Shown here one piece after another: positions 1 to 64,000 of a stretch of DNA of 64,000 nucleotides. Under the pieces are notes generated by a model. That model was not told where the DNA came from and ran no database searches. It saw nothing but the letters and a program-made list of their open reading frames with translations. How positions within the stretch are numbered: the first letter of the stretch is position 1; every line of letters starts with the position of its first letter. The stretch lies in contig CACXKA010000007.1 of NCBI GenBank assembly GCA_902768125.1, positions 62,001 through 126,000 on the forward strand, in the 5' to 3' direction. Both the position numbers and the translations under genes were made by a program. This DNA comes from an uncultured Bacteroidales bacterium. GTDB lineage: Bacteria > Bacteroidota > Bacteroidia > Bacteroidales > Bacteroidaceae.

Positions 1-242
1 TTGTACCAACGCCCATTGTATTCACGGGCATTGATGTCGAAGGAAACTGTCACCTCCTGACCTTCCTGAAGGTTGAAGCGATTGAGATTGTCTTCGCCAA
101 ACACGTTAAATACCATTCTCTTGGGGAACTGTCCCATGGTCTCCTCAATCACGAAGTCTTGCATCTTCCAAGGGTTGCCAGTTCTGCTTGAAACGCCAGT
201 GCGTTGATCAAGCGCCTTGATAATTCTTCCTGTAAATTCCAT
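1..242 (-). CDS. DUF3127 domain protein (partial, cut by window start)
   Basis: Reading leftward from the ATG at 242-240, the frame stays open to the window edge and begins MEFTGRIIKALDQRTG. The sequence resembles the DUF3127 family, small Bacteroidetes proteins that look like single-stranded-DNA-binding (OB-fold) proteins. It is divergent from dnaN, a common neighbour of this family in Bacteroidales. About 80 residues are visible and the C-terminus is missing. A DNA-binding role is an inference from fold resemblance and from the dnaN neighbourhood; I see no catalytic motif. Confidence 0.75.
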   Translation of the reverse strand, partial: MEFTGRIIKALDQRTGVSSRTGNPWKMQDFVIEETMGQFPKRMVFNVFGEDNLNRFNLQEGQEVTVSFDINAREYNGRWY

Positions 243-323
243 ATTTTTTAGTGTATTATGTTACATAATTATAAAATCAGCCACAAAATTACGCTTTTTT
301 TTTGTATTGTCAAAACTTCTCCC

Positions 324-331
324 TAACTTTG
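324..331 (+). promoter_or_regulatory. dnaN promoter, -7 box
   Basis: TAACTTTG matches the Bacteroidetes -7 consensus TAnnTTTG. A TTTG at 301-304 lies 19 nt upstream, as expected for the -33 box. Transcription would start about 18-20 nt before the dnaN ATG. Confidence 0.7.
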
Positions 332-354
332 TGTTCAAATAAAGATTTTTGACC

Positions 355-1479
355 ATGAGATTTAATGTTTCAAGTACCAGTCTCAGCAATCGCCTGCAGA
401 CGATAAGCCGAGTACAGAGTTCCAAGAATGCTCTGCCGATACTCGATTGTATTCTTTTTGAGCTCGCTGATGGAGTGTTGAAGATGACCGCATCGGACAG
501 CGAGACAACGATGGTGACAACAGTGGAAATCACTGATGCAGATGGTGAGGGCAAGTTTGCCATTGGTGCGAAGCAACTCATCAGTTCTGTGAAGGAGATT
601 TCAGAGCAACCGATTTCGTTCCAGGTGGATCCAAACACGTTTGCTATTGAGATCAATTATCAGAATGGTAAGTATAATCTCATAGGACAGAATGGCTATG
701 AGTTCCCTATTCCTAATAGTGTGAATGAGGGTGCTCGTCGTCTTTCTATTGATTCTCAGGTGATGCTCAATGGCATCAGCCGTAGCCTTTTCGCTGCTGC
801 AGACGATGAACTCCGTCCACAGATGAATGGTGTGTATTTCGATATGACACAGGATAGCATCACGTTTGTGGCAAGTGATGGCCATAAGTTGGTGCGTAAC
901 CGCGTGTTCTCTGCCCATGTGGACGAACCATCTGCTTTCATCTTGCCCAAGAAGCCTGCTTTGCTCTTGAAGACGGTGCTTCCAAAGGCTGAGGGTGATG
1001 CAGTGGTTAGTTTCGATGACCGTAATGCGGAGATCACGCTGACGGATTACGTTATCAGTTGCCGTCTGATTGAGGGCCGTTATCCAAATTATAATTCTGT
1101 CATTCCAACAGATAATCCTTTCCGTGTGACAGCTGACCGTATGGCTTTCATTAGCGCTTTACGTCGTGTGGGTGTGTTTGCAAGCCAGAGCAGCTCTCTC
1201 ATTAAGATTCATGTGGAAAAGGGTACACTGACGGTTTCTTCACAAGATTTGGATTTCTCTACATCGGCAGAAGAGCATTTGATGTGCGACTATGATGGTA
1301 CAGCCATGAGCATCGGCTTCAATGGCCCATTCCTGATAGATGTGCTCAACAGCATCACCAGCAACGATATCGTTCTGGAACTTGCCGATCCAAGTCGTGC
1401 AGGTGTCATCACACCAGCAGAACAAGATGAGAACGAAGACCTCATTATGTTGCTGATGCCGATGATGCTCAAAGACTAA
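355..1479 (+). CDS. dnaN: DNA polymerase III subunit beta (sliding clamp)
   Basis: This is the 374-residue ring-forming clamp that tethers DNA polymerase III to the template. The N-terminus (MRFNVSSTSLSNRLQTISRV) and the C-terminal LLMPMML are typical, with three clamp-fold repeats in between. The length fits the family (about 370). I place the start at the ATG at 355; an in-frame TTG two codons earlier is less likely. coaBC follows after only 7 nt, so the two are probably cotranscribed. In many Bacteroidales I recall an exonuclease gene lying between dnaN and coaBC; there is no room for one here. Confidence 0.97.
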   Translation: MRFNVSSTSLSNRLQTISRVQSSKNALPILDCILFELADGVLKMTASDSETTMVTTVEITDADGEGKFAIGAKQLISSVKEISEQPISFQVDPNTFAIEINYQNGKYNLIGQNGYEFPIPNSVNEGARRLSIDSQVMLNGISRSLFAAADDELRPQMNGVYFDMTQDSITFVASDGHKLVRNRVFSAHVDEPSAFILPKKPALLLKTVLPKAEGDAVVSFDDRNAEITLTDYVISCRLIEGRYPNYNSVIPTDNPFRVTADRMAFISALRRVGVFASQSSSLIKIHVEKGTLTVSSQDLDFSTSAEEHLMCDYDGTAMSIGFNGPFLIDVLNSITSNDIVLELADPSRAGVITPAEQDENEDLIMLLMPMMLKD

Positions 1480-1486
1480 AACCATC

Positions 1487-2683
1487 ATGTTGCAAGGCAA
1501 AAAAATAGTACTTGGTATCACGGGCAGTATTGCTGCGTATAAATCGTGTCTCATTATCCGCCAACTGATTAAGAAGGGGGCGGAAGTGCAGGTGGTTATC
1601 ACTCCTGCAGGGAAGGAGTTCATCACCCCCATCACCCTTTCGGCACTCACCAGCAAGCCTGTTATCAGTGAATTTTTTGCTCAGCGTGATGGTACTTGGC
1701 ATTCTCATGTCGATCTGGGTTTGTGGGCTGATGCCATGCTGATAGCTCCTGCTACTGCCTCCACTATAGGCAAAATGGCTCATGGGGTGGCAGACAATAT
1801 GCTTATCACTACTTATTTGTCAATGAAAGCTCCTGTTTTCATTGCTCCTGCGATGGATTTGGATATGTATGCACATCCTTCCACCCAGCAGAATTTGAAG
1901 ACCTTGCAGTCGTATGGTAATCATGTCATAGAGCCAGGTACAGGTTTCTTGGCCTCAAAATTAGAAGGCAAAGGAAGAATGGAGGAGCCTGAAAACATAG
2001 TGGCATGTTTAGAGCAATTCTTCTCCCAGCAGGAAAGTCTCAGGGGAAAGAAGGTGCTGATCACTGCTGGTCCCACTTATGAGAAAATAGATCCTGTACG
2101 TTTTATTGGGAATTATTCTTCGGGGAAAATGGGGTTTGCTTTGGCAAATGAATGTGCGAATCGTGGTGCTCAAGTTGAGTTGGTTTGCGGCCCTGTCTCT
2201 TCTTCCATGCAAACCAATCATCCTAGCATCCATCGTATCAATGTAGAGAGTGCTCAAGAGATGTTTGAAGCATGCAAGGAACTGTTTTCTTCGATGGATT
2301 CGGCTATTCTGTGTGCTGCTGTGGCTGATTTTGCACCAGAAAAGGTGGCTGAACAAAAGATTAAACGGACAGGCGACGAGATGGTGATTCGCTTGAAACC
2401 TAATCCTGACATAGCTGCTTCGTTGGGTCAAATGAAGAAGCAGGGTCAAACATTGGTTGGATTTGCTCTTGAAACCAATGATGAAGAGTCGAATGCTCAG
2501 GCGAAGTTGAAGAAGAAAAACTTCGATTTCATCGTGCTAAACAGCCTGAAAGATGAAGGAGCAGGTTTCCGTACGGATACCAATAAAATCACGATCATTA
2601 CGGCTGATAACAAAAAAGACTACCCCCTCAAGTCAAAGGAGGAGGTAGCCAAAGACATTATAGATGAGTTGGAACGTCTTTGA
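1487..2683 (+). CDS. coaBC: Bifunctional phosphopantothenoylcysteine decarboxylase / phosphopantothenate-cysteine ligase
   Basis: This 398-residue cytoplasmic enzyme carries out two successive steps of coenzyme A synthesis. The N-terminal FMN-dependent decarboxylase (about residues 1-180) has the ITGSIAAYK nucleotide loop, the catalytic His near residue 74 in SHVDLGLWADAM, and the substrate-clamp segment APAMDLDMY. The flap reads LASKLEGKGR, with Ser where the E. coli enzyme has Cys. The C-terminal CoaB ligase domain starts near residue 190 with LITAGPTYEKIDPVRFI and carries NYSSGKMG. It ends 23 nt before the convergent gene at 2707. Confidence 0.96.
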   Translation: MLQGKKIVLGITGSIAAYKSCLIIRQLIKKGAEVQVVITPAGKEFITPITLSALTSKPVISEFFAQRDGTWHSHVDLGLWADAMLIAPATASTIGKMAHGVADNMLITTYLSMKAPVFIAPAMDLDMYAHPSTQQNLKTLQSYGNHVIEPGTGFLASKLEGKGRMEEPENIVACLEQFFSQQESLRGKKVLITAGPTYEKIDPVRFIGNYSSGKMGFALANECANRGAQVELVCGPVSSSMQTNHPSIHRINVESAQEMFEACKELFSSMDSAILCAAVADFAPEKVAEQKIKRTGDEMVIRLKPNPDIAASLGQMKKQGQTLVGFALETNDEESNAQAKLKKKNFDFIVLNSLKDEGAGFRTDTNKITIITADNKKDYPLKSKEEVAKDIIDELERL

Positions 2684-2706
2684 TCGTTCCTTATGATTGA
2701 CATCTA

Positions 2707-3294
2707 TTACGATCCCTCTTTCAAAATCATATCAATAGCTGCAGCAACAGAAGCCACGGCGATGCGTGTGTTCTCATCGGTCAACGTTGATTCGATGTTC
2801 ACAGCATATTTATCTGCTGTGGTGAATAATTCTTTTGCCATGCCATTCCATTTCTTATCCACTGTGCCGATTTGCTGACCAGCCGCATCGGTTATTTCGA
2901 AATTCCAAGCCTTCCAATCTCCCTTGATGGTGGCAATTTCCTTCCCTAAATTATTAAGAAGGGTGAACTTTGGCTTCAATAACGCGAATTTTTGTTTGAA
3001 AGAGCCGATGGGAGCCCCTGCCTCATTATAGATTTGCACCTTTGACATGAACAAGGTTAAGCCACGCTTGAGTTGGGCGATACGTTTGCCATCCATGTTC
3101 AGGATGTTCAGCTCAAATGGCAGCATGCCATCGCTCAGGAAAAGACCAAGAATGACGCGCAAAAATGATTTGTGTTCCTGAATGGCACCAATCTCTTGCC
3201 CCTCTCCATTATACACTTTGTAAGCATTGGAGAGCTTGAATGCAGCAATTTTCTCGTCAATGACGAATGTGTTGTTTGAAAAGAATTTGTCCAT
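2707..3294 (-). CDS. Scramblase / LURP-one-related (tubby-like) protein
   Basis: A 195-residue protein with no signal peptide. It consists of repeated beta-strand modules (for example FVIDEKIAAFKLSNAYKVYN, FELNILNMDGKRIAQLK, FTLLNNLGKEIATIKGD) resembling the phospholipid-scramblase / LURP-one beta-barrel fold. No catalytic residues are evident. Some members of the superfamily bind lipids or membranes, but bacterial functions are mostly unknown. It is the last gene of a leftward operon, 21 nt after a caspase-fold peptidase gene. The fold assignment is reasonably sure; a lipid-related role is an inference. Confidence 0.7.
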   Translation of the reverse strand: MDKFFSNNTFVIDEKIAAFKLSNAYKVYNGEGQEIGAIQEHKSFLRVILGLFLSDGMLPFELNILNMDGKRIAQLKRGLTLFMSKVQIYNEAGAPIGSFKQKFALLKPKFTLLNNLGKEIATIKGDWKAWNFEITDAAGQQIGTVDKKWNGMAKELFTTADKYAVNIESTLTDENTRIAVASVAAAIDMILKEGS

Positions 3295-3315
3295 GTTGTT
3301 GGGATTTAGTTGTTT

Positions 3316-4290
3316 TTATTGTTTAGTGATACTCATATATCGCATACCATGCTGGGTGTTTTCGCAAGAAGTGGTTTTCCTTCGTGCGGATTCAATGGCG
3401 TTGTCAATAAGGCGTTGCCAATTAGGGGAATCTGTTTGGTTGGTGCTTGCCTCTTTACGCAGTTGAGCAATAAAAGATTGTGTGAAAGCACTACCAGTTC
3501 CATCAAAAGACCATGCATATTCACCGGGTTTGGCAGCGGTGGCGAGAATGACTCCCTTGGTCCCCAGGAAGAGCTCCTGCATCCGCTTCTTGCTCACCCG
3601 GGTGTTAGTACGGCTGTAGAGTGTATTATCTTTCTGACGAGGTGCATATTCGCCATATTTGGAATTGCAGCAATCTGTGATAACCACATTGAGGCGTGCT
3701 CCCTTTGCTTTAATGGCATTGTAGATGTCAGTGGTTGCCACGTAGTGTCCATAGACATCATCATTAGGACCAATCATGCAAATGTTGGGATACATGTCCT
3801 TTTGATCATCCCAACGGAATCCGTGCCCATTGAAGCAGAAGAAAACAATGTCATTCTTGGCTGGTCGCAGATTGGCAATTGCATTGACGAGATTGCGCTT
3901 GTCGTATGCTCTGTTGGCAGTGATGTTGGTGATGCTTACTTCAATACCCAAACATTGTGCGATGGCTTTCAATTCTTTGTTGAGAGCCAGATTGTCATAC
4001 TTGTCATCTTCCCCAATATTTTGGTCATAGGTGTCTGCAACCAAGATTGCCCACATCTTGCATGGTGCGCCGTTAGTGGTTTCAGTCGGTTTGACATTTA
4101 CCTTTCCGCTGTTATTGCCTTGCAGGATGGCTTTGCCCATCACTTCTTCCTCTTCATCATCGGTGTAGAAGGACTGATATTCAGCTTCCTGCTCAGCATC
4201 GGAGAATGAAGCCAAAGTGTCCGTTCCCTCTTGGGCGAACGCAACAATGGCTATATTAATGAATAATGTGAATAATAATCGAATCTTCAT
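3316..4290 (-). CDS. Secreted caspase-family (C14) peptidase, short form
   Basis: A 324-residue protein with an N-terminal signal peptide (cleavage near AFA-Q, residues 18-20), so periplasmic or surface-located. An acidic linker (DDEEEE) is followed by a caspase-hemoglobinase domain at about residues 78-310. The catalytic dyad is visible: His156 in FNGHGFRW and Cys208 in ITDCCNS. Family members cleave after Asp or after basic residues, and the specificity here cannot be read. The thioredoxin gene ends only 4 nt upstream and the scramblase-like gene follows 21 nt downstream. Substrate unknown. Confidence 0.85.
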   Translation of the reverse strand: MKIRLLFTLFINIAIVAFAQEGTDTLASFSDAEQEAEYQSFYTDDEEEEVMGKAILQGNNSGKVNVKPTETTNGAPCKMWAILVADTYDQNIGEDDKYDNLALNKELKAIAQCLGIEVSITNITANRAYDKRNLVNAIANLRPAKNDIVFFCFNGHGFRWDDQKDMYPNICMIGPNDDVYGHYVATTDIYNAIKAKGARLNVVITDCCNSKYGEYAPRQKDNTLYSRTNTRVSKKRMQELFLGTKGVILATAAKPGEYAWSFDGTGSAFTQSFIAQLRKEASTNQTDSPNWQRLIDNAIESARRKTTSCENTQHGMRYMSITKQ

Positions 4291-4294
4291 TTTC

Positions 4295-4879
4295 TTACAA
4301 CATCTCTCGGATTATCTTGTCGAATTCTGCTTGTGACTGAGCACCGCTGTTCATTTGTATGTCTTCGCCATTGCAGAAGAAAATCGTTGGAAGTCCATCA
4401 ATACCATAGAGCTGCATCAATTCCTCATTTTCATCAGCATTGACCTTGTAGAATTGCACTTTCCCTTTGTATTTCTTTGCCAACGCCTTCATATATGGGT
4501 CAATTTGTTTGCAGTAGCCACACCAATCAGCCCAGAAATCTACTACGCATGGACCTTCACCAATGTAGGTCTCATAATTCTTTTTGGATGCCACCAGCTG
4601 ATAGAACTGCTTTGCATTGATGGGACGACAAGTGCCATCGCCCCATGAAGAGTAGGCGTCGCCATCTTCTCCTGGTGCAATGTTGCTCGCATCGTTGCTA
4701 CCAGCTTCTTCGCTGTCATAGTAGTCTTCAGCATCGTTCACGTCCTCTTCGTCATAGTATTCTTCAGTCGTTTCAGTTTCTTGCTCATCATCATCGAAAG
4801 AGAGTGCGCAGGTGACAATACCAATAAGGATAAAGAAACCGAGAATGACGCCTATGGCGACCTTGAAAATTGTTTTCAT
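4295..4879 (-). CDS. Membrane-anchored thioredoxin-fold protein
   Basis: A 194-residue protein. One N-terminal membrane segment (about residues 5-27) is followed by a very acidic linker (about 28-75) and a thioredoxin domain (about 90-194) with the redox motif WCGYCK (Cys120, Cys123) and the cis-proline loop GLPTIFF. The domain should face the periplasm and could reduce or form disulfides in secreted partners. It is sandwiched between two secreted caspase-like genes (4 nt and 20 nt gaps). Its linker contains NIAPGEDG; the upstream caspase has the near-identical NVAPGEGG just before its own domain. Confidence 0.88.
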   Translation of the reverse strand: MKTIFKVAIGVILGFFILIGIVTCALSFDDDEQETETTEEYYDEEDVNDAEDYYDSEEAGSNDASNIAPGEDGDAYSSWGDGTCRPINAKQFYQLVASKKNYETYIGEGPCVVDFWADWCGYCKQIDPYMKALAKKYKGKVQFYKVNADENEELMQLYGIDGLPTIFFCNGEDIQMNSGAQSQAEFDKIIREML

Positions 4880-4899
4880 ATTTTTTCTTTTTATTATTG

Positions 4900-6300
4900 T
4901 TATTTGTTGATTCTAACCATTTTCATACCATGCTGTGCCTTCGTGTTCTGATTATTTTCAGATTTTGCTGTGGCAGCGGTAAGCGCATTGTTCACAAGGG
5001 TTTCCCAATCAGGGATGTGGTCAGAGAGTGCACTTACTTGGCTACGCAGACTTTCAAGGAGGCTCAAGGTGAAGAAACCACCATTGACACCACACCATGA
5101 TGTCTCTCCGGGGCTGGCTGCAGTGGCAATCAAACTACCGTTGGCATCCACGAAGAGACGTTGCAGTTTCTTGACGTCAAAATTGTTATTGGAACGTGAG
5201 AATAGGGTGTTGGTGTTCACCACTGGAGTGGTGGCTCCAACCTCATTGTTGCAGCAGTCACTGAATACAAGACTGAGGCGCGCCCCTTTGGCCACAAGTT
5301 CTTTATAAATGTCACTGACAGCCACATAATTTTTGATAGGGTCATCGTAGCTTGTTGGGCTGAGATCCATGTTGGGGTAGTAGTCGCTCTGGTCATCAAA
5401 ACGGAAACCATGACCTGTATAGACGAACACAACCACATCATCGTGATTGGGATTGAATTTTTGTATCAATTGAGCAAGATTCTCTTTGCTGTAGGATTGT
5501 CCCCAGATGGTTTTGAGGTCATATTTCATGCCTAATACTCTTGCAATGCCGCCAAACTCGCTGCTGAGGTTGACCATATCCTTTTGGCAGGCGGTACCAA
5601 TGTCGCTTACATTGGTGTTTGCCACCACGATGAGATGAAGTGTGGATCCGTCAGCGGTATCGGCGCCTCCCAGAGTGTTTCCTCCTTCTCCTGGTGCCAC
5701 ATTTTCTCCTTCGTAGTTACTTTCTTCTCCCTGGTTGTTGATTCCGTTATTGGTGAAGATTGGGTCATCCACGGTCACTTCTATGTCTTGGCGTGCCCCT
5801 CCTTGGAGTTTTACGAGATTGATGCCGTTGAGCAGCATTCTGTATTCTGGCTCACCTTCTCCATAAAATTGGGCAATGTAATCTTCCGTCATATCTCCGA
5901 GGCTGATTTCACGGAAGTATTCAGTCTCGTTATATTGCTTGATTTTCTTTATATTATATGTGAAGTATGGTTTGTCGCTAATGTCGCTGGCATCATCTTC
6001 TTGCCAGAACCATACAAAAATGGGGAAATTCTTTTCCAGAGGATAATAAGCCATCATGCCCGTATCTTCCTCGCTCTCCTTTTCCTCGACAAGGTTCACA
6101 TATTGTGACTCATACACCATGTCTTCCTCCATGGAACTTGCAGAGACAAGGCGCATTTTGCAATTTTCATCATCATAATAAATCATCAGCCCGAGGTATT
6201 CCTCTCCATCGCTGTCATTGTAATTTACCTCGTAGAAAGTCTGTGCCTGTGATGACAGGACGAGGCACAAAATGACGAAAAGTGTGTGTAATCTTTTCAT
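4900..6300 (-). CDS. Secreted caspase-family (C14) peptidase, long form
   Basis: A 466-residue protein. A signal peptide (residues 1-20, SSQAQ cut region) is followed by a roughly 190-residue N-terminal domain that I do not recognise, a linker with NVAPGEGG (about 200-207), and a C-terminal caspase-fold domain (about 220-466). Catalytic His297 (YTGHGFRF) and Cys350 (FSDCCNN) are present. The core is paralogous to the shorter caspase two genes downstream: both have DxxDYYPN/DMYPN loops, KGARL before the Cys strand, and QHGM.Y/QHGMKM ends. It is the first gene of the operon; TACATTTC at about 6316-6323 on the minus strand may be its -7 box. Confidence 0.87.
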   Translation of the reverse strand: MKRLHTLFVILCLVLSSQAQTFYEVNYNDSDGEEYLGLMIYYDDENCKMRLVSASSMEEDMVYESQYVNLVEEKESEEDTGMMAYYPLEKNFPIFVWFWQEDDASDISDKPYFTYNIKKIKQYNETEYFREISLGDMTEDYIAQFYGEGEPEYRMLLNGINLVKLQGGARQDIEVTVDDPIFTNNGINNQGEESNYEGENVAPGEGGNTLGGADTADGSTLHLIVVANTNVSDIGTACQKDMVNLSSEFGGIARVLGMKYDLKTIWGQSYSKENLAQLIQKFNPNHDDVVVFVYTGHGFRFDDQSDYYPNMDLSPTSYDDPIKNYVAVSDIYKELVAKGARLSLVFSDCCNNEVGATTPVVNTNTLFSRSNNNFDVKKLQRLFVDANGSLIATAASPGETSWCGVNGGFFTLSLLESLRSQVSALSDHIPDWETLVNNALTAATAKSENNQNTKAQHGMKMVRINK

Positions 6301-6330
6301 ATAATAGAATATAGGAAATGTAGTGTTCTA

Positions 6331-6370
6331 AAAAGAAAGAAAGTTCGCTTGTTTGAGCAAGCAAACTTTC
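6331..6370 (-). terminator. Intrinsic terminator of the small lipoprotein gene
   Basis: Arms at 6339-6351 and 6358-6370 pair over 13 positions with one wobble. Read leftward, the hairpin is followed by TTTCTTTTT. It separates the lipoprotein/TM2 transcript from the caspase operon just downstream. Confidence 0.8.
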
Positions 6371-6424
6371 CCCTTGAGTGTATAAGTTTTGTTCGTTATG
6401 TCATAGATGACAATTCGCAGGAGA

Positions 6425-6634
6425 TTACTCCTCAACAAAAGCTTCTACAGAATCAGCTGCCTCAATTACCTCGTCAAATGCAGAGTCAGCCTCTTCAACC
6501 TGTGCGCTTGCAGAATCCATAGCTGCAGCGAGAGAGTCTGCTGTCTTCTGAATTTCGTCGAGTTTAGCGCAACCATTGCAGGAAGCGAAAGAGATGGCAA
6601 CGAGTGCCACAGCTGCGAAAAGAATCTTTTTCAT
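6425..6634 (-). CDS. Small lipoprotein, Ala/Glu-rich
   Basis: A 69-residue protein. The signal MKKILFAAVALVAISFASC ends in a lipobox (FASC, Cys19), so the mature protein is a lipid-anchored peptide of about 50 residues. The mature part is acidic and looks like an alpha-helical coiled coil. No family recognised. It lies 58 nt downstream of the TM2 gene and ends at a strong terminator, so it is probably cotranscribed with TM2 but not with the caspase operon. Confidence 0.75.
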   Translation of the reverse strand: MKKILFAAVALVAISFASCNGCAKLDEIQKTADSLAAAMDSASAQVEEADSAFDEVIEAADSVEAFVEE

Positions 6635-6692
6635 AATCGTTTGTTTTTTAATTAACTTTTGCTTTTACTTAATAATAAATTGATTGATTGGA

Positions 6693-6920
6693 TTAAGCGA
6701 AATCGAATACCTTGTTGGCAGCGATACGCTCCTGGAACTTCTCTTCAGTGTCCATGAGGTAGATGATACCGTCGATGATACCGAGGATACCACCGATGCC
6801 GCAGCAAATACCAAGAAGGAGGTAGATGATACCACCCTTGTTGTTACCAAGGTAGAACTTGTGAATACCCAAACATCCCAAAAGGATTGCAAGAATACCT
6901 GCAGTTGTCTTATTCTTCAT
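6693..6920 (-). CDS. TM2 domain membrane protein
   Basis: A 75-residue protein with two membrane helices around residues 7-22 and 28-52, and the TM2 signature (LGCLGIHKFYLGN...GGIIYLLL). TM2 proteins are small inner-membrane proteins of mostly unknown function. It is the first gene of a two-gene transcript with the small lipoprotein and reads toward the caspase operon. Confidence 0.85.
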   Translation of the reverse strand: MKNKTTAGILAILLGCLGIHKFYLGNNKGGIIYLLLGICCGIGGILGIIDGIIYLMDTEEKFQERIAANKVFDFA

Positions 6921-7026
6921 AACTTTCCTTTTTCTCGCGGTTGAGAATTTGTTTTAAGTTTTTTATTGAGTGAACGGATGAACCGCCATCCGACACCTTT
7001 TTATTTAATTTAATTAATTTCCGTTG

Positions 7027-7034
7027 CAAAAGTA
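7027..7034 (-). promoter_or_regulatory. Promoter -7 box for the TM2-lipoprotein transcript
   Basis: The minus strand reads TACTTTTG, matching TAnnTTTG, about 107 nt upstream of the TM2 ATG. The long leader contains a 6-bp hairpin at 6975-6992. The -33 box is unclear. Confidence 0.5.
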
Positions 7035-7212
7035 CAAACTTTTTTATTGAAATAAAAAGAAAAAGAAGAAAATCTTCTACAAAATGGCGAAAAAATATGC
7101 TTCGGAAACATCGTGTAACTATTTGTGAAACATAAACCATCCCTAATGTCTGCCCAGTTTGCAAAAAAAACAAAAAGCATGGCAATTATTTGGGTAAGTC
7201 GGGAGAAAGTAG

Positions 7213-7220
7213 TACTTTTG
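7213..7220 (+). promoter_or_regulatory. porD-recN promoter, -7 box
   Basis: TACTTTTG with TTTG at 7189-7192 placed 20 nt upstream fits the Bacteroidetes -33/-7 pair. Confidence 0.7.
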
Positions 7221-7279
7221 CCGAAAAATAGCACAAAGGGTGTTTTTCAACTCGTATTTTACCTGACGACTATAATTGT

Positions 7280-8200
7280 ATGTATAGACATTTGAATAGA
7301 TTGATTCTTTCCCTGTTTTTGTTCCTTGGAGGTGTCTCGATCTCGTTGATCAATGGACAAGAACTGAATTGCACCGTCAAGGTCAACCATTCCCAGATAC
7401 AGGGAACCAGCGCGGGTGTGTTTGAGTCGTTGGAAACGGCTATCAGTGAGTTCATGAACAATCGTTCGTGGACGGATTTGCAGTTTCAGAAAGCAGAACG
7501 AATCGATTGCAACTTAAACATCACTGTCAAGAAATACAATGCATCCACCAACGCATTCTCCTGCGAATTGCTCTTTCAGGTGACCCGCCCCGTTTTCAAT
7601 TCGGGTTACAACACTGTTGTGTTCTCCATGCGTGATACGGAGTTTACTTTTTCCTATCAGGAGCAGGATGCTTTGGAATTCAACGAGAATAACTTGGACA
7701 ACAACCTGACGGCCATGTTGGCGTATTATGCTTATCTGTTTATTGGTATGGATCTGGACACTTTCTCTCCGATGGGCGGAACGGAGGTCCTGCATGTGGT
7801 GGAAAGCATTGTGAACAGTGCTCAATCGATGTCGGAGCCAGGGTGGAAAGCCTTTGACAAGACCAACAATCGCCACGCAATCATCAATGATTATATGGAT
7901 TCCTCTATGGAACCTTTCCGCAACTTGCAGTACAAGTATTATCGCCAAGGTCTCGATGAAATGGCACAAAATGCGGATCGTGGACGGACGGCAATCACTG
8001 AGGCATTGGAAATGCTGAAAGAGGCGAGCAGTGAAAAACCTCTTTCCCAACTTCCTCAGATTTTCACGGATTTCAAGCGCGATGAAATCGTCAATATCTA
8101 TTCGGGACATGGTACTGAGAAGGAGAAGCAACAGGTGTATGACATCTTGTCCGACATCAATGCCAATCAAATCACTTATTGGAAAAAGATTACAAAATGA
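7280..8200 (+). CDS. porD: PorD / DUF4835 family protein (type IX secretion accessory)
   Basis: A 306-residue protein with a signal peptide (residues 1-26, cut near INGQE). The sequence, with segments such as LEFNENNLDNNLTAMLAYYAY and WKAFDKTNNRHAIINDYM, matches the DUF4835/PorD family. In Porphyromonas gingivalis, PorD is listed among type IX secretion genes. The gene overlaps recN by 4 nt (ATGA), the order expected in Bacteroidales. In many relatives coaBC directly precedes it; here the caspase block lies between. Function is by family only. Confidence 0.85.
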   Translation: MYRHLNRLILSLFLFLGGVSISLINGQELNCTVKVNHSQIQGTSAGVFESLETAISEFMNNRSWTDLQFQKAERIDCNLNITVKKYNASTNAFSCELLFQVTRPVFNSGYNTVVFSMRDTEFTFSYQEQDALEFNENNLDNNLTAMLAYYAYLFIGMDLDTFSPMGGTEVLHVVESIVNSAQSMSEPGWKAFDKTNNRHAIINDYMDSSMEPFRNLQYKYYRQGLDEMAQNADRGRTAITEALEMLKEASSEKPLSQLPQIFTDFKRDEIVNIYSGHGTEKEKQQVYDILSDINANQITYWKKITK

Positions 8201-9867
8201 TTAGCCACCTTCATATTGAGAACTACGCACTCATCGAGCATCTGGACATAGATTTCCATACGGGCTTTTCTGTCATCACAGGTGAGACGGGTGCTGGTAA
8301 ATCTATCATTATTGGTGCCATCGGACTGTTATTGGGGCAGCGGGCGGATTCGCGTTCCATCAAGGCGGATGCCAAACGTTGCGTGGTGGAAGCGATTTTC
8401 GACATTTCCCGTGACCATTTGGATGATTTCTTTCAGGAGAATGACCTCGATTCCGATGGTAAGGAGTGCATCATCCGTCGTGAATTGACTTCGGCAGGCA
8501 AGTCTCGTGCATTCATCAACGACACTCCAACCTCCCTTGCTCAGTTGAAAGACCTTGGTGAGCAACTCCTCGACGTACATTCCCAGCACAAGAACCTTCT
8601 GCTTGGCAAGGAGGATTTCCAGTTAGGAGTCCTTGATATTGTTGCCAATCATCAGGAATCGCTGTCGGCTTACAAGAACGAGTACAAGGAATATCGTCGT
8701 CTTGTGAGACAGTTGGAGGAGGTTTTGGAAGAGGCGAAGAGTGGCAAGGAAGATGAGGACTATCTGCGTTTCCAAGTGAACCAGTTGGCAGATGCTAATC
8801 TGAAAGAGGGAGAGCAGGAGGAATTAGAAGAGGAATCGGAGACGCTCGAACATGCTGAAGACATCAAGTCCTCCCTTTATACAGCTGCCAATCACCTGCA
8901 GTCTTCCACGGATGGAACCGATGTGTTGGGGCTGCTTAAACAAAGTATTTCTTCCATTCAGTCGATTTCATCGGTGTATTCTGCTGCTGAGGAGTTGGCT
9001 GAGCGTTTGGATTCCTGCTACATTGAGTTGAAGGATGTTGCCAATGAATTGGAGGGACAGGCAGAAGATGTGGAATACAATCCGAATCGTCTGGAACAGG
9101 TAAATGAGCGTCTGAACACTATCTACACCTTGCAGAAGAAGCATGGCGTGGAGAGCATTAAGGAGTTGCTGGAGATTCAGGAGGGGATGGAAGAGAAGCT
9201 GTCTCGAATCACCAATTCCGATGAATTCATCGAAAAACTTCGTCGGGATGTGGAGGTGCAGAAAGAGAATGTGCTGGCTCTGGCAAAGAAGCTCTCCAAG
9301 TCACGAATGGAGGCTGCCAAGAAGGTGGAAAAGGAAATGGAGGAACGTTTGTTGCCGCTCGGAATGCCTAATGTGCAGTTCAAGTGCTCCGTTTTGGCGA
9401 ATCCATCGGATCTTACCTTGGCTGGCTATGACCAAGTGCAGTTCCTCTTCAATGCGAACAAGAGCGGTGAATTGAAGCCTGTCAGTCAAATTGCTTCAGG
9501 CGGTGAAATCGCCAGAGTGATGTTGGCTCTCAAAGCATTGATTGCAGGAGCCGTGAAGTTGCCCACGATTATTTTCGATGAAATCGATACGGGCGTGAGT
9601 GGTTCCATCGCGGAAAAGATGGCTCGCATCATGAAAGAGATTGGTGATCAGGAGCGTCAGGTCATTTCCATCACTCATTTGCCACAGATTGCGGCTTTGG
9701 GTAGCCATCACTACAAGGTGTACAAGGAAGATACGAGCGACGACACGCTGACGCACATCATTCCTCTGTCTGATGAGGAGCGCGTGGAGGAACTTGCCCA
9801 CATGCTCAGCGGCGAGAAGTTGACACAGGCGGCATTGGATAATGCGAGGGCGTTGTTGAATCAATAA
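8197..9867 (+). CDS. recN: DNA repair protein RecN
   Basis: A 556-residue SMC-like ATPase that acts early in double-strand-break repair. Visible are Walker A GETGAGKS near residue 30, a long coiled-coil middle (about 150-370), the ABC signature ASGGEIARV, and Walker B IIFDEIDTGVSG. I place the start at the ATG at 8197 (MISHLHIENYAL), overlapping the porD stop by 4 nt, which implies translational coupling; an upstream in-frame ATG at 8179 gives a non-conserved extension. Confidence 0.96.
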   Translation: MISHLHIENYALIEHLDIDFHTGFSVITGETGAGKSIIIGAIGLLLGQRADSRSIKADAKRCVVEAIFDISRDHLDDFFQENDLDSDGKECIIRRELTSAGKSRAFINDTPTSLAQLKDLGEQLLDVHSQHKNLLLGKEDFQLGVLDIVANHQESLSAYKNEYKEYRRLVRQLEEVLEEAKSGKEDEDYLRFQVNQLADANLKEGEQEELEEESETLEHAEDIKSSLYTAANHLQSSTDGTDVLGLLKQSISSIQSISSVYSAAEELAERLDSCYIELKDVANELEGQAEDVEYNPNRLEQVNERLNTIYTLQKKHGVESIKELLEIQEGMEEKLSRITNSDEFIEKLRRDVEVQKENVLALAKKLSKSRMEAAKKVEKEMEERLLPLGMPNVQFKCSVLANPSDLTLAGYDQVQFLFNANKSGELKPVSQIASGGEIARVMLALKALIAGAVKLPTIIFDEIDTGVSGSIAEKMARIMKEIGDQERQVISITHLPQIAALGSHHYKVYKEDTSDDTLTHIIPLSDEERVEELAHMLSGEKLTQAALDNARALLNQ

Positions 9868-9934
9868 TATATATAATGTAAAGAGAAGATTTGGATTATT
9901 CAAGTAGAATAGGTAAAAAGAGAAGATAATCGAT

Positions 9935-11644
9935 ATGAGAAGATTGACGGTTTTGATAGGAGTGTTGTGGATGGGGTCATTGTTGGCAATGGCTCAACCT
10001 AAGTTTGCCTCGAAGGTGAGGAAGGGTATTGTGTCGGTGAACACGTACGACAAGCAGGGAAATCTGTTGCATCAGGGAACGGGATTCTATGTGGGATCCA
10101 ATGGAGAGGCGGTGGCAGATTACCGTGTATTCAAGGGGGCTTACAAGGCGGTTGTGATTGATGATGGTGGAAAGTCGGCGGATGTGGACATGATTCTGGG
10201 AGCCGACGACACCTATTCGCTGGTGCGCTTTCATGTCAACACCAAGGGGAATGCGGTCATTCCTTCCGTTACAGCTTCTCAGCCGATGAAATCGACGATT
10301 TATGTGTTGGGACGCAAGAACGGAGGCGTGTTGGGAGATGCGCAGGCTGTGATTGCCGACACGGCGATGATACAGGGAAAGTATGTTTATTATGGTCTGG
10401 ACAAGCAGGTGGAAGATGCGTTGATTGGTGCTCCCGTGTTCAACGAGGCGGGAAACCTGATGGGCGTGCTGCATCCGCAGATGGGCGGCAAGAACTATGT
10501 GATAGACATCCGTTTCCGTAATGAGCTGAAGATGTCGGCATTCCTCAACGGTTCGGCAGCGGTGGCGCTGAACAATATTTTCATCCCCAAGGCATTGCCC
10601 GAAACGCAGGAGGAAGCGTTGGTCTATCTCTATACGAAGTCGCGTTCCACCAGCAACGAGGAATATCTGGACATGCTCAACCGTTTCATCGCGACCTATC
10701 CCAAGAATGCGGAGGGATATTTCCGTCGCGCCACGCCGTTGATTGACATGACTCGCTTCGATGAGGCAGACCATGATATGCAACAATATCTTTCGTTGGC
10801 AGGCGACAAGGCTATCGCCAACTACAATGTGGCGACCCTCGTTTTCGACAAACTTCGTCTGCAACCTGAACCTGCTTATGAGAAGTGGAACATCGACGTC
10901 GCCCTCAAGTATGTGGACACGGCGTTGTCGCTCAATGCGTCTCAGACTCCTGGCGATGAGCAAAAGACGGAGAAGGCGCGGTATCTCATCCTGAAGGGAA
11001 TGATGCTGATGAACGAGAGACGGTATGACGATGCCCTGGCGGTGTATGAGGAACTGAACAGGGAGAGCGGTGGCGGCAGTCCCACGTATCTCTATGCCAT
11101 CAGCATGGCTCGTGAGGGTAGGGGCGACAGCATCGAGGCGGTGATGGAACCCATCGACAGCGCGATTGCCAAGTTCGGCACTCCATTGCCTTCGGAGGCA
11201 GCCAACTTCATCATGCGTCGCGGACAGCTCTATGCCAACAGCGGCAAGTATCGCGAGGCGGTGCAGGACTACAACCAGTATGCCCGTCTGATGAACGACA
11301 AGGTCAGTCCCGTCTTCTATTATGAGCGTTCCCAGATTGAGGTGAATGCCCGCATGTATCAGCCGGCACTCGACGACATCAACAAGGCGATTGAACTGGC
11401 ACCTCGTGAACCGCTCTATTATGTGGAGAAGGCGGCGCTGACTGTTCGGGTGAATCTGTTCGACGAGTGCATCGAGGCGTGCCAGACTGCTATCCGACTC
11501 AATCCTGACATCATCGACACCTATCGCATCCTGGGTTATGCCCAGTTCCAGAAGGGCGACAAGACCGCTGCCCGTGCCAATTTGCAGAAGGCAATTGATA
11601 TGGGAGACGAAACGGCAAAGAAATTGCTTTCCACCCTCTTTTGA
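9935..11644 (+). CDS. Secreted pseudoprotease-TPR protein
   Basis: A 569-residue protein with a signal peptide (about 1-20, LLAMAQ). Residues about 25-200 look like a trypsin/HtrA-type double beta-barrel (GTGFYV, DALIGAPVFNEAGNLMGVLH), but the expected His position reads ADYRVF instead of NYHVF and the Ser position reads LIGAPVF instead of NSGGPVF, so it is probably inactive. Residues about 225-569 are TPR repeats (for example ALVYLYTKSRSTSNEEY, DIINKAIELAP-type helices). A likely role is a periplasmic scaffold. It follows recN by 67 nt. The protease-fold call is by motif resemblance. Confidence 0.75.
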   Translation: MRRLTVLIGVLWMGSLLAMAQPKFASKVRKGIVSVNTYDKQGNLLHQGTGFYVGSNGEAVADYRVFKGAYKAVVIDDGGKSADVDMILGADDTYSLVRFHVNTKGNAVIPSVTASQPMKSTIYVLGRKNGGVLGDAQAVIADTAMIQGKYVYYGLDKQVEDALIGAPVFNEAGNLMGVLHPQMGGKNYVIDIRFRNELKMSAFLNGSAAVALNNIFIPKALPETQEEALVYLYTKSRSTSNEEYLDMLNRFIATYPKNAEGYFRRATPLIDMTRFDEADHDMQQYLSLAGDKAIANYNVATLVFDKLRLQPEPAYEKWNIDVALKYVDTALSLNASQTPGDEQKTEKARYLILKGMMLMNERRYDDALAVYEELNRESGGGSPTYLYAISMAREGRGDSIEAVMEPIDSAIAKFGTPLPSEAANFIMRRGQLYANSGKYREAVQDYNQYARLMNDKVSPVFYYERSQIEVNARMYQPALDDINKAIELAPREPLYYVEKAALTVRVNLFDECIEACQTAIRLNPDIIDTYRILGYAQFQKGDKTAARANLQKAIDMGDETAKKLLSTLF

Positions 11645-11706
11645 TTTTTCCACTGGGGATGGAAATATTTCGGAAGTTGTTGAGAGAGAAAGATTTGACG
11701 ACGGTC

Positions 11707-11780
11707 ATGTAAAATATTTGTAAATTCCTCTTGGCGACATTTTCCACCCCCTTGGAAAAATGTAAAATATTTGTAAATTC
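11707..11780 (+). promoter_or_regulatory. Regulatory module upstream of the first DUF4419 gene
   Basis: Two identical 21-bp direct repeats at 11707-11727 and 11760-11780 begin ATGTAAAATATTTGTAAATT. Between them lies TTTTCCACCCCC at 11740-11751, 8 nt before the second repeat. The second repeat ends 6 nt before the putative -33 TTGG (11787-11790). The same elements in the same order occur upstream of the second DUF4419 gene (59265-59326, minus strand). Probably a transcription-factor binding array. Confidence 0.7.
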
Positions 11781-11786
11781 ATTTTC

Positions 11787-11818
11787 TTGGAGTTTACTTG
11801 CAAGTTTTCCTACCTTTG
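11787..11818 (+). promoter_or_regulatory. Promoter of the first DUF4419 gene
   Basis: -33 TTGG at 11787-11790 and -7 TACCTTTG at 11811-11818 are separated by 20 nt. The transcript start would be about 30 nt before the ATG at 11853. Confidence 0.7.
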
Positions 11819-11852
11819 CAGCAAATAAGTTTCTCACTAAAATGTTTGCGTT

Positions 11853-13505
11853 ATGAAAACTTTGCGTATCACTCTTTGGGCTGTCCTCAGCCTCATGTTT
11901 TCTGCCCTCGGTCACGGGCAGGTTCCTCCTATTGATACAGACGAGCCGCAGGCCAGAGCCTACACGCTTCCGTTGCCGCTCGATTCTCCTTCGCCGCTGG
12001 AGCTGGGGAAGTTGTATCCGGACATCGTCCTTGATTCGATGGTGATGGATGCATTCAAGCAGTCGCAGATCGTGGACAAGAAGATGGCTAAGCGGTTGCG
12101 GAAGGCGCAGAAGAAGGCATCGAAGAGCAAGATTCTCAAGCGGTCGAAGGGGAGCATCACGTTTGTGGTGGACGAGGGGTTGCCGGCTCCCAAGAAGACC
12201 TTTGCAGTGAAGGATGGCAAGGCGATCGCAGACGAAATTGTGGGCAAGACCGTGCCGTCCGCGGAGCTTTATCGTGTGGTGAAGAGCAGTTTCGACGATG
12301 AGTCGCTGTGCTACATGGGCGAGGACAATTTATTTAAATGTATGGTGAATGCGTATGCCGACCACCATCCGCTGGTGCTGTCGCCCGATGTGGTGTGGCT
12401 CATCATCGCCCAGAACTTCTCGAACTATGTGAATAAGCATTCGGAGGAGATGCGCGACTTGTTTGTGGAGCATGAGGGGAAGATGAAGATTGTGGTGACT
12501 GAGGGCAACGATGTTCTGGGCAAGTCGGGCACGAAGGGCGATTGGGAGAAGTTGCTGAGTGATTTCACCGCCGGTGTTGCGGCGAACACCAAGGGGGATG
12601 TGGCGGAGATGTTGACTGCCGACTTCACGACCACGGGGGTGACGGAGCGCATCGCTTCGCAAATCACGCTGATGGATGCGGTGGAGACTTTCTTCGAATT
12701 CTGGAATATGAGGGTGGCTTGTGGCATCCCTTCCATCACCCTCACGGGCACGCCGGACGACTGGCGGAAGGTGCAGGCGAAGGCGCGCAGTCTGGAGAAG
12801 TACGGTCTGGAGAAGTGGTCGCGGCAGCTGGACAAGGTGCTGGCGGAGTTCGTGAAGGCGTCGGAGGGGCAGCCCGACCGCGTGTTCTGGCGGAGCATCG
12901 TGAAGAAACTGCGTGTTGACGAGCTGAAGAACACCAGGGGTTGTTTCCGCTCTGACGTCACCATGCTGGACGGCTGGTTCCTCACGTTCTTCCCTGACAA
13001 GTGGTTTGGTGTCCCGCCGGAGGAGGTGGCGTGGACTTCCAGCATGGCAAACGAGATGGTGAGCGTGTCGTTCAACCAAGTTTACACCCATCCCGTCACG
13101 AACGAAGAGGTGGAGGTCGTGCCGATGGAGCTGTGGGCTGGATTCGTGGGCGTGGAGGTGGACAGCGTGACGCAAGCGTTCACTCCCAAGATTGGCTGGC
13201 TTGCCCGCGTGTCGGACCCCGAGGCAGAGGAGGTTGCGCGGCTGGAAGAGGAAACCAAGTTCCAGCTTCTCTACTATTCTATGTCCAAGGATCAACCCAC
13301 CCCACCGGAAATTCTCAGCAAGATGTCGCACATTCGCAGTCTGGATCTCGATTACGGAGACGAGGTTCCTGTCAATGTCCCCGAATGGATGGACAGTCTT
13401 TCCATCGAAAGGCTCGAGATTTACGGTTCTCTCACCGACGAGGAGGAGGCTCGGTTGCGCCAGCGGTTCCCCAATGCTGACATCAAGAATAGGAAGAAAG
13501 AGTAA
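11853..13505 (+). CDS. Secreted DUF4419 protein
   Basis: A 550-residue protein with a signal peptide (about 1-23). A short Pro-rich segment and a basic stretch (RKAQKKASKSK) precede a DUF4419 domain (about 95-440), recognised by HHPLVLSPDVVWLIIAQNF and CGIPSITLTGTPDDW. The C-terminal tail (about 470-540) looks leucine-rich-repeat-like (PEILSKMSHIRSLDLDYG). The function of DUF4419 is unknown to me. It is paralogous to the DUF4419 part of the gene at 57207-59192: both have SITFVVDE near the N-terminus, the same domain and the same tail. GC-rich codon use. It stands alone, with its own complex promoter region. Confidence 0.85.
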   Translation: MKTLRITLWAVLSLMFSALGHGQVPPIDTDEPQARAYTLPLPLDSPSPLELGKLYPDIVLDSMVMDAFKQSQIVDKKMAKRLRKAQKKASKSKILKRSKGSITFVVDEGLPAPKKTFAVKDGKAIADEIVGKTVPSAELYRVVKSSFDDESLCYMGEDNLFKCMVNAYADHHPLVLSPDVVWLIIAQNFSNYVNKHSEEMRDLFVEHEGKMKIVVTEGNDVLGKSGTKGDWEKLLSDFTAGVAANTKGDVAEMLTADFTTTGVTERIASQITLMDAVETFFEFWNMRVACGIPSITLTGTPDDWRKVQAKARSLEKYGLEKWSRQLDKVLAEFVKASEGQPDRVFWRSIVKKLRVDELKNTRGCFRSDVTMLDGWFLTFFPDKWFGVPPEEVAWTSSMANEMVSVSFNQVYTHPVTNEEVEVVPMELWAGFVGVEVDSVTQAFTPKIGWLARVSDPEAEEVARLEEETKFQLLYYSMSKDQPTPPEILSKMSHIRSLDLDYGDEVPVNVPEWMDSLSIERLEIYGSLTDEEEARLRQRFPNADIKNRKKE

Positions 13506-13566
13506 GGAAAACGAGCTTGGGGGCAAATACTTGGGGAAATGTTTGGCGGGTTCGGGGAGAAAGTCG

Positions 13567-13574
13567 TACCTTTG
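13567..13574 (+). promoter_or_regulatory. Promoter -7 box of a short terminated transcript
   Basis: TACCTTTG with TTTG about 21 nt upstream (within tttggcgggttcgg). Transcription from about 13580 would meet the intrinsic terminator at 13671-13705 after about 125 nt. Confidence 0.6.
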
Positions 13575-13579
13575 CAAGT

Positions 13580-13705
13580 GAATTACCAAATTACTATTAA
13601 CAACTTAATCACTAACATCATCACGGGCATCAAGGAGAAGTAAGCCCATCTTATCGGAAATTCTATAACAGGCTCTCATTCGAACACAAGGGTGGGAGCC
13701 TTTTT
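13580..13705 (+). ncRNA. Candidate small RNA or leader ending at an intrinsic terminator
   Basis: A good promoter (13567-13574) and a terminator (13671-13705) bracket about 125 nt with no ATG-started gene. A GTG-started 21-codon frame (13578-13643) exists but would begin right at the predicted start site, so its translation is doubtful. It may be an independent sRNA or an attenuating leader of the HTH gene at 13738. Inference from promoter and terminator spacing only. Confidence 0.4.
13671..13705 (+). terminator. Intrinsic terminator upstream of the HTH gene
   Basis: GGCTCTCA (13671-13678) pairs with TGGGAGCC (13693-13700) with one wobble and is followed by TTTTT. Confidence 0.75.
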
Positions 13706-13737
13706 GTGTCCATACAATCACCAAATCACTGACTATA

Positions 13738-14001
13738 ATGGAAAAGAACACGAATGACAAGGAACGGCAGAGGAAGCGATTCAGCAAGGCGAAACATGGC
13801 GATGTCATCAGGCGGCTCTACCGCACGATGACGACGGCGGAGCTGGCTCGGAGGATGGGACTGACGGTGAAGCAGATTGAGAACTACGTTTACAAGTTTA
13901 ATGATGAGCCGTGGGCACATAAGGACCCTGCCCTGATATCAGCCATGAACCGCGAGAAGGGCAAGAAAGGAGGGCGGCCGAAGAAAAATGTTGGGAATTA
14001 A
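13738..14001 (+). CDS. Small helix-turn-helix protein with a basic tail
   Basis: An 87-residue, strongly basic protein. Residues about 29-55 (MTTAELARRMGLTVKQIENYVYKF) form a clear helix-turn-helix of the sigma-region-4/resolvase-like type. The C-terminus GKKGGRPKKN resembles an AT-hook-like DNA-binding tail. No named family recognised. It lies 197 nt upstream of an HU-like gene, and three tandem 22-bp repeats sit between them. A DNA-binding role is likely; the target is unknown. Confidence 0.65.
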   Translation: MEKNTNDKERQRKRFSKAKHGDVIRRLYRTMTTAELARRMGLTVKQIENYVYKFNDEPWAHKDPALISAMNREKGKKGGRPKKNVGN

Positions 14002-14071
14002 AAAGCCGACACTTTTTTTGGACGGCGGAATTTCCGTTAATTTGCAATCGTAAGCCAGTATTGCGAGAAAT

Positions 14072-14137
14072 CTGGAAGTATACTTTGACGGAGCTGGAAG
14101 TATATTCTGACGGAGCTGGAAGTATACTATGACGAAA
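14072..14137. repeat. Three tandem 22-bp repeats upstream of the HU-like gene
   Basis: Units start at 14072, 14094 and 14116, each reading CTGGAAGTATACTTTGACGG with two to four changes between copies. There are no spacers, so this is not CRISPR. Head-to-tail sites two helical turns apart suggest operator or iteron-type protein binding, possibly by the adjacent HTH or HU-like protein. Confidence 0.8.
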
Positions 14138-14197
14138 GTGGGGGTATTGACCGAGTTTTTTCATCCTATATTATTAACATTTAAAACCTATTGATTT

Positions 14198-14734
14198 ATG
14201 GCAAAAGTAAAGTACACTATCAAAGAGAACACAAAGGTGGGGACGCACAGTTTCTACGCCATGCCCGTCCCGAACGGCACCCTCGACTTCATGGAGGTGT
14301 GTGAGGAGGCTTGCGAGAACACCAGCATTGAGCCGTCGCTGATGCGCGCAGCGGTGACGGAGTACATGAAGGCGGTGAAGCGCAACGTGCTGAAAGGATT
14401 CCGCTGTGCCTTGGGCGAGCAGTTCATCTATGTGTATCCCAATCTTGAGGCATCCCTGAAGGACAAGAAAGATGCGCAGGGCAACATTGTCGAGGTGGCT
14501 AAAATCGAGGACTTCACACTTGCCGGCGCAAAGAGCCGCCTCGGCGCGACGGTCAGCAAGAAGTATAGTGCGCAGTTTGCCGCCGAGGTGTCGTGGCAGC
14601 GTGTCGACGCATCAGGCTCACCCGTTGAGGAGGAGGACATCACGGACAATGGCGGTGGCTCAGACCCCACTCCCGACCCGAACAATGGCGGCGGCAACAA
14701 TGGCGGCTCTGGTGGCTTCGACACAGGTGATTAA
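14198..14734 (+). CDS. HU-like DNA-binding protein with a Gly/Asn/Asp-rich tail
   Basis: A 178-residue protein. Residues 1-135 resemble the Bacteroidetes HU/histone-like family (MAKVKYTIKENTKVG..., with a conserved VSWQRV strand near the end). Residues about 140-178 form a low-complexity acidic tail (DNGGGSDPTPDPNNGGGNNG) unusual for HU. It presumably bends or compacts DNA. It sits downstream of the small HTH gene and the 22-bp repeat array and is followed directly by an inverted-repeat structure. Confidence 0.75.
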   Translation: MAKVKYTIKENTKVGTHSFYAMPVPNGTLDFMEVCEEACENTSIEPSLMRAAVTEYMKAVKRNVLKGFRCALGEQFIYVYPNLEASLKDKKDAQGNIVEVAKIEDFTLAGAKSRLGATVSKKYSAQFAAEVSWQRVDASGSPVEEEDITDNGGGSDPTPDPNNGGGNNGGSGGFDTGD

Positions 14735-14898
14735 ACATCGCCCCGTTGGGGCAAATGAAACGAACCTTTAGCTCGGCGTAGCCAATATAACGAATAAAAG
14801 AAAGAAGAATTCTCCAATTCTCAAATTCTTGACAAGAATATCTCATTGAGTTTTATCTATCAAGAATTTGAGAATTGGAGAACTGAAGGGGCGATGTT
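14734..14898. repeat. Nested inverted-repeat element after the HU-like gene
   Basis: Outer arms 14734-14744 and 14888-14898 (AACATCGCCCC/GGGGCGATGTT) are perfect over 11 bp. Inner arms 14810-14832 and 14860-14882 are perfect over 23 bp, with a 27-nt loop. The element lies between convergent genes (HU-like and xth) and could act as a two-way transcription barrier, although no U-tract follows. Its size suggests a MITE- or REP-like element. Confidence 0.75.
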
Positions 14899-14929
14899 CC
14901 AAAAAGAATTCGTGTCGTTCGTGTGTTGC

Positions 14930-15718
14930 TTACAGTGCCACCTCGACCTCGACGGGGCAGTGGTCGCTGCCCATGATGTCGGTGTGGATTCTGGCGGACT
15001 GGAGCTGGGGCTGGAGACGGTTGGAGCAGAGCCAGTAGTCGATGCGCCAGCCTGTGTTCTTCTCGCGGGCATGGAAGCGGTAGCTCCACCAGGAGTAGAT
15101 GTTGGGCGTGTCGGGGAAGAAATGACGGAAGGTGTCGGTGAACCCTGCGGCGAGGAGGTCGGTGAACTTGGCACGCTCCTCGTCAGTGAAGCCTGCGTTG
15201 AAGTGGTTGGTCTTGGGGTTCTTGATGTCGATTTCTTCGTGTGCCACGTTCATGTCGCCACAGACGAGCACGGGCTTGGTCTGGTCGAGCCGCTGGAGAT
15301 GGAGGCGGAAGGCGTCGTCCCAGGTCATGCGCTGGGAGAGGCGCTTGAGCCCGTCTTGCGAGTTGGGGGTGTAGACGGTGATGACATAGAACTGGGGATA
15401 TTCGAGGGTGATGACGCGTCCCTCGGTGAGCATCTCGCGCCAATCGCCGTCGGGGAGGGTGGCGATGATGTCGTCGGGCAGTCCGTAGGCGACGGTGAGG
15501 GGCGTGTGCTTGGTGTAGATGGCTGTGCCTGAGTAGCCTTTGCGCTCGGCGTAGTTCCAGTAGGACTGGTAGCCGGGGAAGGCGAGGTCGAGCTGCCCTG
15601 CCTGCATCTTGGTCTCTTGCAGGCAGAAGAAATCCGCGTCGAGCGCGGTGAAGGTCTCTGAGAAACCTTTGCCGCACACGGCGCGGAGTCCGTTTACATT
15701 CCAGGAAATGAATTTCAT
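14930..15718 (-). CDS. xth: Exodeoxyribonuclease III (AP endonuclease, Xth family)
   Basis: A 262-residue enzyme of base-excision repair that cuts 5' of abasic sites and removes 3' blocks. The catalytic signatures are complete: WNVNG near the N-terminus, the metal-binding Glu in LQETK, YSGTAIYTK, GDMNVAHEEID, and the C-terminal GSDHCPV. The length fits the family. It lies 12 nt downstream of the CoA-transferase gene and is probably cotranscribed with it. Confidence 0.96.
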   Translation of the reverse strand: MKFISWNVNGLRAVCGKGFSETFTALDADFFCLQETKMQAGQLDLAFPGYQSYWNYAERKGYSGTAIYTKHTPLTVAYGLPDDIIATLPDGDWREMLTEGRVITLEYPQFYVITVYTPNSQDGLKRLSQRMTWDDAFRLHLQRLDQTKPVLVCGDMNVAHEEIDIKNPKTNHFNAGFTDEERAKFTDLLAAGFTDTFRHFFPDTPNIYSWWSYRFHAREKNTGWRIDYWLCSNRLQPQLQSARIHTDIMGSDHCPVEVEVAL

Positions 15719-15730
15719 GCGATGTGTGGT

Positions 15731-17227
15731 TTATGCGAACTTGCTGAAGTCCACCTTGTGCATGTCGCCCTCCTTGATGAAGGTGTCGTGGAATGCGTGG
15801 GTGGCAGCAAGGTTGTGCCATGACTGGCCCTTCTGGGAGATCTTGAGGTAGTCCCAGAGGAGCTGCTTGTAGTCGGGGTGCGCGCAGTTCTCGATGATGG
15901 CATGGGCGCGCTGGATGGGGCTCTTGCCGCGGAGGTCTGCCACGCCCTGCTCGGTGACGATGACGTTGACGTCGTGCTCGGTGTGGTCAACGTGGCTGCA
16001 GAATGGGACGATGGCTGAGATGGCGCCGCCCTTTGCCACGGATGAGCAGGTGAAGATGGAGAGGAATGCGTTGCGCTCGAAGTCGCCCGAGCCGCCGATG
16101 CCGTTCATCATCTTCGTGCCGCAGATCTGGGTGGAGTTGGCATGTCCGTAGAGGTCCACCTCGATGGCGGTGTTGATGGCGATGAGACCGAGACGACGGA
16201 TGACCTCGGCGTTGTTGGAAATCTCTGACTGACGCAGCACGAGTCTCTCCTTGAAGAAGTCGATGTTGTCGTAGATGCTCAGGAGCTTGTCGTTGGTGAC
16301 GGTGAGGGAGCAAGTGGATGCGCACTTCACCTTCTCCTGGAACATGAGGTCCACGATGGCGTTCTGGAGCACCTCGGTGTAGACCTCCATCTGTGGCATC
16401 TCGGGATTGCTTCCGAGAGCGAAGAGGATGGCGTTGGCTGTGGTGCCCACACCGCTCTGGAAGGGAAGGAAGCCGGAAGGAATGATGCCGCGCTTCTTCT
16501 CGCCCATGAGGAAGTTCGCCACGTTCTCACCAATCTTGTCGGTGATGGGGTCGGCATCCTTGAAGGAACGCGCCTCGTCGGGGATGTTGCACTCTACGAC
16601 ACCCACGACCTTCTTGGGGTCGAGCTGGAGATATGGAGTACCGATGCGGTCGGTCACTTTCTCGATGGGAATGGGCTTGCGCTGTGGAGGGTCGAGTGGC
16701 TCGTACACGTCGTGCAGACCCTTGGAAGATGCTGGGTGGAATGCGTTCAGCTCGAGGATGATGCCCTTCTTTGCCAAACGTGCCACGGTGGGAGAGATAC
16801 CGCCAGCGGCTGTGAGATACACCTTGCCATCTTCTTCAATGGCGCAGACTTCGAGAATCGCCCAGTCAACATCGCCCAGGAAGCCGTAGCGAAGGTCCTG
16901 AGCCATCATGCCGAGATGGATGTCGTTGTAGGCAATCTCGCCCGCATTCACGTGCTTGCGGAAAGTGGAGTTGGTGGTGTAGGGAGCGCGGTAACGGATG
17001 GCTTGCTCGTCGGACAGCACGCCGTCGCAGGACTGACCTGTGGATGCGCCTGTGAAGATGCCAATCTGGAATGGACGGCCAGCCTCGTGCTCAGCGTGAG
17101 CAATCTTGGCAACCTCTGCCGTCACTGCCTTGGGTGTGCCTGCTGGCGTGAAACCAGACAGGCCGATATTGTCTCCGTTCTTGATGAGTGCTGCAGCCTC
17201 TGCAGCGGTGATTCTTGTAAATGCCAT
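15731..17227 (-). CDS. Acetyl-CoA hydrolase/transferase (succinyl-CoA:acetate CoA-transferase type)
   Basis: A 498-residue class I CoA-transferase of the AarC/acetyl-CoA hydrolase family. It probably moves CoA between succinyl-CoA and acetate, fitting the succinate/acetate fermentation of Prevotellaceae. Motifs: GLSGFTPAGTPKAV near the N-terminus, GVGTTANAI, MEVYTEVLQ (candidate catalytic Glu), and GIGGSGDFERNA. I start at the ATG at 17227 (MAFTRITAAEAA); the upstream in-frame extension is not family-like and overlaps the promoter. Substrate preference is inferred. Confidence 0.9.
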   Translation of the reverse strand: MAFTRITAAEAAALIKNGDNIGLSGFTPAGTPKAVTAEVAKIAHAEHEAGRPFQIGIFTGASTGQSCDGVLSDEQAIRYRAPYTTNSTFRKHVNAGEIAYNDIHLGMMAQDLRYGFLGDVDWAILEVCAIEEDGKVYLTAAGGISPTVARLAKKGIILELNAFHPASSKGLHDVYEPLDPPQRKPIPIEKVTDRIGTPYLQLDPKKVVGVVECNIPDEARSFKDADPITDKIGENVANFLMGEKKRGIIPSGFLPFQSGVGTTANAILFALGSNPEMPQMEVYTEVLQNAIVDLMFQEKVKCASTCSLTVTNDKLLSIYDNIDFFKERLVLRQSEISNNAEVIRRLGLIAINTAIEVDLYGHANSTQICGTKMMNGIGGSGDFERNAFLSIFTCSSVAKGGAISAIVPFCSHVDHTEHDVNVIVTEQGVADLRGKSPIQRAHAIIENCAHPDYKQLLWDYLKISQKGQSWHNLAATHAFHDTFIKEGDMHKVDFSKFA

Positions 17228-17262
17228 AAATCTTATTATTACACAATTATTCAAATTTTGTG

Positions 17263-17270
17263 CAAAGTTA
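17263..17270 (-). promoter_or_regulatory. Promoter -7 box of the CoA-transferase-xth operon
   Basis: The minus strand reads TAACTTTG, 36 nt before the start codon. Confidence 0.65.
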
Positions 17271-17295
17271 GGCGTTTTATTTGGAATGACAAAAT

Positions 17296-17328
17296 AAGTG
17301 GCACAAAAACTGATGTTCTGTGCCACTT
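17296..17328 (-). terminator. Terminator of the glsA-glsB operon
   Basis: A perfect 10-bp stem AAGTGGCACA / TGTGCCACTT (17296-17305 with 17319-17328). Read leftward it is followed by a T-rich run (ATTTTG). It sits between the glsB stop and the CoA-transferase promoter. Confidence 0.75.
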
Positions 17329-17364
17329 TTGGAGTGTTATATAATATATATGTATACTTATCGA

Positions 17365-18393
17365 CTATTTTACAGGGTCGAAATCGTCGATGAGTTCCTG
17401 CTTGTTGGATGGCTCGTAGATGACCTTGTTGGCACCGCTCGTGATCTGCACGTACTCGGGGTGCTCCTTGGCGAAGTTGTCGATGTAGCGGATGCGCTTC
17501 TGGTCGTAAAGTTCACTGACCGCAATGAGAATGCCTGTTTCCTCTACATCGCCAAAACCATAATTGATGGCAGTGCCAAACATCTTCATGGTGGGAGAAA
17601 GGCTCATGTAGGCATTGACCAGCGGAGGGATGTTGTAGCCCAGGGCACGCACCTCGTGGTTGAGAATCTTGTAGTCTTCCTTGAAAGTGTCCTCGCAGAA
17701 CAGTTCCTCAAACTCCTTGGGGTCGTGCTCCAACTCGAGCGGCTTGGTGGGGATGACCAGCCCGTCCTTGTCGCCGAAGTGCTTGCGCAGGAAGTAGAGA
17801 ATCATGTCGCGACCTTTGCGGTTGTAGCTGGGATACATCGTCATCTTGCCGAAGAAGTACTTGCAGCCAGGCATGATGACCGCCAGCGCACCGAGTCCGT
17901 CCCAAAGATTGTCGAGGGCAAAGATGGACTTGCCGTCGGAGCGCGTGGACTGATACTCCAGCGTCACGAAGGAACGTCCCAGCTCGATGGTGTAGGGCAG
18001 GTAGTCCTTGATGAACTCTTCGGAGAAATGGAACATGTGGCTGGTGGCAAGAATGGGCTGACCCTTCTCGTCGAACTTGATGTCGGGACCGAGGATGTAG
18101 CGATAGCCGCCAATGATTTCCTCCGACTCGGGATTCCACACGATGAGCTGCTTGTAGGGATGGTCCATCGTGTCGAATTTGTCAAGGTCGCAATCCAAGC
18201 CCGTGCCTCCACCTGCTGCACGGAAGGCAATCTCGCGCAGACGGCCAATCTCGCGCACCACGTTGGGCGCGTTCTGCCATGTGACCACATACACCTCATT
18301 GTTGCTTTTGCTGGTCATGCGCAAACGCCTCTCATCAGTAAGTTCCGCTTTGAGCACCTCTTTGGGAATAGGTGCGATGATTTCTGCTTCCAT
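17365..18393 (-). CDS. glsB: GNAT-type N-acyltransferase, GlsB-like (glycine/ornithine lipid synthesis)
   Basis: A 342-residue protein resembling OlsB/GlsB: an acyl-ACP-dependent N-acyltransferase fold with EIGRLREIAFRAAGGGTGLDCDLDKFD, the core ELGRSFVTLEYQ, and LWDGLGALA. In Bacteroides thetaiotaomicron the GlsB-GlsA pair makes glycine lipids: GlsB adds the 3-hydroxy fatty acid to the amino acid and GlsA then acylates the hydroxyl. The partner gene glsA lies directly upstream in the same operon. The amino-acid head group is inferred from lineage. Confidence 0.82.
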   Translation of the reverse strand: MEAEIIAPIPKEVLKAELTDERRLRMTSKSNNEVYVVTWQNAPNVVREIGRLREIAFRAAGGGTGLDCDLDKFDTMDHPYKQLIVWNPESEEIIGGYRYILGPDIKFDEKGQPILATSHMFHFSEEFIKDYLPYTIELGRSFVTLEYQSTRSDGKSIFALDNLWDGLGALAVIMPGCKYFFGKMTMYPSYNRKGRDMILYFLRKHFGDKDGLVIPTKPLELEHDPKEFEELFCEDTFKEDYKILNHEVRALGYNIPPLVNAYMSLSPTMKMFGTAINYGFGDVEETGILIAVSELYDQKRIRYIDNFAKEHPEYVQITSGANKVIYEPSNKQELIDDFDPVK

Positions 18394-18455
18394 ATTTTGA
18401 TTTTTCCTAATTCGTTGTTGTGCCGGTCCGCCCTGCTACGCCAATGTTCTTTCCG

Positions 18456-19340
18456 TCATGCCGACGCATTGCCGGGGTCGAGCTGATAGACCTTTTCCTT
18501 CACCCACTGCGCCCACTCGTTCGGCGTCTTCGATTTGTCGAAAGTCTGCCAGGGAATAGGCTTTCCGAACGTGACCGTGAAGGTCTTCCCCTGATTCTTG
18601 TACATCTCGTCCGCCAGATAGAGCATGGCGATGTTGAACTTGATGTGCAGACGCTTGCACCAACGCGCAATGTTGTAGAACCGGTCGGAATTGTGACCCG
18701 AGAAATGAACGGGAATCACATCGCGCTGGTATTGCACCGTCTTGGTGATGAAGGTCTTCTTCCACTCCAAATCCTTGATGACATCATCCTCCCCTTTTCG
18801 GGAACAGAGTCCGGCTGGGAACATCACCACGTTCTTGGGCGACTGGAACGCCGCTTCCACCATCTTGGGAAAGTTCCTACTGTTGCGCCCCGTCTTGTTG
18901 ATAGGTACGCAGAGTGGTGCCAATCCCTTGAAGCTCATCAGGATGTCGTTCACCAGATACACCATCTGACTGTCGTACTTGTGGCAGATGATAGAACCCA
19001 ATGCAATACCGTCCTGTCCTCCCAACGGGTGATTGCTCACGATGGTGAAGTAACGTCCGCCCTCATTGCCAGGCAGCGCATCCAATCCCTCTTGGACAAC
19101 CCCGTTGATGTTGGTCTGCACCTTTGTCGTGCAGTTCAGGTATTTCAAGCATCCGTCCAACCATTCCACGCCCACTTGTCCTTTCCCCTCGCCGCACAGA
19201 TGCACGTTCATCCAGTCCTGATGGATAATCCTCTTCAGCCATGACACCAAAAATTGAGGAACAAACTTGGATTTCTTGCCGAGCTTGTCCTTCAACACTT
19301 GGTCCACGTCCACTCGAAATTCTTCTCCTTCGATCGCCAT
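18456..19340 (-). CDS. glsA: Lyso-lipid O-acyltransferase, GlsA-like
   Basis: A 294-residue PlsC-superfamily acyltransferase with the block SNHPLGGQDGIALG (a variant NHxxxxxD motif), a VMFPAGLCSRK block and VIPVHFSG. Next to glsB this fits GlsA, which completes di-acylated glycine lipid. I start at the ATG at 19340 (MAIEGEEF); a longer in-frame start lies upstream of the promoter. First gene of the operon, 62 nt before glsB. It acts at the inner membrane. Confidence 0.82.
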   Translation of the reverse strand: MAIEGEEFRVDVDQVLKDKLGKKSKFVPQFLVSWLKRIIHQDWMNVHLCGEGKGQVGVEWLDGCLKYLNCTTKVQTNINGVVQEGLDALPGNEGGRYFTIVSNHPLGGQDGIALGSIICHKYDSQMVYLVNDILMSFKGLAPLCVPINKTGRNSRNFPKMVEAAFQSPKNVVMFPAGLCSRKGEDDVIKDLEWKKTFITKTVQYQRDVIPVHFSGHNSDRFYNIARWCKRLHIKFNIAMLYLADEMYKNQGKTFTVTFGKPIPWQTFDKSKTPNEWAQWVKEKVYQLDPGNASA

Positions 19341-19357
19341 AATACAGAAATGTCGTG

Positions 19358-19365
19358 CAAAATTA
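19358..19365 (-). promoter_or_regulatory. Promoter -7 box of glsA-glsB
   Basis: The minus strand reads TAATTTTG, 18 nt upstream of the glsA ATG, which implies a short leader of about 13 nt. Confidence 0.55.
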
Positions 19366-19430
19366 TTAAATCTTTTTTGTTTTTTAATAAAAAAAGCCAA
19401 CTTTTCACTATTGGAGCGGAAAAAAAGTAG

Positions 19431-19438
19431 TAACTTTG
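19431..19438 (+). promoter_or_regulatory. Promoter -7 box of the export operon
   Basis: TAACTTTG, with a leader of roughly 85 nt before the ATG at 19532. The leader contains an AATTGG/CCAATT palindrome. Confidence 0.6.
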
Positions 19439-19531
19439 CAGCAATTATGGGGTTATGTGCCCAATTGGAGTTGATAAAGTTGCGGCATTGAAACCTCTCT
19501 AACCAATTGCAAAAACAGAATAGATAGAAAT

Positions 19532-21967
19532 ATGAAAAGAGTATTGATGGCAGTCTTGTTCTGCTTCACTTCAGTTTTGGGCGCTCTTGCGCAGATGTCA
19601 GACCAGCAGGTGATAGCGTTCATCGATCGCGAAAGAAAAGCTGGTACTAGCCAGTCGCAGATTGTGACAAAGTTGACACAACGTGGTGTGCAAATTGCAC
19701 AAATCCGCCGTTTGCGCAATCAGTATGAGGTGCAGTCGAGAAAGAATGCTGCAACGACTGTGGAAACTGGAAGGACGCAAACCAATGGCGATGGTACAAC
19801 TCCCCAAGAGATGACTACGGCAAAACGAGGAACAGTGGGTGAAATTCGTGCAGATGCCGCAGACGAACACGAAGATGCTGAGGATGAGGTGAAGGCTCTC
19901 CAGGAGACACCTGGTGAAGCGACGGGCAAGAAAGTGTTTGGTCGTGATGTCTTCAATCGTGGTTCTTTGTCTTTTGAACCCAATATGAATCTTGCCACTC
20001 CGCAAGATTATGTGTTGGGACCTGGCGACCAAGTTGTCATTGATATTTATGGTGCATCGCAGAAGACGTTGGTTCATACAATCTCCCCAGAAGGAACCAT
20101 CACCGTGGATGGTGTGGGTCCTGTGCAAGTAAGTGGTCTTTCTGTTGCTGCTGCTCAAGAGAAGATTAGAAGAAGCGTAGGCTCGCACTATTCGACCTCA
20201 AGCGTCAGACTGACGGTGGGACAGACGCGCACCATTATGATTAATGTCATGGGTGAGGTGAAGACCCCTGGTACTTATCACCTTTCTTCTTTCGCCACCG
20301 TTTTCCATGCCTTGTATATGGCAGGAGGTATCAATGACCTCGGTACATTACGTAACGTGAAAGTGTATAGAAACGGCCACTTGGTCACTGTCGTCGATAT
20401 CTATGAATATATTCTCAATGGACGTTTGGCAGGAAATATCCATCTTCAGGACAACGATGTCATTCAGGTGGACCCTTACGAATGTTTGGTGGGTATCACG
20501 GGTAATGTGAAACGTCCAATGTTTTATGAAATGCGTCGGACTGAGACGGTGGGAACTTTGCTGAAATATGCTGGTGGCTTTACGGGTGATGCTTACAAGA
20601 AGTCCGTTCGATTGGTTCGTCAGTCAGGAGAACGATACACGGTACATAATGTGGGCGAGTTCGAAATGAATGCCTTTACGGTTGATGATGGCGATGCTGT
20701 ATCAGTAGATGCTATTCTCAATCGTTATGATAACATGGTGGAAATCAAGGGTGCCGTGTTCCGTCCTGGACAGTTCAACATTGGTGGTGATGTCTGCTCG
20801 GTTCGTACCTTGATTCAAGCTGCTGATGGTTTGACAGAAGATGCTTTCCTTGATCATGCCATTATTCACCGTTTGAAGGAAGACCGTACGTTGGAGGTAA
20901 TTCCAATTGACGTGAAGGGTATAATGAATGGCACGGTGGCAGATTTCCCATTGCAGAATGAGGACGTTGTATTCATTCCTACTCAAGAGGAACTCCGCAA
21001 GGAACGTTTATTCACTATCACGGGTGAGGTGATGACTCCTGGTGATTATGAATATGCAGAGAACACCACCATTGAGGACCTGATTGTTCAGGCGGGTGGT
21101 TTGCGCGATGGAGCTTCTTTGGCACGTGTGGATGTGAGCCGCAGAATAGATAATCCATATTCAACAGAGAAGGGTCGTGAGATTTCCGAGACTTATCAGT
21201 TCGACCTGAAGGATGGTTTGGTGATTAATAATAATCGCAGTTTCATTTTGAAGCCTTACGATGTGGTGCATGTTCGTCGTAGCCCTGGTTACGTGATGCC
21301 TAAGAACATCACTGTGACAGGTGAAGTAAACTACGAAGGTGCGTTCACTTTGGAGAAGAAGAACCTCCGTCTGACGGATGCCATCAACATGGCAGGTGGT
21401 GTGACTCAAGATGCTTATGTCAAGGGTGCTCGACTGATTCGTGTGATGAATGATGAAGAACGTGTGCGTAAGCAGGCCGTGTTAGAATCTCTCCGAAATA
21501 ATTTGGACAGAAAAGATTCAATCTCATGGAGTAAGATGGAGATGGATGATACTTATCCTATCGGTATCGATTTGGAAAAGGCTATCAAAGAACCAGGTGG
21601 ACGCTATGATATTGTTCTGCGTGAGAATGACCGACTTGACATACCAGAATACAATGGAACCGTGAGAATCTCTGGCGATGTTCAATTCCCCAACACGGTG
21701 ACTTATGTGGAAGGCAAAAACATTAAATGGTATATCAAGAATGCTGGTGGATTCAGTGAGTCTGCCAAGAAGAAAAAGACATTTATCGTTTATCAGAATG
21801 GTATGATGAATAGTGCGTCTCGGTCTACGATTGTAGAACCAGGTAGCGAGATTATTGTGCCGAGCAAGAAGAAGAAGAATTTCGATATTGCTAGTATGTC
21901 AGTAATTGGAAGTGCGCTGAGTCCTCTTGCAACAATGGTTGCCTTGATCGCATACCTGTCTAAATAA
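19532..21967 (+). CDS. Polysaccharide export outer-membrane protein (SLBB, Wza-like)
   Basis: An 811-residue protein with a signal peptide (1-21, LGALAQ) and an N-terminal Gln-rich helical region. The poly-export domain begins near residue 155 (DYVLGPGDQVVIDIYG) and is followed by a series of SLBB repeats (for example VMGEVKTPGTYHL, ITGNVKRPMFYEM, ITGEVMTPGDYEY, VTGEVNYEGAFTL, ISGDVQFPNTVTY). Such proteins form the outer-membrane channel for capsule or exopolysaccharide. No lipobox. The C-terminus ends in a hydrophobic helix (VIGSALSPLATMVALIAYLS). First of a three-gene operon. Confidence 0.92.
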   Translation: MKRVLMAVLFCFTSVLGALAQMSDQQVIAFIDRERKAGTSQSQIVTKLTQRGVQIAQIRRLRNQYEVQSRKNAATTVETGRTQTNGDGTTPQEMTTAKRGTVGEIRADAADEHEDAEDEVKALQETPGEATGKKVFGRDVFNRGSLSFEPNMNLATPQDYVLGPGDQVVIDIYGASQKTLVHTISPEGTITVDGVGPVQVSGLSVAAAQEKIRRSVGSHYSTSSVRLTVGQTRTIMINVMGEVKTPGTYHLSSFATVFHALYMAGGINDLGTLRNVKVYRNGHLVTVVDIYEYILNGRLAGNIHLQDNDVIQVDPYECLVGITGNVKRPMFYEMRRTETVGTLLKYAGGFTGDAYKKSVRLVRQSGERYTVHNVGEFEMNAFTVDDGDAVSVDAILNRYDNMVEIKGAVFRPGQFNIGGDVCSVRTLIQAADGLTEDAFLDHAIIHRLKEDRTLEVIPIDVKGIMNGTVADFPLQNEDVVFIPTQEELRKERLFTITGEVMTPGDYEYAENTTIEDLIVQAGGLRDGASLARVDVSRRIDNPYSTEKGREISETYQFDLKDGLVINNNRSFILKPYDVVHVRRSPGYVMPKNITVTGEVNYEGAFTLEKKNLRLTDAINMAGGVTQDAYVKGARLIRVMNDEERVRKQAVLESLRNNLDRKDSISWSKMEMDDTYPIGIDLEKAIKEPGGRYDIVLRENDRLDIPEYNGTVRISGDVQFPNTVTYVEGKNIKWYIKNAGGFSESAKKKKTFIVYQNGMMNSASRSTIVEPGSEIIVPSKKKKNFDIASMSVIGSALSPLATMVALIAYLSK

Positions 21968-21985
21968 ACTCAAATAGAAATTATT

Positions 21986-23083
21986 ATGGATAATCAAAAG
22001 CAATATACAGAGCCGGCAAATCAGGAGGAGGAAAGTCACATTGACTTTAAAGCGATGTTTGATGCTCTGAAAAAGTGCAAGAGTCTTTATTGGAAGGTGC
22101 TTCCTGCCACATTTGTCGTGGCATGCGTCATTGTGCTTTCTATTCCTAATTATTATAGTTGTGAAGTACAACTTGCACCAGAGTTGACCACTAGTCGAAG
22201 CTCAAACTCTCTCAGTGTGCTAGCGTCTCAATTTGGATTGAAGATGGGGTCCGGAGCGATGGGATCTGAAGCTCTCTATCCAACCTTATATCCAGATTTG
22301 GTGAATTCTACAGACTTTAAGGTGAGCCTGTTCAATATTCCCGTTCATAAGAAGGACAGTACACGCGTCATGAGTTATTACGACTATCTGATGAATAATC
22401 AGAAGGTACCTTGGTGGAGCAGTGCTATCGGTGGAACAATGAAATTCTTGACATCTTTCTTGGCAGAACCAGAAGAAGATGAAGAGACCGCCATTGATCC
22501 ATTCCAATTGACCAAGAAACAGACGAATATTGTGAAAGCATTAGATCAAAAAGTGGTTTGCGATGTTGATAAAAAGACCTTAGTCATCACGATTTCTGTA
22601 ACAGATCAAGACCCTCTCATTTGTGCAACAATGGCAGATTCTGTAAAGGATCGTTTACAGGACTTCATCACGGATTATCGTACCAAGAAGGCGCGTGTGG
22701 ACTTGGAGTATAATCGCAAATTATACCAAGAGGCAAAGGCTCGTTATGATGAAGCGCGTAGAAGATATGGAGAATATGCTGATGCCAACCAGGATGTGAT
22801 TCTGCAAAGTGTCCGTATGAAGATTGTGGATTTAGAGAATGAAATGCAGTTGCAATATAATGCATATAGTGCAGTGGTGCAGCAGTTGACGCTGGCAGAG
22901 GCTAAGGTGCAGGAAGAAACCCCTTCGTTCACCACGCTTCAGAGTGCAACCGTCCCTGTCAAGAAAGCTGGTCCCGCACGTAGCAAGCTGGTTTTGATTA
23001 TTCTCTTCCTTGCATTCTTGGGCACCTCTGTATGGATTCTGTACAAAGAAGGCCAGTTGAAGCCGCTTTTAGGTCTTTCTTGA
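21986..23083 (+). CDS. Wzz-type polysaccharide chain-length/co-polymerase protein
   Basis: A 365-residue inner-membrane protein. A TM helix at about residues 40-60 (VLPATFVVACVIVLSIP), a periplasmic part with a coiled coil (about 225-310), and a second TM near residues 332-350 (LVLIILFLAFLGTSVWIL) preceded by PVKKAGPARSK. This is the Wzz/polysaccharide co-polymerase plan without a C-terminal tyrosine kinase domain. It lies 18 nt after the SLBB gene and works with it in export. Confidence 0.9.
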   Translation: MDNQKQYTEPANQEEESHIDFKAMFDALKKCKSLYWKVLPATFVVACVIVLSIPNYYSCEVQLAPELTTSRSSNSLSVLASQFGLKMGSGAMGSEALYPTLYPDLVNSTDFKVSLFNIPVHKKDSTRVMSYYDYLMNNQKVPWWSSAIGGTMKFLTSFLAEPEEDEETAIDPFQLTKKQTNIVKALDQKVVCDVDKKTLVITISVTDQDPLICATMADSVKDRLQDFITDYRTKKARVDLEYNRKLYQEAKARYDEARRRYGEYADANQDVILQSVRMKIVDLENEMQLQYNAYSAVVQQLTLAEAKVQEETPSFTTLQSATVPVKKAGPARSKLVLIILFLAFLGTSVWILYKEGQLKPLLGLS

Positions 23084-23117
23084 TACTAACAAACTAATGA
23101 CTTAATTGAGATTATTT

Positions 23118-23840
23118 ATGTTTTCTTTCTTCTGTACTAAAAAGAAACTAGTTAATACGGGCATCTTCAAGGGTGCAACGGATTGGCATAGTCACATCCT
23201 CCCCGGTGTGGATGATGGTATCCAAACATTGGAGGATTCCCTTGACGTCCTTGCCTATTATGAGAAGATAGGCATCAAGGAAGTGTGGCTCACTCCTCAT
23301 ATTATGGAAGATATGCCCAACACTATAGAAGAATTGCGTGAGCGATATGAGGAACTGCAAGAGGCTTACCGTGGAACGGTGAAGCTGAATCTGGCAGCAG
23401 AGAATATGATGGATAATCTCTTTTATGAGCGTCTGGAAGCTAATGAATTGCTACCGATAGGTCCGAAGGGTGACCATCTTCTGGTGGAGACTTCGTATTA
23501 CCAGCCTCCTATCGATTTGCACGGAACGTTGGAACGTGTGAAGGAGAAGGGCTACCAACCTATTCTTGCTCATCCCGAACGTTATCGTTATATGGGAGAT
23601 TCCGATTATGATTATTTGTATTCAAAAGGTGTGAAGTTGCAGATGAACATAGTTTCTTTGGCTGGTGGCTATGGAAGGACTGCACAGGAAAAAGCACTGA
23701 CGATGTTGTCTAAGGGGTATTATAGTTTCTTTGGCTCTGACCTACACTCGTTGTCAAATTTCCAGCAAGCCATTAACGCCAAAGCACTGAAGAAAGAAAC
23801 TGTAGAGCTTCTTCCACGCATACAGAATATAATTGTGTAA
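23118..23840 (+). CDS. CpsB/CapC-family PHP tyrosine phosphatase
   Basis: A 240-residue PHP-fold metallophosphatase. Metal ligands: DWHSHILPGVDDG near residue 25, LTPHIMED, ILAHPERY, and FGSDLHS at the C-terminus. Relatives dephosphorylate the tyrosine kinase that controls capsule export. No such kinase gene is in this operon, so the partner must be elsewhere. I use the ATG at 23118; a TTG four codons earlier is the alternative. Confidence 0.9.
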   Translation: MFSFFCTKKKLVNTGIFKGATDWHSHILPGVDDGIQTLEDSLDVLAYYEKIGIKEVWLTPHIMEDMPNTIEELRERYEELQEAYRGTVKLNLAAENMMDNLFYERLEANELLPIGPKGDHLLVETSYYQPPIDLHGTLERVKEKGYQPILAHPERYRYMGDSDYDYLYSKGVKLQMNIVSLAGGYGRTAQEKALTMLSKGYYSFFGSDLHSLSNFQQAINAKALKKETVELLPRIQNIIV

Positions 23841-23875
23841 AAGGGAGTTGCTAATAGTTTTTCGAAATATCATGT

Positions 23876-23912
23876 ATCATCCTCCTCGGGTTCATTTCCG
23901 CAGGAGGATGAT
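23876..23912. terminator. Hairpin between convergent phosphatase and WbqC genes
   Basis: An 11-bp perfect stem ATCATCCTCCT / AGGAGGATGAT with a 15-nt loop. It overlaps the WbqC stop codon. U-tracts are weak on both sides, so termination is plausible but not certain. Confidence 0.5.
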
Positions 23913-24461
23913 GCTTTCATTCCCCATGTTGAAAATAAGGTCGATGATGGAGAGGTTAGGGAGAAAGCTATGTTTTTGTTGGAAGACTTGGTAATAGTGC
24001 TTTGTGGGGAAATCCATCATGGGTGCGATGCCTGTATAGGCTTCCGTTCTTTGAAGGGTAGGATGAATGTCAAGGAACTCACAACATTTGGCAGTAAGTG
24101 CTTCGTTGAAGTCCATAAGAAAGTCCCATTTCTTTTCGTAAAAAGGACGGAAATCGTCTTGAAGATATTCAAAGAAAGGGGAGTTGAAGTAGGTGGTCTC
24201 AAGTGCATACCAATGTTGATGTTGCCAATCAGAATGCGTGCTGATGCGTACATCTTTCATCAGGCATTTTCCACTGGTAGCGAAATTGCTCTTGTCAATG
24301 GGTATGGTTAAATGAAGCGGGCCATTCGGTGAGTCGATGGTGCATCGGTTACGGATGGTCTGCTTTTGATAGTTCTCGTGCTGCTCAATGGAAATAGGTT
24401 CGCCCGTCAGCAGATGAGCGAACCATGATATAGGAGGGAGATATGCGCTTGGTAATACCAT
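23892..24461 (-). CDS. WbqC-family protein
   Basis: A 189-residue protein with the WbqC-like features LPSAYLPPISWFAHLL at the N-terminus and LSIIDLIFNMG near the C-terminus. WbqC proteins are found in O-antigen loci and near lepB in Bacteroidales; their biochemical role is uncertain. The start codon overlaps the lepB stop by one base (TAATG), so the genes are translationally coupled. Part of the conserved dapB-lepB-WbqC order. Confidence 0.85.
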   Translation of the reverse strand: MVLPSAYLPPISWFAHLLTGEPISIEQHENYQKQTIRNRCTIDSPNGPLHLTIPIDKSNFATSGKCLMKDVRISTHSDWQHQHWYALETTYFNSPFFEYLQDDFRPFYEKKWDFLMDFNEALTAKCCEFLDIHPTLQRTEAYTGIAPMMDFPTKHYYQVFQQKHSFLPNLSIIDLIFNMGNESIILLRK

Positions 24462-25948
24462 TACTTGATATTATCCACCCATGTGAACAAACGGCTCCAA
24501 CGAACGCCATGTGATTTCCCGTAACGGTCGGTTATCAACGAGAGCCAGATAAAGAGCGGTTTGCCCACCACGTGGTCTTCTGGCACAAAGCCCCAATAAC
24601 GGCTGTCTGCCGAGTTGTGGCGGTTGTCACCCATCATCCAGTAGTAATCCATTTTGAAGGTGTATTCGTCAGTTTGCTTGCCGTTGATGAATATCTTACC
24701 GTCTTTCACCTCCAGTTGGTTATTCTCATACACACGGATTGGGCGTTCGTAGATGGGAAGATTGTCGAGGGTCAGTTTCACATTCTTGCCTTTTGCTGGA
24801 ATCCAGATAGGACCATAGTTGTCGCGTGTCCAACCGTACTGACGATTGAGCGGATATAGGTTGCCCCAATAACCATCCTTGATCTCGACCACGCTGTCAC
24901 AAAACTCCTTATTGGCTTTCAGTGCCTCCACGGCCATGTGAGTGAGTGGAATGCCTTGGTTGTGGTCAAGAATCTTGTCACGATCTTCATCGCTGATGTT
25001 CAGCTCGTCACACATATCATCGTTGAGCACTTGGCTGTTACGCGTGTAGACCTTATAATTGAATTGTGCAAAAGTGGGTGTTTCCTGCTTCTTACCATCC
25101 ACGTAGATGATCTTGTCCTTGATTTCCAAAGTCTGACCAGGCAATCCCACACAACGCTTCACGTAATTCTCACGACGGTCAGCAGGGCGAGTCGTCACAC
25201 TACCATAGATATTGGTCTTGGTTTCCACAATCTGTTTACCAATACCATAGAGCTGATCCCACATCTTTTGCTGTTCTTCGGCAGGGAGTGTTTCCATCAG
25301 CGGCACCTCATATCCTTGCTCACTGGCAGCCATACATCCCTCTTGATAGCAGAGGCTGTAGAAATCTCCGTTGTAATTGATTGCCACTGTGTCACCAGCA
25401 GGATAGTTGAACACCACGATATCGCCATATTCCACCTTGCCAAACCCCTTCACACGACGATATTCCCATTGTGGCCATTCGATATAAGACTTGCAATTCA
25501 GCATCGGAATGGTGTGCTGTGTCAGCGGCATCGTCAATGGCGTTTGTGGAATGCGAGGACCATAACTCATCTTGCTCACCAAGAGGAAGTCGCCCGTCAT
25601 CAGCGTTTTTTCCAACGAAGAAGATGGTATCTGGTAGTTCTGGAAAAAGAAGTTATTGACGAAATAGACAGCTACCAACGCAAACACAATGGCATCCACC
25701 CAACTCATGATGGTACGTGCGATGTCGCTTTCCAATTCTTTCCACCAAGTCCATTTTATTTTCTTGCTGATATAGGCATCATAGATGAATGGAACGACAA
25801 TCAGTCCCCACCATGATTTCACCCAAAAGAGGAAAGCCAGGTAGCAGAGGGTTGCTATACCAAATTTCACCCATTTCCATCCTGCCCATGCAGGTTTTCC
25901 GTTCTCACCCGAACGGGTCTTCTTGAAATCTTTATAATTGAATCCCAT
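24461..25948 (-). CDS. lepB: Signal peptidase I (long Bacteroidetes form)
   Basis: A 495-residue inner-membrane enzyme that removes signal peptides from exported proteins. N-terminal hydrophobic segments lie at about 30-65 and 85-105. The catalytic Ser is in IPSSSLEKTLMTGD (the Ser before Leu), the general-base Lys in NYVKRCVGLPGQTLEI, and the C-terminal box YWMMGDNRHNSADSRYWG is intact. It is longer than the E. coli enzyme because of an insertion between the Ser and Lys boxes, typical of Bacteroidales. It lies 10 nt after dapB. Confidence 0.95.
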   Translation of the reverse strand: MGFNYKDFKKTRSGENGKPAWAGWKWVKFGIATLCYLAFLFWVKSWWGLIVVPFIYDAYISKKIKWTWWKELESDIARTIMSWVDAIVFALVAVYFVNNFFFQNYQIPSSSLEKTLMTGDFLLVSKMSYGPRIPQTPLTMPLTQHTIPMLNCKSYIEWPQWEYRRVKGFGKVEYGDIVVFNYPAGDTVAINYNGDFYSLCYQEGCMAASEQGYEVPLMETLPAEEQQKMWDQLYGIGKQIVETKTNIYGSVTTRPADRRENYVKRCVGLPGQTLEIKDKIIYVDGKKQETPTFAQFNYKVYTRNSQVLNDDMCDELNISDEDRDKILDHNQGIPLTHMAVEALKANKEFCDSVVEIKDGYWGNLYPLNRQYGWTRDNYGPIWIPAKGKNVKLTLDNLPIYERPIRVYENNQLEVKDGKIFINGKQTDEYTFKMDYYWMMGDNRHNSADSRYWGFVPEDHVVGKPLFIWLSLITDRYGKSHGVRWSRLFTWVDNIK

Positions 25949-25958
25949 AATGCTATGC

Positions 25959-26714
25959 TTAGAACTTGAAAAGGTCGTCTGTTGTTAGCAGTCCTTCATG
26001 CTGAGCCGTGAATTCTGCTGCGATGACAGCACCGAGTGCGAAACCCTGACGAGAGTGCGCATCATGTGTGATGGTGATTTGGTCTGCCTCGCTGTTCCAT
26101 GTAATTGAATGAATGCCGGGCACTTCGCCGCGACGGATAGAACTGATAGGCAACAAATCGGCAGCCACCTCATCACTTCCCTCTACGGTTCCGTCAGGCT
26201 GTTGCAAATAGCCCATTGTCCAGTCTTTTTTTCTGTCCAGACGTTCCACAATCTGCTCAGCCAGCGTAATGCCTGTACCCGATGGATGGTCAAGTTTATG
26301 GATGTGGTGCGTCTCCTCTTCCTTTACGTCATATTGGGGGAACTGGTTCATGATGCTTGCCAGATACTTGTTGATGGCACTGAAGATTGCCACGCCAATC
26401 GAATAGTTGCTTGCCCAGAAAAGAGTCTTGCCCCCTTCGCTACAAGCTTTCTTCACATCATCTCCATGCTCTTTCAGCCAACCTGTGCTACCGCTCACCA
26501 CTTTCACTCCCGCCTTCCAAGCTTTCAGGTAGTTGCCGTATGCAGTTTGTGGGGTGGTGAACTCGATGGCGACATCCGCACTGGCAAATGCCTCGCTTTC
26601 GAAGTCCTCTTGGTTGTCAATGTCGATAATGCTCACGATCTCGTGACCGCGATTCAAGGCAATCTGCTCAATCATCTTGCCCATCTTTCCGTATCCTATC
26701 AGTGCTATTTTCAT
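25959..26714 (-). CDS. dapB: 4-hydroxy-tetrahydrodipicolinate reductase
   Basis: A 251-residue NAD(P)H-dependent enzyme of the diaminopimelate/lysine pathway. N-terminal dinucleotide motif ALIGYGKMGKMIE, catalytic ETHHIHKLDHPSGTG (His-His and Lys), and the C-terminal FALGAVIAAEF. I start at the ATG at 26714 (MKIALIGYG). First gene of the dapB-lepB-WbqC operon, with its own promoter divergent from the DUF2851 gene. Confidence 0.96.
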   Translation of the reverse strand: MKIALIGYGKMGKMIEQIALNRGHEIVSIIDIDNQEDFESEAFASADVAIEFTTPQTAYGNYLKAWKAGVKVVSGSTGWLKEHGDDVKKACSEGGKTLFWASNYSIGVAIFSAINKYLASIMNQFPQYDVKEEETHHIHKLDHPSGTGITLAEQIVERLDRKKDWTMGYLQQPDGTVEGSDEVAADLLPISSIRRGEVPGIHSITWNSEADQITITHDAHSRQGFALGAVIAAEFTAQHEGLLTTDDLFKF

Positions 26715-26758
26715 TGTTTCAGTTCGTTGTTTTTGATCTATTGATTGAAAAAACACTG

Positions 26759-26766
26759 CAAAGATA
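26759..26766 (-). promoter_or_regulatory. dapB operon promoter, -7 box
   Basis: The minus strand reads TATCTTTG, 45 nt before the dapB ATG. It is back-to-back with the DUF2851 promoter. Confidence 0.7.
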
Positions 26767-26787
26767 GGGATTTTTCTCTTTTTTGTG

Positions 26788-26795
26788 TACCTTTG
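26788..26795 (+). promoter_or_regulatory. Promoter -7 box of the DUF2851 gene
   Basis: TACCTTTG, 23 nt before the ATG at 26818. The two divergent -7 boxes are 21 bp apart. Confidence 0.7.
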
Positions 26796-26817
26796 AACAA
26801 AATTTAATGCAAAAACA

Positions 26818-28122
26818 ATGGAACAACTGTTGCATTATGTGTGGAAACACAAGATTTTACCGTTGTGCGAGTTACGTACGACGGATGGTCGATGCGTGGA
26901 GGTGTTGAATCCTGGACGGCACAATACGAATGCAGGACCAGACTTTCTGGATGCGAAAGTGAAACTGGATGGTACGGTTTGGGTGGGGAATGTTGAGATT
27001 CACCAACGAACCAGTGATTGGTTTCGTCATCATCACGACCAAGATGTAGCCTATGAGAACATCATCCTGCATGTGGCTGAAGAGATTGATCAGAAATTAT
27101 TCTATCCCAATGGACAGGAGATTCCCCAGCTGCAACTCTCGGTTCCTGCTTATGTGAGGGACAACTATGAGAAATTGAGCCGCAATGATGGGAACCCTCG
27201 TTGTCGAGAAGTGGTGGGTTCGCTTTCTACGTTTCTGATACATAATTGGATGACCTCTCTGACCTTGGAACGCTTCGAGGAACGTACCCGCCAGATTCTG
27301 CAACGTCGTGAGGCACTTGACAAGAATTGGGAGGACACCCTTTTCGTCACCCTTGCTCGCAATTTTGGTTTTGGCATCAATGGTGATGCGTTTGAGCAAT
27401 GGGCACATTCCATTCCGATGAGTGCAGTGGGCAAACATCGTGATAACCTTTTCCAGATAGAGGCAATATTTTTCGGACAAGCAGGGCTGTTGGAAGAAGA
27501 TATCATGGATGATTACTATTTGAAACTTCAAAAGGAATACCGCTATCTTCGTCAGAAGTTCACCCTCACTCCGATTGAAGCCAAAAGATGGAAGTTCCTC
27601 CGTCTGCGACCCCAGAACTTTCCGCACATCCGCATTGCTCAACTTGCGATGCTCTACTATGAACAACGGCTCAATCTATCACGATTGCTCAATGCTGAGA
27701 ATCTTACAGAGGTAAATGCTTTGTTGCTTACCCATGTGAGTGACTATTGGCGCACTCATTACACATTTGGCGGAAAGGAGACCAAGCCGGTTGAGAAACT
27801 GCTTTCCCCTGCTTCCATCGAACTCATCGTTATCAACAGCGTCGCACCCATTCTCTTTGCTTACGGTAAATACAAATCCGACCAAGCCTTGTGCGACCGT
27901 GCTTTCTCTCTTTGGGAACAGCTCAAAGCAGAGAACAATGCCATCATCCGCAATTGGGCAGCGGCGGGTGTGCTTTGCGAGAATGCGGCTGATAGCCAAG
28001 CCCTCATTCAGTTGCATCACCAATATTGCCTACGTCGTGATTGTCTGCGTTGCCAGTTTGGCTACGAATACCTCCGTCGTACACCTGACTTCCTCCGCGA
28101 GCATGAAGAAAAGAAGGATTGA
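26818..28122 (+). CDS. DUF2851 family protein
   Basis: A 434-residue cytoplasmic protein without a signal peptide. It matches the DUF2851 family: N-terminal LLHYVWKHKILP, the conserved VLNPGRHNTNAGPDFLDAKVKL and VGNVEIHQRTSDWFRHHHDQD, and a Cys-rich C-terminus CLRRDCLRCQFGYEYL. The PDF/NVEIH block resembles nuclease-like metal centres, but function is not established. It ends 30 nt before a convergent tRNA. Confidence 0.85.
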   Translation: MEQLLHYVWKHKILPLCELRTTDGRCVEVLNPGRHNTNAGPDFLDAKVKLDGTVWVGNVEIHQRTSDWFRHHHDQDVAYENIILHVAEEIDQKLFYPNGQEIPQLQLSVPAYVRDNYEKLSRNDGNPRCREVVGSLSTFLIHNWMTSLTLERFEERTRQILQRREALDKNWEDTLFVTLARNFGFGINGDAFEQWAHSIPMSAVGKHRDNLFQIEAIFFGQAGLLEEDIMDDYYLKLQKEYRYLRQKFTLTPIEAKRWKFLRLRPQNFPHIRIAQLAMLYYEQRLNLSRLLNAENLTEVNALLLTHVSDYWRTHYTFGGKETKPVEKLLSPASIELIVINSVAPILFAYGKYKSDQALCDRAFSLWEQLKAENNAIIRNWAAAGVLCENAADSQALIQLHHQYCLRRDCLRCQFGYEYLRRTPDFLREHEEKKD

Positions 28123-28151
28123 CGTCGAGTGAAGCCAACCCTTCTCGCTTG

Positions 28152-28224
28152 CACGGGGTGAGGGACTCGAACCCCCGACCCTCGGTTTTGGAGACCGATA
28201 TTCTACCAACTAAACTAACCCCGT
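28152..28224 (-). tRNA. tRNA-Trp (CCA anticodon)
   Basis: The minus strand folds as a standard cloverleaf: acceptor ACGGGGT/ACCCCGT, anticodon loop CTCCAAA within ATCGGT..ACCGAG, T-loop GTTCGAGTC, discriminator G. CCA is not encoded directly at the 3' end. Confidence 0.95.
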
Positions 28225-28231
28225 GTGCTGG

Positions 28232-28303
28232 TAGCTCCACCGGGAATCGAACCCGGATCTAATCTTTAGGAGAGATTTGTTCTATCCATTGAACTATGGG
28301 GCC
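28232..28303 (-). tRNA. tRNA-Arg (CCT anticodon)
   Basis: The minus strand has anticodon stem AATCT/AGATT with loop CTCCTAA, D-arm GTTCAATGGATAGAAC and T-arm CCGGG/CCCGG. CCA is encoded immediately after (28231-28229). The acceptor pairs GGCCCCA with TGGAGCT, which leaves a C4-A69 mismatch and a G1-U72 wobble, unusual for a working tRNA. It lies 7 nt upstream of tRNA-Trp. Confidence 0.9.
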
Positions 28304-28428
28304 ATCAGTTTCTAAAGCGGGTGCAAAGGTAAGGAAAAAAAATGACAATTGACGATGGAGGATTGACAATTTTTTGGTTTAGATGATGAATTATCGGTGA
28401 TTAATAGTTTATTATCAATTAAAAGTAC

Positions 28429-28436
28429 TACCTTTG
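28429..28436 (+). promoter_or_regulatory. Nucleoside kinase promoter, -7 box
   Basis: TACCTTTG, 39 nt before the ATG at 28476, which supports the short N-terminus of the protein. Confidence 0.65.
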
Positions 28437-28475
28437 GGGCGATAAACCTAAATTTCCAAAACCATTCATTATTTC

Positions 28476-29594
28476 ATGAGCGCATCAGCACCTATTATCA
28501 TCAATAACCGTAGCTCCGAGGAATTTGAAGTCAATGGAGCCTTCATGAAGATTTCGAAGCAAATCAAGTCCGAAATAGCGGGAAAGACACTTGACGAAGC
28601 GATTCAACTCCTTGTCAGCAAAGTTGATGGCAAAAATCTTTTCACCAAACGCCTCAAAGTTGTCTGCCACTCCATCGGTACGATGAACCGCATCATTGAT
28701 GAGGGAGATGCCGAGAAGTTGGTCAAGATTTCCGAAGCCTTGATGGGGCGTGGCATCGAGCTTGTTGGCAGAGCCATCAGTGAGCGTCCAGCTGTGCGAG
28801 TGGTGCTCATTGCGGGTCCTTCATCGAGTGGCAAGACCACCTTCAGCAAGAAACTCTGCGTGGCGTTGGAACAGCATGGTTTGACGGTTAAATGTCTTTC
28901 TTTGGACGATTATTATGTTGATCGTGAGTTGACCCCTCTGGATGAGAATGGTGAATACGACTACGAGCACCTCCATGCTATCAATGTGGCGCTCTTCCAA
29001 CAGCATTTCTCTCAGTTGCTTGAGGGCAAGGAGATAGAGCTGCCCCGCTATGATTTCACTCAGGGAAAGAGTTGCTCAAGCGGCAACCGCATCCATCTTA
29101 CCGATCAAACCGTTTTGATTATGGAAGGTATTCATGCGCTCAATCCACTCTTGACGGGTTCTCTCCCTTCAGAGGCTCTTTTCCGCATTTACATCTCAGG
29201 ACTCACCGTTGCGAAGAATGATGATGGCACCTATTTCCCCACTACCGACAATCGTGTAATCCGCCGTATGGTGCGTGATGCTCAGTTCCGCAACACCACA
29301 GCGTCTGAGACCCTTGCTCGTTGGCCTTCTGTGCGTCGGGGAGAGGAGAAATGGATTGTTCCTTTTCAGCAGAATGCCGATGTGAATTTCTGTACGGCTT
29401 TCCAATACGAACTTGCTGTGCTCAAGCAGAAAGCCCTCCCACTCTTGAAGGATGTGGCTGAGGATGACCTCAATTACAAAGAAGCGAAACGCTTGAAGTG
29501 GGTGTTAAACCATTTCCGTGACATTCCGCTCGACTTGCTTCCCCCTTACTCCCTTCTTCGTGAGTTCATGGGAGGTAGTGCCTTTGAGTACTAA
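28476..29594 (+). CDS. Uridine kinase-like nucleoside kinase, short form
   Basis: A 372-residue protein. The P-loop kinase domain begins near residue 105 (Walker A LIAGPSSSGKTTF) and includes SLDDYYVDRE, YDYEHLHAINV and VLIMEGIHALNP, the phosphoribulokinase/uridine kinase pattern. It probably phosphorylates a nucleoside in salvage. The usual Bacteroidales homologue is, as I recall, about 550 residues with an N-terminal TGS/threonyl-tRNA-synthetase-like region. Here only about 100 residues precede the kinase, and the promoter position shows this is not a miscalled start. Confidence 0.85.
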   Translation: MSASAPIIINNRSSEEFEVNGAFMKISKQIKSEIAGKTLDEAIQLLVSKVDGKNLFTKRLKVVCHSIGTMNRIIDEGDAEKLVKISEALMGRGIELVGRAISERPAVRVVLIAGPSSSGKTTFSKKLCVALEQHGLTVKCLSLDDYYVDRELTPLDENGEYDYEHLHAINVALFQQHFSQLLEGKEIELPRYDFTQGKSCSSGNRIHLTDQTVLIMEGIHALNPLLTGSLPSEALFRIYISGLTVAKNDDGTYFPTTDNRVIRRMVRDAQFRNTTASETLARWPSVRRGEEKWIVPFQQNADVNFCTAFQYELAVLKQKALPLLKDVAEDDLNYKEAKRLKWVLNHFRDIPLDLLPPYSLLREFMGGSAFEY

Positions 29595-29600
29595 CTTCGT

Positions 29601-30458
29601 TTAGGAGATTCTTTTGATTTTTCTTTGGATTCCCACATAAATCAGCAGTAATACGTTCATCATCAGAGCATAGATGATGGCGGGGATGGCGATGGTTTCA
29701 TTGTTGAAAACCAATGGGCTGCAAGCCACAGTGATGGCTTGAGCCGCATTCTGCATGCCCACCTCAATGACGATGGTGCGACGTTCAGCACCCTTCAGTC
29801 GGAAAAGATAGGATAGAAGGGCACCTCCACTCATGGCGAGCAGGATGAGCACGGTGATGCAGAATCCGAGTGAAGGAAACTCCCGCACGATGGTCTCTTT
29901 GTGTTGGAGGAAGAACACCGTGGCAAGGAGGATGAGTGCAGGAAAAGCACCTCGTTTCAGTACGTTGTGGATACGATTTGCAACGGATGTCCATTTCATG
30001 CCAACTCCAAGTCCGATGAGGATGGGCACAGCCATCAAGACAATATTCTGCATGAGCAGGTTGCCCACTGGCAGGTGCACGTCAGCCCCTGTGCCAATGG
30101 AAGCCGTCACCCACGCCATAATGAGGGGCACGGTGAAGAGAGTGATGATGGAACTGCATGCCGTCAAGGTGACGGAGAGTGCCACATCGCCTCGGGCGAG
30201 CATCGAAAACACATTGCTCGAACTGCCGCCAGGGCTGCAGGCAATGAGCATGATGCCGAGGAAAAAGAGGGCTTCGAGGTGGAATATATATCCTACTGCC
30301 CAAGCGATGAGGGGCAAGAGGATGATTTGTCCGATGATACCTGCAAGCACAGGCAGGGGACGTTGGAGAATCAGCTGGAAATCATGGGGACGCAACGTGA
30401 GTCCGAGGTCGAACATCAGCAACGTCAGAATGGGTAATACAATAAAGATGGTATTCAT
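29601..30458 (-). CDS. Bile acid:sodium symporter (BASS) family transporter
   Basis: A 285-residue inner-membrane protein with eight to nine predicted helices. The family motif LIACSPGGSSSNVFSMLARGDVALS is present, and a second crossover region reads VIEVGMQNAAQAI. Members import organic anions with sodium; the substrate cannot be read. It follows dgt in the same direction (39 nt gap) and may be cotranscribed. It is convergent with the kinase gene, 6 nt apart. Confidence 0.88.
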   Translation of the reverse strand: MNTIFIVLPILTLLMFDLGLTLRPHDFQLILQRPLPVLAGIIGQIILLPLIAWAVGYIFHLEALFFLGIMLIACSPGGSSSNVFSMLARGDVALSVTLTACSSIITLFTVPLIMAWVTASIGTGADVHLPVGNLLMQNIVLMAVPILIGLGVGMKWTSVANRIHNVLKRGAFPALILLATVFFLQHKETIVREFPSLGFCITVLILLAMSGGALLSYLFRLKGAERRTIVIEVGMQNAAQAITVACSPLVFNNETIAIPAIIYALMMNVLLLIYVGIQRKIKRIS

Positions 30459-30497
30459 TATTTCAATCTTTTAACCTTCAACTCTACACTTTCAACT

Positions 30498-31811
30498 TTA
30501 AATCATCGGCAGGCTTTCACCATTAATCTTGCGATAGAGGTCGAGAGCAAACACGTCGGTCATGCCTGAGAGGTAGTCAAGCACAGCCATGATGCGCACA
30601 TACGTGTCTTGGCTATCCACCTCATATTGAGACGATACGCGATCGAGCAACAGGCGGCTGTAAGCGTGGTTCGGGTTCATCACCGCATGGATGAAGAGCC
30701 CCATGAGGGTGTAGATGATTTTGTAACCCGCCAGTTCTGTATCCACCACGTCGCGACTACGATAAATGCGACTATTCGCCACTTTCACGCAGGCTTGATA
30801 AGCATCGTGTACAAGTGGATAGGAGTGGTCAATGAGCGACTTCTCGAATGCACCGTTGAGGATGGCTTCCTCGTTCTCCACAAACACGCGGACACACTCC
30901 TTTTCCAGTTCTCCAATCGCACAGGAGCGAAAATACACCACCTGCTCATTCAGGTCTGTCGTTTCAAAAGCCCTTTCAATGATGTGCTCACGACGTTCTG
31001 GCGACACGAAGCCCAGCATGAGGTCGCGCGTCTCCTCGAAAGAGAGAATCTTGAGTTTATGCGCATCCTCTATGTCCATGATTTCGTAGCAGATGTCGTC
31101 GGCCGCCTCCACCAGATAGGCGAGGGGATGACGGTGCCAGCCCTTGGTGGAACGAGTGATGCCAAGTTCGGTGGCAATGCGTTCGTAGAGGGGTTGCTCT
31201 TGGGTGAAATAGCCAAACTTCTGTTTGGTTGCCTCAATGGCTGGGAAAGGATACTTCACGATGCTGGCAAGGGTGGAATAGGTGAGGACGAAACCGCCGA
31301 CACGCCTTCCTTTGAACTGATGGGTCAGTAGGCGAAATGCGTTGGCATTACCGTCGAAATGCGTGATGTCTGCCCATTGCTCAGGAGTGAGTTGTCCTTT
31401 GTATTTGATGCCCTCGCCTTCGCTGAAATAGGAAGCAATGGCACGTTCGCCTGAGTGTCCGAAAGGAGGGTTGCCCATGTCGTGAGCCAGACAGGCTGCT
31501 GACACGATGGAGCCAATCTCTGTGAACAGAGTGCCGTTGAGTTCTGGGTGGCGTTCCATCAACCGATGTGCCACATCATCGCCAAGACTGCGTCCCACAC
31601 TTGCCACTTCCAGCGAGTGAGTCAGTCGGTTGTGTACAAACACACTGCCAGGCAGCGGAAACACTTGAGTCTTGTTCTGCATGCGGCGGAAGGGGGCAGA
31701 GAAGATGAGACGGTCGTAGTCACGCTTGAATTCGGTGCGGTCGTCGTTCTTGTTCAGATGCAGGTGCTCCTGTCCGAGTCGTTTATTTGAGATAAGTTTT
31801 TGCCAGTTCAT
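30498..31811 (-). CDS. dgt: dGTP triphosphohydrolase (dGTPase)
   Basis: A 437-residue HD-domain enzyme that splits dGTP to deoxyguanosine and triphosphate and so helps control dNTP pools. Motifs: DDRTEFKRDYDRLIFSAPFR, NRLTHSLEVASVGRSLG (first His), ACLAHDMGNPPFGHSGERAI (HD and nearby ligands) and EAADDICYEIMDIEDA. A TAACTTTG -7 box lies only 5-12 nt before the ATG at 31811, so the mRNA may be nearly leaderless. It is divergent from dut, another nucleotide-pool enzyme. Confidence 0.94.
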   Translation of the reverse strand: MNWQKLISNKRLGQEHLHLNKNDDRTEFKRDYDRLIFSAPFRRMQNKTQVFPLPGSVFVHNRLTHSLEVASVGRSLGDDVAHRLMERHPELNGTLFTEIGSIVSAACLAHDMGNPPFGHSGERAIASYFSEGEGIKYKGQLTPEQWADITHFDGNANAFRLLTHQFKGRRVGGFVLTYSTLASIVKYPFPAIEATKQKFGYFTQEQPLYERIATELGITRSTKGWHRHPLAYLVEAADDICYEIMDIEDAHKLKILSFEETRDLMLGFVSPERREHIIERAFETTDLNEQVVYFRSCAIGELEKECVRVFVENEEAILNGAFEKSLIDHSYPLVHDAYQACVKVANSRIYRSRDVVDTELAGYKIIYTLMGLFIHAVMNPNHAYSRLLLDRVSSQYEVDSQDTYVRIMAVLDYLSGMTDVFALDLYRKINGESLPMI

Positions 31812-31815
31812 GGCG

Positions 31816-31823
31816 CAAAGTTA
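31816..31823 (-). promoter_or_regulatory. dgt promoter, -7 box abutting the start codon
   Basis: The minus strand reads TAACTTTG and ends 4 nt before the ATG. With the usual spacing, transcription would start at or within a few bases of the start codon. Confidence 0.6.
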
Positions 31824-31877
31824 GGAATTTTTCGGAAATCTTAACTCTTAATTCTTAATTCTTAATTGAAAAATCAT

Positions 31878-31885
31878 TACCTTTG
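31878..31885 (+). promoter_or_regulatory. dut operon promoter, -7 box
   Basis: TACCTTTG, 11 nt before the first ATG at 31897. It is preceded by tandem CTTAATT repeats (31846-31866). Confidence 0.65.
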
Positions 31886-31896
31886 CATCAAATTTA

Positions 31897-32337
31897 ATGT
31901 TTATGGAAGTAAAAATCATCAATAAGTCGCACCATCCACTGCCTGCTTATGCCACTCCTCAGTCGGCTGGCATGGATTTACGTGCCAATCTCGACGAGCC
32001 GATCACCTTGGCTCCATTAGCTCGCACACTTGTTCCCACAGGACTTTTCATGGCGTTGCCTGCTGGCTACGAGGCACAAGTTCGCCCCCGTTCTGGTTTG
32101 GCAATCAAGAAGGGCATCACGGTGCTGAACACGCCAGGCACTATCGATGCAGATTATCGTGGTGAGGTGTGTGTCATTCTGGTCAATCTCTCCAATGAAC
32201 CATTTGTTATCAACGATGGTGAACGTATTGCGCAGATGGTGATTGCCAAGCACGAGCAACCTGCCCTTGTGGAGGTGGAGGTGCTGGACGAGACCGAGCG
32301 TGGCGCTGGTGGTTTCGGACATAGCGGCGTGAAGTGA
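31897..32337 (+). CDS. dut: dUTP diphosphatase
   Basis: A 146-residue trimeric dUTPase that keeps uracil out of DNA and supplies dUMP. All five motifs are visible: [41 protein letters not shown] and [14 protein letters not shown] at 31897 or 31903 are both possible; the second gives the usual MEVKIINKS. First gene of the dut-TPR-DUF4292-EnvC-like operon. Confidence 0.96.
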
Positions 32338-32368
32338 TAGACTTTTAAGTACCATTCAGGTAGACGCG

Positions 32369-33985
32369 ATGCGTAAAATAGTATTCCTTTTCGTTTTTAG
32401 CTTGTCGTTTGTTGGCGCTTCAGCACAGTCAACCAAGTTCGACTACATCTTTCAGGAGGCGCTACGTCAGAAACTTGCCAACAAGTATGACGCAGCCATC
32501 GACTTGTTCGACTATTGCCGTCAACTCGACCCCCACTCTGGAGCCGTTCTCTATGAGTTGTCTGAGTTGTATCGCTATGTGAAGAACGACAGTCTTGCCA
32601 TCCGTTCCTTGGAGCAGGCTTGTAAGTTGTATCCTTCCAACTATTGGTACAAAGACAAGCTGGTGTCGCTCTATCTGGAGAATCGTCGCAACGATGAGGC
32701 TTTGAAGACTGTGGAGGAAATGGCGCGCCTCTTCCCAGAGAAGGGTGAGGTGCTGATGATGTTGCTGGAACTCTACGAAAAGAAGAACGACTATGCCAAG
32801 ATGGTGGAGGTGCTAGACAAGATTGAGGTGAAGGAAGGGAAGAGTGAGCAGCTTTCGATGGAGAAGTTCCGTCTTTTCGTGCAGATGAACGACGAAAAGC
32901 GTGCCTTCGAGGAGATGCAAGCCCTTGCCGATGAATATCCCAATGACCAACGCTATCAGGTGGTGATTGGTGACCTCTATCTCGATGCAGGCAAGAAAGA
33001 AGAGGCACTCAAGCAGTTCAAGCAGGTGGAGGCACAAGACCCTGAAAACGTGACGCTTCTGCTCTCGTTGGTCAATTACTATCATCAGGAGGGTGACAAT
33101 GCCCGATATCAGGAATATCTCACCAAACTGCTCACCAACAAAGAGGTGGATGATGCTACTCGCTTTAGGATGTTGGGAGTGCTGGTGCAGGAGAACCTCA
33201 GCAACAAAGCCGATTCCACCCAGTTGATGGAGCTTTTCGACAAAGTGCTGGAACAGCCCCAGGAACAAGCCGCCATCCTTGAGTTGAAAGCGCGCTATAT
33301 GGTCACCAAGCAGATGCCTGCAGAGGATGTGAAGCCCACTCTGCACAAGATTCTCGACATCGACCCCGAAAACGATATGGCACGTCAGCAACTTCTTCGC
33401 TATGCAGTGGAAGAGAATAACACACCCGACGTCATCAGTGTGTGTCAGCCTGCTGTCGATTACCATACCGATAACCCCGTTTTCTACTACTATCTCGGTG
33501 TGGCATATTTCCAGCAACAGGAGAAACAGAAGTGCCTCGATATGTTCAGGGGAGGATTGGATCGTGTGGAGAACGCCGACGATGAAATGATTAAGTTGCA
33601 GATTCGTGTCAATTCATATGCGCTCATGGGCGACATCTATCACCAACTCGGACAAGATGAAAAGGCATTCCTGGCTTACGATTCCTGTCTGGTGTATAAG
33701 CAGAACGATGCAATGGTGCTCAATAACTACGCCTATTATCTCTCGCTCAAGCAGAAAGACCTCAAGCGTGCCGAGGAGATGAGTCGCCTGTCCAACGAAC
33801 TGGAGCCCGACAATGCCACCTATCTCGACACTTACGCATGGGTGCTTTTCCAGCAGAAACGCTACGAGGAAGCCAAGCAGTACATGGACAAGGTGGTGGA
33901 ACTCATGGAACGCGACGGAGAGGAGATGAGCGATGACGTACTGGATCACATCAAACAAATCAACAAGAAAGTCAAAAAGAAATAG
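32369..33985 (+). CDS. Secreted TPR protein
   Basis: A 538-residue protein with a signal peptide (1-20, GASAQ) followed by about a dozen tetratricopeptide repeats over nearly the full length (for example AIDLFDYCRQLDPHSGAVLYELSELYRY and YYYLGVAYFQQQEKQKCLDMF). It lies 31 nt after dut, in the conserved Bacteroidales block with DUF4292 and the EnvC-like gene. Presumably a periplasmic or outer-membrane scaffold; partner unknown. Confidence 0.88.
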   Translation: MRKIVFLFVFSLSFVGASAQSTKFDYIFQEALRQKLANKYDAAIDLFDYCRQLDPHSGAVLYELSELYRYVKNDSLAIRSLEQACKLYPSNYWYKDKLVSLYLENRRNDEALKTVEEMARLFPEKGEVLMMLLELYEKKNDYAKMVEVLDKIEVKEGKSEQLSMEKFRLFVQMNDEKRAFEEMQALADEYPNDQRYQVVIGDLYLDAGKKEEALKQFKQVEAQDPENVTLLLSLVNYYHQEGDNARYQEYLTKLLTNKEVDDATRFRMLGVLVQENLSNKADSTQLMELFDKVLEQPQEQAAILELKARYMVTKQMPAEDVKPTLHKILDIDPENDMARQQLLRYAVEENNTPDVISVCQPAVDYHTDNPVFYYYLGVAYFQQQEKQKCLDMFRGGLDRVENADDEMIKLQIRVNSYALMGDIYHQLGQDEKAFLAYDSCLVYKQNDAMVLNNYAYYLSLKQKDLKRAEEMSRLSNELEPDNATYLDTYAWVLFQQKRYEEAKQYMDKVVELMERDGEEMSDDVLDHIKQINKKVKKK

Positions 33986-34013
33986 TCCTTGGGACATATA
34001 ATACCGATAAGAA

Positions 34014-34682
34014 ATGAAAAAAAGATTTTTCACTTTTCACTTTTCACTTATCACTTTTCTCTTCATGCTGATGCTGGCTTCCTGCCACTCCTCCAAGAAG
34101 GCGCTGAAGACAGATAAGACCAACCCTGTCACGATGACAACGACAACTACGACCACAACGCCTTCCACGAAGACGAACAAGGATAAGAAAGACCCCGACC
34201 TCGACAAGATGAAGATTGCGGTGGGTACCAACTTCACTTCCAAGGTGCGTGTCACCATCACACAGGAAGGGAAGGATGTCACCACCAACGGCAACTTGCG
34301 TATGCGTTACGGCGATGTGATACAGCTCACGTTGGTTGACCCGCTGCTGGGCGTGGCGGAGATTGGGCGTCTGGAACTCTCTCCCGACAAGGTACTGATT
34401 ATCGACCGTGTGAACAGACGTTATGTCGATACGACCTATGATGAATTCTCGGCCCTGAAGAGTCGCAACATTGATTTCAACACCATTCAGGAGTTCTTCT
34501 GGCAAGAGGCGAAGAATGGCGACAAGTTTGCTTACACCATCCCTGCCAAGCGAGACATCAAGCTCGACCTCAGGCTCTCCAACAAGGGCAACAACGCCAA
34601 TTGGGATGCCCACACCGCTGTGTCGGGCAAATACACCAAGACCGACGCCAACAAACTCTTTAGCAGTATGCTTGACAAGTGA
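34014..34682 (+). CDS. DUF4292 lipoprotein (LolB/LppX-like fold)
   Basis: A 222-residue protein. A lipoprotein signal ending in LMLASC (Cys24) is followed by a Thr-rich linker (TMTTTTTTTTPSTKTNKDKK) and a beta-rich domain (about 70-222) of the DUF4292 family, thought to resemble lipoprotein carriers. The signal sequence is partly built from a 7-bp tandem repeat (TTTTCAC, 34027-34056), giving FTFHFSLITF. The stop overlaps the GTG start of the next gene by 4 nt. Confidence 0.82.
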   Translation: MKKRFFTFHFSLITFLFMLMLASCHSSKKALKTDKTNPVTMTTTTTTTTPSTKTNKDKKDPDLDKMKIAVGTNFTSKVRVTITQEGKDVTTNGNLRMRYGDVIQLTLVDPLLGVAEIGRLELSPDKVLIIDRVNRRYVDTTYDEFSALKSRNIDFNTIQEFFWQEAKNGDKFAYTIPAKRDIKLDLRLSNKGNNANWDAHTAVSGKYTKTDANKLFSSMLDK

Positions 34683-36229
34683 AACGACTCTTTCTCTGCA
34701 TATTATCGCTCGCATTGATGCTTCCCCTTTCTGCTCAGAATAGGGGAAAGACCACGACTGCCACCAAGCGAACCACTACGACAGCCAAGAAGACCACGGC
34801 CACGCAGCAGAAGAAGCAGACGAAGCCCGTGGACAAGAAGACCCAGCTTCGCAACGAGAAGGCTTCCACCGAAAAGGCTCGTCAGCAGTCTCAGGCACAA
34901 CTGGCCCAGCTCAACAAGAACGTGAAGGCAAGTCTTGACAGCGTGCTCGTGCTCGACCATCAGATAGGCAAGCAGCAGCAATCCATCGACAGCCTCAATC
35001 GTGACTTGGTGTCGCTGGAACACACTATCGACACCCTCAACGTACAGTTGACAAAACTCCAGAAAGACCTTGAGGTGAAGCAGAAACGCTACGCCAAGGC
35101 AATGGTGTATATGCGCAAGAACCGCTCCGTGCAGAACAAACTCATGTTCATCTTCTCAGCCGACAACTTCACACAGATGGTGCGCCGTATGCGCTATATG
35201 CAGGAATATTCCACCTTCCAGAAGGCACAGGGCGAACTGCTCAAGGAAAAGCAGTTGGAAGTCAAGGCGAAGCAGAACGAACTGCTGGCAGCCAAGGCAC
35301 AGAAGGAGCACAACCTGCAAGCTGTGGAACAGAAGAAGAAGTCCCTGCAGGGCATGAAAGAAAGTGCACAGACACAAGTCGCCTTCCTCAACAAGAACAT
35401 CGCCACCGTGCAGCAGCAAATCAAGGACTATCAGAAGAAAGAGCAAGCCCTCAATGCTGAGATTGACCGCATCATCCAAGCCGAGATAGAAGCCCAGCGA
35501 CGTGCTGAAGCTGAACGCAAGCGCAAGGCAGAGGAAGCTCGCAAGAAAGCCGAGGCTGAAGCCCGTGAGAAAGCACGGAAATTGGCAGAAGCCAAAGCCG
35601 CAGCAGAACGTGCCCGCAAGGCAGCCGAAGCCGCCGAGGCAGCCAAACGTGCCGCCAAGACTGCCGCCGAGAAGGAAGCCGCCAACAAAGCCGCAGAGAA
35701 AGCCAAGGCAGATGCCAAGACTGCTGAAGCCAATGTGAAGACCGCCGCCAAAGAAGAGAAGGTGGAACGCGAGAAATACGAGGCTTGGAAGAGCAACGAT
35801 GCCAGTGCCGACGCCAAACTCTCCAGCAACTTCACCAGCAACAAGGGACGACTCCCCATGCCGATCACAGGCAGTTACAGCGTGGTGGGTCATTATGGCA
35901 ACTATGCCGTTTCAGGACTTCGCAACGTCACCCTCGACAACAAGGGCATCGACATCAGAGGTCAGCAAGGCTGTGCCGCCCGTGCCGTCTTCAACGGTAC
36001 CGTCAGCTCCATCTTCCAGTATGGAGGTTCCTACATCGTCATGCTCCGTCACGGTTCCTACATCTCCGTCTATTCAGGTCTCTCCTCCGTCTCCGTCCGC
36101 AAGGGACAGAGCGTCAAGACCAAAGACACCCTTGGCGCCATCGGAAAAGATGCTGACGGACGTTACATCCTCCATTTCCAACTCCGTCAAGAAAGCACAC
36201 GCCTCAACCCAGAGCAGTGGGTGAGGTGA
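34679..36229 (+). CDS. EnvC-like murein hydrolase activator (degenerate M23/LytM)
   Basis: A 516-residue protein with a signal peptide (1-19), long coiled coils (about 50-290), an Ala/Lys/Glu-rich helix (about 270-365) and a C-terminal LytM domain (about 390-516). Where active M23 enzymes have HxxxD and HxH, this reads GIDIRG and YILHFQLRQ, so a first ligand is missing and the protein is probably an activator of an amidase at septation, like EnvC. It starts with GTG at 34679, overlapping the preceding stop. Confidence 0.85.
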   Translation: MKRLFLCILSLALMLPLSAQNRGKTTTATKRTTTTAKKTTATQQKKQTKPVDKKTQLRNEKASTEKARQQSQAQLAQLNKNVKASLDSVLVLDHQIGKQQQSIDSLNRDLVSLEHTIDTLNVQLTKLQKDLEVKQKRYAKAMVYMRKNRSVQNKLMFIFSADNFTQMVRRMRYMQEYSTFQKAQGELLKEKQLEVKAKQNELLAAKAQKEHNLQAVEQKKKSLQGMKESAQTQVAFLNKNIATVQQQIKDYQKKEQALNAEIDRIIQAEIEAQRRAEAERKRKAEEARKKAEAEAREKARKLAEAKAAAERARKAAEAAEAAKRAAKTAAEKEAANKAAEKAKADAKTAEANVKTAAKEEKVEREKYEAWKSNDASADAKLSSNFTSNKGRLPMPITGSYSVVGHYGNYAVSGLRNVTLDNKGIDIRGQQGCAARAVFNGTVSSIFQYGGSYIVMLRHGSYISVYSGLSSVSVRKGQSVKTKDTLGAIGKDADGRYILHFQLRQESTRLNPEQWVR

Positions 36230-36310
36230 GCCTTTCTGATCTGAAATATCGATTTTATCCTTGGAATAATTGTTTTGAAATAAAAGTATTATTAGAGGGA
36301 AAGATAAAGG

Positions 36311-36331
36311 GGCACATCATCACGATGTGCC
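36311..36331 (+). terminator. Hairpin after the dut-EnvC-like operon
   Basis: A perfect 8-bp stem GGCACATC / GATGTGCC with a 5-nt loop, followed by a pyrimidine-rich but not T-pure run. It lies 82 nt after the last stop codon. The rest of the gap to 36453 is AT-rich with no gene visible. Confidence 0.5.
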
Positions 36332-36453
36332 TCCTTCCGATTACCAATGATGAACCTAAACTACTATTATTGCAATTATTTTAACATGAATTGTCTAGAG
36401 AGTCAGGGTTTTAGGGATTCTGTTCTCTGTCCTTTTTTATGAGCAATTTTAAG

Positions 36454-38094
36454 TTATTTGAAATTTTTCTGCTTGATGTTCCAATTCTCATAACCGGTAA
36501 GGTCGCCTTCGATGAAGAGTTTAGCGGGTTCCTGACGGGCTTTCAACTGCCAATCGAGCCATTGGCGCACCATTTTTGAGTTTGCTCCGCCATTTGCTTG
36601 CTCGTATGTGCCACCATGACCGCTTCGTGTGTTGTCGGCCAAAACAACAGGCACATTTTTGATTGCCTCGTAATCTATCTGTGCATTTTTCCATCCCGCA
36701 TCGGATTGTCCGCCTACGAGATAGAAAGTCGGACCATGCAGACTCTTCAGTGACTTGGCACTGGCATCAGCCATTGTCATTTCGCCCATGCCGGCATTCA
36801 GGATTATGTAGGTTTTCAGACGCTTGTCGGCAGCATTGGCCAGCACTTGTGCTCCACCACAGGAATGTCCAGCAGCGGCTATCTTTTTTGTGTCTATCTT
36901 GTTGTAATAAGGAGAGTTTTTGTCTTTGGCCTGTTGGTGAATCCAGTCAAGCGCCTTGGCAACCATCGATGATGGTGTATGTGTTTCCTTCTCATGCTGA
37001 GCAAACATCTGAAGTTCGCCAATGGCTACAATCACGTAGCCATAGGATGCAATATCGGTCAGCATTTTCTCATAGCCTATGCTGGTGTCCACACAGCCAC
37101 CATTGCAGAAGACGAGCACAGGAAGCATTGCATTCTCTTGCTGGACGGCAGCAGCGATGTTCATAGGACGATAGACTACAAAGTCGGTCAATGACTTCTC
37201 TCTTACAGCTACAGCCTTCATGGGGCCACTTCCACCATATTCTGGTATCTTCATCTGCTCAAAGCTGACAGTCGGATCATCGTGTTTCAGATAGCGTGCA
37301 AAGAAAGCATCCATTGCCGGACGCGTGAACTCCAGTTGCTGGTCGAATGCTACACCGTGCTGACCATGTACTTTCACGTAATCGACAGAAGAGCCTGCAC
37401 GCTGCATCTTCCTAACCCAATCTTCGGTCAGGTTTGGACGTACGATAGGGTCTTCACCACCTTGTAGAACAAGGAATGGAGTCTTACTCTGTCCGATGTA
37501 TCCGATTGGCCACCATTCTGTATGGTCTGCCCATTCACCTGCTCTTCCAATCTCAGTTGGAGGTGCTCCACCTGCAGCACAGGCCACAGAGCAGTCATAT
37601 TGTCTCCAGGGGTCGGAAACATCCTTAAACGACTTACTTTCAGTTGCAACGCCTGCCATCAATGACAGGTGTCCACCAGCCGAGTGACCATAAGTACCGA
37701 TGCGATTAGGATCAATGCCTAAATCCTTGGAATTCGCCTTCATCCAACGGATGGCACAGCGCACATCCTCGATGCATGCTGGAAGCGGAGCTTCTTGCGT
37801 CAGGCGGTAATTCATATTTGCAACTACGTAACCTTTCTTGGCGTAGTATGTCATCAGTTCGCTGTAAACCTTGTCGTTCTTCGAACCAGCGTTCCAGCCT
37901 CCTCCGTGTATTATCAGGATAGCAGGTCTGTCCTGTTGTGGTCCGAACATCGGTTTGGCCAGATCGAGCACAGTGCTCTTCCCCACGTCCGTACGATAGG
38001 CAACGTTCTCTGTCACCATTATCTGTCCTTCACTTGTCTGTGCTATTGTATTGATGGTCGTCAGAGTCAGTAATACTGTCAGTAATTTTTTCAT
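36454..38094 (-). CDS. Secreted double alpha/beta-hydrolase esterase
   Basis: A 546-residue protein with a signal peptide (1-18) and two esterase domains. The first (about 25-270) has the oxyanion motif IIHGGGW and nucleophile GHSAGG, like BD-FAE/acetyl-xylan or feruloyl esterases. The second (about 300-520) has AAGHSCGGAQ and a late His in RSGHGG, like dienelactone-hydrolase or cutinase-type enzymes. Last gene of the arabinan/galactan operon; it probably removes acetyl or feruloyl groups from pectin side chains. Substrates are inferred from context. Confidence 0.82.
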   Translation of the reverse strand: MKKLLTVLLTLTTINTIAQTSEGQIMVTENVAYRTDVGKSTVLDLAKPMFGPQQDRPAILIIHGGGWNAGSKNDKVYSELMTYYAKKGYVVANMNYRLTQEAPLPACIEDVRCAIRWMKANSKDLGIDPNRIGTYGHSAGGHLSLMAGVATESKSFKDVSDPWRQYDCSVACAAGGAPPTEIGRAGEWADHTEWWPIGYIGQSKTPFLVLQGGEDPIVRPNLTEDWVRKMQRAGSSVDYVKVHGQHGVAFDQQLEFTRPAMDAFFARYLKHDDPTVSFEQMKIPEYGGSGPMKAVAVREKSLTDFVVYRPMNIAAAVQQENAMLPVLVFCNGGCVDTSIGYEKMLTDIASYGYVIVAIGELQMFAQHEKETHTPSSMVAKALDWIHQQAKDKNSPYYNKIDTKKIAAAGHSCGGAQVLANAADKRLKTYIILNAGMGEMTMADASAKSLKSLHGPTFYLVGGQSDAGWKNAQIDYEAIKNVPVVLADNTRSGHGGTYEQANGGANSKMVRQWLDWQLKARQEPAKLFIEGDLTGYENWNIKQKNFK

Positions 38095-38120
38095 TGTCTT
38101 CTATATTTTGGTTTTAATAT

Positions 38121-39182
38121 TCATTTTGTCCGGCGCTTTTTACCTTTCCCTTCAATAAATCCATCCATGATGGCAGTCGGCTTCCCATGGTTGTCGAATG
38201 CTCCTAACTTATAGCCGCCAGGTCTACACTGGGGTTCCCAATAGAATACACCGCGGCAGTGACCACCCGTTTCAGTGCGGGCTTCGTTGACGACACGTGT
38301 CAGTTGTCGTCGTCCCTCCTCCATGATTTCCGGATGTTGCTCGTTCACTTCGAAACCTGTCTCTACAATCATCACGTCACATCCATATTTCTCACTGACA
38401 TATCGTATATTCTTAATACAATCCGTAATGATGTCGTCGGCCTTCAATTCTGGGTGATTCTCCATTGCCCAATAGGGATAGAGTGACATGCCGATCATAT
38501 CGAACTTACCACCATATTTCAATATTGTATCAAAATTTTGGTCATAGATGTCTTTCCTGTGGCCACGATCCAAGTGAACTATAACGATAGCTTTAGGAAA
38601 CACCTCCTTCACCGCATCATAGCCGGCACGGATGAAACCTGCATACTGTTCAGGGTTCTCTTTTATCTGTCCCATCGGCCACAGCATACCATTGGTCGTT
38701 TCATTGCCCACCTGCACCCACCGTGGCATGATGCCATTCTCTTTCAATAGGGAGAGAACGTCGATGGTGTGCATACGTACATCCTGCTTCATTTCCTCAA
38801 ACGTGTGGTTTTGCCAGGCTCTCGGAATAGGTTGCTTGGCTGGGTCGGCCCATGAGTCGCTATAGTGGAAGTCTACCATCAGGTCCATATCCAGCGCTTT
38901 CACCCGCTTTGCCATTACCAGCAGTTCGTTCTTGTCATTCATACCGCCACGAGGATTGACCCATACACGCATACGGATAGCTGACATCTGGAAGTCATTC
39001 TTTAACAGTTCCAGACACTCGCGCTCGTTCCCATCAACATCATAGAATTTCTGCCCTTGTCGTTCCTGACTGGTTAAAAAACCCACATCAGCACCTTTCA
39101 CAAAGTCTTTGTCACTTTCTTGTGCGTACGAAAACATGCCGTGTAACAGCAGACATGCAGCAGCAAAACACTTAATCTTCAT
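38121..39182 (-). CDS. GH53 endo-beta-1,4-galactanase
   Basis: A 353-residue protein with a signal peptide (1-20). GH53 features: KGADVGFLTSQE, RMRVWVNPRGG, DFHYSDSWADPAKQ, acid/base Glu in VQVGNETTNGMLWP, nucleophile Glu in MIVETGFE, and YWEPQ near the C-terminus. It cleaves beta-1,4-galactan side chains of rhamnogalacturonan-I or type I arabinogalactan. It lies between the GH51 gene (9-nt gap) and the esterase gene (26-nt gap). Confidence 0.93.
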   Translation of the reverse strand: MKIKCFAAACLLLHGMFSYAQESDKDFVKGADVGFLTSQERQGQKFYDVDGNERECLELLKNDFQMSAIRMRVWVNPRGGMNDKNELLVMAKRVKALDMDLMVDFHYSDSWADPAKQPIPRAWQNHTFEEMKQDVRMHTIDVLSLLKENGIMPRWVQVGNETTNGMLWPMGQIKENPEQYAGFIRAGYDAVKEVFPKAIVIVHLDRGHRKDIYDQNFDTILKYGGKFDMIGMSLYPYWAMENHPELKADDIITDCIKNIRYVSEKYGCDVMIVETGFEVNEQHPEIMEEGRRQLTRVVNEARTETGGHCRGVFYWEPQCRPGGYKLGAFDNHGKPTAIMDGFIEGKGKKRRTK

Positions 39183-39191
39183 ATTGGTGTC

Positions 39192-41720
39192 TTATTTATT
39201 AATTTTTACGCGCATGACAGTGAAAGACATAGGAAGGAATTCATAGTCAAACTGCTTGCCGAACTTTCCATATAATGTAGTTTGGGGTGCCAGTTTTGTA
39301 GGCTGTTCAAAAGTGTTTTCATCATTGGCTTCACCATGAAGTGTAATGATCTTACCTGTAGGTAGTACCGTATTGGCCCCATCAATGATAAATGTGCGGC
39401 GATAAGGTTGGTCGGTACCATTCACCACTTTGATAATGAGTTCACCCATCTGTTCATCGTAGCCAGTCTGGCAGAAGTGGCGTGTGTTGCCTGCAGGACG
39501 TACACTGGTCATCTCCTGACCATCGACAAAGAGGGTAACGTTTGTTGGAGTGATGACGATCTTTACATCGTACCATCGGTCGGTATCAATGGTTTGGTTA
39601 GCCCGACGACCTATGACATCGTTGGTGCGACCTCGTTGGATGGGTTGGATAGCCGTGGTGCGATTGCTCCATCCTGCAATGTTGGCTGCATATCCATTAT
39701 TCCCCCGCTCATCCATACCAAAATAAATGAAGAAACCTTCAGTTCCGCCACGTTTGCGCGCTTTCAACTGTAATGTGTAGTTGTCGCTGCTGAAGCCAGG
39801 TAGTTGGGTCATGGTTAGTTGCTCGTTGGAGGTCTGACGGATGATGTCGCCATCTACTTTCCATTCTCCTTTACGACTTTGGAATTGGTTTGTATTGATA
39901 TTTTGTACCTGTCCATCAGCGGTAGTCAAACGGATGTCGCGATATTCGCATTGTGTGGCATAGCTGCCAAGTCCAATGCCGCCTGCACCAAAGGTCTGCA
40001 CTTCACTGGTGGTTGTTTCGCTTACAAATACATTATAGGTTGGGCGATGCTCTGCAGCCATCTGCTGCACATAATAGGAGGCACGTCCATAGACTTCGGA
40101 GCTGTTGATGTGGATGAGGTTGCAAGGCCAGTCACGACGGTTCTCGTTCTCGAAGAGAGGCGCATACGAAGACATCTTCACCACGTCGCTGTTGCGCTCC
40201 ATACCCATGATGAAAGCCGCCTCGCTGAGTGCTGCCAGCAGATTTCCTGCACCAACACCACCATTGCAGGCATATTCTCCAACGTATATATCATGTGTTC
40301 GTGGTGCATCGTCGAAGAGATGGTTGTTGTTAAAGAAGAAATTCGGGTCGCGATACCAGTGTGGATCGACCATGTAGTTGCCAGAAATCTGCTCTAAGAG
40401 ACGGTCGGTGTGACCGAGCGTGTTGATGAATGTGAGTTGGGGATATTCTGCTTGCAAGCATTTGAAAATGTAGTTGAAATGCGTAACGTATTCAGGCCCA
40501 ACGTTCTCATTGCCAATTTCGACATATTTCAGGGGAAAAGGCTGAGGATGTCCAGCTTCGGCACGCATCTTGGCCCATTTGTTATTAGCCGGGTCAGCCA
40601 AAGCATAGTCGATAGCATCGCGGAAATCTTGTACAACAGCATTCATGTCGGCATCGCTACTTACGAAATCACCGTTTCGTACTGAGCATGACATACCGGC
40701 ATTATTCACAAACATGGCATCCATACCCAAATCCTCGCAGAATTGCAGGAATTCATGGTAACCCATACCCCATGTGGCACGATAGCCCCAAACGTCCCAC
40801 TCACCACGGCGTGTCATTGGGTCACCCAGCGTCTCTTTCCATTTTACACGATTCTCATACGTGGCACCCTCAACGATACATCCGCCGGGCCAGCGCATAA
40901 ATTTTGGATGCAGATTGACAAGCATCTGTGCTACGTCAGCCCGCTGTCCATTCTTACGCCCTTTGAACGTTGCTTGTGGAAAGAGTGACACGTAGTCAAC
41001 AAGCACTGTGCCTTTCTGATCAAACTCCAGTGCTAACTCGCCCTTGGTGACAGTGCTCTCGGCTGTTATTGTCGCTGTCAGTTCTGTCCAGTCTTTCAAC
41101 TGTTTACCTGTAAAAGTGGCTGTGCCAAGCGAGGCGCCCGTCTCTCCGTTCACCAATCGGGCAGTGATAACGCCACGATAATTGCTGCTTTTCACATAGA
41201 AGCGTAAATCGTACTTGTCGCCCTGCTTCAGTCCCATACCCCAGTAGCCGGTATTGGTGAGCACAGCTTTACCGCCTTTCTGTACCTGAGTGATGTTGAG
41301 CTGCATGGCATGTGGGGTGTTTGCATGCAGTGGATTCTTCTCCTCAATAACCTCACCTTTGACGGTTGCGTTTACACCATCAATGCGCCAACCTGTCATC
41401 TTTTTCTGTTCTATGTTCCATGGAATGTTCCAATGGCGGTTGTTACGGTGCTCATAGTTCATGGCATCTGGGGCATATGCTTTACCCTCTCGATAGGTCA
41501 TGCCTGAAGGTAGCACATGCTCCTCAAAGCCACGGTTCTGCACCAATTCTGCATAAAGTCCACCGTCACCAGCATGACTGATTTCCTCGAAAAAAATTCC
41601 ATAAAGGTTTGGGGACACTACGGCCCCTTTTTGCCCCAGGTCAATACGGATGGGGTCTGTTTGTGCCGCTGATGAAGCCGCCGCCATCGTCAGTAGCGCC
41701 GTGATAAGTAGTTTGTGCAT
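39192..41720 (-). CDS. GH51 alpha-L-arabinofuranosidase, multidomain
   Basis: An 842-residue protein with a signal peptide (1-19). It starts with the GH51 segment GAVVSPNLYGIFFEEISHAGDGGLYAELVQNR, followed by an inserted CBM4/9-like beta-sandwich (about 95-260), the catalytic barrel with acid/base Glu in VEIGNENVGPEY and nucleophile Glu in YVGEYAC, and a C-terminal laminin-G/CBM66-like domain (about 620-770, RWYDVKIVITPTNVTLFVDG). It removes arabinofuranosyl groups from arabinan or arabinoxylan. Confidence 0.93.
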   Translation of the reverse strand: MHKLLITALLTMAAASSAAQTDPIRIDLGQKGAVVSPNLYGIFFEEISHAGDGGLYAELVQNRGFEEHVLPSGMTYREGKAYAPDAMNYEHRNNRHWNIPWNIEQKKMTGWRIDGVNATVKGEVIEEKNPLHANTPHAMQLNITQVQKGGKAVLTNTGYWGMGLKQGDKYDLRFYVKSSNYRGVITARLVNGETGASLGTATFTGKQLKDWTELTATITAESTVTKGELALEFDQKGTVLVDYVSLFPQATFKGRKNGQRADVAQMLVNLHPKFMRWPGGCIVEGATYENRVKWKETLGDPMTRRGEWDVWGYRATWGMGYHEFLQFCEDLGMDAMFVNNAGMSCSVRNGDFVSSDADMNAVVQDFRDAIDYALADPANNKWAKMRAEAGHPQPFPLKYVEIGNENVGPEYVTHFNYIFKCLQAEYPQLTFINTLGHTDRLLEQISGNYMVDPHWYRDPNFFFNNNHLFDDAPRTHDIYVGEYACNGGVGAGNLLAALSEAAFIMGMERNSDVVKMSSYAPLFENENRRDWPCNLIHINSSEVYGRASYYVQQMAAEHRPTYNVFVSETTTSEVQTFGAGGIGLGSYATQCEYRDIRLTTADGQVQNINTNQFQSRKGEWKVDGDIIRQTSNEQLTMTQLPGFSSDNYTLQLKARKRGGTEGFFIYFGMDERGNNGYAANIAGWSNRTTAIQPIQRGRTNDVIGRRANQTIDTDRWYDVKIVITPTNVTLFVDGQEMTSVRPAGNTRHFCQTGYDEQMGELIIKVVNGTDQPYRRTFIIDGANTVLPTGKIITLHGEANDENTFEQPTKLAPQTTLYGKFGKQFDYEFLPMSFTVMRVKINK

Positions 41721-41758
41721 ATTGTCTGTTATAATTAGTTAGTTATGTTCTTTGTCTA

Positions 41759-42820
41759 TTAGTTAGTCTTGTTTAATTCTGGCCAGCCATCAGCTGTCCA
41801 GCTGATGGGGCGTTGGATGAGCATCGCAGCTCCATTACGAGAAGTGCTGTAGCCGTGACAAATGAAGATGTCCTCACCGTCGAAATTGTAGGCAGCGCAA
41901 TGACCCGCAGCATCCCATTCTTTTTTGTCACCTTCCAGAAAAAGCGTACCACCGCCATTGACCATATCTTTGCCTGTGCGGTCAAAATAGGGACCGTCAA
42001 CCTTCTTGCTGCGTCCTACGGCCACGCGATAGTTGCTTTGAGCACCCCTGCAGCAGTAGTCCCACGAGACAAAGAGGTAGTAATAGCCTCCGTGCTTGAA
42101 AATGAATGGTGCCTCAATGGCATTTGTTCCTGCATAACGTGAGGTGGGGTTCGGCTCTGTAGGCTTGTAGTTCGGGTCATATCGGCGGGCAATGGTGCAA
42201 GGTTTTTCACCAGCGGCTATATGCATGGTTGAGTCAAGTCGGGCTAGTTGGATACCATCCCAGAACGACCCCCATACCAGCCAAGGCTGATCATTGTCGT
42301 CGATGATGAAGTTAGGGTCAATGGCATTCCAGTTGTCGCCTGACATTTTACCATCCGTACCTTTCTTCCAGTCGTGAGAGGTGACGATGCAACCCTCGTC
42401 TTTCCACATGTTTGCACGAAGTGATCGGCTGCTGAGAAGACCGATAGCCGAGCCGTTCTTGCCAAATGTGGAGCAACTATAGGCCATCCACCATTGTCCG
42501 TGCCATTTGATGACATCTGGTGCCCAGACGTGATTGCCGAATCCTGGTACCGAGTCGGTAGTCCAGCCAGGAATGACTGTCATCACAGGCTGTTGGAGCA
42601 ATGTCCAAGTCTTGCGGTCCTTCGAGGTCATTTGCTGTATGCCCATGCCCGTAGCATATATATAATATGTGCCATCCTCTTTGGCCATTACGGGGTCATG
42701 TACCATAGGTGTTTCTGTTTGGAATGCGTCGCGTTGGGACTGTTGCCTGTGCTGCCCTTGTGCTAAGGTTGTCGAGCTGATGCTCAAGATCACCAAAGCC
42801 ATGAAAATTTGTTTGTTCAT
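41759..42820 (-). CDS. GH43 endo-arabinanase / arabinosidase
   Basis: A 353-residue protein with a signal peptide (1-20). The three catalytic acids of the five-blade propeller are seen in VHDPVMAKEDGTYY (base), NAIDPNFIIDD (pKa modulator) and NAIEAPFIFKHGGYYYLF (acid), together with SWDYCCRG typical of endo-1,5-alpha-L-arabinanases. First gene of a four-gene leftward operon, divergent from the propeller-AraC regulator. Confidence 0.92.
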   Translation of the reverse strand: MNKQIFMALVILSISSTTLAQGQHRQQSQRDAFQTETPMVHDPVMAKEDGTYYIYATGMGIQQMTSKDRKTWTLLQQPVMTVIPGWTTDSVPGFGNHVWAPDVIKWHGQWWMAYSCSTFGKNGSAIGLLSSRSLRANMWKDEGCIVTSHDWKKGTDGKMSGDNWNAIDPNFIIDDNDQPWLVWGSFWDGIQLARLDSTMHIAAGEKPCTIARRYDPNYKPTEPNPTSRYAGTNAIEAPFIFKHGGYYYLFVSWDYCCRGAQSNYRVAVGRSKKVDGPYFDRTGKDMVNGGGTLFLEGDKKEWDAAGHCAAYNFDGEDIFICHGYSTSRNGAAMLIQRPISWTADGWPELNKTN

Positions 42821-42852
42821 ATTGGATTAATAATTAGTAAGTTTTGGTGATG

Positions 42853-42860
42853 CAAAGGTA
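42853..42860 (-). promoter_or_regulatory. Promoter -7 box of the arabinan/galactan operon
   Basis: The minus strand reads TACCTTTG, 33 nt before the GH43 ATG. Confidence 0.7.
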
Positions 42861-42890
42861 CGAAGAATAGATGATACCCCTTTGAACTAT

Positions 42891-42911
42891 TTGCACAAAG
42901 TGTTGTACAAA
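42891..42911. promoter_or_regulatory. Candidate operator: paired TTGyACAAA half-sites
   Basis: TTGCACAAA (42891-42899) and TTGTACAAA (42903-42911) are direct repeats 12 bp apart between the two divergent promoters. They could be sites for the adjacent AraC-type regulator. Inference from position and repetition only. Confidence 0.4.
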
Positions 42912-42956
42912 TGTAACAATTATGCAGAAAAACATGAACTTCTCATTATAAAAATG

Positions 42957-42964
42957 TATCTTTG
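42957..42964 (+). promoter_or_regulatory. Promoter -7 box of the propeller-AraC regulator
   Basis: TATCTTTG, 22 nt before the ATG at 42986. Confidence 0.65.
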
Positions 42965-42985
42965 CAGGCGAAAAATCGTCAAATC

Positions 42986-45013
42986 ATGCAAAAGAAGCTC
43001 ATTTTGTTCTTTGTTACGCTCTTGACTTCGATGGGGGTCAAAGCACAAAACTATCAGTGCCTATCACTGCCCAACCAAGAACAGCTATCCTCCAATCAAG
43101 TGCTGTTTTTGATGGAGGATAGTGAGGGATATTTGTGGTATGCCACCGAGGGTGGGGGCGTGTGCCGTGATGATGGGCGGCAGGTCGATGTGTTCCGTAG
43201 CGATGCCAAACATCCTGACCTGCTTGGAAGCAACAACGTGAGCTGTTTAGCCGAAGCTTCAGGACGATACATCATAATTGGGACATTTCACGGGGCCTAT
43301 GTGCTTGACAAGCGAGACTATTCCATCCATCGGATAATGGAGGTGGATGACAAACGGGTGGACGATATTATTGTGACGGCTAACGGCCATTGGTGGATGA
43401 CTGCCAACAAAAAGATCTATGACTTTTCGCCTACAGGTAAATTGCTCGGTAGCTATCCTGTAAGTGACAAGTTTGTTTCTCGTCTCTTTGAAGATAAGCA
43501 TGGCCATATTTGGTTTACTGAGTGGAATGGCGGATTGTGGCGACTGCCTCTACCTAATGATATTGTAGCATATCCTGTCAACCTATGGACACTCGAAGCA
43601 GCACCTTCAGTCATAGTGGGCATTCCGCACTCAGATGACTTGTGGATAGGAACCATAGGGAAAGGCATCGTTCGCTATCATGCAGATGATGGATCTTTTT
43701 CATTAGAACCAGAAACCTCTAATGAAGTGTGCATTGATATGCTGCTGGAAGCTGATGGTTTGCATCTATGGCTGAACACCCCCTCTGGACTTCAATGCTA
43801 TGCTGTGGACGGGCAATCTCTTAAACGCGTATTACTTGAAGATGCATCTATTGAATCAGTTTCTTCATTTCACTGTTTGTCACGTGACCACCAAGGCCGT
43901 CTTTTGGTGGCAAACAGTAATGGAGCTTGCTTTGCCATAGACCCAACCCATCAAAGATCTTGGTTTAGTGGGCAGGTATTCACTAAGAATGTAGCCGACT
44001 CTGTTCGTACAACAAGAAACCTCTCTACCCGTCCTACAGCCTTGGCCATCAGCAAGACGGGCGAACTATGGTTCAGCACGGGTAAAGACATACGCCAGAT
44101 GAAAGAAACTGAAGAGATTGTACCCCTACCCGACACTAAAGATGTGTCAGCTATGACTTTCTCAATCGATGGTTCGCTCTGGCTCGGAACAATCTTTGGT
44201 CAACTATACCGATACAAGGATGGAAAGTTAATGGCAGATGATTATGCTTCCAATGAATATGGCGATGGTATCACAGCCTTAAGCACTGACACTATGGGTC
44301 GGCTGGTCATCGTCCATGACCGTTATGTGCGTCTTTACGATACAACCCGTCATACGTTGCGTCAGCAGAGCCGCGAAGCAGATGGTGTGTATTGTATAGA
44401 ATTGCAAGAGACTGCTCCGAACTCTCGTTGGAGTCAGCCTGAGCGCGATGTCATCGTGGAGAGAATGCCACACTGGCTCACCTCGTGGTGGATGTGGTGT
44501 GTTTATGTATTCATCATCGTTAGCATTGTGTTGCTCGCTATTTATTCTTATGTTTTGAGGCGGCAGCGTAACAGATTCCTTGCAATGATGAAGACATCCG
44601 CTAAGGAAACGACAGATGAATCTGTTGAAGAACCCTCACTACTTCAATCTGAGATTGACCCATTCCTTCAAAAAGCCATAGAACAAATCGAGAAGAATTT
44701 AGATAACAATCAATATTCTGTCGAAGAAATTGGCCGAGACTTGTGTATAAGCCGCATGACTTTCTACCGTAAAATCCAGTCACTTACAGGGCAGTCACCC
44801 ACCGAATTCATTCGCACCATCCGTCTGCGTCGAGCAGCTGAGATGCTGCGCGAAGGACGGCTATCTGTCACTGAGGTCAGCTTTGCTGCTGGTTTCTCGT
44901 CAGTAAGTTACTTTAGTCGCTGTTTTCGTACAATGTATGGGGTTCCGCCCACACAATTTATAGGACTCCATAATTTCACTCCTGACAATTCCGTCAAGAA
45001 AGCACTCGATTGA
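42986..45013 (+). CDS. Membrane-spanning propeller-AraC transcription regulator (no kinase)
   Basis: A 675-residue protein. Signal sequence (1-22), then two-component-regulator propeller repeats (for example SEGYLWYATEGGGVCR and GHIWFTEWNGGLWRL) to about 480, one TM helix (about 490-512, CVYVFIIVSIVLLAIYSYVL) and a C-terminal AraC-type DNA-binding domain (about 560-660, LSVTEVSFAAGFSSVSYFSRCF). A hybrid two-component regulator would carry kinase and receiver domains between TM and HTH; none is present (only about 60 residues intervene). It probably senses arabinan or galactan oligosaccharides and controls the divergent operon. Confidence 0.88.
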   Translation: MQKKLILFFVTLLTSMGVKAQNYQCLSLPNQEQLSSNQVLFLMEDSEGYLWYATEGGGVCRDDGRQVDVFRSDAKHPDLLGSNNVSCLAEASGRYIIIGTFHGAYVLDKRDYSIHRIMEVDDKRVDDIIVTANGHWWMTANKKIYDFSPTGKLLGSYPVSDKFVSRLFEDKHGHIWFTEWNGGLWRLPLPNDIVAYPVNLWTLEAAPSVIVGIPHSDDLWIGTIGKGIVRYHADDGSFSLEPETSNEVCIDMLLEADGLHLWLNTPSGLQCYAVDGQSLKRVLLEDASIESVSSFHCLSRDHQGRLLVANSNGACFAIDPTHQRSWFSGQVFTKNVADSVRTTRNLSTRPTALAISKTGELWFSTGKDIRQMKETEEIVPLPDTKDVSAMTFSIDGSLWLGTIFGQLYRYKDGKLMADDYASNEYGDGITALSTDTMGRLVIVHDRYVRLYDTTRHTLRQQSREADGVYCIELQETAPNSRWSQPERDVIVERMPHWLTSWWMWCVYVFIIVSIVLLAIYSYVLRRQRNRFLAMMKTSAKETTDESVEEPSLLQSEIDPFLQKAIEQIEKNLDNNQYSVEEIGRDLCISRMTFYRKIQSLTGQSPTEFIRTIRLRRAAEMLREGRLSVTEVSFAAGFSSVSYFSRCFRTMYGVPPTQFIGLHNFTPDNSVKKALD

Positions 45014-45067
45014 ATCCAAAACAATGGGTAAAGTAATTCCCCTTCGTTCTATTTTATATTTCAAAGT

Positions 45068-45142
45068 TTGGAATGTACGTTCCAAGTCTTGAAACATACG
45101 TTCCAAACTTTGAAACTTACGTTCCACGATTTGGAACGTAAG
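45068..45142. repeat. 21-bp tandem repeat, about 3.5 copies, palindromic core
   Basis: Units start at 45068, 45089, 45110 and 45131. Each has TTGRAA-N4-ACGTTCCA, so a unit is itself a partial palindrome. Read leftward it would encode a 7-residue repeat of the FQSLERM kind in an unsupported frame (44900-45208). It lies 55 nt after the regulator stop; no gene is otherwise seen in 45014-45252. Confidence 0.8.
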
Positions 45143-45252
45143 TTTTTCAAGGAGCCCAGAATATTTATCCCTAATATCCTTTACATTTAGTTCGTATAGC
45201 CGATGCAAACTAAATGCAAACTGTTTTTCTTGGCATAATAATGAAATAGTTG

Positions 45253-45260
45253 TACCTTTG
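45253..45260 (+). promoter_or_regulatory. Promoter -7 box of the thioredoxin-like gene
   Basis: TACCTTTG, 32 nt before the ATG at 45292. Confidence 0.65.
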
Positions 45261-45291
45261 CCGCAGAAAAATCATCCAAAGTCTAAAAGTA

Positions 45292-46755
45292 ATGAATATG
45301 AATAAGAAATTCATCATGACTACCCTGCTTGCATTTGCAGCAAGTGTTTCTATGTACGCCCAAGACTCGTCAGTTCGCACGATATGGGAGCGCAAGAGTG
45401 CTCCTGCCGTGATTCTGGGACGGTATGTGGACAAGGATCCAAACGATAATGAGAAAATTCCCAGTTTTTGGGGCAACGGGGAATCACTGAAGGGCAGTCA
45501 ATTCCCTGAAAGCACTGCTGATTCCATCGCTGGCACATTCACCCTCGTATGGGACATCTGCTATCCGCTGAAACACGATTTCATGGGATGGTCAGTCATG
45601 CTCTTCCCTGGCGACACCGTCAGAGTTGATTACAACAAAAAAGCATTCGAGGCATACCAGGCATACAACAAAGAAACACCACAAGACAGCATCACGACAT
45701 CGAAGCAGCGGGAACTGTGGAAGAAAGCCATCCATATCGAGGGTGCATCCTTTGAGTGGCCTCTGCCCATCCACATGAAAGAGATGAAGCTGGGGTATGA
45801 TCGCGAATATGCCACGGCACACTATCACGACACCCTTGACGAATGGCGCGAGCTGTGTTGGAATGAGTTTCAGGAGGTGGTGAAGCAGTTGGACACAATT
45901 GACCTCACGCCAGAGGAAAAAGAATTCCAGCGGATGTTGATAGAACAAGATTACCTGAGAAAACTGAGAGACTACACCTTCACAAAGAAGATATGGGATT
46001 TGACCACAGATCCCGACTCGATTGCCATGTTCGAGAATCAGTTCACCTTCAAAGACCCTCATGCGTCCGAACTGACTTATTATCGCAGCATGCTCGGTTT
46101 CTTTGCATATTTGAAACGTGCTCAAATTGATGATGGAAAGCTATACATTCAGGCAAATGGACTGGAAGATTCGCCCTTAGGACGCTGGTTCAAGGAGTTG
46201 GATGCAGCCAAGGCCGTGATGGCCCAGGCGAAAGCCAACCAACCTGTGGATGATAGCGAATTGAATGCCCTGTCGCCAGAGTTCCAAGTGCAAATACGGG
46301 AGGTGCAGGAAGTCATGAAACAGGAAGCCGCTGGCAGTGAGGGCAAACGTCGCGAGTTGCCCGAGGGTGATCCACAAGAGTGGCTATCCAAAATCGTTGC
46401 CGAGCACAAAGGCCATATTGTCTTCATTGACTTCTGGGCAACCTGGTGCGGTCCTTGCCGAAGAGGCATGACGGAAATGGAAACCGTGAAAAAAGAGTTA
46501 ATGGAAAAGGGCATTGATTTCGTCTATATCACCAACACCAGTAGCGACACCAACGAATGGGTGAAAATTGCTGCCCAACACGCTGGCGACCACTACATCG
46601 TGCCTAAGGACAAGATGCAGGAGATGCAAATCCCTGAGTATGACGATGCCATTCCCCATTACCTCATCTACGACCGCAAGGGCAAGTTCGTCAAAGCCAT
46701 CATCGGCTGGTCGGGTGTGGAAGACATGATGAAGGAATTGGAAAAGGTGCAATAA
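45292..46755 (+). CDS. Secreted TlpA/thioredoxin-like protein
   Basis: A 487-residue protein with a signal peptide (about 1-24, SMYAQ). A long N-terminal region (about 25-350) without a recognised enzyme motif contains a helical segment. The C-terminal thioredoxin domain (about 365-487) has the redox motif FWATWCGPCRRG and the cis-Pro region AIPHYLIYDRKGK. Such TlpA/ResA-like proteins reduce or shuffle disulfides in the periplasm of Bacteroidales. Start at 45292 (MNMNKK) rather than the upstream in-frame TTG-type start. Convergent with the esterase gene, 13 nt apart. Confidence 0.88.
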   Translation: MNMNKKFIMTTLLAFAASVSMYAQDSSVRTIWERKSAPAVILGRYVDKDPNDNEKIPSFWGNGESLKGSQFPESTADSIAGTFTLVWDICYPLKHDFMGWSVMLFPGDTVRVDYNKKAFEAYQAYNKETPQDSITTSKQRELWKKAIHIEGASFEWPLPIHMKEMKLGYDREYATAHYHDTLDEWRELCWNEFQEVVKQLDTIDLTPEEKEFQRMLIEQDYLRKLRDYTFTKKIWDLTTDPDSIAMFENQFTFKDPHASELTYYRSMLGFFAYLKRAQIDDGKLYIQANGLEDSPLGRWFKELDAAKAVMAQAKANQPVDDSELNALSPEFQVQIREVQEVMKQEAAGSEGKRRELPEGDPQEWLSKIVAEHKGHIVFIDFWATWCGPCRRGMTEMETVKKELMEKGIDFVYITNTSSDTNEWVKIAAQHAGDHYIVPKDKMQEMQIPEYDDAIPHYLIYDRKGKFVKAIIGWSGVEDMMKELEKVQ

Positions 46756-46768
46756 ATGAGTGTTGTCC

Positions 46769-47893
46769 TCAAGGGCATTTCACAGTCACCTGTGCTGGGA
46801 ACATGTAGCGGAGGTCGTTACGTGTTGCAAGGGAGGATTGCAGGTTGGCGAGGGTGCGTGAGAGTTTGCCTTTGAAGAGGGTCTTGCCGTTCATGCGGAT
46901 GGTGATGGGCTTGTCGAGGTTGACCATCTGGTCGTTGAAGTGGAGGGTTAACTGGGTGTAGTCACATTGAGAGATGGTGACAGTGTTGCCTTTGAGGGAA
47001 AGACGGACGGTCTTGCCTCGCTGGAGTTGGTCGGCAGGGGCTGTGAGCCAATAGAAATGGGGATGGGTGACTTCTTCCTGTCGCCATATGATGTGAGTGG
47101 GGTAGGGGTTGCGCTGGTATTGCTGCAACCAAGGCAGGGCGGCGGCATCTTCGAGATCCATCCAATGGGGTTTTCCTTCGACGATGTGGGTCTGGTGGAG
47201 GTAGCCATCAGGGTCGGCTGCATGCAGGGAGTCGAGTTCCAAGCCGCGTTGGGCGCATTCGCGATTGCGGTTGTAGGCGGCATCGAGGGCGCCACACCAC
47301 ACCATGAAGGGGGTGTTGCGAAGGTTGAGAAGGGAGACATCACCGGGATGTCCTGCCATCATCGAGGCTCCTGCCCACGTGTCTGCCATGCGGGGCGCCA
47401 TACGCCACACGCCGTCACCCCCTGCGGAGTAGCCGATGAGATAGACTTTGTCGGGGTTGACATCGAGGTTGGCGACGCACATCTGGATGAGCGCAGCATA
47501 GAAGGCATCGAGGTCGGGCTTGAACCACATATCCCAATCGTCGTAAGGGGCTCGGGGTGCGAGATAGACGCTGTTTTGGGGTTTGTAAAGTTGTTTCTGA
47601 TTCTCCCACTGGCTGTCGTTGAGTTGAGCGGGAGCATTGCCGCCTCCATGCAGGGAGATGAAGAGGCTGTAGCCATCGGCAGGCTTGGTGCCGTAGGTGG
47701 TGTACCAGAAAGACATGATCTTGCTGCCGACAATCAAGTGGCGGTTCTGCCAAGCTTGTTGGTATTGGGTTTTGATGTCTTCTTTCCACTGGACAGCAAG
47801 TGCTTGCGCTTCCTGCTCTGCTTGTGCTCGGGTGAGGTTCTGGGCAGAGAGGGTGAACGGAAAGAGGAGGAGAAGGGTGAGGAGGTACTGCAT
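46769..47893 (-). CDS. Secreted alpha/beta-hydrolase (PHB-depolymerase-like esterase)
   Basis: A 374-residue protein with a signal peptide (1-17). Alpha/beta-hydrolase fold with oxyanion region FISLHGGGNAP, nucleophile YLIGYSAGGDGVWRM and a probable catalytic His in GKPHWMD. The C-terminal 80 residues form a small beta domain (VRLSLKGNTVTISQCDYTQL). Substrate unknown; carbohydrate-ester or peptide-like hydrolysis is possible. It ends next to cvfB (2-nt gap from the cvfB stop). Confidence 0.8.
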   Translation of the reverse strand: MQYLLTLLLLFPFTLSAQNLTRAQAEQEAQALAVQWKEDIKTQYQQAWQNRHLIVGSKIMSFWYTTYGTKPADGYSLFISLHGGGNAPAQLNDSQWENQKQLYKPQNSVYLAPRAPYDDWDMWFKPDLDAFYAALIQMCVANLDVNPDKVYLIGYSAGGDGVWRMAPRMADTWAGASMMAGHPGDVSLLNLRNTPFMVWCGALDAAYNRNRECAQRGLELDSLHAADPDGYLHQTHIVEGKPHWMDLEDAAALPWLQQYQRNPYPTHIIWRQEEVTHPHFYWLTAPADQLQRGKTVRLSLKGNTVTISQCDYTQLTLHFNDQMVNLDKPITIRMNGKTLFKGKLSRTLANLQSSLATRNDLRYMFPAQVTVKCP

Positions 47894-47895
47894 GG

Positions 47896-48663
47896 TTATT
47901 CTTCTATGCCTGTGGCTTTCCCCTTGATGGTCAGTTCGATGCCGTTGGGCTTGATGTCGATAAGTTGTCGCTTGTAAAGGTCGCCCACAGCTTGTTTGAA
48001 CACTTTCTTGCTGACGCCAAACATTGCGTAAATATCTTCTGCTGGCGACTTGTCGTGGTAGGGCGTGAAGCCGTTGGCGGAGAGCTTGAGATGCTCGAAA
48101 AGACGAGTGGAGAAGTCGCCGATGAGGACTTTACGGTCAGGAGGGGTTTGAGGTTTGAGGTTTGGCTTCGCCGAGCTGAAGGTTGAGGTTTGAGGTTTGG
48201 CTTCGCCGAGCTGAAGGTTGAGATTTGAGCTTTTTTCTGAGATTGCTTTCTGGAACTTCTCAATCTTGCTGGAGCAGACGATGCGGTAGGTCTTGTCGTC
48301 GATGTAGCAATAGACTTGATAGCGCTTGCCTCGCTGCATGCGCACTTTCTGCTCACGGAAGGGACAGAAGAGGTCTTTCATCAAACCCCAGTTGAGGTAG
48401 GCACCATATTCGTTGGTCCATGTGCATTCGAGATAGGCGAACTGTCCCACTTCGATGAGCGGATGTTCGGTGGTGGCAACGAGGCGTTCCTCTTGGTCGA
48501 GATAGAGGAACACGTCAAGCACGTCGCCAATCTTGGTGCCTGCAGGCACATAACGCTTGGGCAACAAAATGTCGCCGATGTCGCCGCCTTCCAGATACAC
48601 GCCGTGGTCTTTTTCACGCAAGACCTTCAGTTGATTCCTCTTGCCTAGTTGTAGTGTCGCCAT
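47896..48663 (-). CDS. cvfB: CvfB-family S1-like RNA-binding protein
   Basis: A 255-residue protein with tandem S1-type OB domains (about 1-140: [43 protein letters not shown]) and a C-terminal winged-helix domain (about 190-250). In Gram-positive bacteria CvfB affects virulence-gene expression. The linker between the parts (about residues 147-177) is built from a 35-bp tandem duplication (48152-48221), read in two frames. Its first 50 nt overlap the end of lolD. Confidence 0.85.
48152..48221. repeat. Two tandem 35-bp repeats inside cvfB
   Basis: Copies 48152-48186 and 48187-48221 are identical and begin GGTTTGAGGTTTGGCTTCGC. Since 35 is not a multiple of three, the two copies are read in different frames, yet the gene stays open. 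Confidence 0.85.
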
Positions 48664-49354
48664 TTTCTTGAAGAATTGAAGGATTGAAGGATGGGGAAGT
48701 TGAAGTCTCTATCATTCCGTCCCTGATATGAATCGTTCTGTCTGTTATCTGTGAAAGTTCTTCGTCGTGAGTGACGATGACGAAGGTCTGCCCGAACTTG
48801 TCGCGAAGGTCGAAGAAGAGTTGGTGCAGTTCTGCCTTGTTCTTCGAGTCGAGCGAACCTGAAGGCTCGTCTGCCAAGATGATGGCAGGGTTGTTGATGA
48901 GTGCTCGTGCCACAGCCACGCGTTGTTTCTCACCTCCTGAGAGTTCGGCTGGTTTGTGGCTGGCACGGTCGGAAAGGTTGAGATAGTTGAGCAGTTCCTT
49001 GGCTCTCTCCTCCGCCTTTTTCTTGTTGCCTCCAGCAATCAAGGCAGGGATGCAGACATTCTCCAGCGCTGTGAATTCGGGCAGGAGTTGGTGAAATTGG
49101 AAGACGAAGCCAAGGTGCTGGTTGCGGAACTTGGCAATGTCTTTATCTTTCAGTTTGGTGACATCAATGCCATCGACGATGACGGAACCCGAATCGGGCG
49201 TGTCGAGGGTGCCCATGATTTGCAGGAGGGTGGTCTTGCCTGCCCCCGAAGGACCGACGATGCTGACCACCTCGCCCTTGTCGATGTGGAGGTCAATGCC
49301 TTTGAGCACTTGGAGGGTGCCGAAGGACTTGGTGATGTTGTGGAGTTGTATCAT
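48614..49354 (-). CDS. lolD: LolD-like lipoprotein-release ABC ATPase
   Basis: A 246-residue ABC ATPase: Walker [14 protein letters not shown]-loop [16 protein letters not shown], signature [15 protein letters not shown], Walker [13 protein letters not shown], and a switch His in VTHDEEL. With LolC/E-type permeases (not in this window) such ATPases release lipoproteins from the inner membrane. The last 25 or so residues (from [12 protein letters not shown]) are not family-like: they come from a CTTCAAT-type repeat and carry the frame 50 nt into cvfB. Confidence 0.88.
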
Positions 49355-49438
49355 GAAGAATTGAAAAAGAATTTATTTAGATGGAGTTGAAGAAAGGAAA
49401 GACTTCAATTTTTCAATCTTTCAATTCTTCAATTTTTA

Positions 49439-51580
49439 TTATCCCATTTCGCCAATCCATTTGCTGAGCCAGCGACCAACACGAGTGCTACCAGAGTTGG
49501 CTTCGTAGTGGTGTGGGTCAGCAAAAGCCTGTATCTCGTTGTTGCCTTCTTGCTGGTCGGGATAGATGAGCATGAGGCTGTTGTCGGAGAAGTCGTTTTG
49601 GAGTTGGTGAGGCAGTTTGGCGAAGGAGCTTTGATAGGAGATGCTGCCCTTACGTGCTGTGACCACCACGAGCAGATGGTCAGGACTGAGTTCGTGACGA
49701 AGTGCTGGGAAGTCGTTCCAAGAATCCAACAGTTCGTAATCGTCGCGCACACTCTTATGACGGTCACGCATATAGCGCATGATGAGATTGCCAGTGGTTT
49801 CGGTGGCATAGAAATCCATCTGGCAACCGAGGTCTTCTGCCATGCGGGCAATACGGTTGATCCAACGATAGAAGCCCTTCTCGTACTCCGCCTTTTCGGG
49901 TACAGCCACCACAATCTTGCGGATGGTGTTGGCAGGGATGTTCATACTGACGATGATGAGCTGGCGCAGCATATTGTCGATGAGTCCCTGGGCAAAGATT
50001 CCCAAGAAGGAATCGTCTTGCTGACGTTTGCGATGCAGGCCAATGAGCAACTCGCTGGCGTCGTTCTCGCGCAAGGCATGAATGGTGGCAGTGACGAAGT
50101 TGACGGCAAGGCGTGTCTGTGTCTGCACAGGCACATCGGCAGCAGAAGCCAGTTTGCTTGCCATTTCCAGACATTCACGACTATGCTCCTGCGTCTTGTC
50201 GCTCATGTCGGCATCGTTGATGATGTTCAGGCAGATGAGACCACGATTCAGCTGTCGGTTGCGCATCATGAAGGCGGTGGACATCAGCGTGTTGATATTG
50301 CTTGGATCATTGATCGGAATGAGTATCTTCTCGTCATCGAGGGCAGTACTGTCTCGTCGTTGCTTCTTGCTGGCTTCATCGCCTCCCACCTTGAGTTTCT
50401 TGGCGGCTTGGTCGGTGGCAATGGACGAGATGATGCAGGAGATGAGAATCATCATGACCACACCATCGAGCACGGCGCTGTTCATCAGCGGCACCCCTGG
50501 CGAAACCTCAAGGTTCACACCGACCATCACCATCGCCAATGCACCAGCGGCATGGGCTTCGGTGAGACCGAACATCATCACACCCTCCGTACGGCTCATG
50601 CGGAAGAGTTTTCGGCTGATGAAGGCGGCAAGGTATTTGGAGAGGGTGCCTACCACCACCATGACGAGCACCACCACAGCCGCCTTGCCCTCGCGGAACA
50701 TCGGGGCAACATTCACGAGCATACCCACGCCAATCAGGAAGTAGGGGATGAAGAGTGCGTTGCCGATGAACTCAATGCGCAGCATCAATGGAGAGGTGTT
50801 GGGTACGAACCGGTTGAGCACCAAACCTGCCAAGAACGCACCGAAGATGCCCTCCAATCCGCAGAACTCAGCAGTGGCGGCAGCAAGGAACACCACGGCC
50901 AAGGTGAAGGTGAACTGGATGACGGGGTCGCTGAACTTGCGGAAGAATACTCGGATGAAGCGTGGCAACAGGAAGAACATGCCAAACATAAAGAAGGCAA
51001 ACTTCATGGCGAAGAACGCCCAGAACCAGAAGCCGCCTGTACCTTTGATCGTGCCTGACATACCCGCCAAGAAGAGCAGTGCAGAAAGCAATGCCACCAT
51101 CGTGGCGGCAATGGAAATGGTCACGGAAGGTGATTTGCTCAAGCCATAACGCCCCACGATAGGATATGCCACCAACGTGTGGGAAGCAAAGATGCAAGCC
51201 AAAAGCAGGGAGGCTGGAATGCTGTAATCCAAGAAATAGTAACCTGCCAAGAAACCGAATCCGAAGGGAATCACCGTGGTGATGAAACCAAAGACAAAGC
51301 CCTTGCTGCGGTTCTGCTTCAGGTTTTGGAGGTCCATCTCCAAACCTGCCAGGAACATGATGTAGTAGATGCCCACCTTGCCAAACAGTTCGAACGAGGC
51401 ATCTCTTGCCAAGAGATTGAAACCGTGTTCACCAATCAGTACACCAGCCAGAATCATTCCAATCAGATGTGGAATGCGTAGTTTGCTGAAAATCATCGGA
51501 GCAAACAGAATCACGCAGAGAACAAGGAAGAATATCCATGTCGGGTTGGTGATGGGTAGATATGTGGTGATTACGTCCAA
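49439..51580 (-). CDS. CPA2-type monovalent cation:proton antiporter with C-terminal USP-like region
   Basis: A 713-residue protein. Residues about 15-390 form 11-13 membrane helices of the Kef/NapA class (LIGMILAGVLIGEHGFNLL, FLAGLEMDLQNLK, GLTEAHAAGALAMVMVG). Residues about 405-713 form a cytoplasmic part with two universal-stress-protein-like regions (KILIPINDPSNINTLMSTAF, LIGLHRKR, RKIVVAVPEKAEYEKGFY). It probably exchanges Na+ or K+ for protons with nucleotide- or stress-dependent control. Preceded by TTTCAATT-type repeats (49402-49437, downstream of the stop). Confidence 0.9.
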   Translation of the reverse strand: MDVITTYLPITNPTWIFFLVLCVILFAPMIFSKLRIPHLIGMILAGVLIGEHGFNLLARDASFELFGKVGIYYIMFLAGLEMDLQNLKQNRSKGFVFGFITTVIPFGFGFLAGYYFLDYSIPASLLLACIFASHTLVAYPIVGRYGLSKSPSVTISIAATMVALLSALLFLAGMSGTIKGTGGFWFWAFFAMKFAFFMFGMFFLLPRFIRVFFRKFSDPVIQFTFTLAVVFLAAATAEFCGLEGIFGAFLAGLVLNRFVPNTSPLMLRIEFIGNALFIPYFLIGVGMLVNVAPMFREGKAAVVVLVMVVVGTLSKYLAAFISRKLFRMSRTEGVMMFGLTEAHAAGALAMVMVGVNLEVSPGVPLMNSAVLDGVVMMILISCIISSIATDQAAKKLKVGGDEASKKQRRDSTALDDEKILIPINDPSNINTLMSTAFMMRNRQLNRGLICLNIINDADMSDKTQEHSRECLEMASKLASAADVPVQTQTRLAVNFVTATIHALRENDASELLIGLHRKRQQDDSFLGIFAQGLIDNMLRQLIIVSMNIPANTIRKIVVAVPEKAEYEKGFYRWINRIARMAEDLGCQMDFYATETTGNLIMRYMRDRHKSVRDDYELLDSWNDFPALRHELSPDHLLVVVTARKGSISYQSSFAKLPHQLQNDFSDNSLMLIYPDQQEGNNEIQAFADPHHYEANSGSTRVGRWLSKWIGEMG

Positions 51581-51607
51581 AGTGAAAAATTTTTACAAAG
51601 GTACGCT

Positions 51608-51693
51608 TTTTGAGTGAAAAGTGAAAAGTGAAAAGTGAAAAATCTAAGTTTCCAACACGTCCGAATGGCTTGTCCTCCATATTTTTCACTTTT
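51608..51693. repeat. 7-bp GTGAAAA tandem repeats flanking the asd promoter region
   Basis: Four GTGAAAA units at about 51614-51642 and a reverse-oriented pair (TTTTCACTTTTCAC) at about 51683-51696. The same heptamer occurs in the signal-peptide codons of the DUF4292 gene (34027-34056). Confidence 0.65.
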
Positions 51694-51720
51694 CACATTT
51701 AACTTTTCGTTGAAAATGAT

Positions 51721-51728
51721 TAACTTTG
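51721..51728 (+). promoter_or_regulatory. asd promoter, -7 box
   Basis: TAACTTTG, 51 nt before the ATG at 51779. Confidence 0.65.
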
Positions 51729-51778
51729 CAGCGTTTTTGAAAATACGGCAGATTTACAAACAAATATAAGGTAATAAG

Positions 51779-52789
51779 ATGAAAGTAGCTATCGTCGGCG
51801 CAAGTGGCGCTGTAGGACAGGAATTTCTCCGTGTTCTTGATGAAAGAAATTTCCCAATTGACGAACTCGTGCTTTTCGGCTCTACTCGTAGTGCTGGAAG
51901 AAAATATACGTTCCGTGGCAAGGAGTACGAAGTGCAACTCCTGAAGCACGGCGATGACTTCAAGGGTGTGGACATTGCTTTCACATCTGCTGGTGCTGGT
52001 ACCTCGAAGGAGTTTGCTGAGGACATCACCAAGTTCGGTGCTGTCATGATTGACAACTCCAGCGCATTCCGTATGGATGATGATGTGCCATTGGTAGTGC
52101 CTGAGTGCAACGCAGCCGATGCCCTGAACCGTCCTCGTGGCATCATCGCTAATCCTAACTGTACGACGATCATGATGGTGGTGGTGCTCCAGCCTATCGA
52201 GAAACTGAGCCACATCCAGCGTATCCACGTTGCAAGCTACCAGAGTGCTTCGGGTGCTGGTGCCGCTGCAATGGCTGAACTCCAGCAGCAGTACAAGGAG
52301 TTGGTGGAAGGCAAGGAGCCTACCGTGAACAAGTTTGCATATCAGTTGGCATACAACGTCATCCCTCAGATTGACGTGTTCCAGGATAATGGTTACACGA
52401 AGGAAGAGATGAAGATGTTCAACGAGACACGCAAGATTATGCACACCGATGCGAAATGCTCTGCGATGTGCGTGCGTATCTCTTCTCTCCGTGCTCACTC
52501 TGAGGCAGTATGGGTGGAGACAGAGAAGCCTATCTCTGTGGAGGATGCACAGAAGGCTATCGCTGCAGCAGACGGCGTAACGCTCATCGACGATCCTAAG
52601 AACCAGAAGTACCCAATGCCTCTCTACACAGCAGGTAAGGACGATGTGTATGTAGGTCGTGTGCGCAAGGATCTCGCTAACGAGAACGGTCTCACCTTCT
52701 GGCTCTCAGGCGACCAAATCAAGAAGGGTGCAGCACTCAATGCCGTTCAGATTGCAGAGTACCTCATCAAGGTGGGCAATGTGAAGTAA
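51779..52789 (+). CDS. asd: Aspartate-semialdehyde dehydrogenase
   Basis: A 336-residue NADPH-dependent enzyme that makes aspartate semialdehyde for lysine/diaminopimelate, threonine and methionine. N-terminal [18 protein letters not shown], catalytic Cys128 in [11 protein letters not shown], and a catalytic His in [13 protein letters not shown]. Length fits the family. It stands alone, with a strong terminator after it. It feeds the DapB pathway encoded at 25959-26714. Confidence 0.96.
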
Positions 52790-52810
52790 ACAACAAATCA
52801 ATCATAAAAA

Positions 52811-52845
52811 GAGAGCATCTATCGTATGATGGATGCTCTCTTTGT
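52811..52845 (+). terminator. asd intrinsic terminator
   Basis: Stem GAGAGCATC (52811-52819) with GATGCTCTC (52832-52840), extended by an inner CATC/GATG pairing and followed by TTTGTTTG. Confidence 0.85.
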
Positions 52846-52876
52846 TTGTATTCCTAAAATGCCCTTCTCGCCGTAT

Positions 52877-52907
52877 GGAGAAAATCGCCCAGCGCGTGGG
52901 CTGGTTA
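52877..52907 (-). repeat. Stop-codon-linked terminator repeat, copy 1
   Basis: Read leftward, it begins with the TAA stop of the FKBP gene and continues CCAGCCCACGCGCTGGGCGA then TTTTC: a short hairpin (CCCA/TGGG or CCAGC/GCTGG) and a T-run. Nearly identical to the copy at 53539-53568. Confidence 0.75.
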
Positions 52908-53522
52908 GTGCCATGTGGTGTCGGTGTCTATCTTATACCGATAGAGACGAACCAGTTTGATGTCGAAGATGAGGGCGGAATAGTCGGGCACGAGGCTTGA
53001 CGGATTCACGCTGGGGTTGTAGCCCAAGTAGTAAGGAATCACCACCTTCCAACGGTCACCTTCCACCATATTCTGCACAGCTGTGGAGAATCCTGTAATG
53101 ATGTTGCTGGACACCGCCATCAACTTAGGCACATCCGTATTCTCGTTGAAGGTGTATGTGCTGTAACTCTTGTCAAACACCTTTCCCTGTGAGAAAGAAG
53201 CAGAAGGAATCAGACGACCCAGATAATGAACACGAACAGAATCGTTGTGCTCAGGATGTTTCTCACCTGTTCCATTCTCCAGTTTCTGCACATAGATGTA
53301 ATGGTTGTTGGTCAGGTCTGTCCGTGCTTCTCGCGTGATCAGGTTGTAGGCGATGATTTTCGTCCAGCCATCCTTTCCTGCATCGGCAAGTGCCGCAATG
53401 GAATCAACGTAATGCTGATTCCTTGTACGCCAATTGTCGTACTCTCCCACCTCGTCATTCTCACTGCAGGAGCAGAGGAAGAGGAGGGTGAGCATTGGCA
53501 ATATGTAGAAAACTTTTCTCAT
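52905..53522 (-). CDS. FKBP-type peptidyl-prolyl isomerase lipoprotein
   Basis: A 205-residue protein. A lipoprotein signal with lipobox LFLCSC (about Cys19) is followed by a helical segment (about 25-70) and a C-terminal FKBP domain (about 85-200) with DSVRVHYLGRLI, KVFDKSY, MVEGDRWKVVIPYYLGY and LIFDIKLVRL. It helps fold envelope proteins. I start at the ATG at 53522 (MRKVFYIL). It lies 43 nt after glyS and is probably cotranscribed. Confidence 0.85.
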   Translation of the reverse strand: MRKVFYILPMLTLLFLCSCSENDEVGEYDNWRTRNQHYVDSIAALADAGKDGWTKIIAYNLITREARTDLTNNHYIYVQKLENGTGEKHPEHNDSVRVHYLGRLIPSASFSQGKVFDKSYSTYTFNENTDVPKLMAVSSNIITGFSTAVQNMVEGDRWKVVIPYYLGYNPSVNPSSLVPDYSALIFDIKLVRLYRYKIDTDTTWH

Positions 53523-53538
53523 TATCTTTAATCCGAAT

Positions 53539-53568
53539 GGGAAAATCGCCCAGCGCATGGGTTGGTTA
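53539..53568 (-). repeat. Stop-codon-linked terminator repeat, copy 2
   Basis: Begins with the glyS TAA and continues CCAACCCATGCGCTGGGCGA then TTTTC. It matches copy 1 at about 26 of 30 positions and lies between glyS and the FKBP gene. Confidence 0.75.
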
Positions 53569-55119
53569 CTTCAAGTTCTTGAGCAAGCTGGTGATGGTCA
53601 CCTGATCTTCGATGATACCACGCAAGTCTGCGATGTTCACACGCTCCTGCTTCATCGTGTCGCGATAACGCAAGGTGACGGTGTTGTCCTCCAGCGTCTG
53701 GTTGTCAACCGTCACGCAGAAAGGAGTACCGATGGCATCCTGACGACGGTAACGCTTACCAATCTGGTCTTTCTCCTCATACTTGCAATTGAAGTGGAAC
53801 TTGAGGTCGTCGATGATTTCACGAGCCTTTTCTGGCAGACCATCCTTCTTGGTGAGTGGGAACACTGCCAACTTGATAGGAGCCAAAGCTGCAGGCAGAC
53901 GGAGCACCACGCGAGTGTCGCCACCTTCAAGCTGCTCTTCGCAGTAGCTGTGGCACATGATGGAGAGGAACATACGGTCCACACCAATAGAAGTCTCGAT
54001 GACGTAAGGCGTGTAAGAGATGTTCTCCTCTGGATCGAAGTACTCAATCTTCTTGCCTGAATATTTAGCATGCTGTGAGAGGTCGAAGTTGGTACGAGAG
54101 TGGATACCCTCCACTTCCTTGAAACCGAATGGCATCTTGAACTCCACGTCGGTGGCAGCGTTGGCATAGTGAGCCAGCTTGTCGTGGTCGTGGAAACGAT
54201 AGTTCTCTGCTCCGAAACCAAGTGCTTGGTGCCAAGCCATACGACGCTTCTTCCACTCTTCAAACCACTGCAACTCTGTGCCTGGCTTCACGAAGAACTG
54301 CATCTCCATCTGTTCGAACTCGCGCATACGGAAGATGAACTGACGAGCCACAATCTCATTGCGGAATGCCTTACCAATCTGGGCAATACCGAAAGGAACC
54401 TTCATGCGACCAGTCTTCTGCACGTTCAGGTAGTTCACGAAGATACCCTGTGCCGTTTCTGGACGAAGGTAGATTGTGGATGCACCTTCAGCAGCAGCAC
54501 CCATCTCAGTCTTGAACATAAGGTTGAACTGACGCACATCTGTCCAGTTCCTTGTGCCGCTGATGGGGCAGACAATTTCCTCGTCGATGATAATCTGCTT
54601 CAAACCTTCGAGGTCGATGCCACCTTCAGCGTTCATCACCTCCTGATAGCGCTGGTGCAGGTTGTCGCGCTTTGTCTGCTCCTCCAATACTCGTGGAGAA
54701 GTGGCGCGATACTGTGCCTCGTCGAAAGCATCACCAAAACGCTTGCGAGCCTTGGCAACTTCCTTCTCAATCTTCTCATCGTACTTGGCAATCTGGTCCT
54801 CAATGAGCACATCGGCACGATAACGCTTCTTGGAGTCGCGGTTGTCGATGAGTGGATCATTGAATGCATCCACGTGACCTGATGCCTTCCAGATGGTAGG
54901 GTGCATGAAGATAGCAGAATCCAATCCCACGATGTTCTCATGCAACAGCACCATGTACTGCCACCAGTATTGCTTGATATTGTTCTTCAACTCCACACCG
55001 TTCTGACCATAGTCATACACGGCGCCAAGTCCATCATAAATCTCTGAAGATGGGAACACAAAACCGTATTCCTTGCAGTGGCTCACCACTTTCTTGAAAA
55101 TGTCTTCTTGCTGTGCCAT
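53566..55119 (-). CDS. glyS: Glycine-tRNA ligase
   Basis: A 517-residue class II, homodimer-type (eukaryote/archaea-like alpha2) glycyl-tRNA synthetase. Motif 2 region FRNEIVARQFIFRMREFEQMEMQFFV, motif 3 near TSIGVDRMFL, and a C-terminal anticodon-binding domain (LAPIKLAVFPLTKKDGL). I start at the ATG at 55119 (MAQQEDIFKK). It has its own promoter (-7 on the minus strand at 55167-55160) and is followed by the FKBP gene. The single-chain form is usual for Bacteroidetes. Confidence 0.96.
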   Translation of the reverse strand: MAQQEDIFKKVVSHCKEYGFVFPSSEIYDGLGAVYDYGQNGVELKNNIKQYWWQYMVLLHENIVGLDSAIFMHPTIWKASGHVDAFNDPLIDNRDSKKRYRADVLIEDQIAKYDEKIEKEVAKARKRFGDAFDEAQYRATSPRVLEEQTKRDNLHQRYQEVMNAEGGIDLEGLKQIIIDEEIVCPISGTRNWTDVRQFNLMFKTEMGAAAEGASTIYLRPETAQGIFVNYLNVQKTGRMKVPFGIAQIGKAFRNEIVARQFIFRMREFEQMEMQFFVKPGTELQWFEEWKKRRMAWHQALGFGAENYRFHDHDKLAHYANAATDVEFKMPFGFKEVEGIHSRTNFDLSQHAKYSGKKIEYFDPEENISYTPYVIETSIGVDRMFLSIMCHSYCEEQLEGGDTRVVLRLPAALAPIKLAVFPLTKKDGLPEKAREIIDDLKFHFNCKYEEKDQIGKRYRRQDAIGTPFCVTVDNQTLEDNTVTLRYRDTMKQERVNIADLRGIIEDQVTITSLLKNLK

Positions 55120-55159
55120 TATGTTGTAAGTTTTTTTATTCAAAATCACAAAAACGCTG

Positions 55160-55167
55160 CAAAGTTA
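55160..55167 (-). promoter_or_regulatory. glyS promoter, -7 box
   Basis: The minus strand reads TAACTTTG, 41 nt before the glyS ATG; divergent from the M20 promoter 22 bp away. Confidence 0.7.
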
Positions 55168-55189
55168 CGATTTTCTCGCTAAAATGTAG

Positions 55190-55197
55190 TACCTTTG
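55190..55197 (+). promoter_or_regulatory. Promoter -7 box of the M20 deacetylase gene
   Basis: TACCTTTG, 29 nt before the ATG at 55226. Confidence 0.7.
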
Positions 55198-55225
55198 CCT
55201 TTAAAATAATGTAAAAGTGCTGAAA

Positions 55226-56320
55226 ATGACGTACAAAGAGCAAACGAATGAGGCTGTGGAATTGCTGAAACGGCTGATTGCCACGCCCAGCGTAAGCCGC
55301 GATGAGAAGGCGGCTGCCGATGTGCTGGAGGCATATATGGCGGAGAAGGGACTGAATCCCCAACGGCAGGGAAATAACGTGTGGTGCTTCAGCCCCCTAA
55401 CCCCCGAAGGGGGACCTGTTATCCTGCTGAATGCCCATATTGACACAGTGAAACCTGTGGCGGGATGGCAGCATGATCCATTCACTCCGACGCTGGAGGG
55501 CGATAAGCTCTATGGATTGGGCAGCAATGACTGCGGAGGCGGGCTTGTGGCGTTGCTGGAAGCTTTTATTGAGCTGAATGGGTCTAATGGGCATATTGGG
55601 AAACCCACTTCGCCCATTCAGCCTATTAACCCCACCAATCTCATCTTCTTAGCCTCTTGCGAAGAGGAAGTCTCTGGCAAGAACGGTATTGAATCAGTCC
55701 TGCCCCTCCTGCCCAAGATTGACTTTGCCATCGTAGGGGAACCAACAGGTATGCAGCCTGCTATTGCGGAGAAGGGATTGATGGTGATTGATGCGACGGC
55801 GCAGGGGAAGGCTGGTCATGCAGCTCGGAATGAGGGTGACAATGCCATCTATCATGCGATGAAGGACATCCAGTGGTTGTCAGAGTGGCAATTCCCCAAG
55901 CAGTCGGAACTCTTAGGACCTGTGAAGCAGACAGTCACGATTGTCAATGCCGGCACCCAGCACAATGTGATTCCAGACACTTGCACGTTCACCATCGATG
56001 TGCGGTCAAACGAATGCTATACGAATGAGGAAATCTTTGCTTTCTTCCAAGAGCATCTCACCTCGGAACTGAAAGCCCGTTCCTTCCGTCTGTCCTCTTC
56101 CAAGATAGACGTGGAGCATCCTTTCGTGCAGGCTTGCATCAAGGAGGGACTGAAACCCTTTGGTTCGCCTACCTTGAGCGATCAAGCCCTGATGCGGTTT
56201 CCATCGCTCAAACTCGGTCCTGGCGAATCGTCACGTTCCCATACTGCGGATGAGTACATCAAAATCAGCGAGATAGACCATGCCATCTCGCTGTACACGA
56301 AGTTGCTTTCCAACTTCTAA
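55226..56320 (+). CDS. M20-family N-acyl-amino-acid deacetylase (ArgE-like)
   Basis: A 364-residue metalloenzyme of the ArgE/DapE group, probably the deacetylase of arginine synthesis (N-acetylcitrulline or N-succinyl/acetyl-ornithine in Bacteroidetes). Metal and catalytic residues: NAHIDTV, GLGSNDCGGG, ASCEEEVSG, VGEPTGMQP, SRSHTADEYI. Two insertions stand out: SPLTPEGG (55390-55415, a CCCCC-GAA-GGGGG palindrome) and GSNGHIGKPTSPIQP (inside the inverted repeat 55574-55621). Both lie in surface loops and keep the frame. ATG at 55226 preferred over GTG at 55217. Confidence 0.88.
   Translation: MTYKEQTNEAVELLKRLIATPSVSRDEKAAADVLEAYMAEKGLNPQRQGNNVWCFSPLTPEGGPVILLNAHIDTVKPVAGWQHDPFTPTLEGDKLYGLGSNDCGGGLVALLEAFIELNGSNGHIGKPTSPIQPINPTNLIFLASCEEEVSGKNGIESVLPLLPKIDFAIVGEPTGMQPAIAEKGLMVIDATAQGKAGHAARNEGDNAIYHAMKDIQWLSEWQFPKQSELLGPVKQTVTIVNAGTQHNVIPDTCTFTIDVRSNECYTNEEIFAFFQEHLTSELKARSFRLSSSKIDVEHPFVQACIKEGLKPFGSPTLSDQALMRFPSLKLGPGESSRSHTADEYIKISEIDHAISLYTKLLSNF
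55574..55621. repeat. Palindromic element inside the M20 gene
   Basis: Outer arms CTGAATGGG (55574-55582) and CCCATTCAG (55613-55621) are perfect; an inner TTGGG-AAA-CCCA hairpin lies between. A second, smaller palindrome CCCCC-GAA-GGGGG is at 55401-55413. Confidence 0.75.
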
Positions 56321-56323
56321 TCT

Positions 56324-57184
56324 TTATTTATTTAGGTCGCCGAGCAGCTGGAAGATGGAGTGCTCGCCATCCAATCGTTCCAAAATGAGGTAGTCGGTGT
56401 GGTAGTTGTCGGGTTGCTCCTCAACGGCAATGATGTCTTTGGAGAGCCAAGTTACCTTATGCTCCGTTTTCGTTGTTTCTCCTGTGGTGAAGGACTTCTT
56501 GCCGTTCAGTTTTATGGGGTAAATACCGCCTCGTTCGCCATTCACGTCGATAAATTCGTGGGGGCTGAAGATGCAGTAGTGACCTACACTCGGATTTTCG
56601 TGCAGACGCTGCAGCTCCTGCTTTGCGTTGCGCAGTTCGTCCATCCATCCCAGCACTCTCCAGCGGCCGACGAACGGATTCTTCATCGACTTTTCATAGG
56701 CTTTCTGAATCTTTTTGTCAGCAAAGTAAGTGTCAACGAGTTCGCTGGCGGGCGTCCTGTTCAGTTGATATAGCACAGGTCTGGCATTGTCGGAAGAATT
56801 GTACAATGCATAGTGTTCGATGCACCAGTCGTTGTGTGGGAATATCTTGTGATTGGGCGTGGTGCTCCACCATTTTAGCGTGAATTTCTCTTTGCCGTCA
56901 CCATAGATGCGGGTGGCGGTGGCATCGTGGGCATCGGGCTCCTCGCCTGTGTATTTGAGCACGTTCTTGTCGGTCTTTCGGATAATGAAGTGGTTGCCCT
57001 CCATTACGAATGTCAGTGTCACGTCCTTCATACAGATTTTGTACTGGTCGAACGGTGTGGGGATGGTGTCGCCATTCTTGTCAATGACGTCCATGAGTCG
57101 GTAGGTGCCAAATGGATCGACTGGCTGTGCCTGTGCCGCCATTCCGACGAGCACGAGCAATAGGGTAATAATAATCTTTTTCAT
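56324..57184 (-). CDS. Secreted protein of unknown function
   Basis: A 286-residue protein with a signal peptide (1-19, GMAAQAQ). I do not recognise it securely. The N-terminal part (about 20-140: VDPFGTYRLMD, TLTFVMEGNHFIIRKTD, KFTLKWWSTTPNH) looks beta-rich and lipocalin-like (DUF4488-type is possible), and a later segment NPFVGRWRVLGWMDELRNA...HYCIFSPHEFIDV repeats the same W-R/beta pattern, so it may hold two lipocalin-like halves. Convergent with the M20 gene, only 3 nt apart, and 22 nt downstream of the second DUF4419 gene, so probably in its operon. Confidence 0.6.
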   Translation of the reverse strand: MKKIIITLLLVLVGMAAQAQPVDPFGTYRLMDVIDKNGDTIPTPFDQYKICMKDVTLTFVMEGNHFIIRKTDKNVLKYTGEEPDAHDATATRIYGDGKEKFTLKWWSTTPNHKIFPHNDWCIEHYALYNSSDNARPVLYQLNRTPASELVDTYFADKKIQKAYEKSMKNPFVGRWRVLGWMDELRNAKQELQRLHENPSVGHYCIFSPHEFIDVNGERGGIYPIKLNGKKSFTTGETTKTEHKVTWLSKDIIAVEEQPDNYHTDYLILERLDGEHSIFQLLGDLNK

Positions 57185-57206
57185 TGTTATACTGGTTTTA
57201 TGGGGT

Positions 57207-59192
57207 TTACGGTTCTGGGAAATTCCATTCAGTTGAGTTGACCGTCCTCCTGAGTTCGTTTTGCACATCAACGGTCCTCAGCGTTGTCGATGGTTGCATG
57301 ATGATGTTATACTTTTTTTTGTGGATGTCGAGTTCCACAGTCTTTGTCCCTATGTACGTAACACGAATCTTGTCTTTGGGATTCACTACTTTGAGTTTGA
57401 AATGACCAAGGGAGTCGGTGACAGCATGTCCAACGATGCTGTCCTGTTCATTGATTTCAACCACGTTGACCATCCAAAGCGGACCGGCAGCGTCGCTCAC
57501 AGTACCGCTGATCATCTTGATTTTCTTTTTGCTCTCTTTCTTTTTCAGTTTACTCTTGGTCTTGATTTCGATGACGCCCCATCTGCCTCTTTCACCCCAG
57601 ATGGCTGTGGCAGCAGCATCCTTGAAGACGTAGATGCTCTTGATGTCATCAGGTTCCACGCCTATGAGTTCTGCATAGTCCTCATCGCGGTTGAAGGGCT
57701 TCCCATTCACGACGATCAATGGAACACCCAGCGCACCAGAATTGACTTTTACATCGTAATTATAATACGTATTATTGATGATAAGCTTAGGGAACCTTTT
57801 GATGAGTTTTTTTTCTTCAGATGGGTTGATTTTCCCTTTGACCTTGAATTCATCGATTTTTATCTTGTCCATCCATTCGGGCAGGACGATTTCATCGGTG
57901 AAGGTGAGGCTCAATTTCTTGATGTGCTTCAACTGAGCAAGGTGCTCAGGCACTCTGTTTACCCGTAGATCGAGACCATCGAAGGAATCTTCTTCGGCCT
58001 TTTTCCTGAGACTTTCCACGATCTTCTCGTCGCCCTCTGTCTGTCGCACCATCCACCCCATCTTGGGTGTGAGGGCATGGGTCTCGCTATTCACTTCCGT
58101 TCCGATATAACCAGCAACGAGTTCCATCGGGGTATCGACGAGGACATCGCCATTATCAGGGTCGATAATCTGGTATCTGAAATCCACATACACGCGCTCC
58201 GACGGCATCTCGTGGGTGTGGAGCACTTGATCGAGTGTTTTCCCGTTTTCATCGGGGAAAAGCTTGAGCATCCAGCCGTCCAAAATTGTCGGGGTGCGAA
58301 GGTCACAGACTTTATCGCCCACCAGTTTGTCGGGATCTTCCTTCTTGACCATACCCTGCCAGAAAGCCTGATTGGGGGTGCCTTGGGAGGCGTTGACAAA
58401 CTCGGTCAGGATAGGTTTGAGGCTCTTGATCCACTTGCTCATGCCGTACTTCTCCAACTGCTTTGTCTTCTCCAGCACCTTCTGCCAGTCTTCTGGCGTG
58501 CCCTTGAGTGTGATGGATGGAATGCCACAGCCTACATAATGGATAATGTAGTCGAAGTAGGTCTTCACCGTCTCCATCAGCGTCACTTGCGAGGTGATGC
58601 GCTCCGTCACGCCTGTGGTGGTAAAGTCGGCAGTCATAGTTTTGGCGATGTCACCCTTGGTGTATTCGTCAATTTGTGCAGCGAAACTAGCAATGAGTTT
58701 CTCCCAGTCAGGGTCTTCATGAATCAGATCCTTCTTGGTTTCCACCACCAGATCCATCTTCTCTGTGTGGTTCACAATCTGGTCGCGCAGTTCTTCCGAA
58801 TGCGCATTCACGTAACGTGCGAATCCCTGACTGATGAGCAACCAAACCATATCGGGCGAGAGCACGAGAGGACGATGCTCAGCGTATGCCCGCACAATCG
58901 TCTGGAAGAACACGTCTTTCCCCCTGAAAGTGTAAAAACTTTCGTTGTTGGAAAAACTCTTGGCAATCCAACGAGGTTCCAAAACACCCTCGTCTTCGAA
59001 GATTTCAGAAAGAGCCCCAGAACCCCTTGATTGGAGAAATCCCATGTCAAGGTCGTCCTCGTCGATGGGGCTGAGGTTCTCGTCAACGACAAAGGTGATG
59101 CTCCCTTCCGTGCTGCTCACGATTTTGTTTGTCTGTGCCCAACCCGCGATGGTGGTCAGCACGATGCAAACAAGTGTAACGATTCTTTTCAT
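57207..59192 (-). CDS. Secreted DUF4419 protein fused to TonB-plug-like and carboxypeptidase-regulatory-like domains
   Basis: A 661-residue protein with a signal peptide (about 1-20, AGWAQ). DUF4419 domain (about 80-400: HRPLVLSPDMVWLLISQGF, CGIPSITLKGTPEDW), LRR-like tail (about 415-475), then a TonB-plug-like domain (about 485-550: PLIVVNGKPFN, IKSIYVFKDAAATAIWGERG, GVIEIKTK) and a carboxypeptidase-D-regulatory-like domain (about 560-630: ISGTVSDAAGPL..VNVVEI, DSLGHFKLKV). In SusC-type receptors the order is regulatory domain then plug; here it is reversed and no barrel follows. Start at 59192. Regulatory module upstream at 59265-59326. Confidence 0.85.
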   Translation of the reverse strand: MKRIVTLVCIVLTTIAGWAQTNKIVSSTEGSITFVVDENLSPIDEDDLDMGFLQSRGSGALSEIFEDEGVLEPRWIAKSFSNNESFYTFRGKDVFFQTIVRAYAEHRPLVLSPDMVWLLISQGFARYVNAHSEELRDQIVNHTEKMDLVVETKKDLIHEDPDWEKLIASFAAQIDEYTKGDIAKTMTADFTTTGVTERITSQVTLMETVKTYFDYIIHYVGCGIPSITLKGTPEDWQKVLEKTKQLEKYGMSKWIKSLKPILTEFVNASQGTPNQAFWQGMVKKEDPDKLVGDKVCDLRTPTILDGWMLKLFPDENGKTLDQVLHTHEMPSERVYVDFRYQIIDPDNGDVLVDTPMELVAGYIGTEVNSETHALTPKMGWMVRQTEGDEKIVESLRKKAEEDSFDGLDLRVNRVPEHLAQLKHIKKLSLTFTDEIVLPEWMDKIKIDEFKVKGKINPSEEKKLIKRFPKLIINNTYYNYDVKVNSGALGVPLIVVNGKPFNRDEDYAELIGVEPDDIKSIYVFKDAAATAIWGERGRWGVIEIKTKSKLKKKESKKKIKMISGTVSDAAGPLWMVNVVEINEQDSIVGHAVTDSLGHFKLKVVNPKDKIRVTYIGTKTVELDIHKKKYNIIMQPSTTLRTVDVQNELRRTVNSTEWNFPEP

Positions 59193-59225
59193 GATGTAAA
59201 TTTTTTGATGAAACAATTTGTTGGG

Positions 59226-59326
59226 TGCAAAGGTCGAAATTCTTGCGAAAAACACCAAGAAATTGAATTTACAAAAAATTTACATTTTGTTTCGGGGGTG
59301 GAAAATAATTTACAAAAATTTTACAT
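59226..59326 (-). promoter_or_regulatory. Promoter and regulatory module of the second DUF4419 gene
   Basis: On the minus strand: distal repeat 59326-59306 (ATGTAAAATTTTTGTAAATT), box TTTTCCACCCCC 59305-59294, proximal repeat 59285-59265, then TTTCTTGG as -33 and GACCTTTG as -7 (near 59233-59226). The same parts in the same order occur at 11707-11818, including the 8-nt spacing from the box to the proximal repeat. Confidence 0.7.
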
Positions 59327-59329
59327 CAT

Positions 59330-59364
59330 CTTTGTAAATGGTTGATATGTGATAATTTACAAAG
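59330..59364. repeat. Inverted repeat at the 3' end of the TPR-HTH regulator gene
   Basis: CTTTGTAAAT (59330-59339) and ATTTACAAAG (59355-59364) are a perfect 10-bp pair with a 15-nt loop. It overlaps the stop codon and repeats the TTTGTAAAT core of the adjacent regulatory module. Confidence 0.65.
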
Positions 59365-60541
59365 AAAGTACAAAATTGTCCCAATCTTTTGCCGTTCCCT
59401 TGCCGTCAAACACTTTTTGTTGCATTCGGAGGCGGTTTTGAGTCACAGCACTATTGCTGAATGCCATCAATTTGGCAATATTGGAAGGTGAAACTTCCAT
59501 CTTGATGAGCATGCAAATACGATATTCGGTGTCGGAAAGAGGGTAGAGGGCAAAGAGTTGCTCCTTGAATGTGGGATGTGCCTTCAGGAGTTTCTCCTCA
59601 ATCTTTTTCCAGTCGGCATCCTTCAACACCTTATTATTATATATATGTGTAGTCACCAGTTGGTTGATCTCTTTGTCGTAGAACTGGCGTTTGTTTCGAG
59701 ACGAAAGGAATATCTCGGCAGCCTCCTCTTTCCGTATCTCTCTCTGTTGGCGCAGATGGAGCACCAGCCAGATGGTTGCCACGATGATGAGCAGGGCTGA
59801 GATGCTCACAATCCAGATGAATTGCCGCTCTTTTGAGTTCTCCTCCTCCAGGCGGGTGTTCATGTTGTTGAGCACTTGGCTTCTGGCTTGTGCATGCAGT
59901 TTCTGTATGCGCACCACCAGTTCCGCTTTGGGCTGCTTGGCAAGGGTGCTGTCACTCTTCATCTCCTTGATCGCTTGCATGTCTTCGCTGCTGTATCGCA
60001 TTCCCAACGTGTCACCGATCTCCTTGCAATAGAAATGGGCAAGTTGCTGCATGTCAAGTGCTTCGTCCAGCAGTCCGTTGCGCATATAGATGTGACCGAT
60101 TTGTGAATAGCAACGGCTTTTCAGACAAGAGGTGATGTTGACGCTGTCGCACAGCAGGGCTTTCTGGAAATAGAGCAGGGCTTTCTCTCCGTTTTGCAGG
60201 CTAGAGTTGACACATCCTACATAATAGTATGCTTCGGGAAGATGCCCGTTAGGGTCTTGTTTCTCAAATTGTTCTACCGCCATACAGATGAGCGAGTCAG
60301 ACTTGTGCTCCACTTTGGCGATCTCATCGGCCTTCACTCGGAGCATGTTGTAGTAAGCCTTGGTGTCCTCGTTCGCATCTTTCATCTCCCCATCCATACG
60401 CAGCAGCATGCGTCTGGCACTGTCGGCATCGGTGGCTGTGAGGCTGTCGATGTCAACAAGAATACGCTCATGCTGACCCATTCTGTTGCAACAGGTGGTC
60501 AGCATGAGCATAATGGTTAGTAAAAATGCGAGTTTTCTCAT
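59357..60541 (-). CDS. Membrane TPR protein with C-terminal LuxR-type HTH
   Basis: A 394-residue protein. An N-terminal signal with a possible lipobox (LTTCC) is followed by TPR-like repeats (about 75-210: AYYYVGCVNSSLQNGEKALLYFQKAL), a TM helix (about 243-265, WIVSISALLIIVATIWLVL), a coiled-coil linker and a C-terminal HTH (about 335-390: LSDTEYRICMLIKMEVSPSNIAKLM). Such proteins are transmembrane one-piece regulators common in Bacteroidetes. It lies just upstream of, and in the same direction as, the DUF4419 fusion gene, so it is a candidate for its regulator. It follows purA by 27 nt. Confidence 0.82.
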   Translation of the reverse strand: MRKLAFLLTIMLMLTTCCNRMGQHERILVDIDSLTATDADSARRMLLRMDGEMKDANEDTKAYYNMLRVKADEIAKVEHKSDSLICMAVEQFEKQDPNGHLPEAYYYVGCVNSSLQNGEKALLYFQKALLCDSVNITSCLKSRCYSQIGHIYMRNGLLDEALDMQQLAHFYCKEIGDTLGMRYSSEDMQAIKEMKSDSTLAKQPKAELVVRIQKLHAQARSQVLNNMNTRLEEENSKERQFIWIVSISALLIIVATIWLVLHLRQQREIRKEEAAEIFLSSRNKRQFYDKEINQLVTTHIYNNKVLKDADWKKIEEKLLKAHPTFKEQLFALYPLSDTEYRICMLIKMEVSPSNIAKLMAFSNSAVTQNRLRMQQKVFDGKGTAKDWDNFVLSL

Positions 60542-60568
60542 CGTCCTTTTCGTTCGGAGCGGTCTTTC

Positions 60569-61840
60569 TTATCGTTCAATCGTCTGTTCGCGGTCAGGGC
60601 CTACGCTGACGATGGTGATAGGCGTTTCCAGTTCTTTCTCCAAGAATGCGATGTATTCAGAGAATGCCTTGGGGAATTCCTTTTCGCTTGTCATCTTGGT
60701 GAGGTCGGTCTTCCAACCTGGCATCTCAGCATAAACTGGCTCGATGAGACCGTCGCTGATGTCGTAAGGGAAGTCACGAGTCACGCTGCCGTCCTTCAGT
60801 TTGTAGGCAGTGCAAGCCTTGATGGTGTCGAAGCCGTCGAGCACGTCGCTCTTCATCATGATGAGCTTCGTCACGCCGCTGACCATGATAGCATAGCGGA
60901 GTGCCACGAGGTCAATCCAGCCACAACGACGTTCGCGACCAGTCACAGCACCATACTCATGACCGATGTCACGCATCTGCTTGCCTGTCTCGTCGAATAA
61001 CTCTGTTGGGAAAGGACCAGCACCTACGCGTGTGCAATAAGCCTTGATGATGCCGAATACATCGCCAATCTTGTTAGGACCAATGCCCAAACCGATGCAG
61101 GCGCCTGCACAGATGGTGTTGGAAGAGGTGACGAAAGGATAAGAACCGAAGTCGATGTCGAGCATAGTGCCCTGCGCACCTTCGCAAAGCACAGACTTGC
61201 CCTGCTTCAGGAGTTTGTTGATTTCGTGCTCAGAATCCACCAACTGGAACTGCTTGATGTACTCGATGCCTTCCATCCACTTCTTCTCCACCTCAGTGAT
61301 GTCGTAGTCAGTATAGTTGAGGCTCTTGAGGATACCCTCATGACGTGCCTTGTGGGCAGCGTACTTCTCTTCGAAGTTATCGAGGATGTCACCTACACGC
61401 AGACCGTTACGGCTGGTCTTGTCGGTGTAGGTAGGACCAATGCCCTTGCCAGTTGTGCCCACCTTATTCTTGCCCTTGGCTGCCTCATAAGCAGCGTCGA
61501 GCAGACGGTGAGTTGGCATGATGAGGTGTGCTTTCTTGGAGATGTGGAGGCGGTTCTTCAGGTTGTGACCGCTCTTTTCCAAATCTTTTGCTTCATCCAT
61601 GAAGAGGTCTGGTGCCAGCACCACACCATTACCAATAATGTTTACTTTATCACCTTGGAAAATGCCCGATGGAATGGAACGAAGCACGTACTTCTGTCCC
61701 TCGAACTCGAGCGTGTGTCCTGCGTTAGGACCTCCTTGGAAACGGGCTACAACATCATAGCGTGGAGTCAACACATCCACGACCTTACCTTTACCTTCGT
61801 CTCCCCATTGAAGACCTAACAATACATCTACTTTGCTCAT
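60569..61840 (-). CDS. purA: Adenylosuccinate synthetase
   Basis: A 423-residue GTP-dependent enzyme that joins IMP and aspartate in AMP synthesis. LLGLQWGDEGKGKVVDVL (catalytic Asp and His region), GGPNAGHT, GTTGKGIGPTYTDK, and LCEGAQGTMLDIDFGSYPFVTSSNT are all intact. Length normal. It lies 27 nt after the Fur-family gene, probably in one operon. Confidence 0.97.
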   Translation of the reverse strand: MSKVDVLLGLQWGDEGKGKVVDVLTPRYDVVARFQGGPNAGHTLEFEGQKYVLRSIPSGIFQGDKVNIIGNGVVLAPDLFMDEAKDLEKSGHNLKNRLHISKKAHLIMPTHRLLDAAYEAAKGKNKVGTTGKGIGPTYTDKTSRNGLRVGDILDNFEEKYAAHKARHEGILKSLNYTDYDITEVEKKWMEGIEYIKQFQLVDSEHEINKLLKQGKSVLCEGAQGTMLDIDFGSYPFVTSSNTICAGACIGLGIGPNKIGDVFGIIKAYCTRVGAGPFPTELFDETGKQMRDIGHEYGAVTGRERRCGWIDLVALRYAIMVSGVTKLIMMKSDVLDGFDTIKACTAYKLKDGSVTRDFPYDISDGLIEPVYAEMPGWKTDLTKMTSEKEFPKAFSEYIAFLEKELETPITIVSVGPDREQTIER

Positions 61841-61867
61841 GTTGATTATAATGTTTTTAGTTTGAAT

Positions 61868-62446
61868 TTACTTGAACCATGCGGCTGCCTTGCTCAACTC
61901 CTCGTCAATCTTGGCGAATCGCATCTCTTCTCGGGTCATGCTCGACTTCTTCTGCTCCTTCGCTTCTTTCTCCATCTTCTTCTTCAGTCGTGCCAGCTTC
62001 GCCTGACAGATGTTGCAGATACCATAGATATAGGTGTTGCATCGCAGCTTCTTGAATCTGGGCGTCTTCACTTTTGAGGCGGCCTTCTCGATGGACGAGT
62101 CTTTCAAGTCCCAGATCTTGTGGCATCCCGTACAGATGTAATGGTGATGCACAGGCACTTTATAGGCGCATTCATACAAGGTGGCACCATCCGTCAGGTG
62201 GCTGTACAAAAGCCCGCACTCGACCAGCAGGGCCAATGTGCTGTACATCGTCGAACGGCTGACGGGAAAATTCTCTGGCATCATCTCCAAAATCTGGTCG
62301 GCGCTGTGATGACCTTTCATCTGCATGACAACATCCAAGATAGCATGCCGTTCGCCTGTGTTGCGCATGCCTCCTTTTTCCGCGATGTAACGATTTAGAA
62401 TGTCATGTGGGGTTTCTTTTGATGGTAACCCTTCTCCCTTTTTCAT
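61868..62446 (-). CDS. Fur-family transcriptional regulator
   Basis: A 192-residue protein. N-terminal winged helix (about 15-90: RNTGERHAILDVVMQMKGHHSADQIL, VSRSTMYSTLALLVECGLL), then the metal-binding dimer domain with HHHYICTGCHKIWD and a second Cys pair CNICQAK, and a basic C-terminal extension (about 145-192). Iron (Fur), zinc (Zur) or peroxide (PerR) sensing cannot be separated by eye. Start at the ATG at 62446. An inverted repeat at 62453-62473 next to the start suggests autoregulation. The purA-fur neighbourhood is seen in other Bacteroidales. Confidence 0.88.
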   Translation of the reverse strand: MKKGEGLPSKETPHDILNRYIAEKGGMRNTGERHAILDVVMQMKGHHSADQILEMMPENFPVSRSTMYSTLALLVECGLLYSHLTDGATLYECAYKVPVHHHYICTGCHKIWDLKDSSIEKAASKVKTPRFKKLRCNTYIYGICNICQAKLARLKKKMEKEAKEQKKSSMTREEMRFAKIDEELSKAAAWFK

Positions 62447-62452
62447 ACCGTC

Positions 62453-62477
62453 TTTGTACAATATGGGTACAAATTTA
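62453..62477 (-). promoter_or_regulatory. Fur-family gene promoter with overlapping palindrome
   Basis: The minus-strand -7 box TAAATTTG (62477-62470) overlaps an inverted repeat TTTGTAC-N7-GTACAAA (62453-62473) spanning the predicted transcript start. A plausible autoregulatory operator. Confidence 0.5.
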
Positions 62478-62494
62478 CAGATTTTCTTTGGGTG

Positions 62495-63088
62495 TCACAA
62501 ATAATCTGCAACTTTTTTGACTTTCCGTGCGTTATCTTCTCCTAAAGAGGCATATATCTGTAACGCCTTTATAGCATATCGATTGCCTAACGACGCACTT
62601 GCCTGATCCAGAAATTCTGCTTCTGCCTCCTCGCTGAATGGGTATTTTCTCATCAAGTGGCACAAGGTCAGAAAGCCACAATTCTGTAACATCTTTTCTT
62701 CGTGGGCAATCCACTCAAAGGCTTTCGTACTAGCATACGGCAGCTTCTGTACAAGGTATAAGCAAAACATCATGCCGATTTCTTCTGTGTGGATGCTTTC
62801 TGCCCAGATGTCGCACACTTCCTCTGCAAACTCATCCACAGGCATGAGCATGCAGGCAAGAATCTTGCATTCTCTCGTGCTTTCGTTCCATAAGGCTTGT
62901 GCCAAAGCCCGTCTTGACAGTTCCTTTTCATCGCATAACTGCCCGATTTCATCGGCAATCTTTTCCAATCTGGGCAATTCGATACCCCAATTGATGCGAT
63001 AGTCTTCCGTCTGCCTCGCATGCGCTGAAGCCACCCCGTTCATGTTGGCTCTCAGCTCCTTCTTGATGTCGTTGATGAGGTTATTCAT
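62495..63088 (-). CDS. DNA alkylation repair (AlkD-like HEAT) protein
   Basis: A 197-residue all-helical protein resembling the AlkD/AlkC HEAT-repeat family (for example IELPRLEKIADEIGQ, LAQALWNESTRECKILACML, AFEWIAHEEKMLQNCGFLTL). AlkD-type glycosylases remove bulky alkylated bases; the key Trp/Asp set cannot be confirmed here. The start at 63088 overlaps the upstream peptidase gene by 8 nt, so they are translationally coupled. Confidence 0.75.
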   Translation of the reverse strand: MNNLINDIKKELRANMNGVASAHARQTEDYRINWGIELPRLEKIADEIGQLCDEKELSRRALAQALWNESTRECKILACMLMPVDEFAEEVCDIWAESIHTEEIGMMFCLYLVQKLPYASTKAFEWIAHEEKMLQNCGFLTLCHLMRKYPFSEEAEAEFLDQASASLGNRYAIKALQIYASLGEDNARKVKKVADYL

Positions 63089-64000
63089 TGACGAGTGGTA
63101 AGGTGGCGTAATCCTTGCTATAGCGCAACATCTGCTCTGCATAACCTTCCGTATAGGAAATCTTTACATCGGTGATGTTGCCTTGCGCATCGCGAACGGC
63201 AGTATAAACAGGATTGATGAAGCCCTTGTAAGGAGCGATGTTGAGTTTGGCGTAGCGGTCGAGGATTTCCTTGTGCAGTTCGGGGTCAATCTTCACACCA
63301 TAAGTCTCCACGAGTGCCTGAGCACCCTTGAAATCGCCCGTTGACTTCACTCGCTGTATCTCTGCCAACAACTCTCCAAAGAGCCCACGCAGTTTCTGAT
63401 AGTCATTGATTTTGACGAAGGTCTTGCCGTCGCGCTTCACCAATTCCATCACGTTGTCCTTCTGTCCGTGCTCCAAAGCCCAACGGGCAATGAGCGCACG
63501 ATTGCGCATGTGTGCCTCTTCAATGTTGTTGCCCAAGTTGATACGTACCAACTGTGTCAGCAAACCATTCTGCATCTGTCCGATGTAGCTTGCCTTGTAG
63601 GCTTCGGCATTAGGAACGAGACCCAACTCCACGAGTTTGGGGTCAGCCAGATAATAGAGCGCAAAGAGGTCGGCACGAGCCTCCTCAATCGTGCTTCCGT
63701 ACGCTTTGAGACTGTCGCCATCCACACCTTCCAGCAATTTGCCACTTCCGTGACCCAGACATTCGTGCAAGTCTGTGTGCAAATCGTCGGTCAAATCGCC
63801 ATATTTCTCCATCAAGGCAATCTCTTCCTTGCCATAGGCGAACTCTTGCAACATGCCGTTTCCTTTGGCTGCCTGGTTGTAGGCATCGGTCAAATTGCCG
63901 ATGGTCACGGATTTGGAGCCGTGTTCTGCACGAACCCAATCGCTGTTGGGCAGGTTGATGCCAATCGCCGTTGAGGGATAAAGGTCACCAGCCAGGATGG
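63081..64000 (-). CDS. M49-type dipeptidyl peptidase III family metallopeptidase (partial, N-terminus beyond window)
   Basis: About 306 C-terminal residues are visible, and the frame stays open to the window edge (upstream codons read LAGDLYPSTAIGINLPNSDW). The M49 zinc motif HECLGH is in HTDLHECLGHGSGKLL, the third ligand Glu is in STIEEARADLFALYYL, and the family-typical ARWALEHG and GYAEQMLRYS follow. It removes dipeptides from peptide N-termini. It overlaps the AlkD-like gene by 8 nt. Confidence 0.9.
   Translation of the reverse strand, partial: ILAGDLYPSTAIGINLPNSDWVRAEHGSKSVTIGNLTDAYNQAAKGNGMLQEFAYGKEEIALMEKYGDLTDDLHTDLHECLGHGSGKLLEGVDGDSLKAYGSTIEEARADLFALYYLADPKLVELGLVPNAEAYKASYIGQMQNGLLTQLVRINLGNNIEEAHMRNRALIARWALEHGQKDNVMELVKRDGKTFVKINDYQKLRGLFGELLAEIQRVKSTGDFKGAQALVETYGVKIDPELHKEILDRYAKLNIAPYKGFINPVYTAVRDAQGNITDVKISYTEGYAEQMLRYSKDYATLPLVNE

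Follow-up and report, generated by a model that had tools for sequence, protein, structure and literature searches.

The window analysed here, a 64-kb stretch corresponding to positions 62001-126000 of contig C7 in a 2.78-Mb genome of 41 contigs, contains two genes for exported DUF4419 proteins, each preceded by a module made of two direct repeats, a C-rich box and a promoter core (Table 1). The start of target gene 2 was chosen by inspection at an ATG, the list of open reading frames placing it at an upstream TTG (59258). In the C-terminal CarboxypepD_reg-like part of its product, the Pfam matches fall below the curated cut-off and a TonB plug is recognised by eye; the 550-aa product of target gene 1 has no CarboxypepD_reg match. 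The AlphaFold model of DUF4419 was too poor for use (pLDDT 45.7). A gene for a TPR protein with a weak trypsin-like match (9935-11644, + strand) ends just before module 1.

Table 1. Features of the two modules, their neighbouring genes and related sites. Positions are those of the window unless a contig (C) or locus (L) is given.
Feature	Position	Strand	Comment
Distal repeat, module 1	11707-11726	+	ATGTAAAATATTTGTAAATT, TGTAAA-N5-TGTAAA, 11-bp direct repeat
C-rich box TTTTCCACCCCC, module 1	11740-11751	+	Lineage-specific accessory element
Proximal repeat, module 1	11760-11779	+	53 bp from distal repeat
-33 region TTTCTTGG, module 1	11783-11790	+	TTGG 27 bp after proximal repeat start
-7 box TACCTTTGCA, module 1	11811-11820	+	Bacteroidota TAnnTTTG
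Target gene 1, 550-aa exported DUF4419 protein	11853-13505	+	Pfam PF14388, E 1.3e-63; export from N-terminus by inspection
Distal repeat, module 2	59307-59326	-	30 nt past stop codon of regulator gene
C-rich box, module 2	59294-59305	-	
Proximal repeat, module 2	59266-59285	-	41 bp from distal repeat
-33 region TTTCTTGG, module 2	59255-59262	-	
-7 box CGACCTTTGCA, module 2	59226-59236	-	
Target gene 2, exported DUF4419 protein with C-terminal CarboxypepD_reg-like part	57207-59192	-	Pfam PF14388, E 2.4e-69
Proposed regulator, TPR-TM-HTH	59357-60541	-	Signal or lipobox by eye, TPR domain, one TM helix, C-terminal HTH
purA	60569-61840	-	Directly upstream of regulator gene; named from sequence; conserved neighbour
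Five paired sites in the genome	C4:78508, C4:136364, C7:73707, C7:121266, C10:23253		Both C7 sites are in the window
Sensor/target homology in the paralogue branch	L146:4484-5509 and L146:3788-4282	-	Parallel loci L157, L153, L162, L151

The two modules had been located in an earlier, sequence-only reading, and re-reading of the sequence bore out their coordinates on both strands. Each was said to hold two near-identical repeats of 21 bp; the repeats are present, and at module 1 they are identical 20-mers, but their length is 20 bp. Each repeat in the window reads ATGTAAAWTWTTTGTAAATT, in which TGTAAA occurs twice at a distance of 11 bp, the general form being an 11-bp direct repeat TGTRAA-N5-TGTRAA. 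The pattern TGT[AG]AA-N5-TGT[AG]AA occurs four times in the 64-kb window, and all four occurrences are the module repeats. The placement of the C-rich box exactly 8 nt before the proximal repeat is true of both modules, and the promoter cores are alike, as had been claimed: TTTCTTGG is found in both, followed by the -7 box TACCTTTGCA in module 1 and CGACCTTTGCA in module 2, the Bacteroidota -7 consensus being given as TAnnTTTG (PMC12632263). The idea that the same module stands before both DUF4419 genes holds for the parts that they share, but not for the distance between the repeats, which is 53 bp at 11707 and 41 bp at 59326; thus, only the part made of box, proximal repeat and promoter is rigid.

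A search of the whole genome with the 20-mer pattern, allowing up to 3 mismatches, gave 14 matches, versus 3 for a reversed-pattern control, and 10 of the 14, with 0 or 1 mismatch, form exactly five pairs. The repeats of these five modules are 42, 42, 53, 41 and 42 bp apart, and each module precedes TTGG at -33 and a TAnnTTTG-like -7 box. Four of the genes downstream encode DUF4419 proteins and the fifth, on contig C10, a 934-aa outer-membrane beta-barrel protein; all five products have a signal-peptide-like N-terminus (by inspection). The genome scan suggested in the sequence-only reading thus finds the five paired sites at -33/-7 promoters of exported-protein genes, and not scattered. The proposal of a DUF4419 regulon stands as far as the four DUF4419 genes are concerned, but is too narrow, as the beta-barrel gene here and other exported-protein genes elsewhere also carry the module. 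A lone repeat with 2 mismatches lies near a contig end, with no module around it (locus L022, G000:C13:130-149).

Among 45 genomes of the genus, 29 possess DUF4419, and the strict pattern including the C-rich box was found in 4, at 13 places. Upstream of many DUF4419 genes of the genus, the same layout is seen with TGTGAA replacing TGTAAA, mostly without the C-rich box, and modules also precede YD-like and other exported-protein genes. At some DUF4419 genes, such as that of G026, no such layout was found in the upstream DNA read. We aligned 35 of 39 modules (four near-copies were omitted, and one overlapping pair in L063 was skipped). The motif CACCCC is present in 13 of these 35 and absent from 22, so that the C-rich box was rejected as an essential part; it is a lineage-specific, optional element, possibly the site of a second factor. 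The promoter is placed with precision: among the 40 modules listed, near-copies included, TTGG lies at exactly 27 bp from where the proximal repeat starts in 30, and the -7 box at 50-51 bp from that point in 35. The DNA between the repeats is poorly conserved, the repeats and their spacing being kept. Taking all repeat pairs 20-80 bp apart in the loci compared (n = 45), the spacing is 41-43 bp in 36, 53-54 bp in 4, 31 bp in 3 and 47 bp in 2, and 41-43, 53-54 and 31 bp are close to 4, 5 and 3 helical turns, respectively (10.5 bp per turn). We prefer this count to that of the 22 spacings adjacent to regulator genes (31 bp in 4, 40-42 bp in 16, 53-54 bp in 2) because two of the loci in the latter, L053 and L100, hold three overlapping repeats.

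The gene next to module 2 encodes a protein of 394 aa, in which the TPR repeats are preceded by a signal or lipobox and followed by one TM stretch and, at the C-terminus, an HTH (signal, TM and HTH by inspection). Its AlphaFold model (mean pLDDT 76.6, the HTH part only about 60-73) consists of TPR helices (residues 23-201), a long helix that includes the TM stretch (206-285) and a C-terminal helical HTH. A Foldseek search with the whole model returned mostly TPR proteins among the 50 matches listed (best E 8.1e-3). In a Pfam scan of the protein no DNA-binding domain scores, and comparison of the HTH with solved structures gave one sequence match at chance level (E 0.5). From the sequence and the model, we infer a periplasmic sensor, a single TM helix and a cytoplasmic C-terminal HTH, whose role in DNA binding is predicted from its fold, from distant homology and from its co-change with the half-site. 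In 13 named loci with relatives of this protein, from assemblies labelled Bacteroidaceae, Prevotellaceae or Bacteroidales, several of them from ruminant rumen, omasum or colon, DUF4419 lies downstream of the regulator gene in 11 and a purA match upstream in 12, the remaining locus beginning inside the regulator gene.

An orthologue of the regulator (E below 1e-90) is found in 31 of the 45 genomes of the genus. It is present together with DUF4419 in 27 genomes and alone in 4, DUF4419 is alone in 2, and 12 have neither (Fisher test, p = 4.5e-6, not corrected for kinship). The corresponding figures for the regulator and modules scoring at least 45 bits are 26, 5, 2 and 12 (Fisher test, p = 1.4e-5, not corrected for kinship), a test that is partly circular since the modules on which its model, R1, was built had been found at DUF4419 genes in these very genomes. 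Five genomes have the regulator but no strong module, and in four of them (G001, G010, G012 and G037) a weaker one, of 34-39 bits, adjoins the regulator gene. No regulator orthologue was found in G002 (97% complete), which has a module of 52.6 bits, nor in G038 (73% complete), which has a strong module; G026 possesses DUF4419, and neither a regulator orthologue nor, in the 350 bp read, a module was found. In eight genomes the gene next after the regulator encodes an exported protein other than DUF4419 and the repeats lie between the two, as full pairs in five (G017, G006, G011, G015 and G001), as a 31-bp pair in G021 and as a single repeat in G041 and G044. In this comparison, the module follows the predicted TPR-TM-HTH gene, and not DUF4419. 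One orthologue (L112, G003:C59) has an in-frame TAG and no repeats downstream, and is either degraded or affected by an assembly fault.

A profile search revealed weaker modules just downstream of regulator paralogues. In a test that uses no motif, an exact 6-mer repeated at a given lag was then sought in about 200 bp downstream of each gene. At lag 11, such a repeat is present downstream of 27 of 29 orthologous regulator genes (1.9 expected; the orthologues missed are L112 and L053) and of 15 of 15 genes in a first paralogue set (0.9 expected). A fuller census of the paralogues in the genus gave 33 of 36 distinct genes. For this census, 42 genes were found and 39 fetched (19 + 20), the first 19 regions having been chosen partly for a nearby module hit, and L147, L158 and L160 were not counted because their last 60 residues are the same as those of another paralogue; the result splits into 16 of 16 where nearness to a module hit had partly guided the choice of region and 17 of 20 where it had played no part. 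Outside the genus, the 19 loci of other genera among 30 listed, a set not chosen by motif, gave 13 (1.2 expected). In a wider order-level set of 29, which includes a paralogue from the genome studied here, lag 11 was found in 8 (1.3 expected), lags 10 and 33 being also raised (6 each, 1.6 and 1.7 expected). A second order-level set of 20, the wider group of BT3442 type, which shares at least one gene (G121) with the set of 29, has adjacent 11-bp repeats in only 7 loci (1.6 expected). Lag 11 ranks first in each set tested, and lags 31, 41-42 and 52-53 are also raised in the test of orthologues and paralogues, as expected of two boxes. For the other genes on the fetched loci, lag 11 was found in 47 of 347, a background that is inflated because many loci were chosen around modules, and lags 10 and 12 in 25 and 23.

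The words that make up the repeats segregate with the type of regulator. Of 29 orthologues, 26 have a TGTRAA pair beside them and none a pair of TGCAAA, TTTGCA or TGCCAA; of 36 paralogues, none has the former and 29 have the latter. In the three remaining orthologues, a strict TGTRAA pair was not found in the next 220 bp, and for L109 (G009) and L112 (G003) no pair was found even with a looser pattern. Within the orthologues, the fourth base of the half-site, where it is A or G, varies with the putative recognition helix: it is A in 14 of 14 half-sites beside the four genes with the SAVTQN helix, in 7 of 8 beside the two genes with the QIRLRLQH helix, and in 16 of 79 beside the remaining 23 genes. 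The tree places the two unusual helices apart from each other, so that at least two clades combine a changed helix with TGTAAA; a single origin of SAVTQN (one change) is seen in 24% of the bootstrap trees. With both bases occurring at sites of the common helix, the code is not a strict one, and a strict code of a single residue (Ser to Thr) was rejected, the second helix type also going with TGTAAA. In other families, words of TGTCCTA type 11 bp apart lie downstream of TPR-HTH genes (L259, L266, L269 and L270), which suggests that the rule may reach beyond this genus and family. The anatomy of the module, its spacing, its linkage to the regulator gene, the segregation of its words and their co-change with the regulator can all be read directly in the sequences compared. 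The candidacy of the TPR-HTH protein as a dedicated regulator, raised in the sequence-only reading, is thus strongly supported by comparative evidence (linkage, lag test and word segregation).

For the paralogue branch, profile comparison shows that the sensor's periplasmic domain and the exported product of the adjacent gene are homologous (hhalign probability 98.5, E 3e-15). The homology is also seen by hmmsearch in small sets, where 14 of 14 sensors score at E 0.043 or better and 10 of 10 targets at 2.5e-10 or better; other paralogues adjoin genes of AhpC/TSA-DUF4369 proteins. One might speculate, tentatively and at somewhat less than even confidence, that all these genes belong to a large unnamed family of Bacteroidota membrane regulators, each encoded beside its own target and using twin 11-bp boxes with a word set by the helix (TGTRAA, TGCAAA, TGCCAA, TGAAAA and perhaps TGTCCTA), and that in the paralogue branch each regulator, its sensor domain being homologous to the product, may sense the same ligand as the product or be titrated by it.

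We consider it very probable, from the comparisons above, that the module serves the TPR-TM-HTH protein as its operator and that this protein is a SusR-like one-component membrane activator. We infer binding, activation, topology and signal as follows. The periplasmic TPR domain would receive a signal, which the single TM helix and the helix that follows would relay to cytoplasmic HTH domains; these would bind the four TGTRAA half-sites, two per box and 11 bp apart, the boxes being near 3, 4 or 5 helical turns apart and thus presented on the same face of the DNA. From its position, the proximal box would bring about activation of the -33/-7 promoter, and the targets so controlled in this genome would be exported proteins, namely the four DUF4419 proteins and the outer-membrane beta-barrel protein.

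It is unlikely that the same regulator acts as a repressor or as a dual switch. Activation is not proved by position alone; the proximal box, for its part, stops about 7 bp short of the -33 element and does not cover the core promoter, which favours activation, and SusR, the nearest characterised kind, is reported as an activator (PMC3878776). A different factor, such as a response regulator of the PhoB/OmpR type, might bind the repeats, the TPR-HTH gene being merely a conserved neighbour, and we judge this quite improbable. Direct half-sites with an 11-bp period resemble the pho box and suit winged-helix response regulators, and G002 and G038 have modules and no regulator orthologue that we could find. 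Against such a factor, paralogues with the same HTH adjoin, elsewhere, their own 11-bp repeats with a different word, without a single crossing (0 of 36 and 0 of 29), helix and half-site differ together in two clades, and the arrangement recurs in other genera (13 of 19).

The sequence-only reading had also offered duplication of whole genes with conserved control, in which the DUF4419 genes would have been copied together with their upstream DNA and the module would be inherited and not a shared signal. Four DUF4419 genes do carry the module, and the upstream DNA is very similar between the two of them that lie on contig C4. Duplication does not suffice as an explanation, since the repeats remain at the regulator gene when the gene downstream is unrelated, as in the eight genomes with other exported-protein genes; together with the fifth module, before the unrelated beta-barrel gene, and with the divergence of the DNA between repeats whose sequence and spacing are kept, this largely refutes it, and we regard it as very unlikely. 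Chance similarity of AT-rich promoter DNA has in its favour that the repeats are AT-rich, and its probability is negligible: the ten near-exact matches fall in five pairs, as against 3 control matches with up to 3 mismatches, and lag 11 is the highest in every set, which refutes it.

The preferred reading, an operator bound by a membrane-anchored one-component activator, has its closest parallel in the SusR-like regulators (SusR BT3705 and SusR2 BT3091), which are described as membrane proteins with a periplasmic sensor and a cytoplasmic C-terminal HTH, and whose predicted operators are given as two direct-repeat boxes that are 67 or 77 bp apart and lie on one face of the DNA (Ravcheev et al. 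2013, PMC3878776). The regulator here shares with them the periplasmic sensor, single TM helix and C-terminal HTH, as predicted from sequence and AlphaFold, and an operator of two direct-repeat boxes separated by a long spacer of a near-integral number of turns. It differs in that the boxes are 31, 41-43 or 53-54 bp apart in 43 of the 45 pairs, not 67 or 77, in that each box is itself an 11-bp tandem, and in its targets, those seen being exported proteins of unknown role instead of starch or dextran genes; no glycan-use gene was recognised among them (DUF4419, the beta-barrel OMP_b-brl_3 and other exported proteins, some scanned with Pfam). Of 6 regions surrounding GH97 genes in genomes of the family, 4 contained SusR-type genes; the four proteins are taken for SusR because they are encoded next to GH97 and to genes that look susC-like by eye. 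Profile comparison aligns the HTH of these putative SusR proteins with that of the regulator family (hhalign probability 93.7, E 2e-7; hmmsearch in the set of four sequences, E 5e-7 to 6.9e-5). DUF6377 is present in the two of these four proteins that were scanned (E 2e-89 and 1.1e-85) and gave no match in the window regulator at E 0.001. By analogy, the regulator would work like SusR, and we do not file it as a SusR.

Other known systems are more distant. The regulator is membrane-anchored like the hybrid two-component systems (HTCS), but their kinase, receiver and AraC domains were not found in it (Pfam, E 0.001). The TTRs, described as one-component regulators that combine a TM region with a DNA-binding domain and are abundant in Bacteroidota (PMC10269533), resemble it in being one protein with a TM helix (from sequence and model) and a putative DNA-binding domain; the TTR survey, as described there, used Pfam DNA-binding models, and since the HTH here scores none, it would probably miss this regulator. 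BT_3442 is described as a TPR protein at one end of a MACPF gene cluster of uncharacterised proteins (PMC2954219). Its family (NCBIfam NF053779) matches the window regulator in two stretches, best at the C-terminal HTH (E 2.6e-10), but at 39.7 bits versus a cut-off of 940. We rejected the BT3442-family proteins as sharing the rule, the repeats being found in a minority of the wider group and being unconvincing at the two loci over the cut-off, L276 having no repeat and L248 an A-rich match only. As for the LuxR/GerE type, the same HTH profile led to six distant proteins, of which five have a GerE match (E 3.5e-8 to 4e-3, one over the curated cut-off), and PF00196 (GerE) gave no match in the window regulator at E 0.001. 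The usual LuxR site is a palindrome, unlike the two-box direct-repeat operator.

To our knowledge, few membrane one-component regulators of Bacteroidota have known DNA sites, and word searches among open-licence papers found no title or abstract start describing the module or the regulator. What we find is the same arrangement recurring in related bacteria, with different DNA words for different putative sensors. If the rule holds, the operator of such a regulator would be readable from the DNA beside its gene, candidate regulons and targets would become available for a class missed by standard domain models, and the orthologues and paralogues would offer naturally occurring variants for working out the helix-to-DNA code of this HTH. 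The DUF4419 proteins, of unknown function in Pfam, would thereby gain a candidate regulator and candidate regulatory partners.
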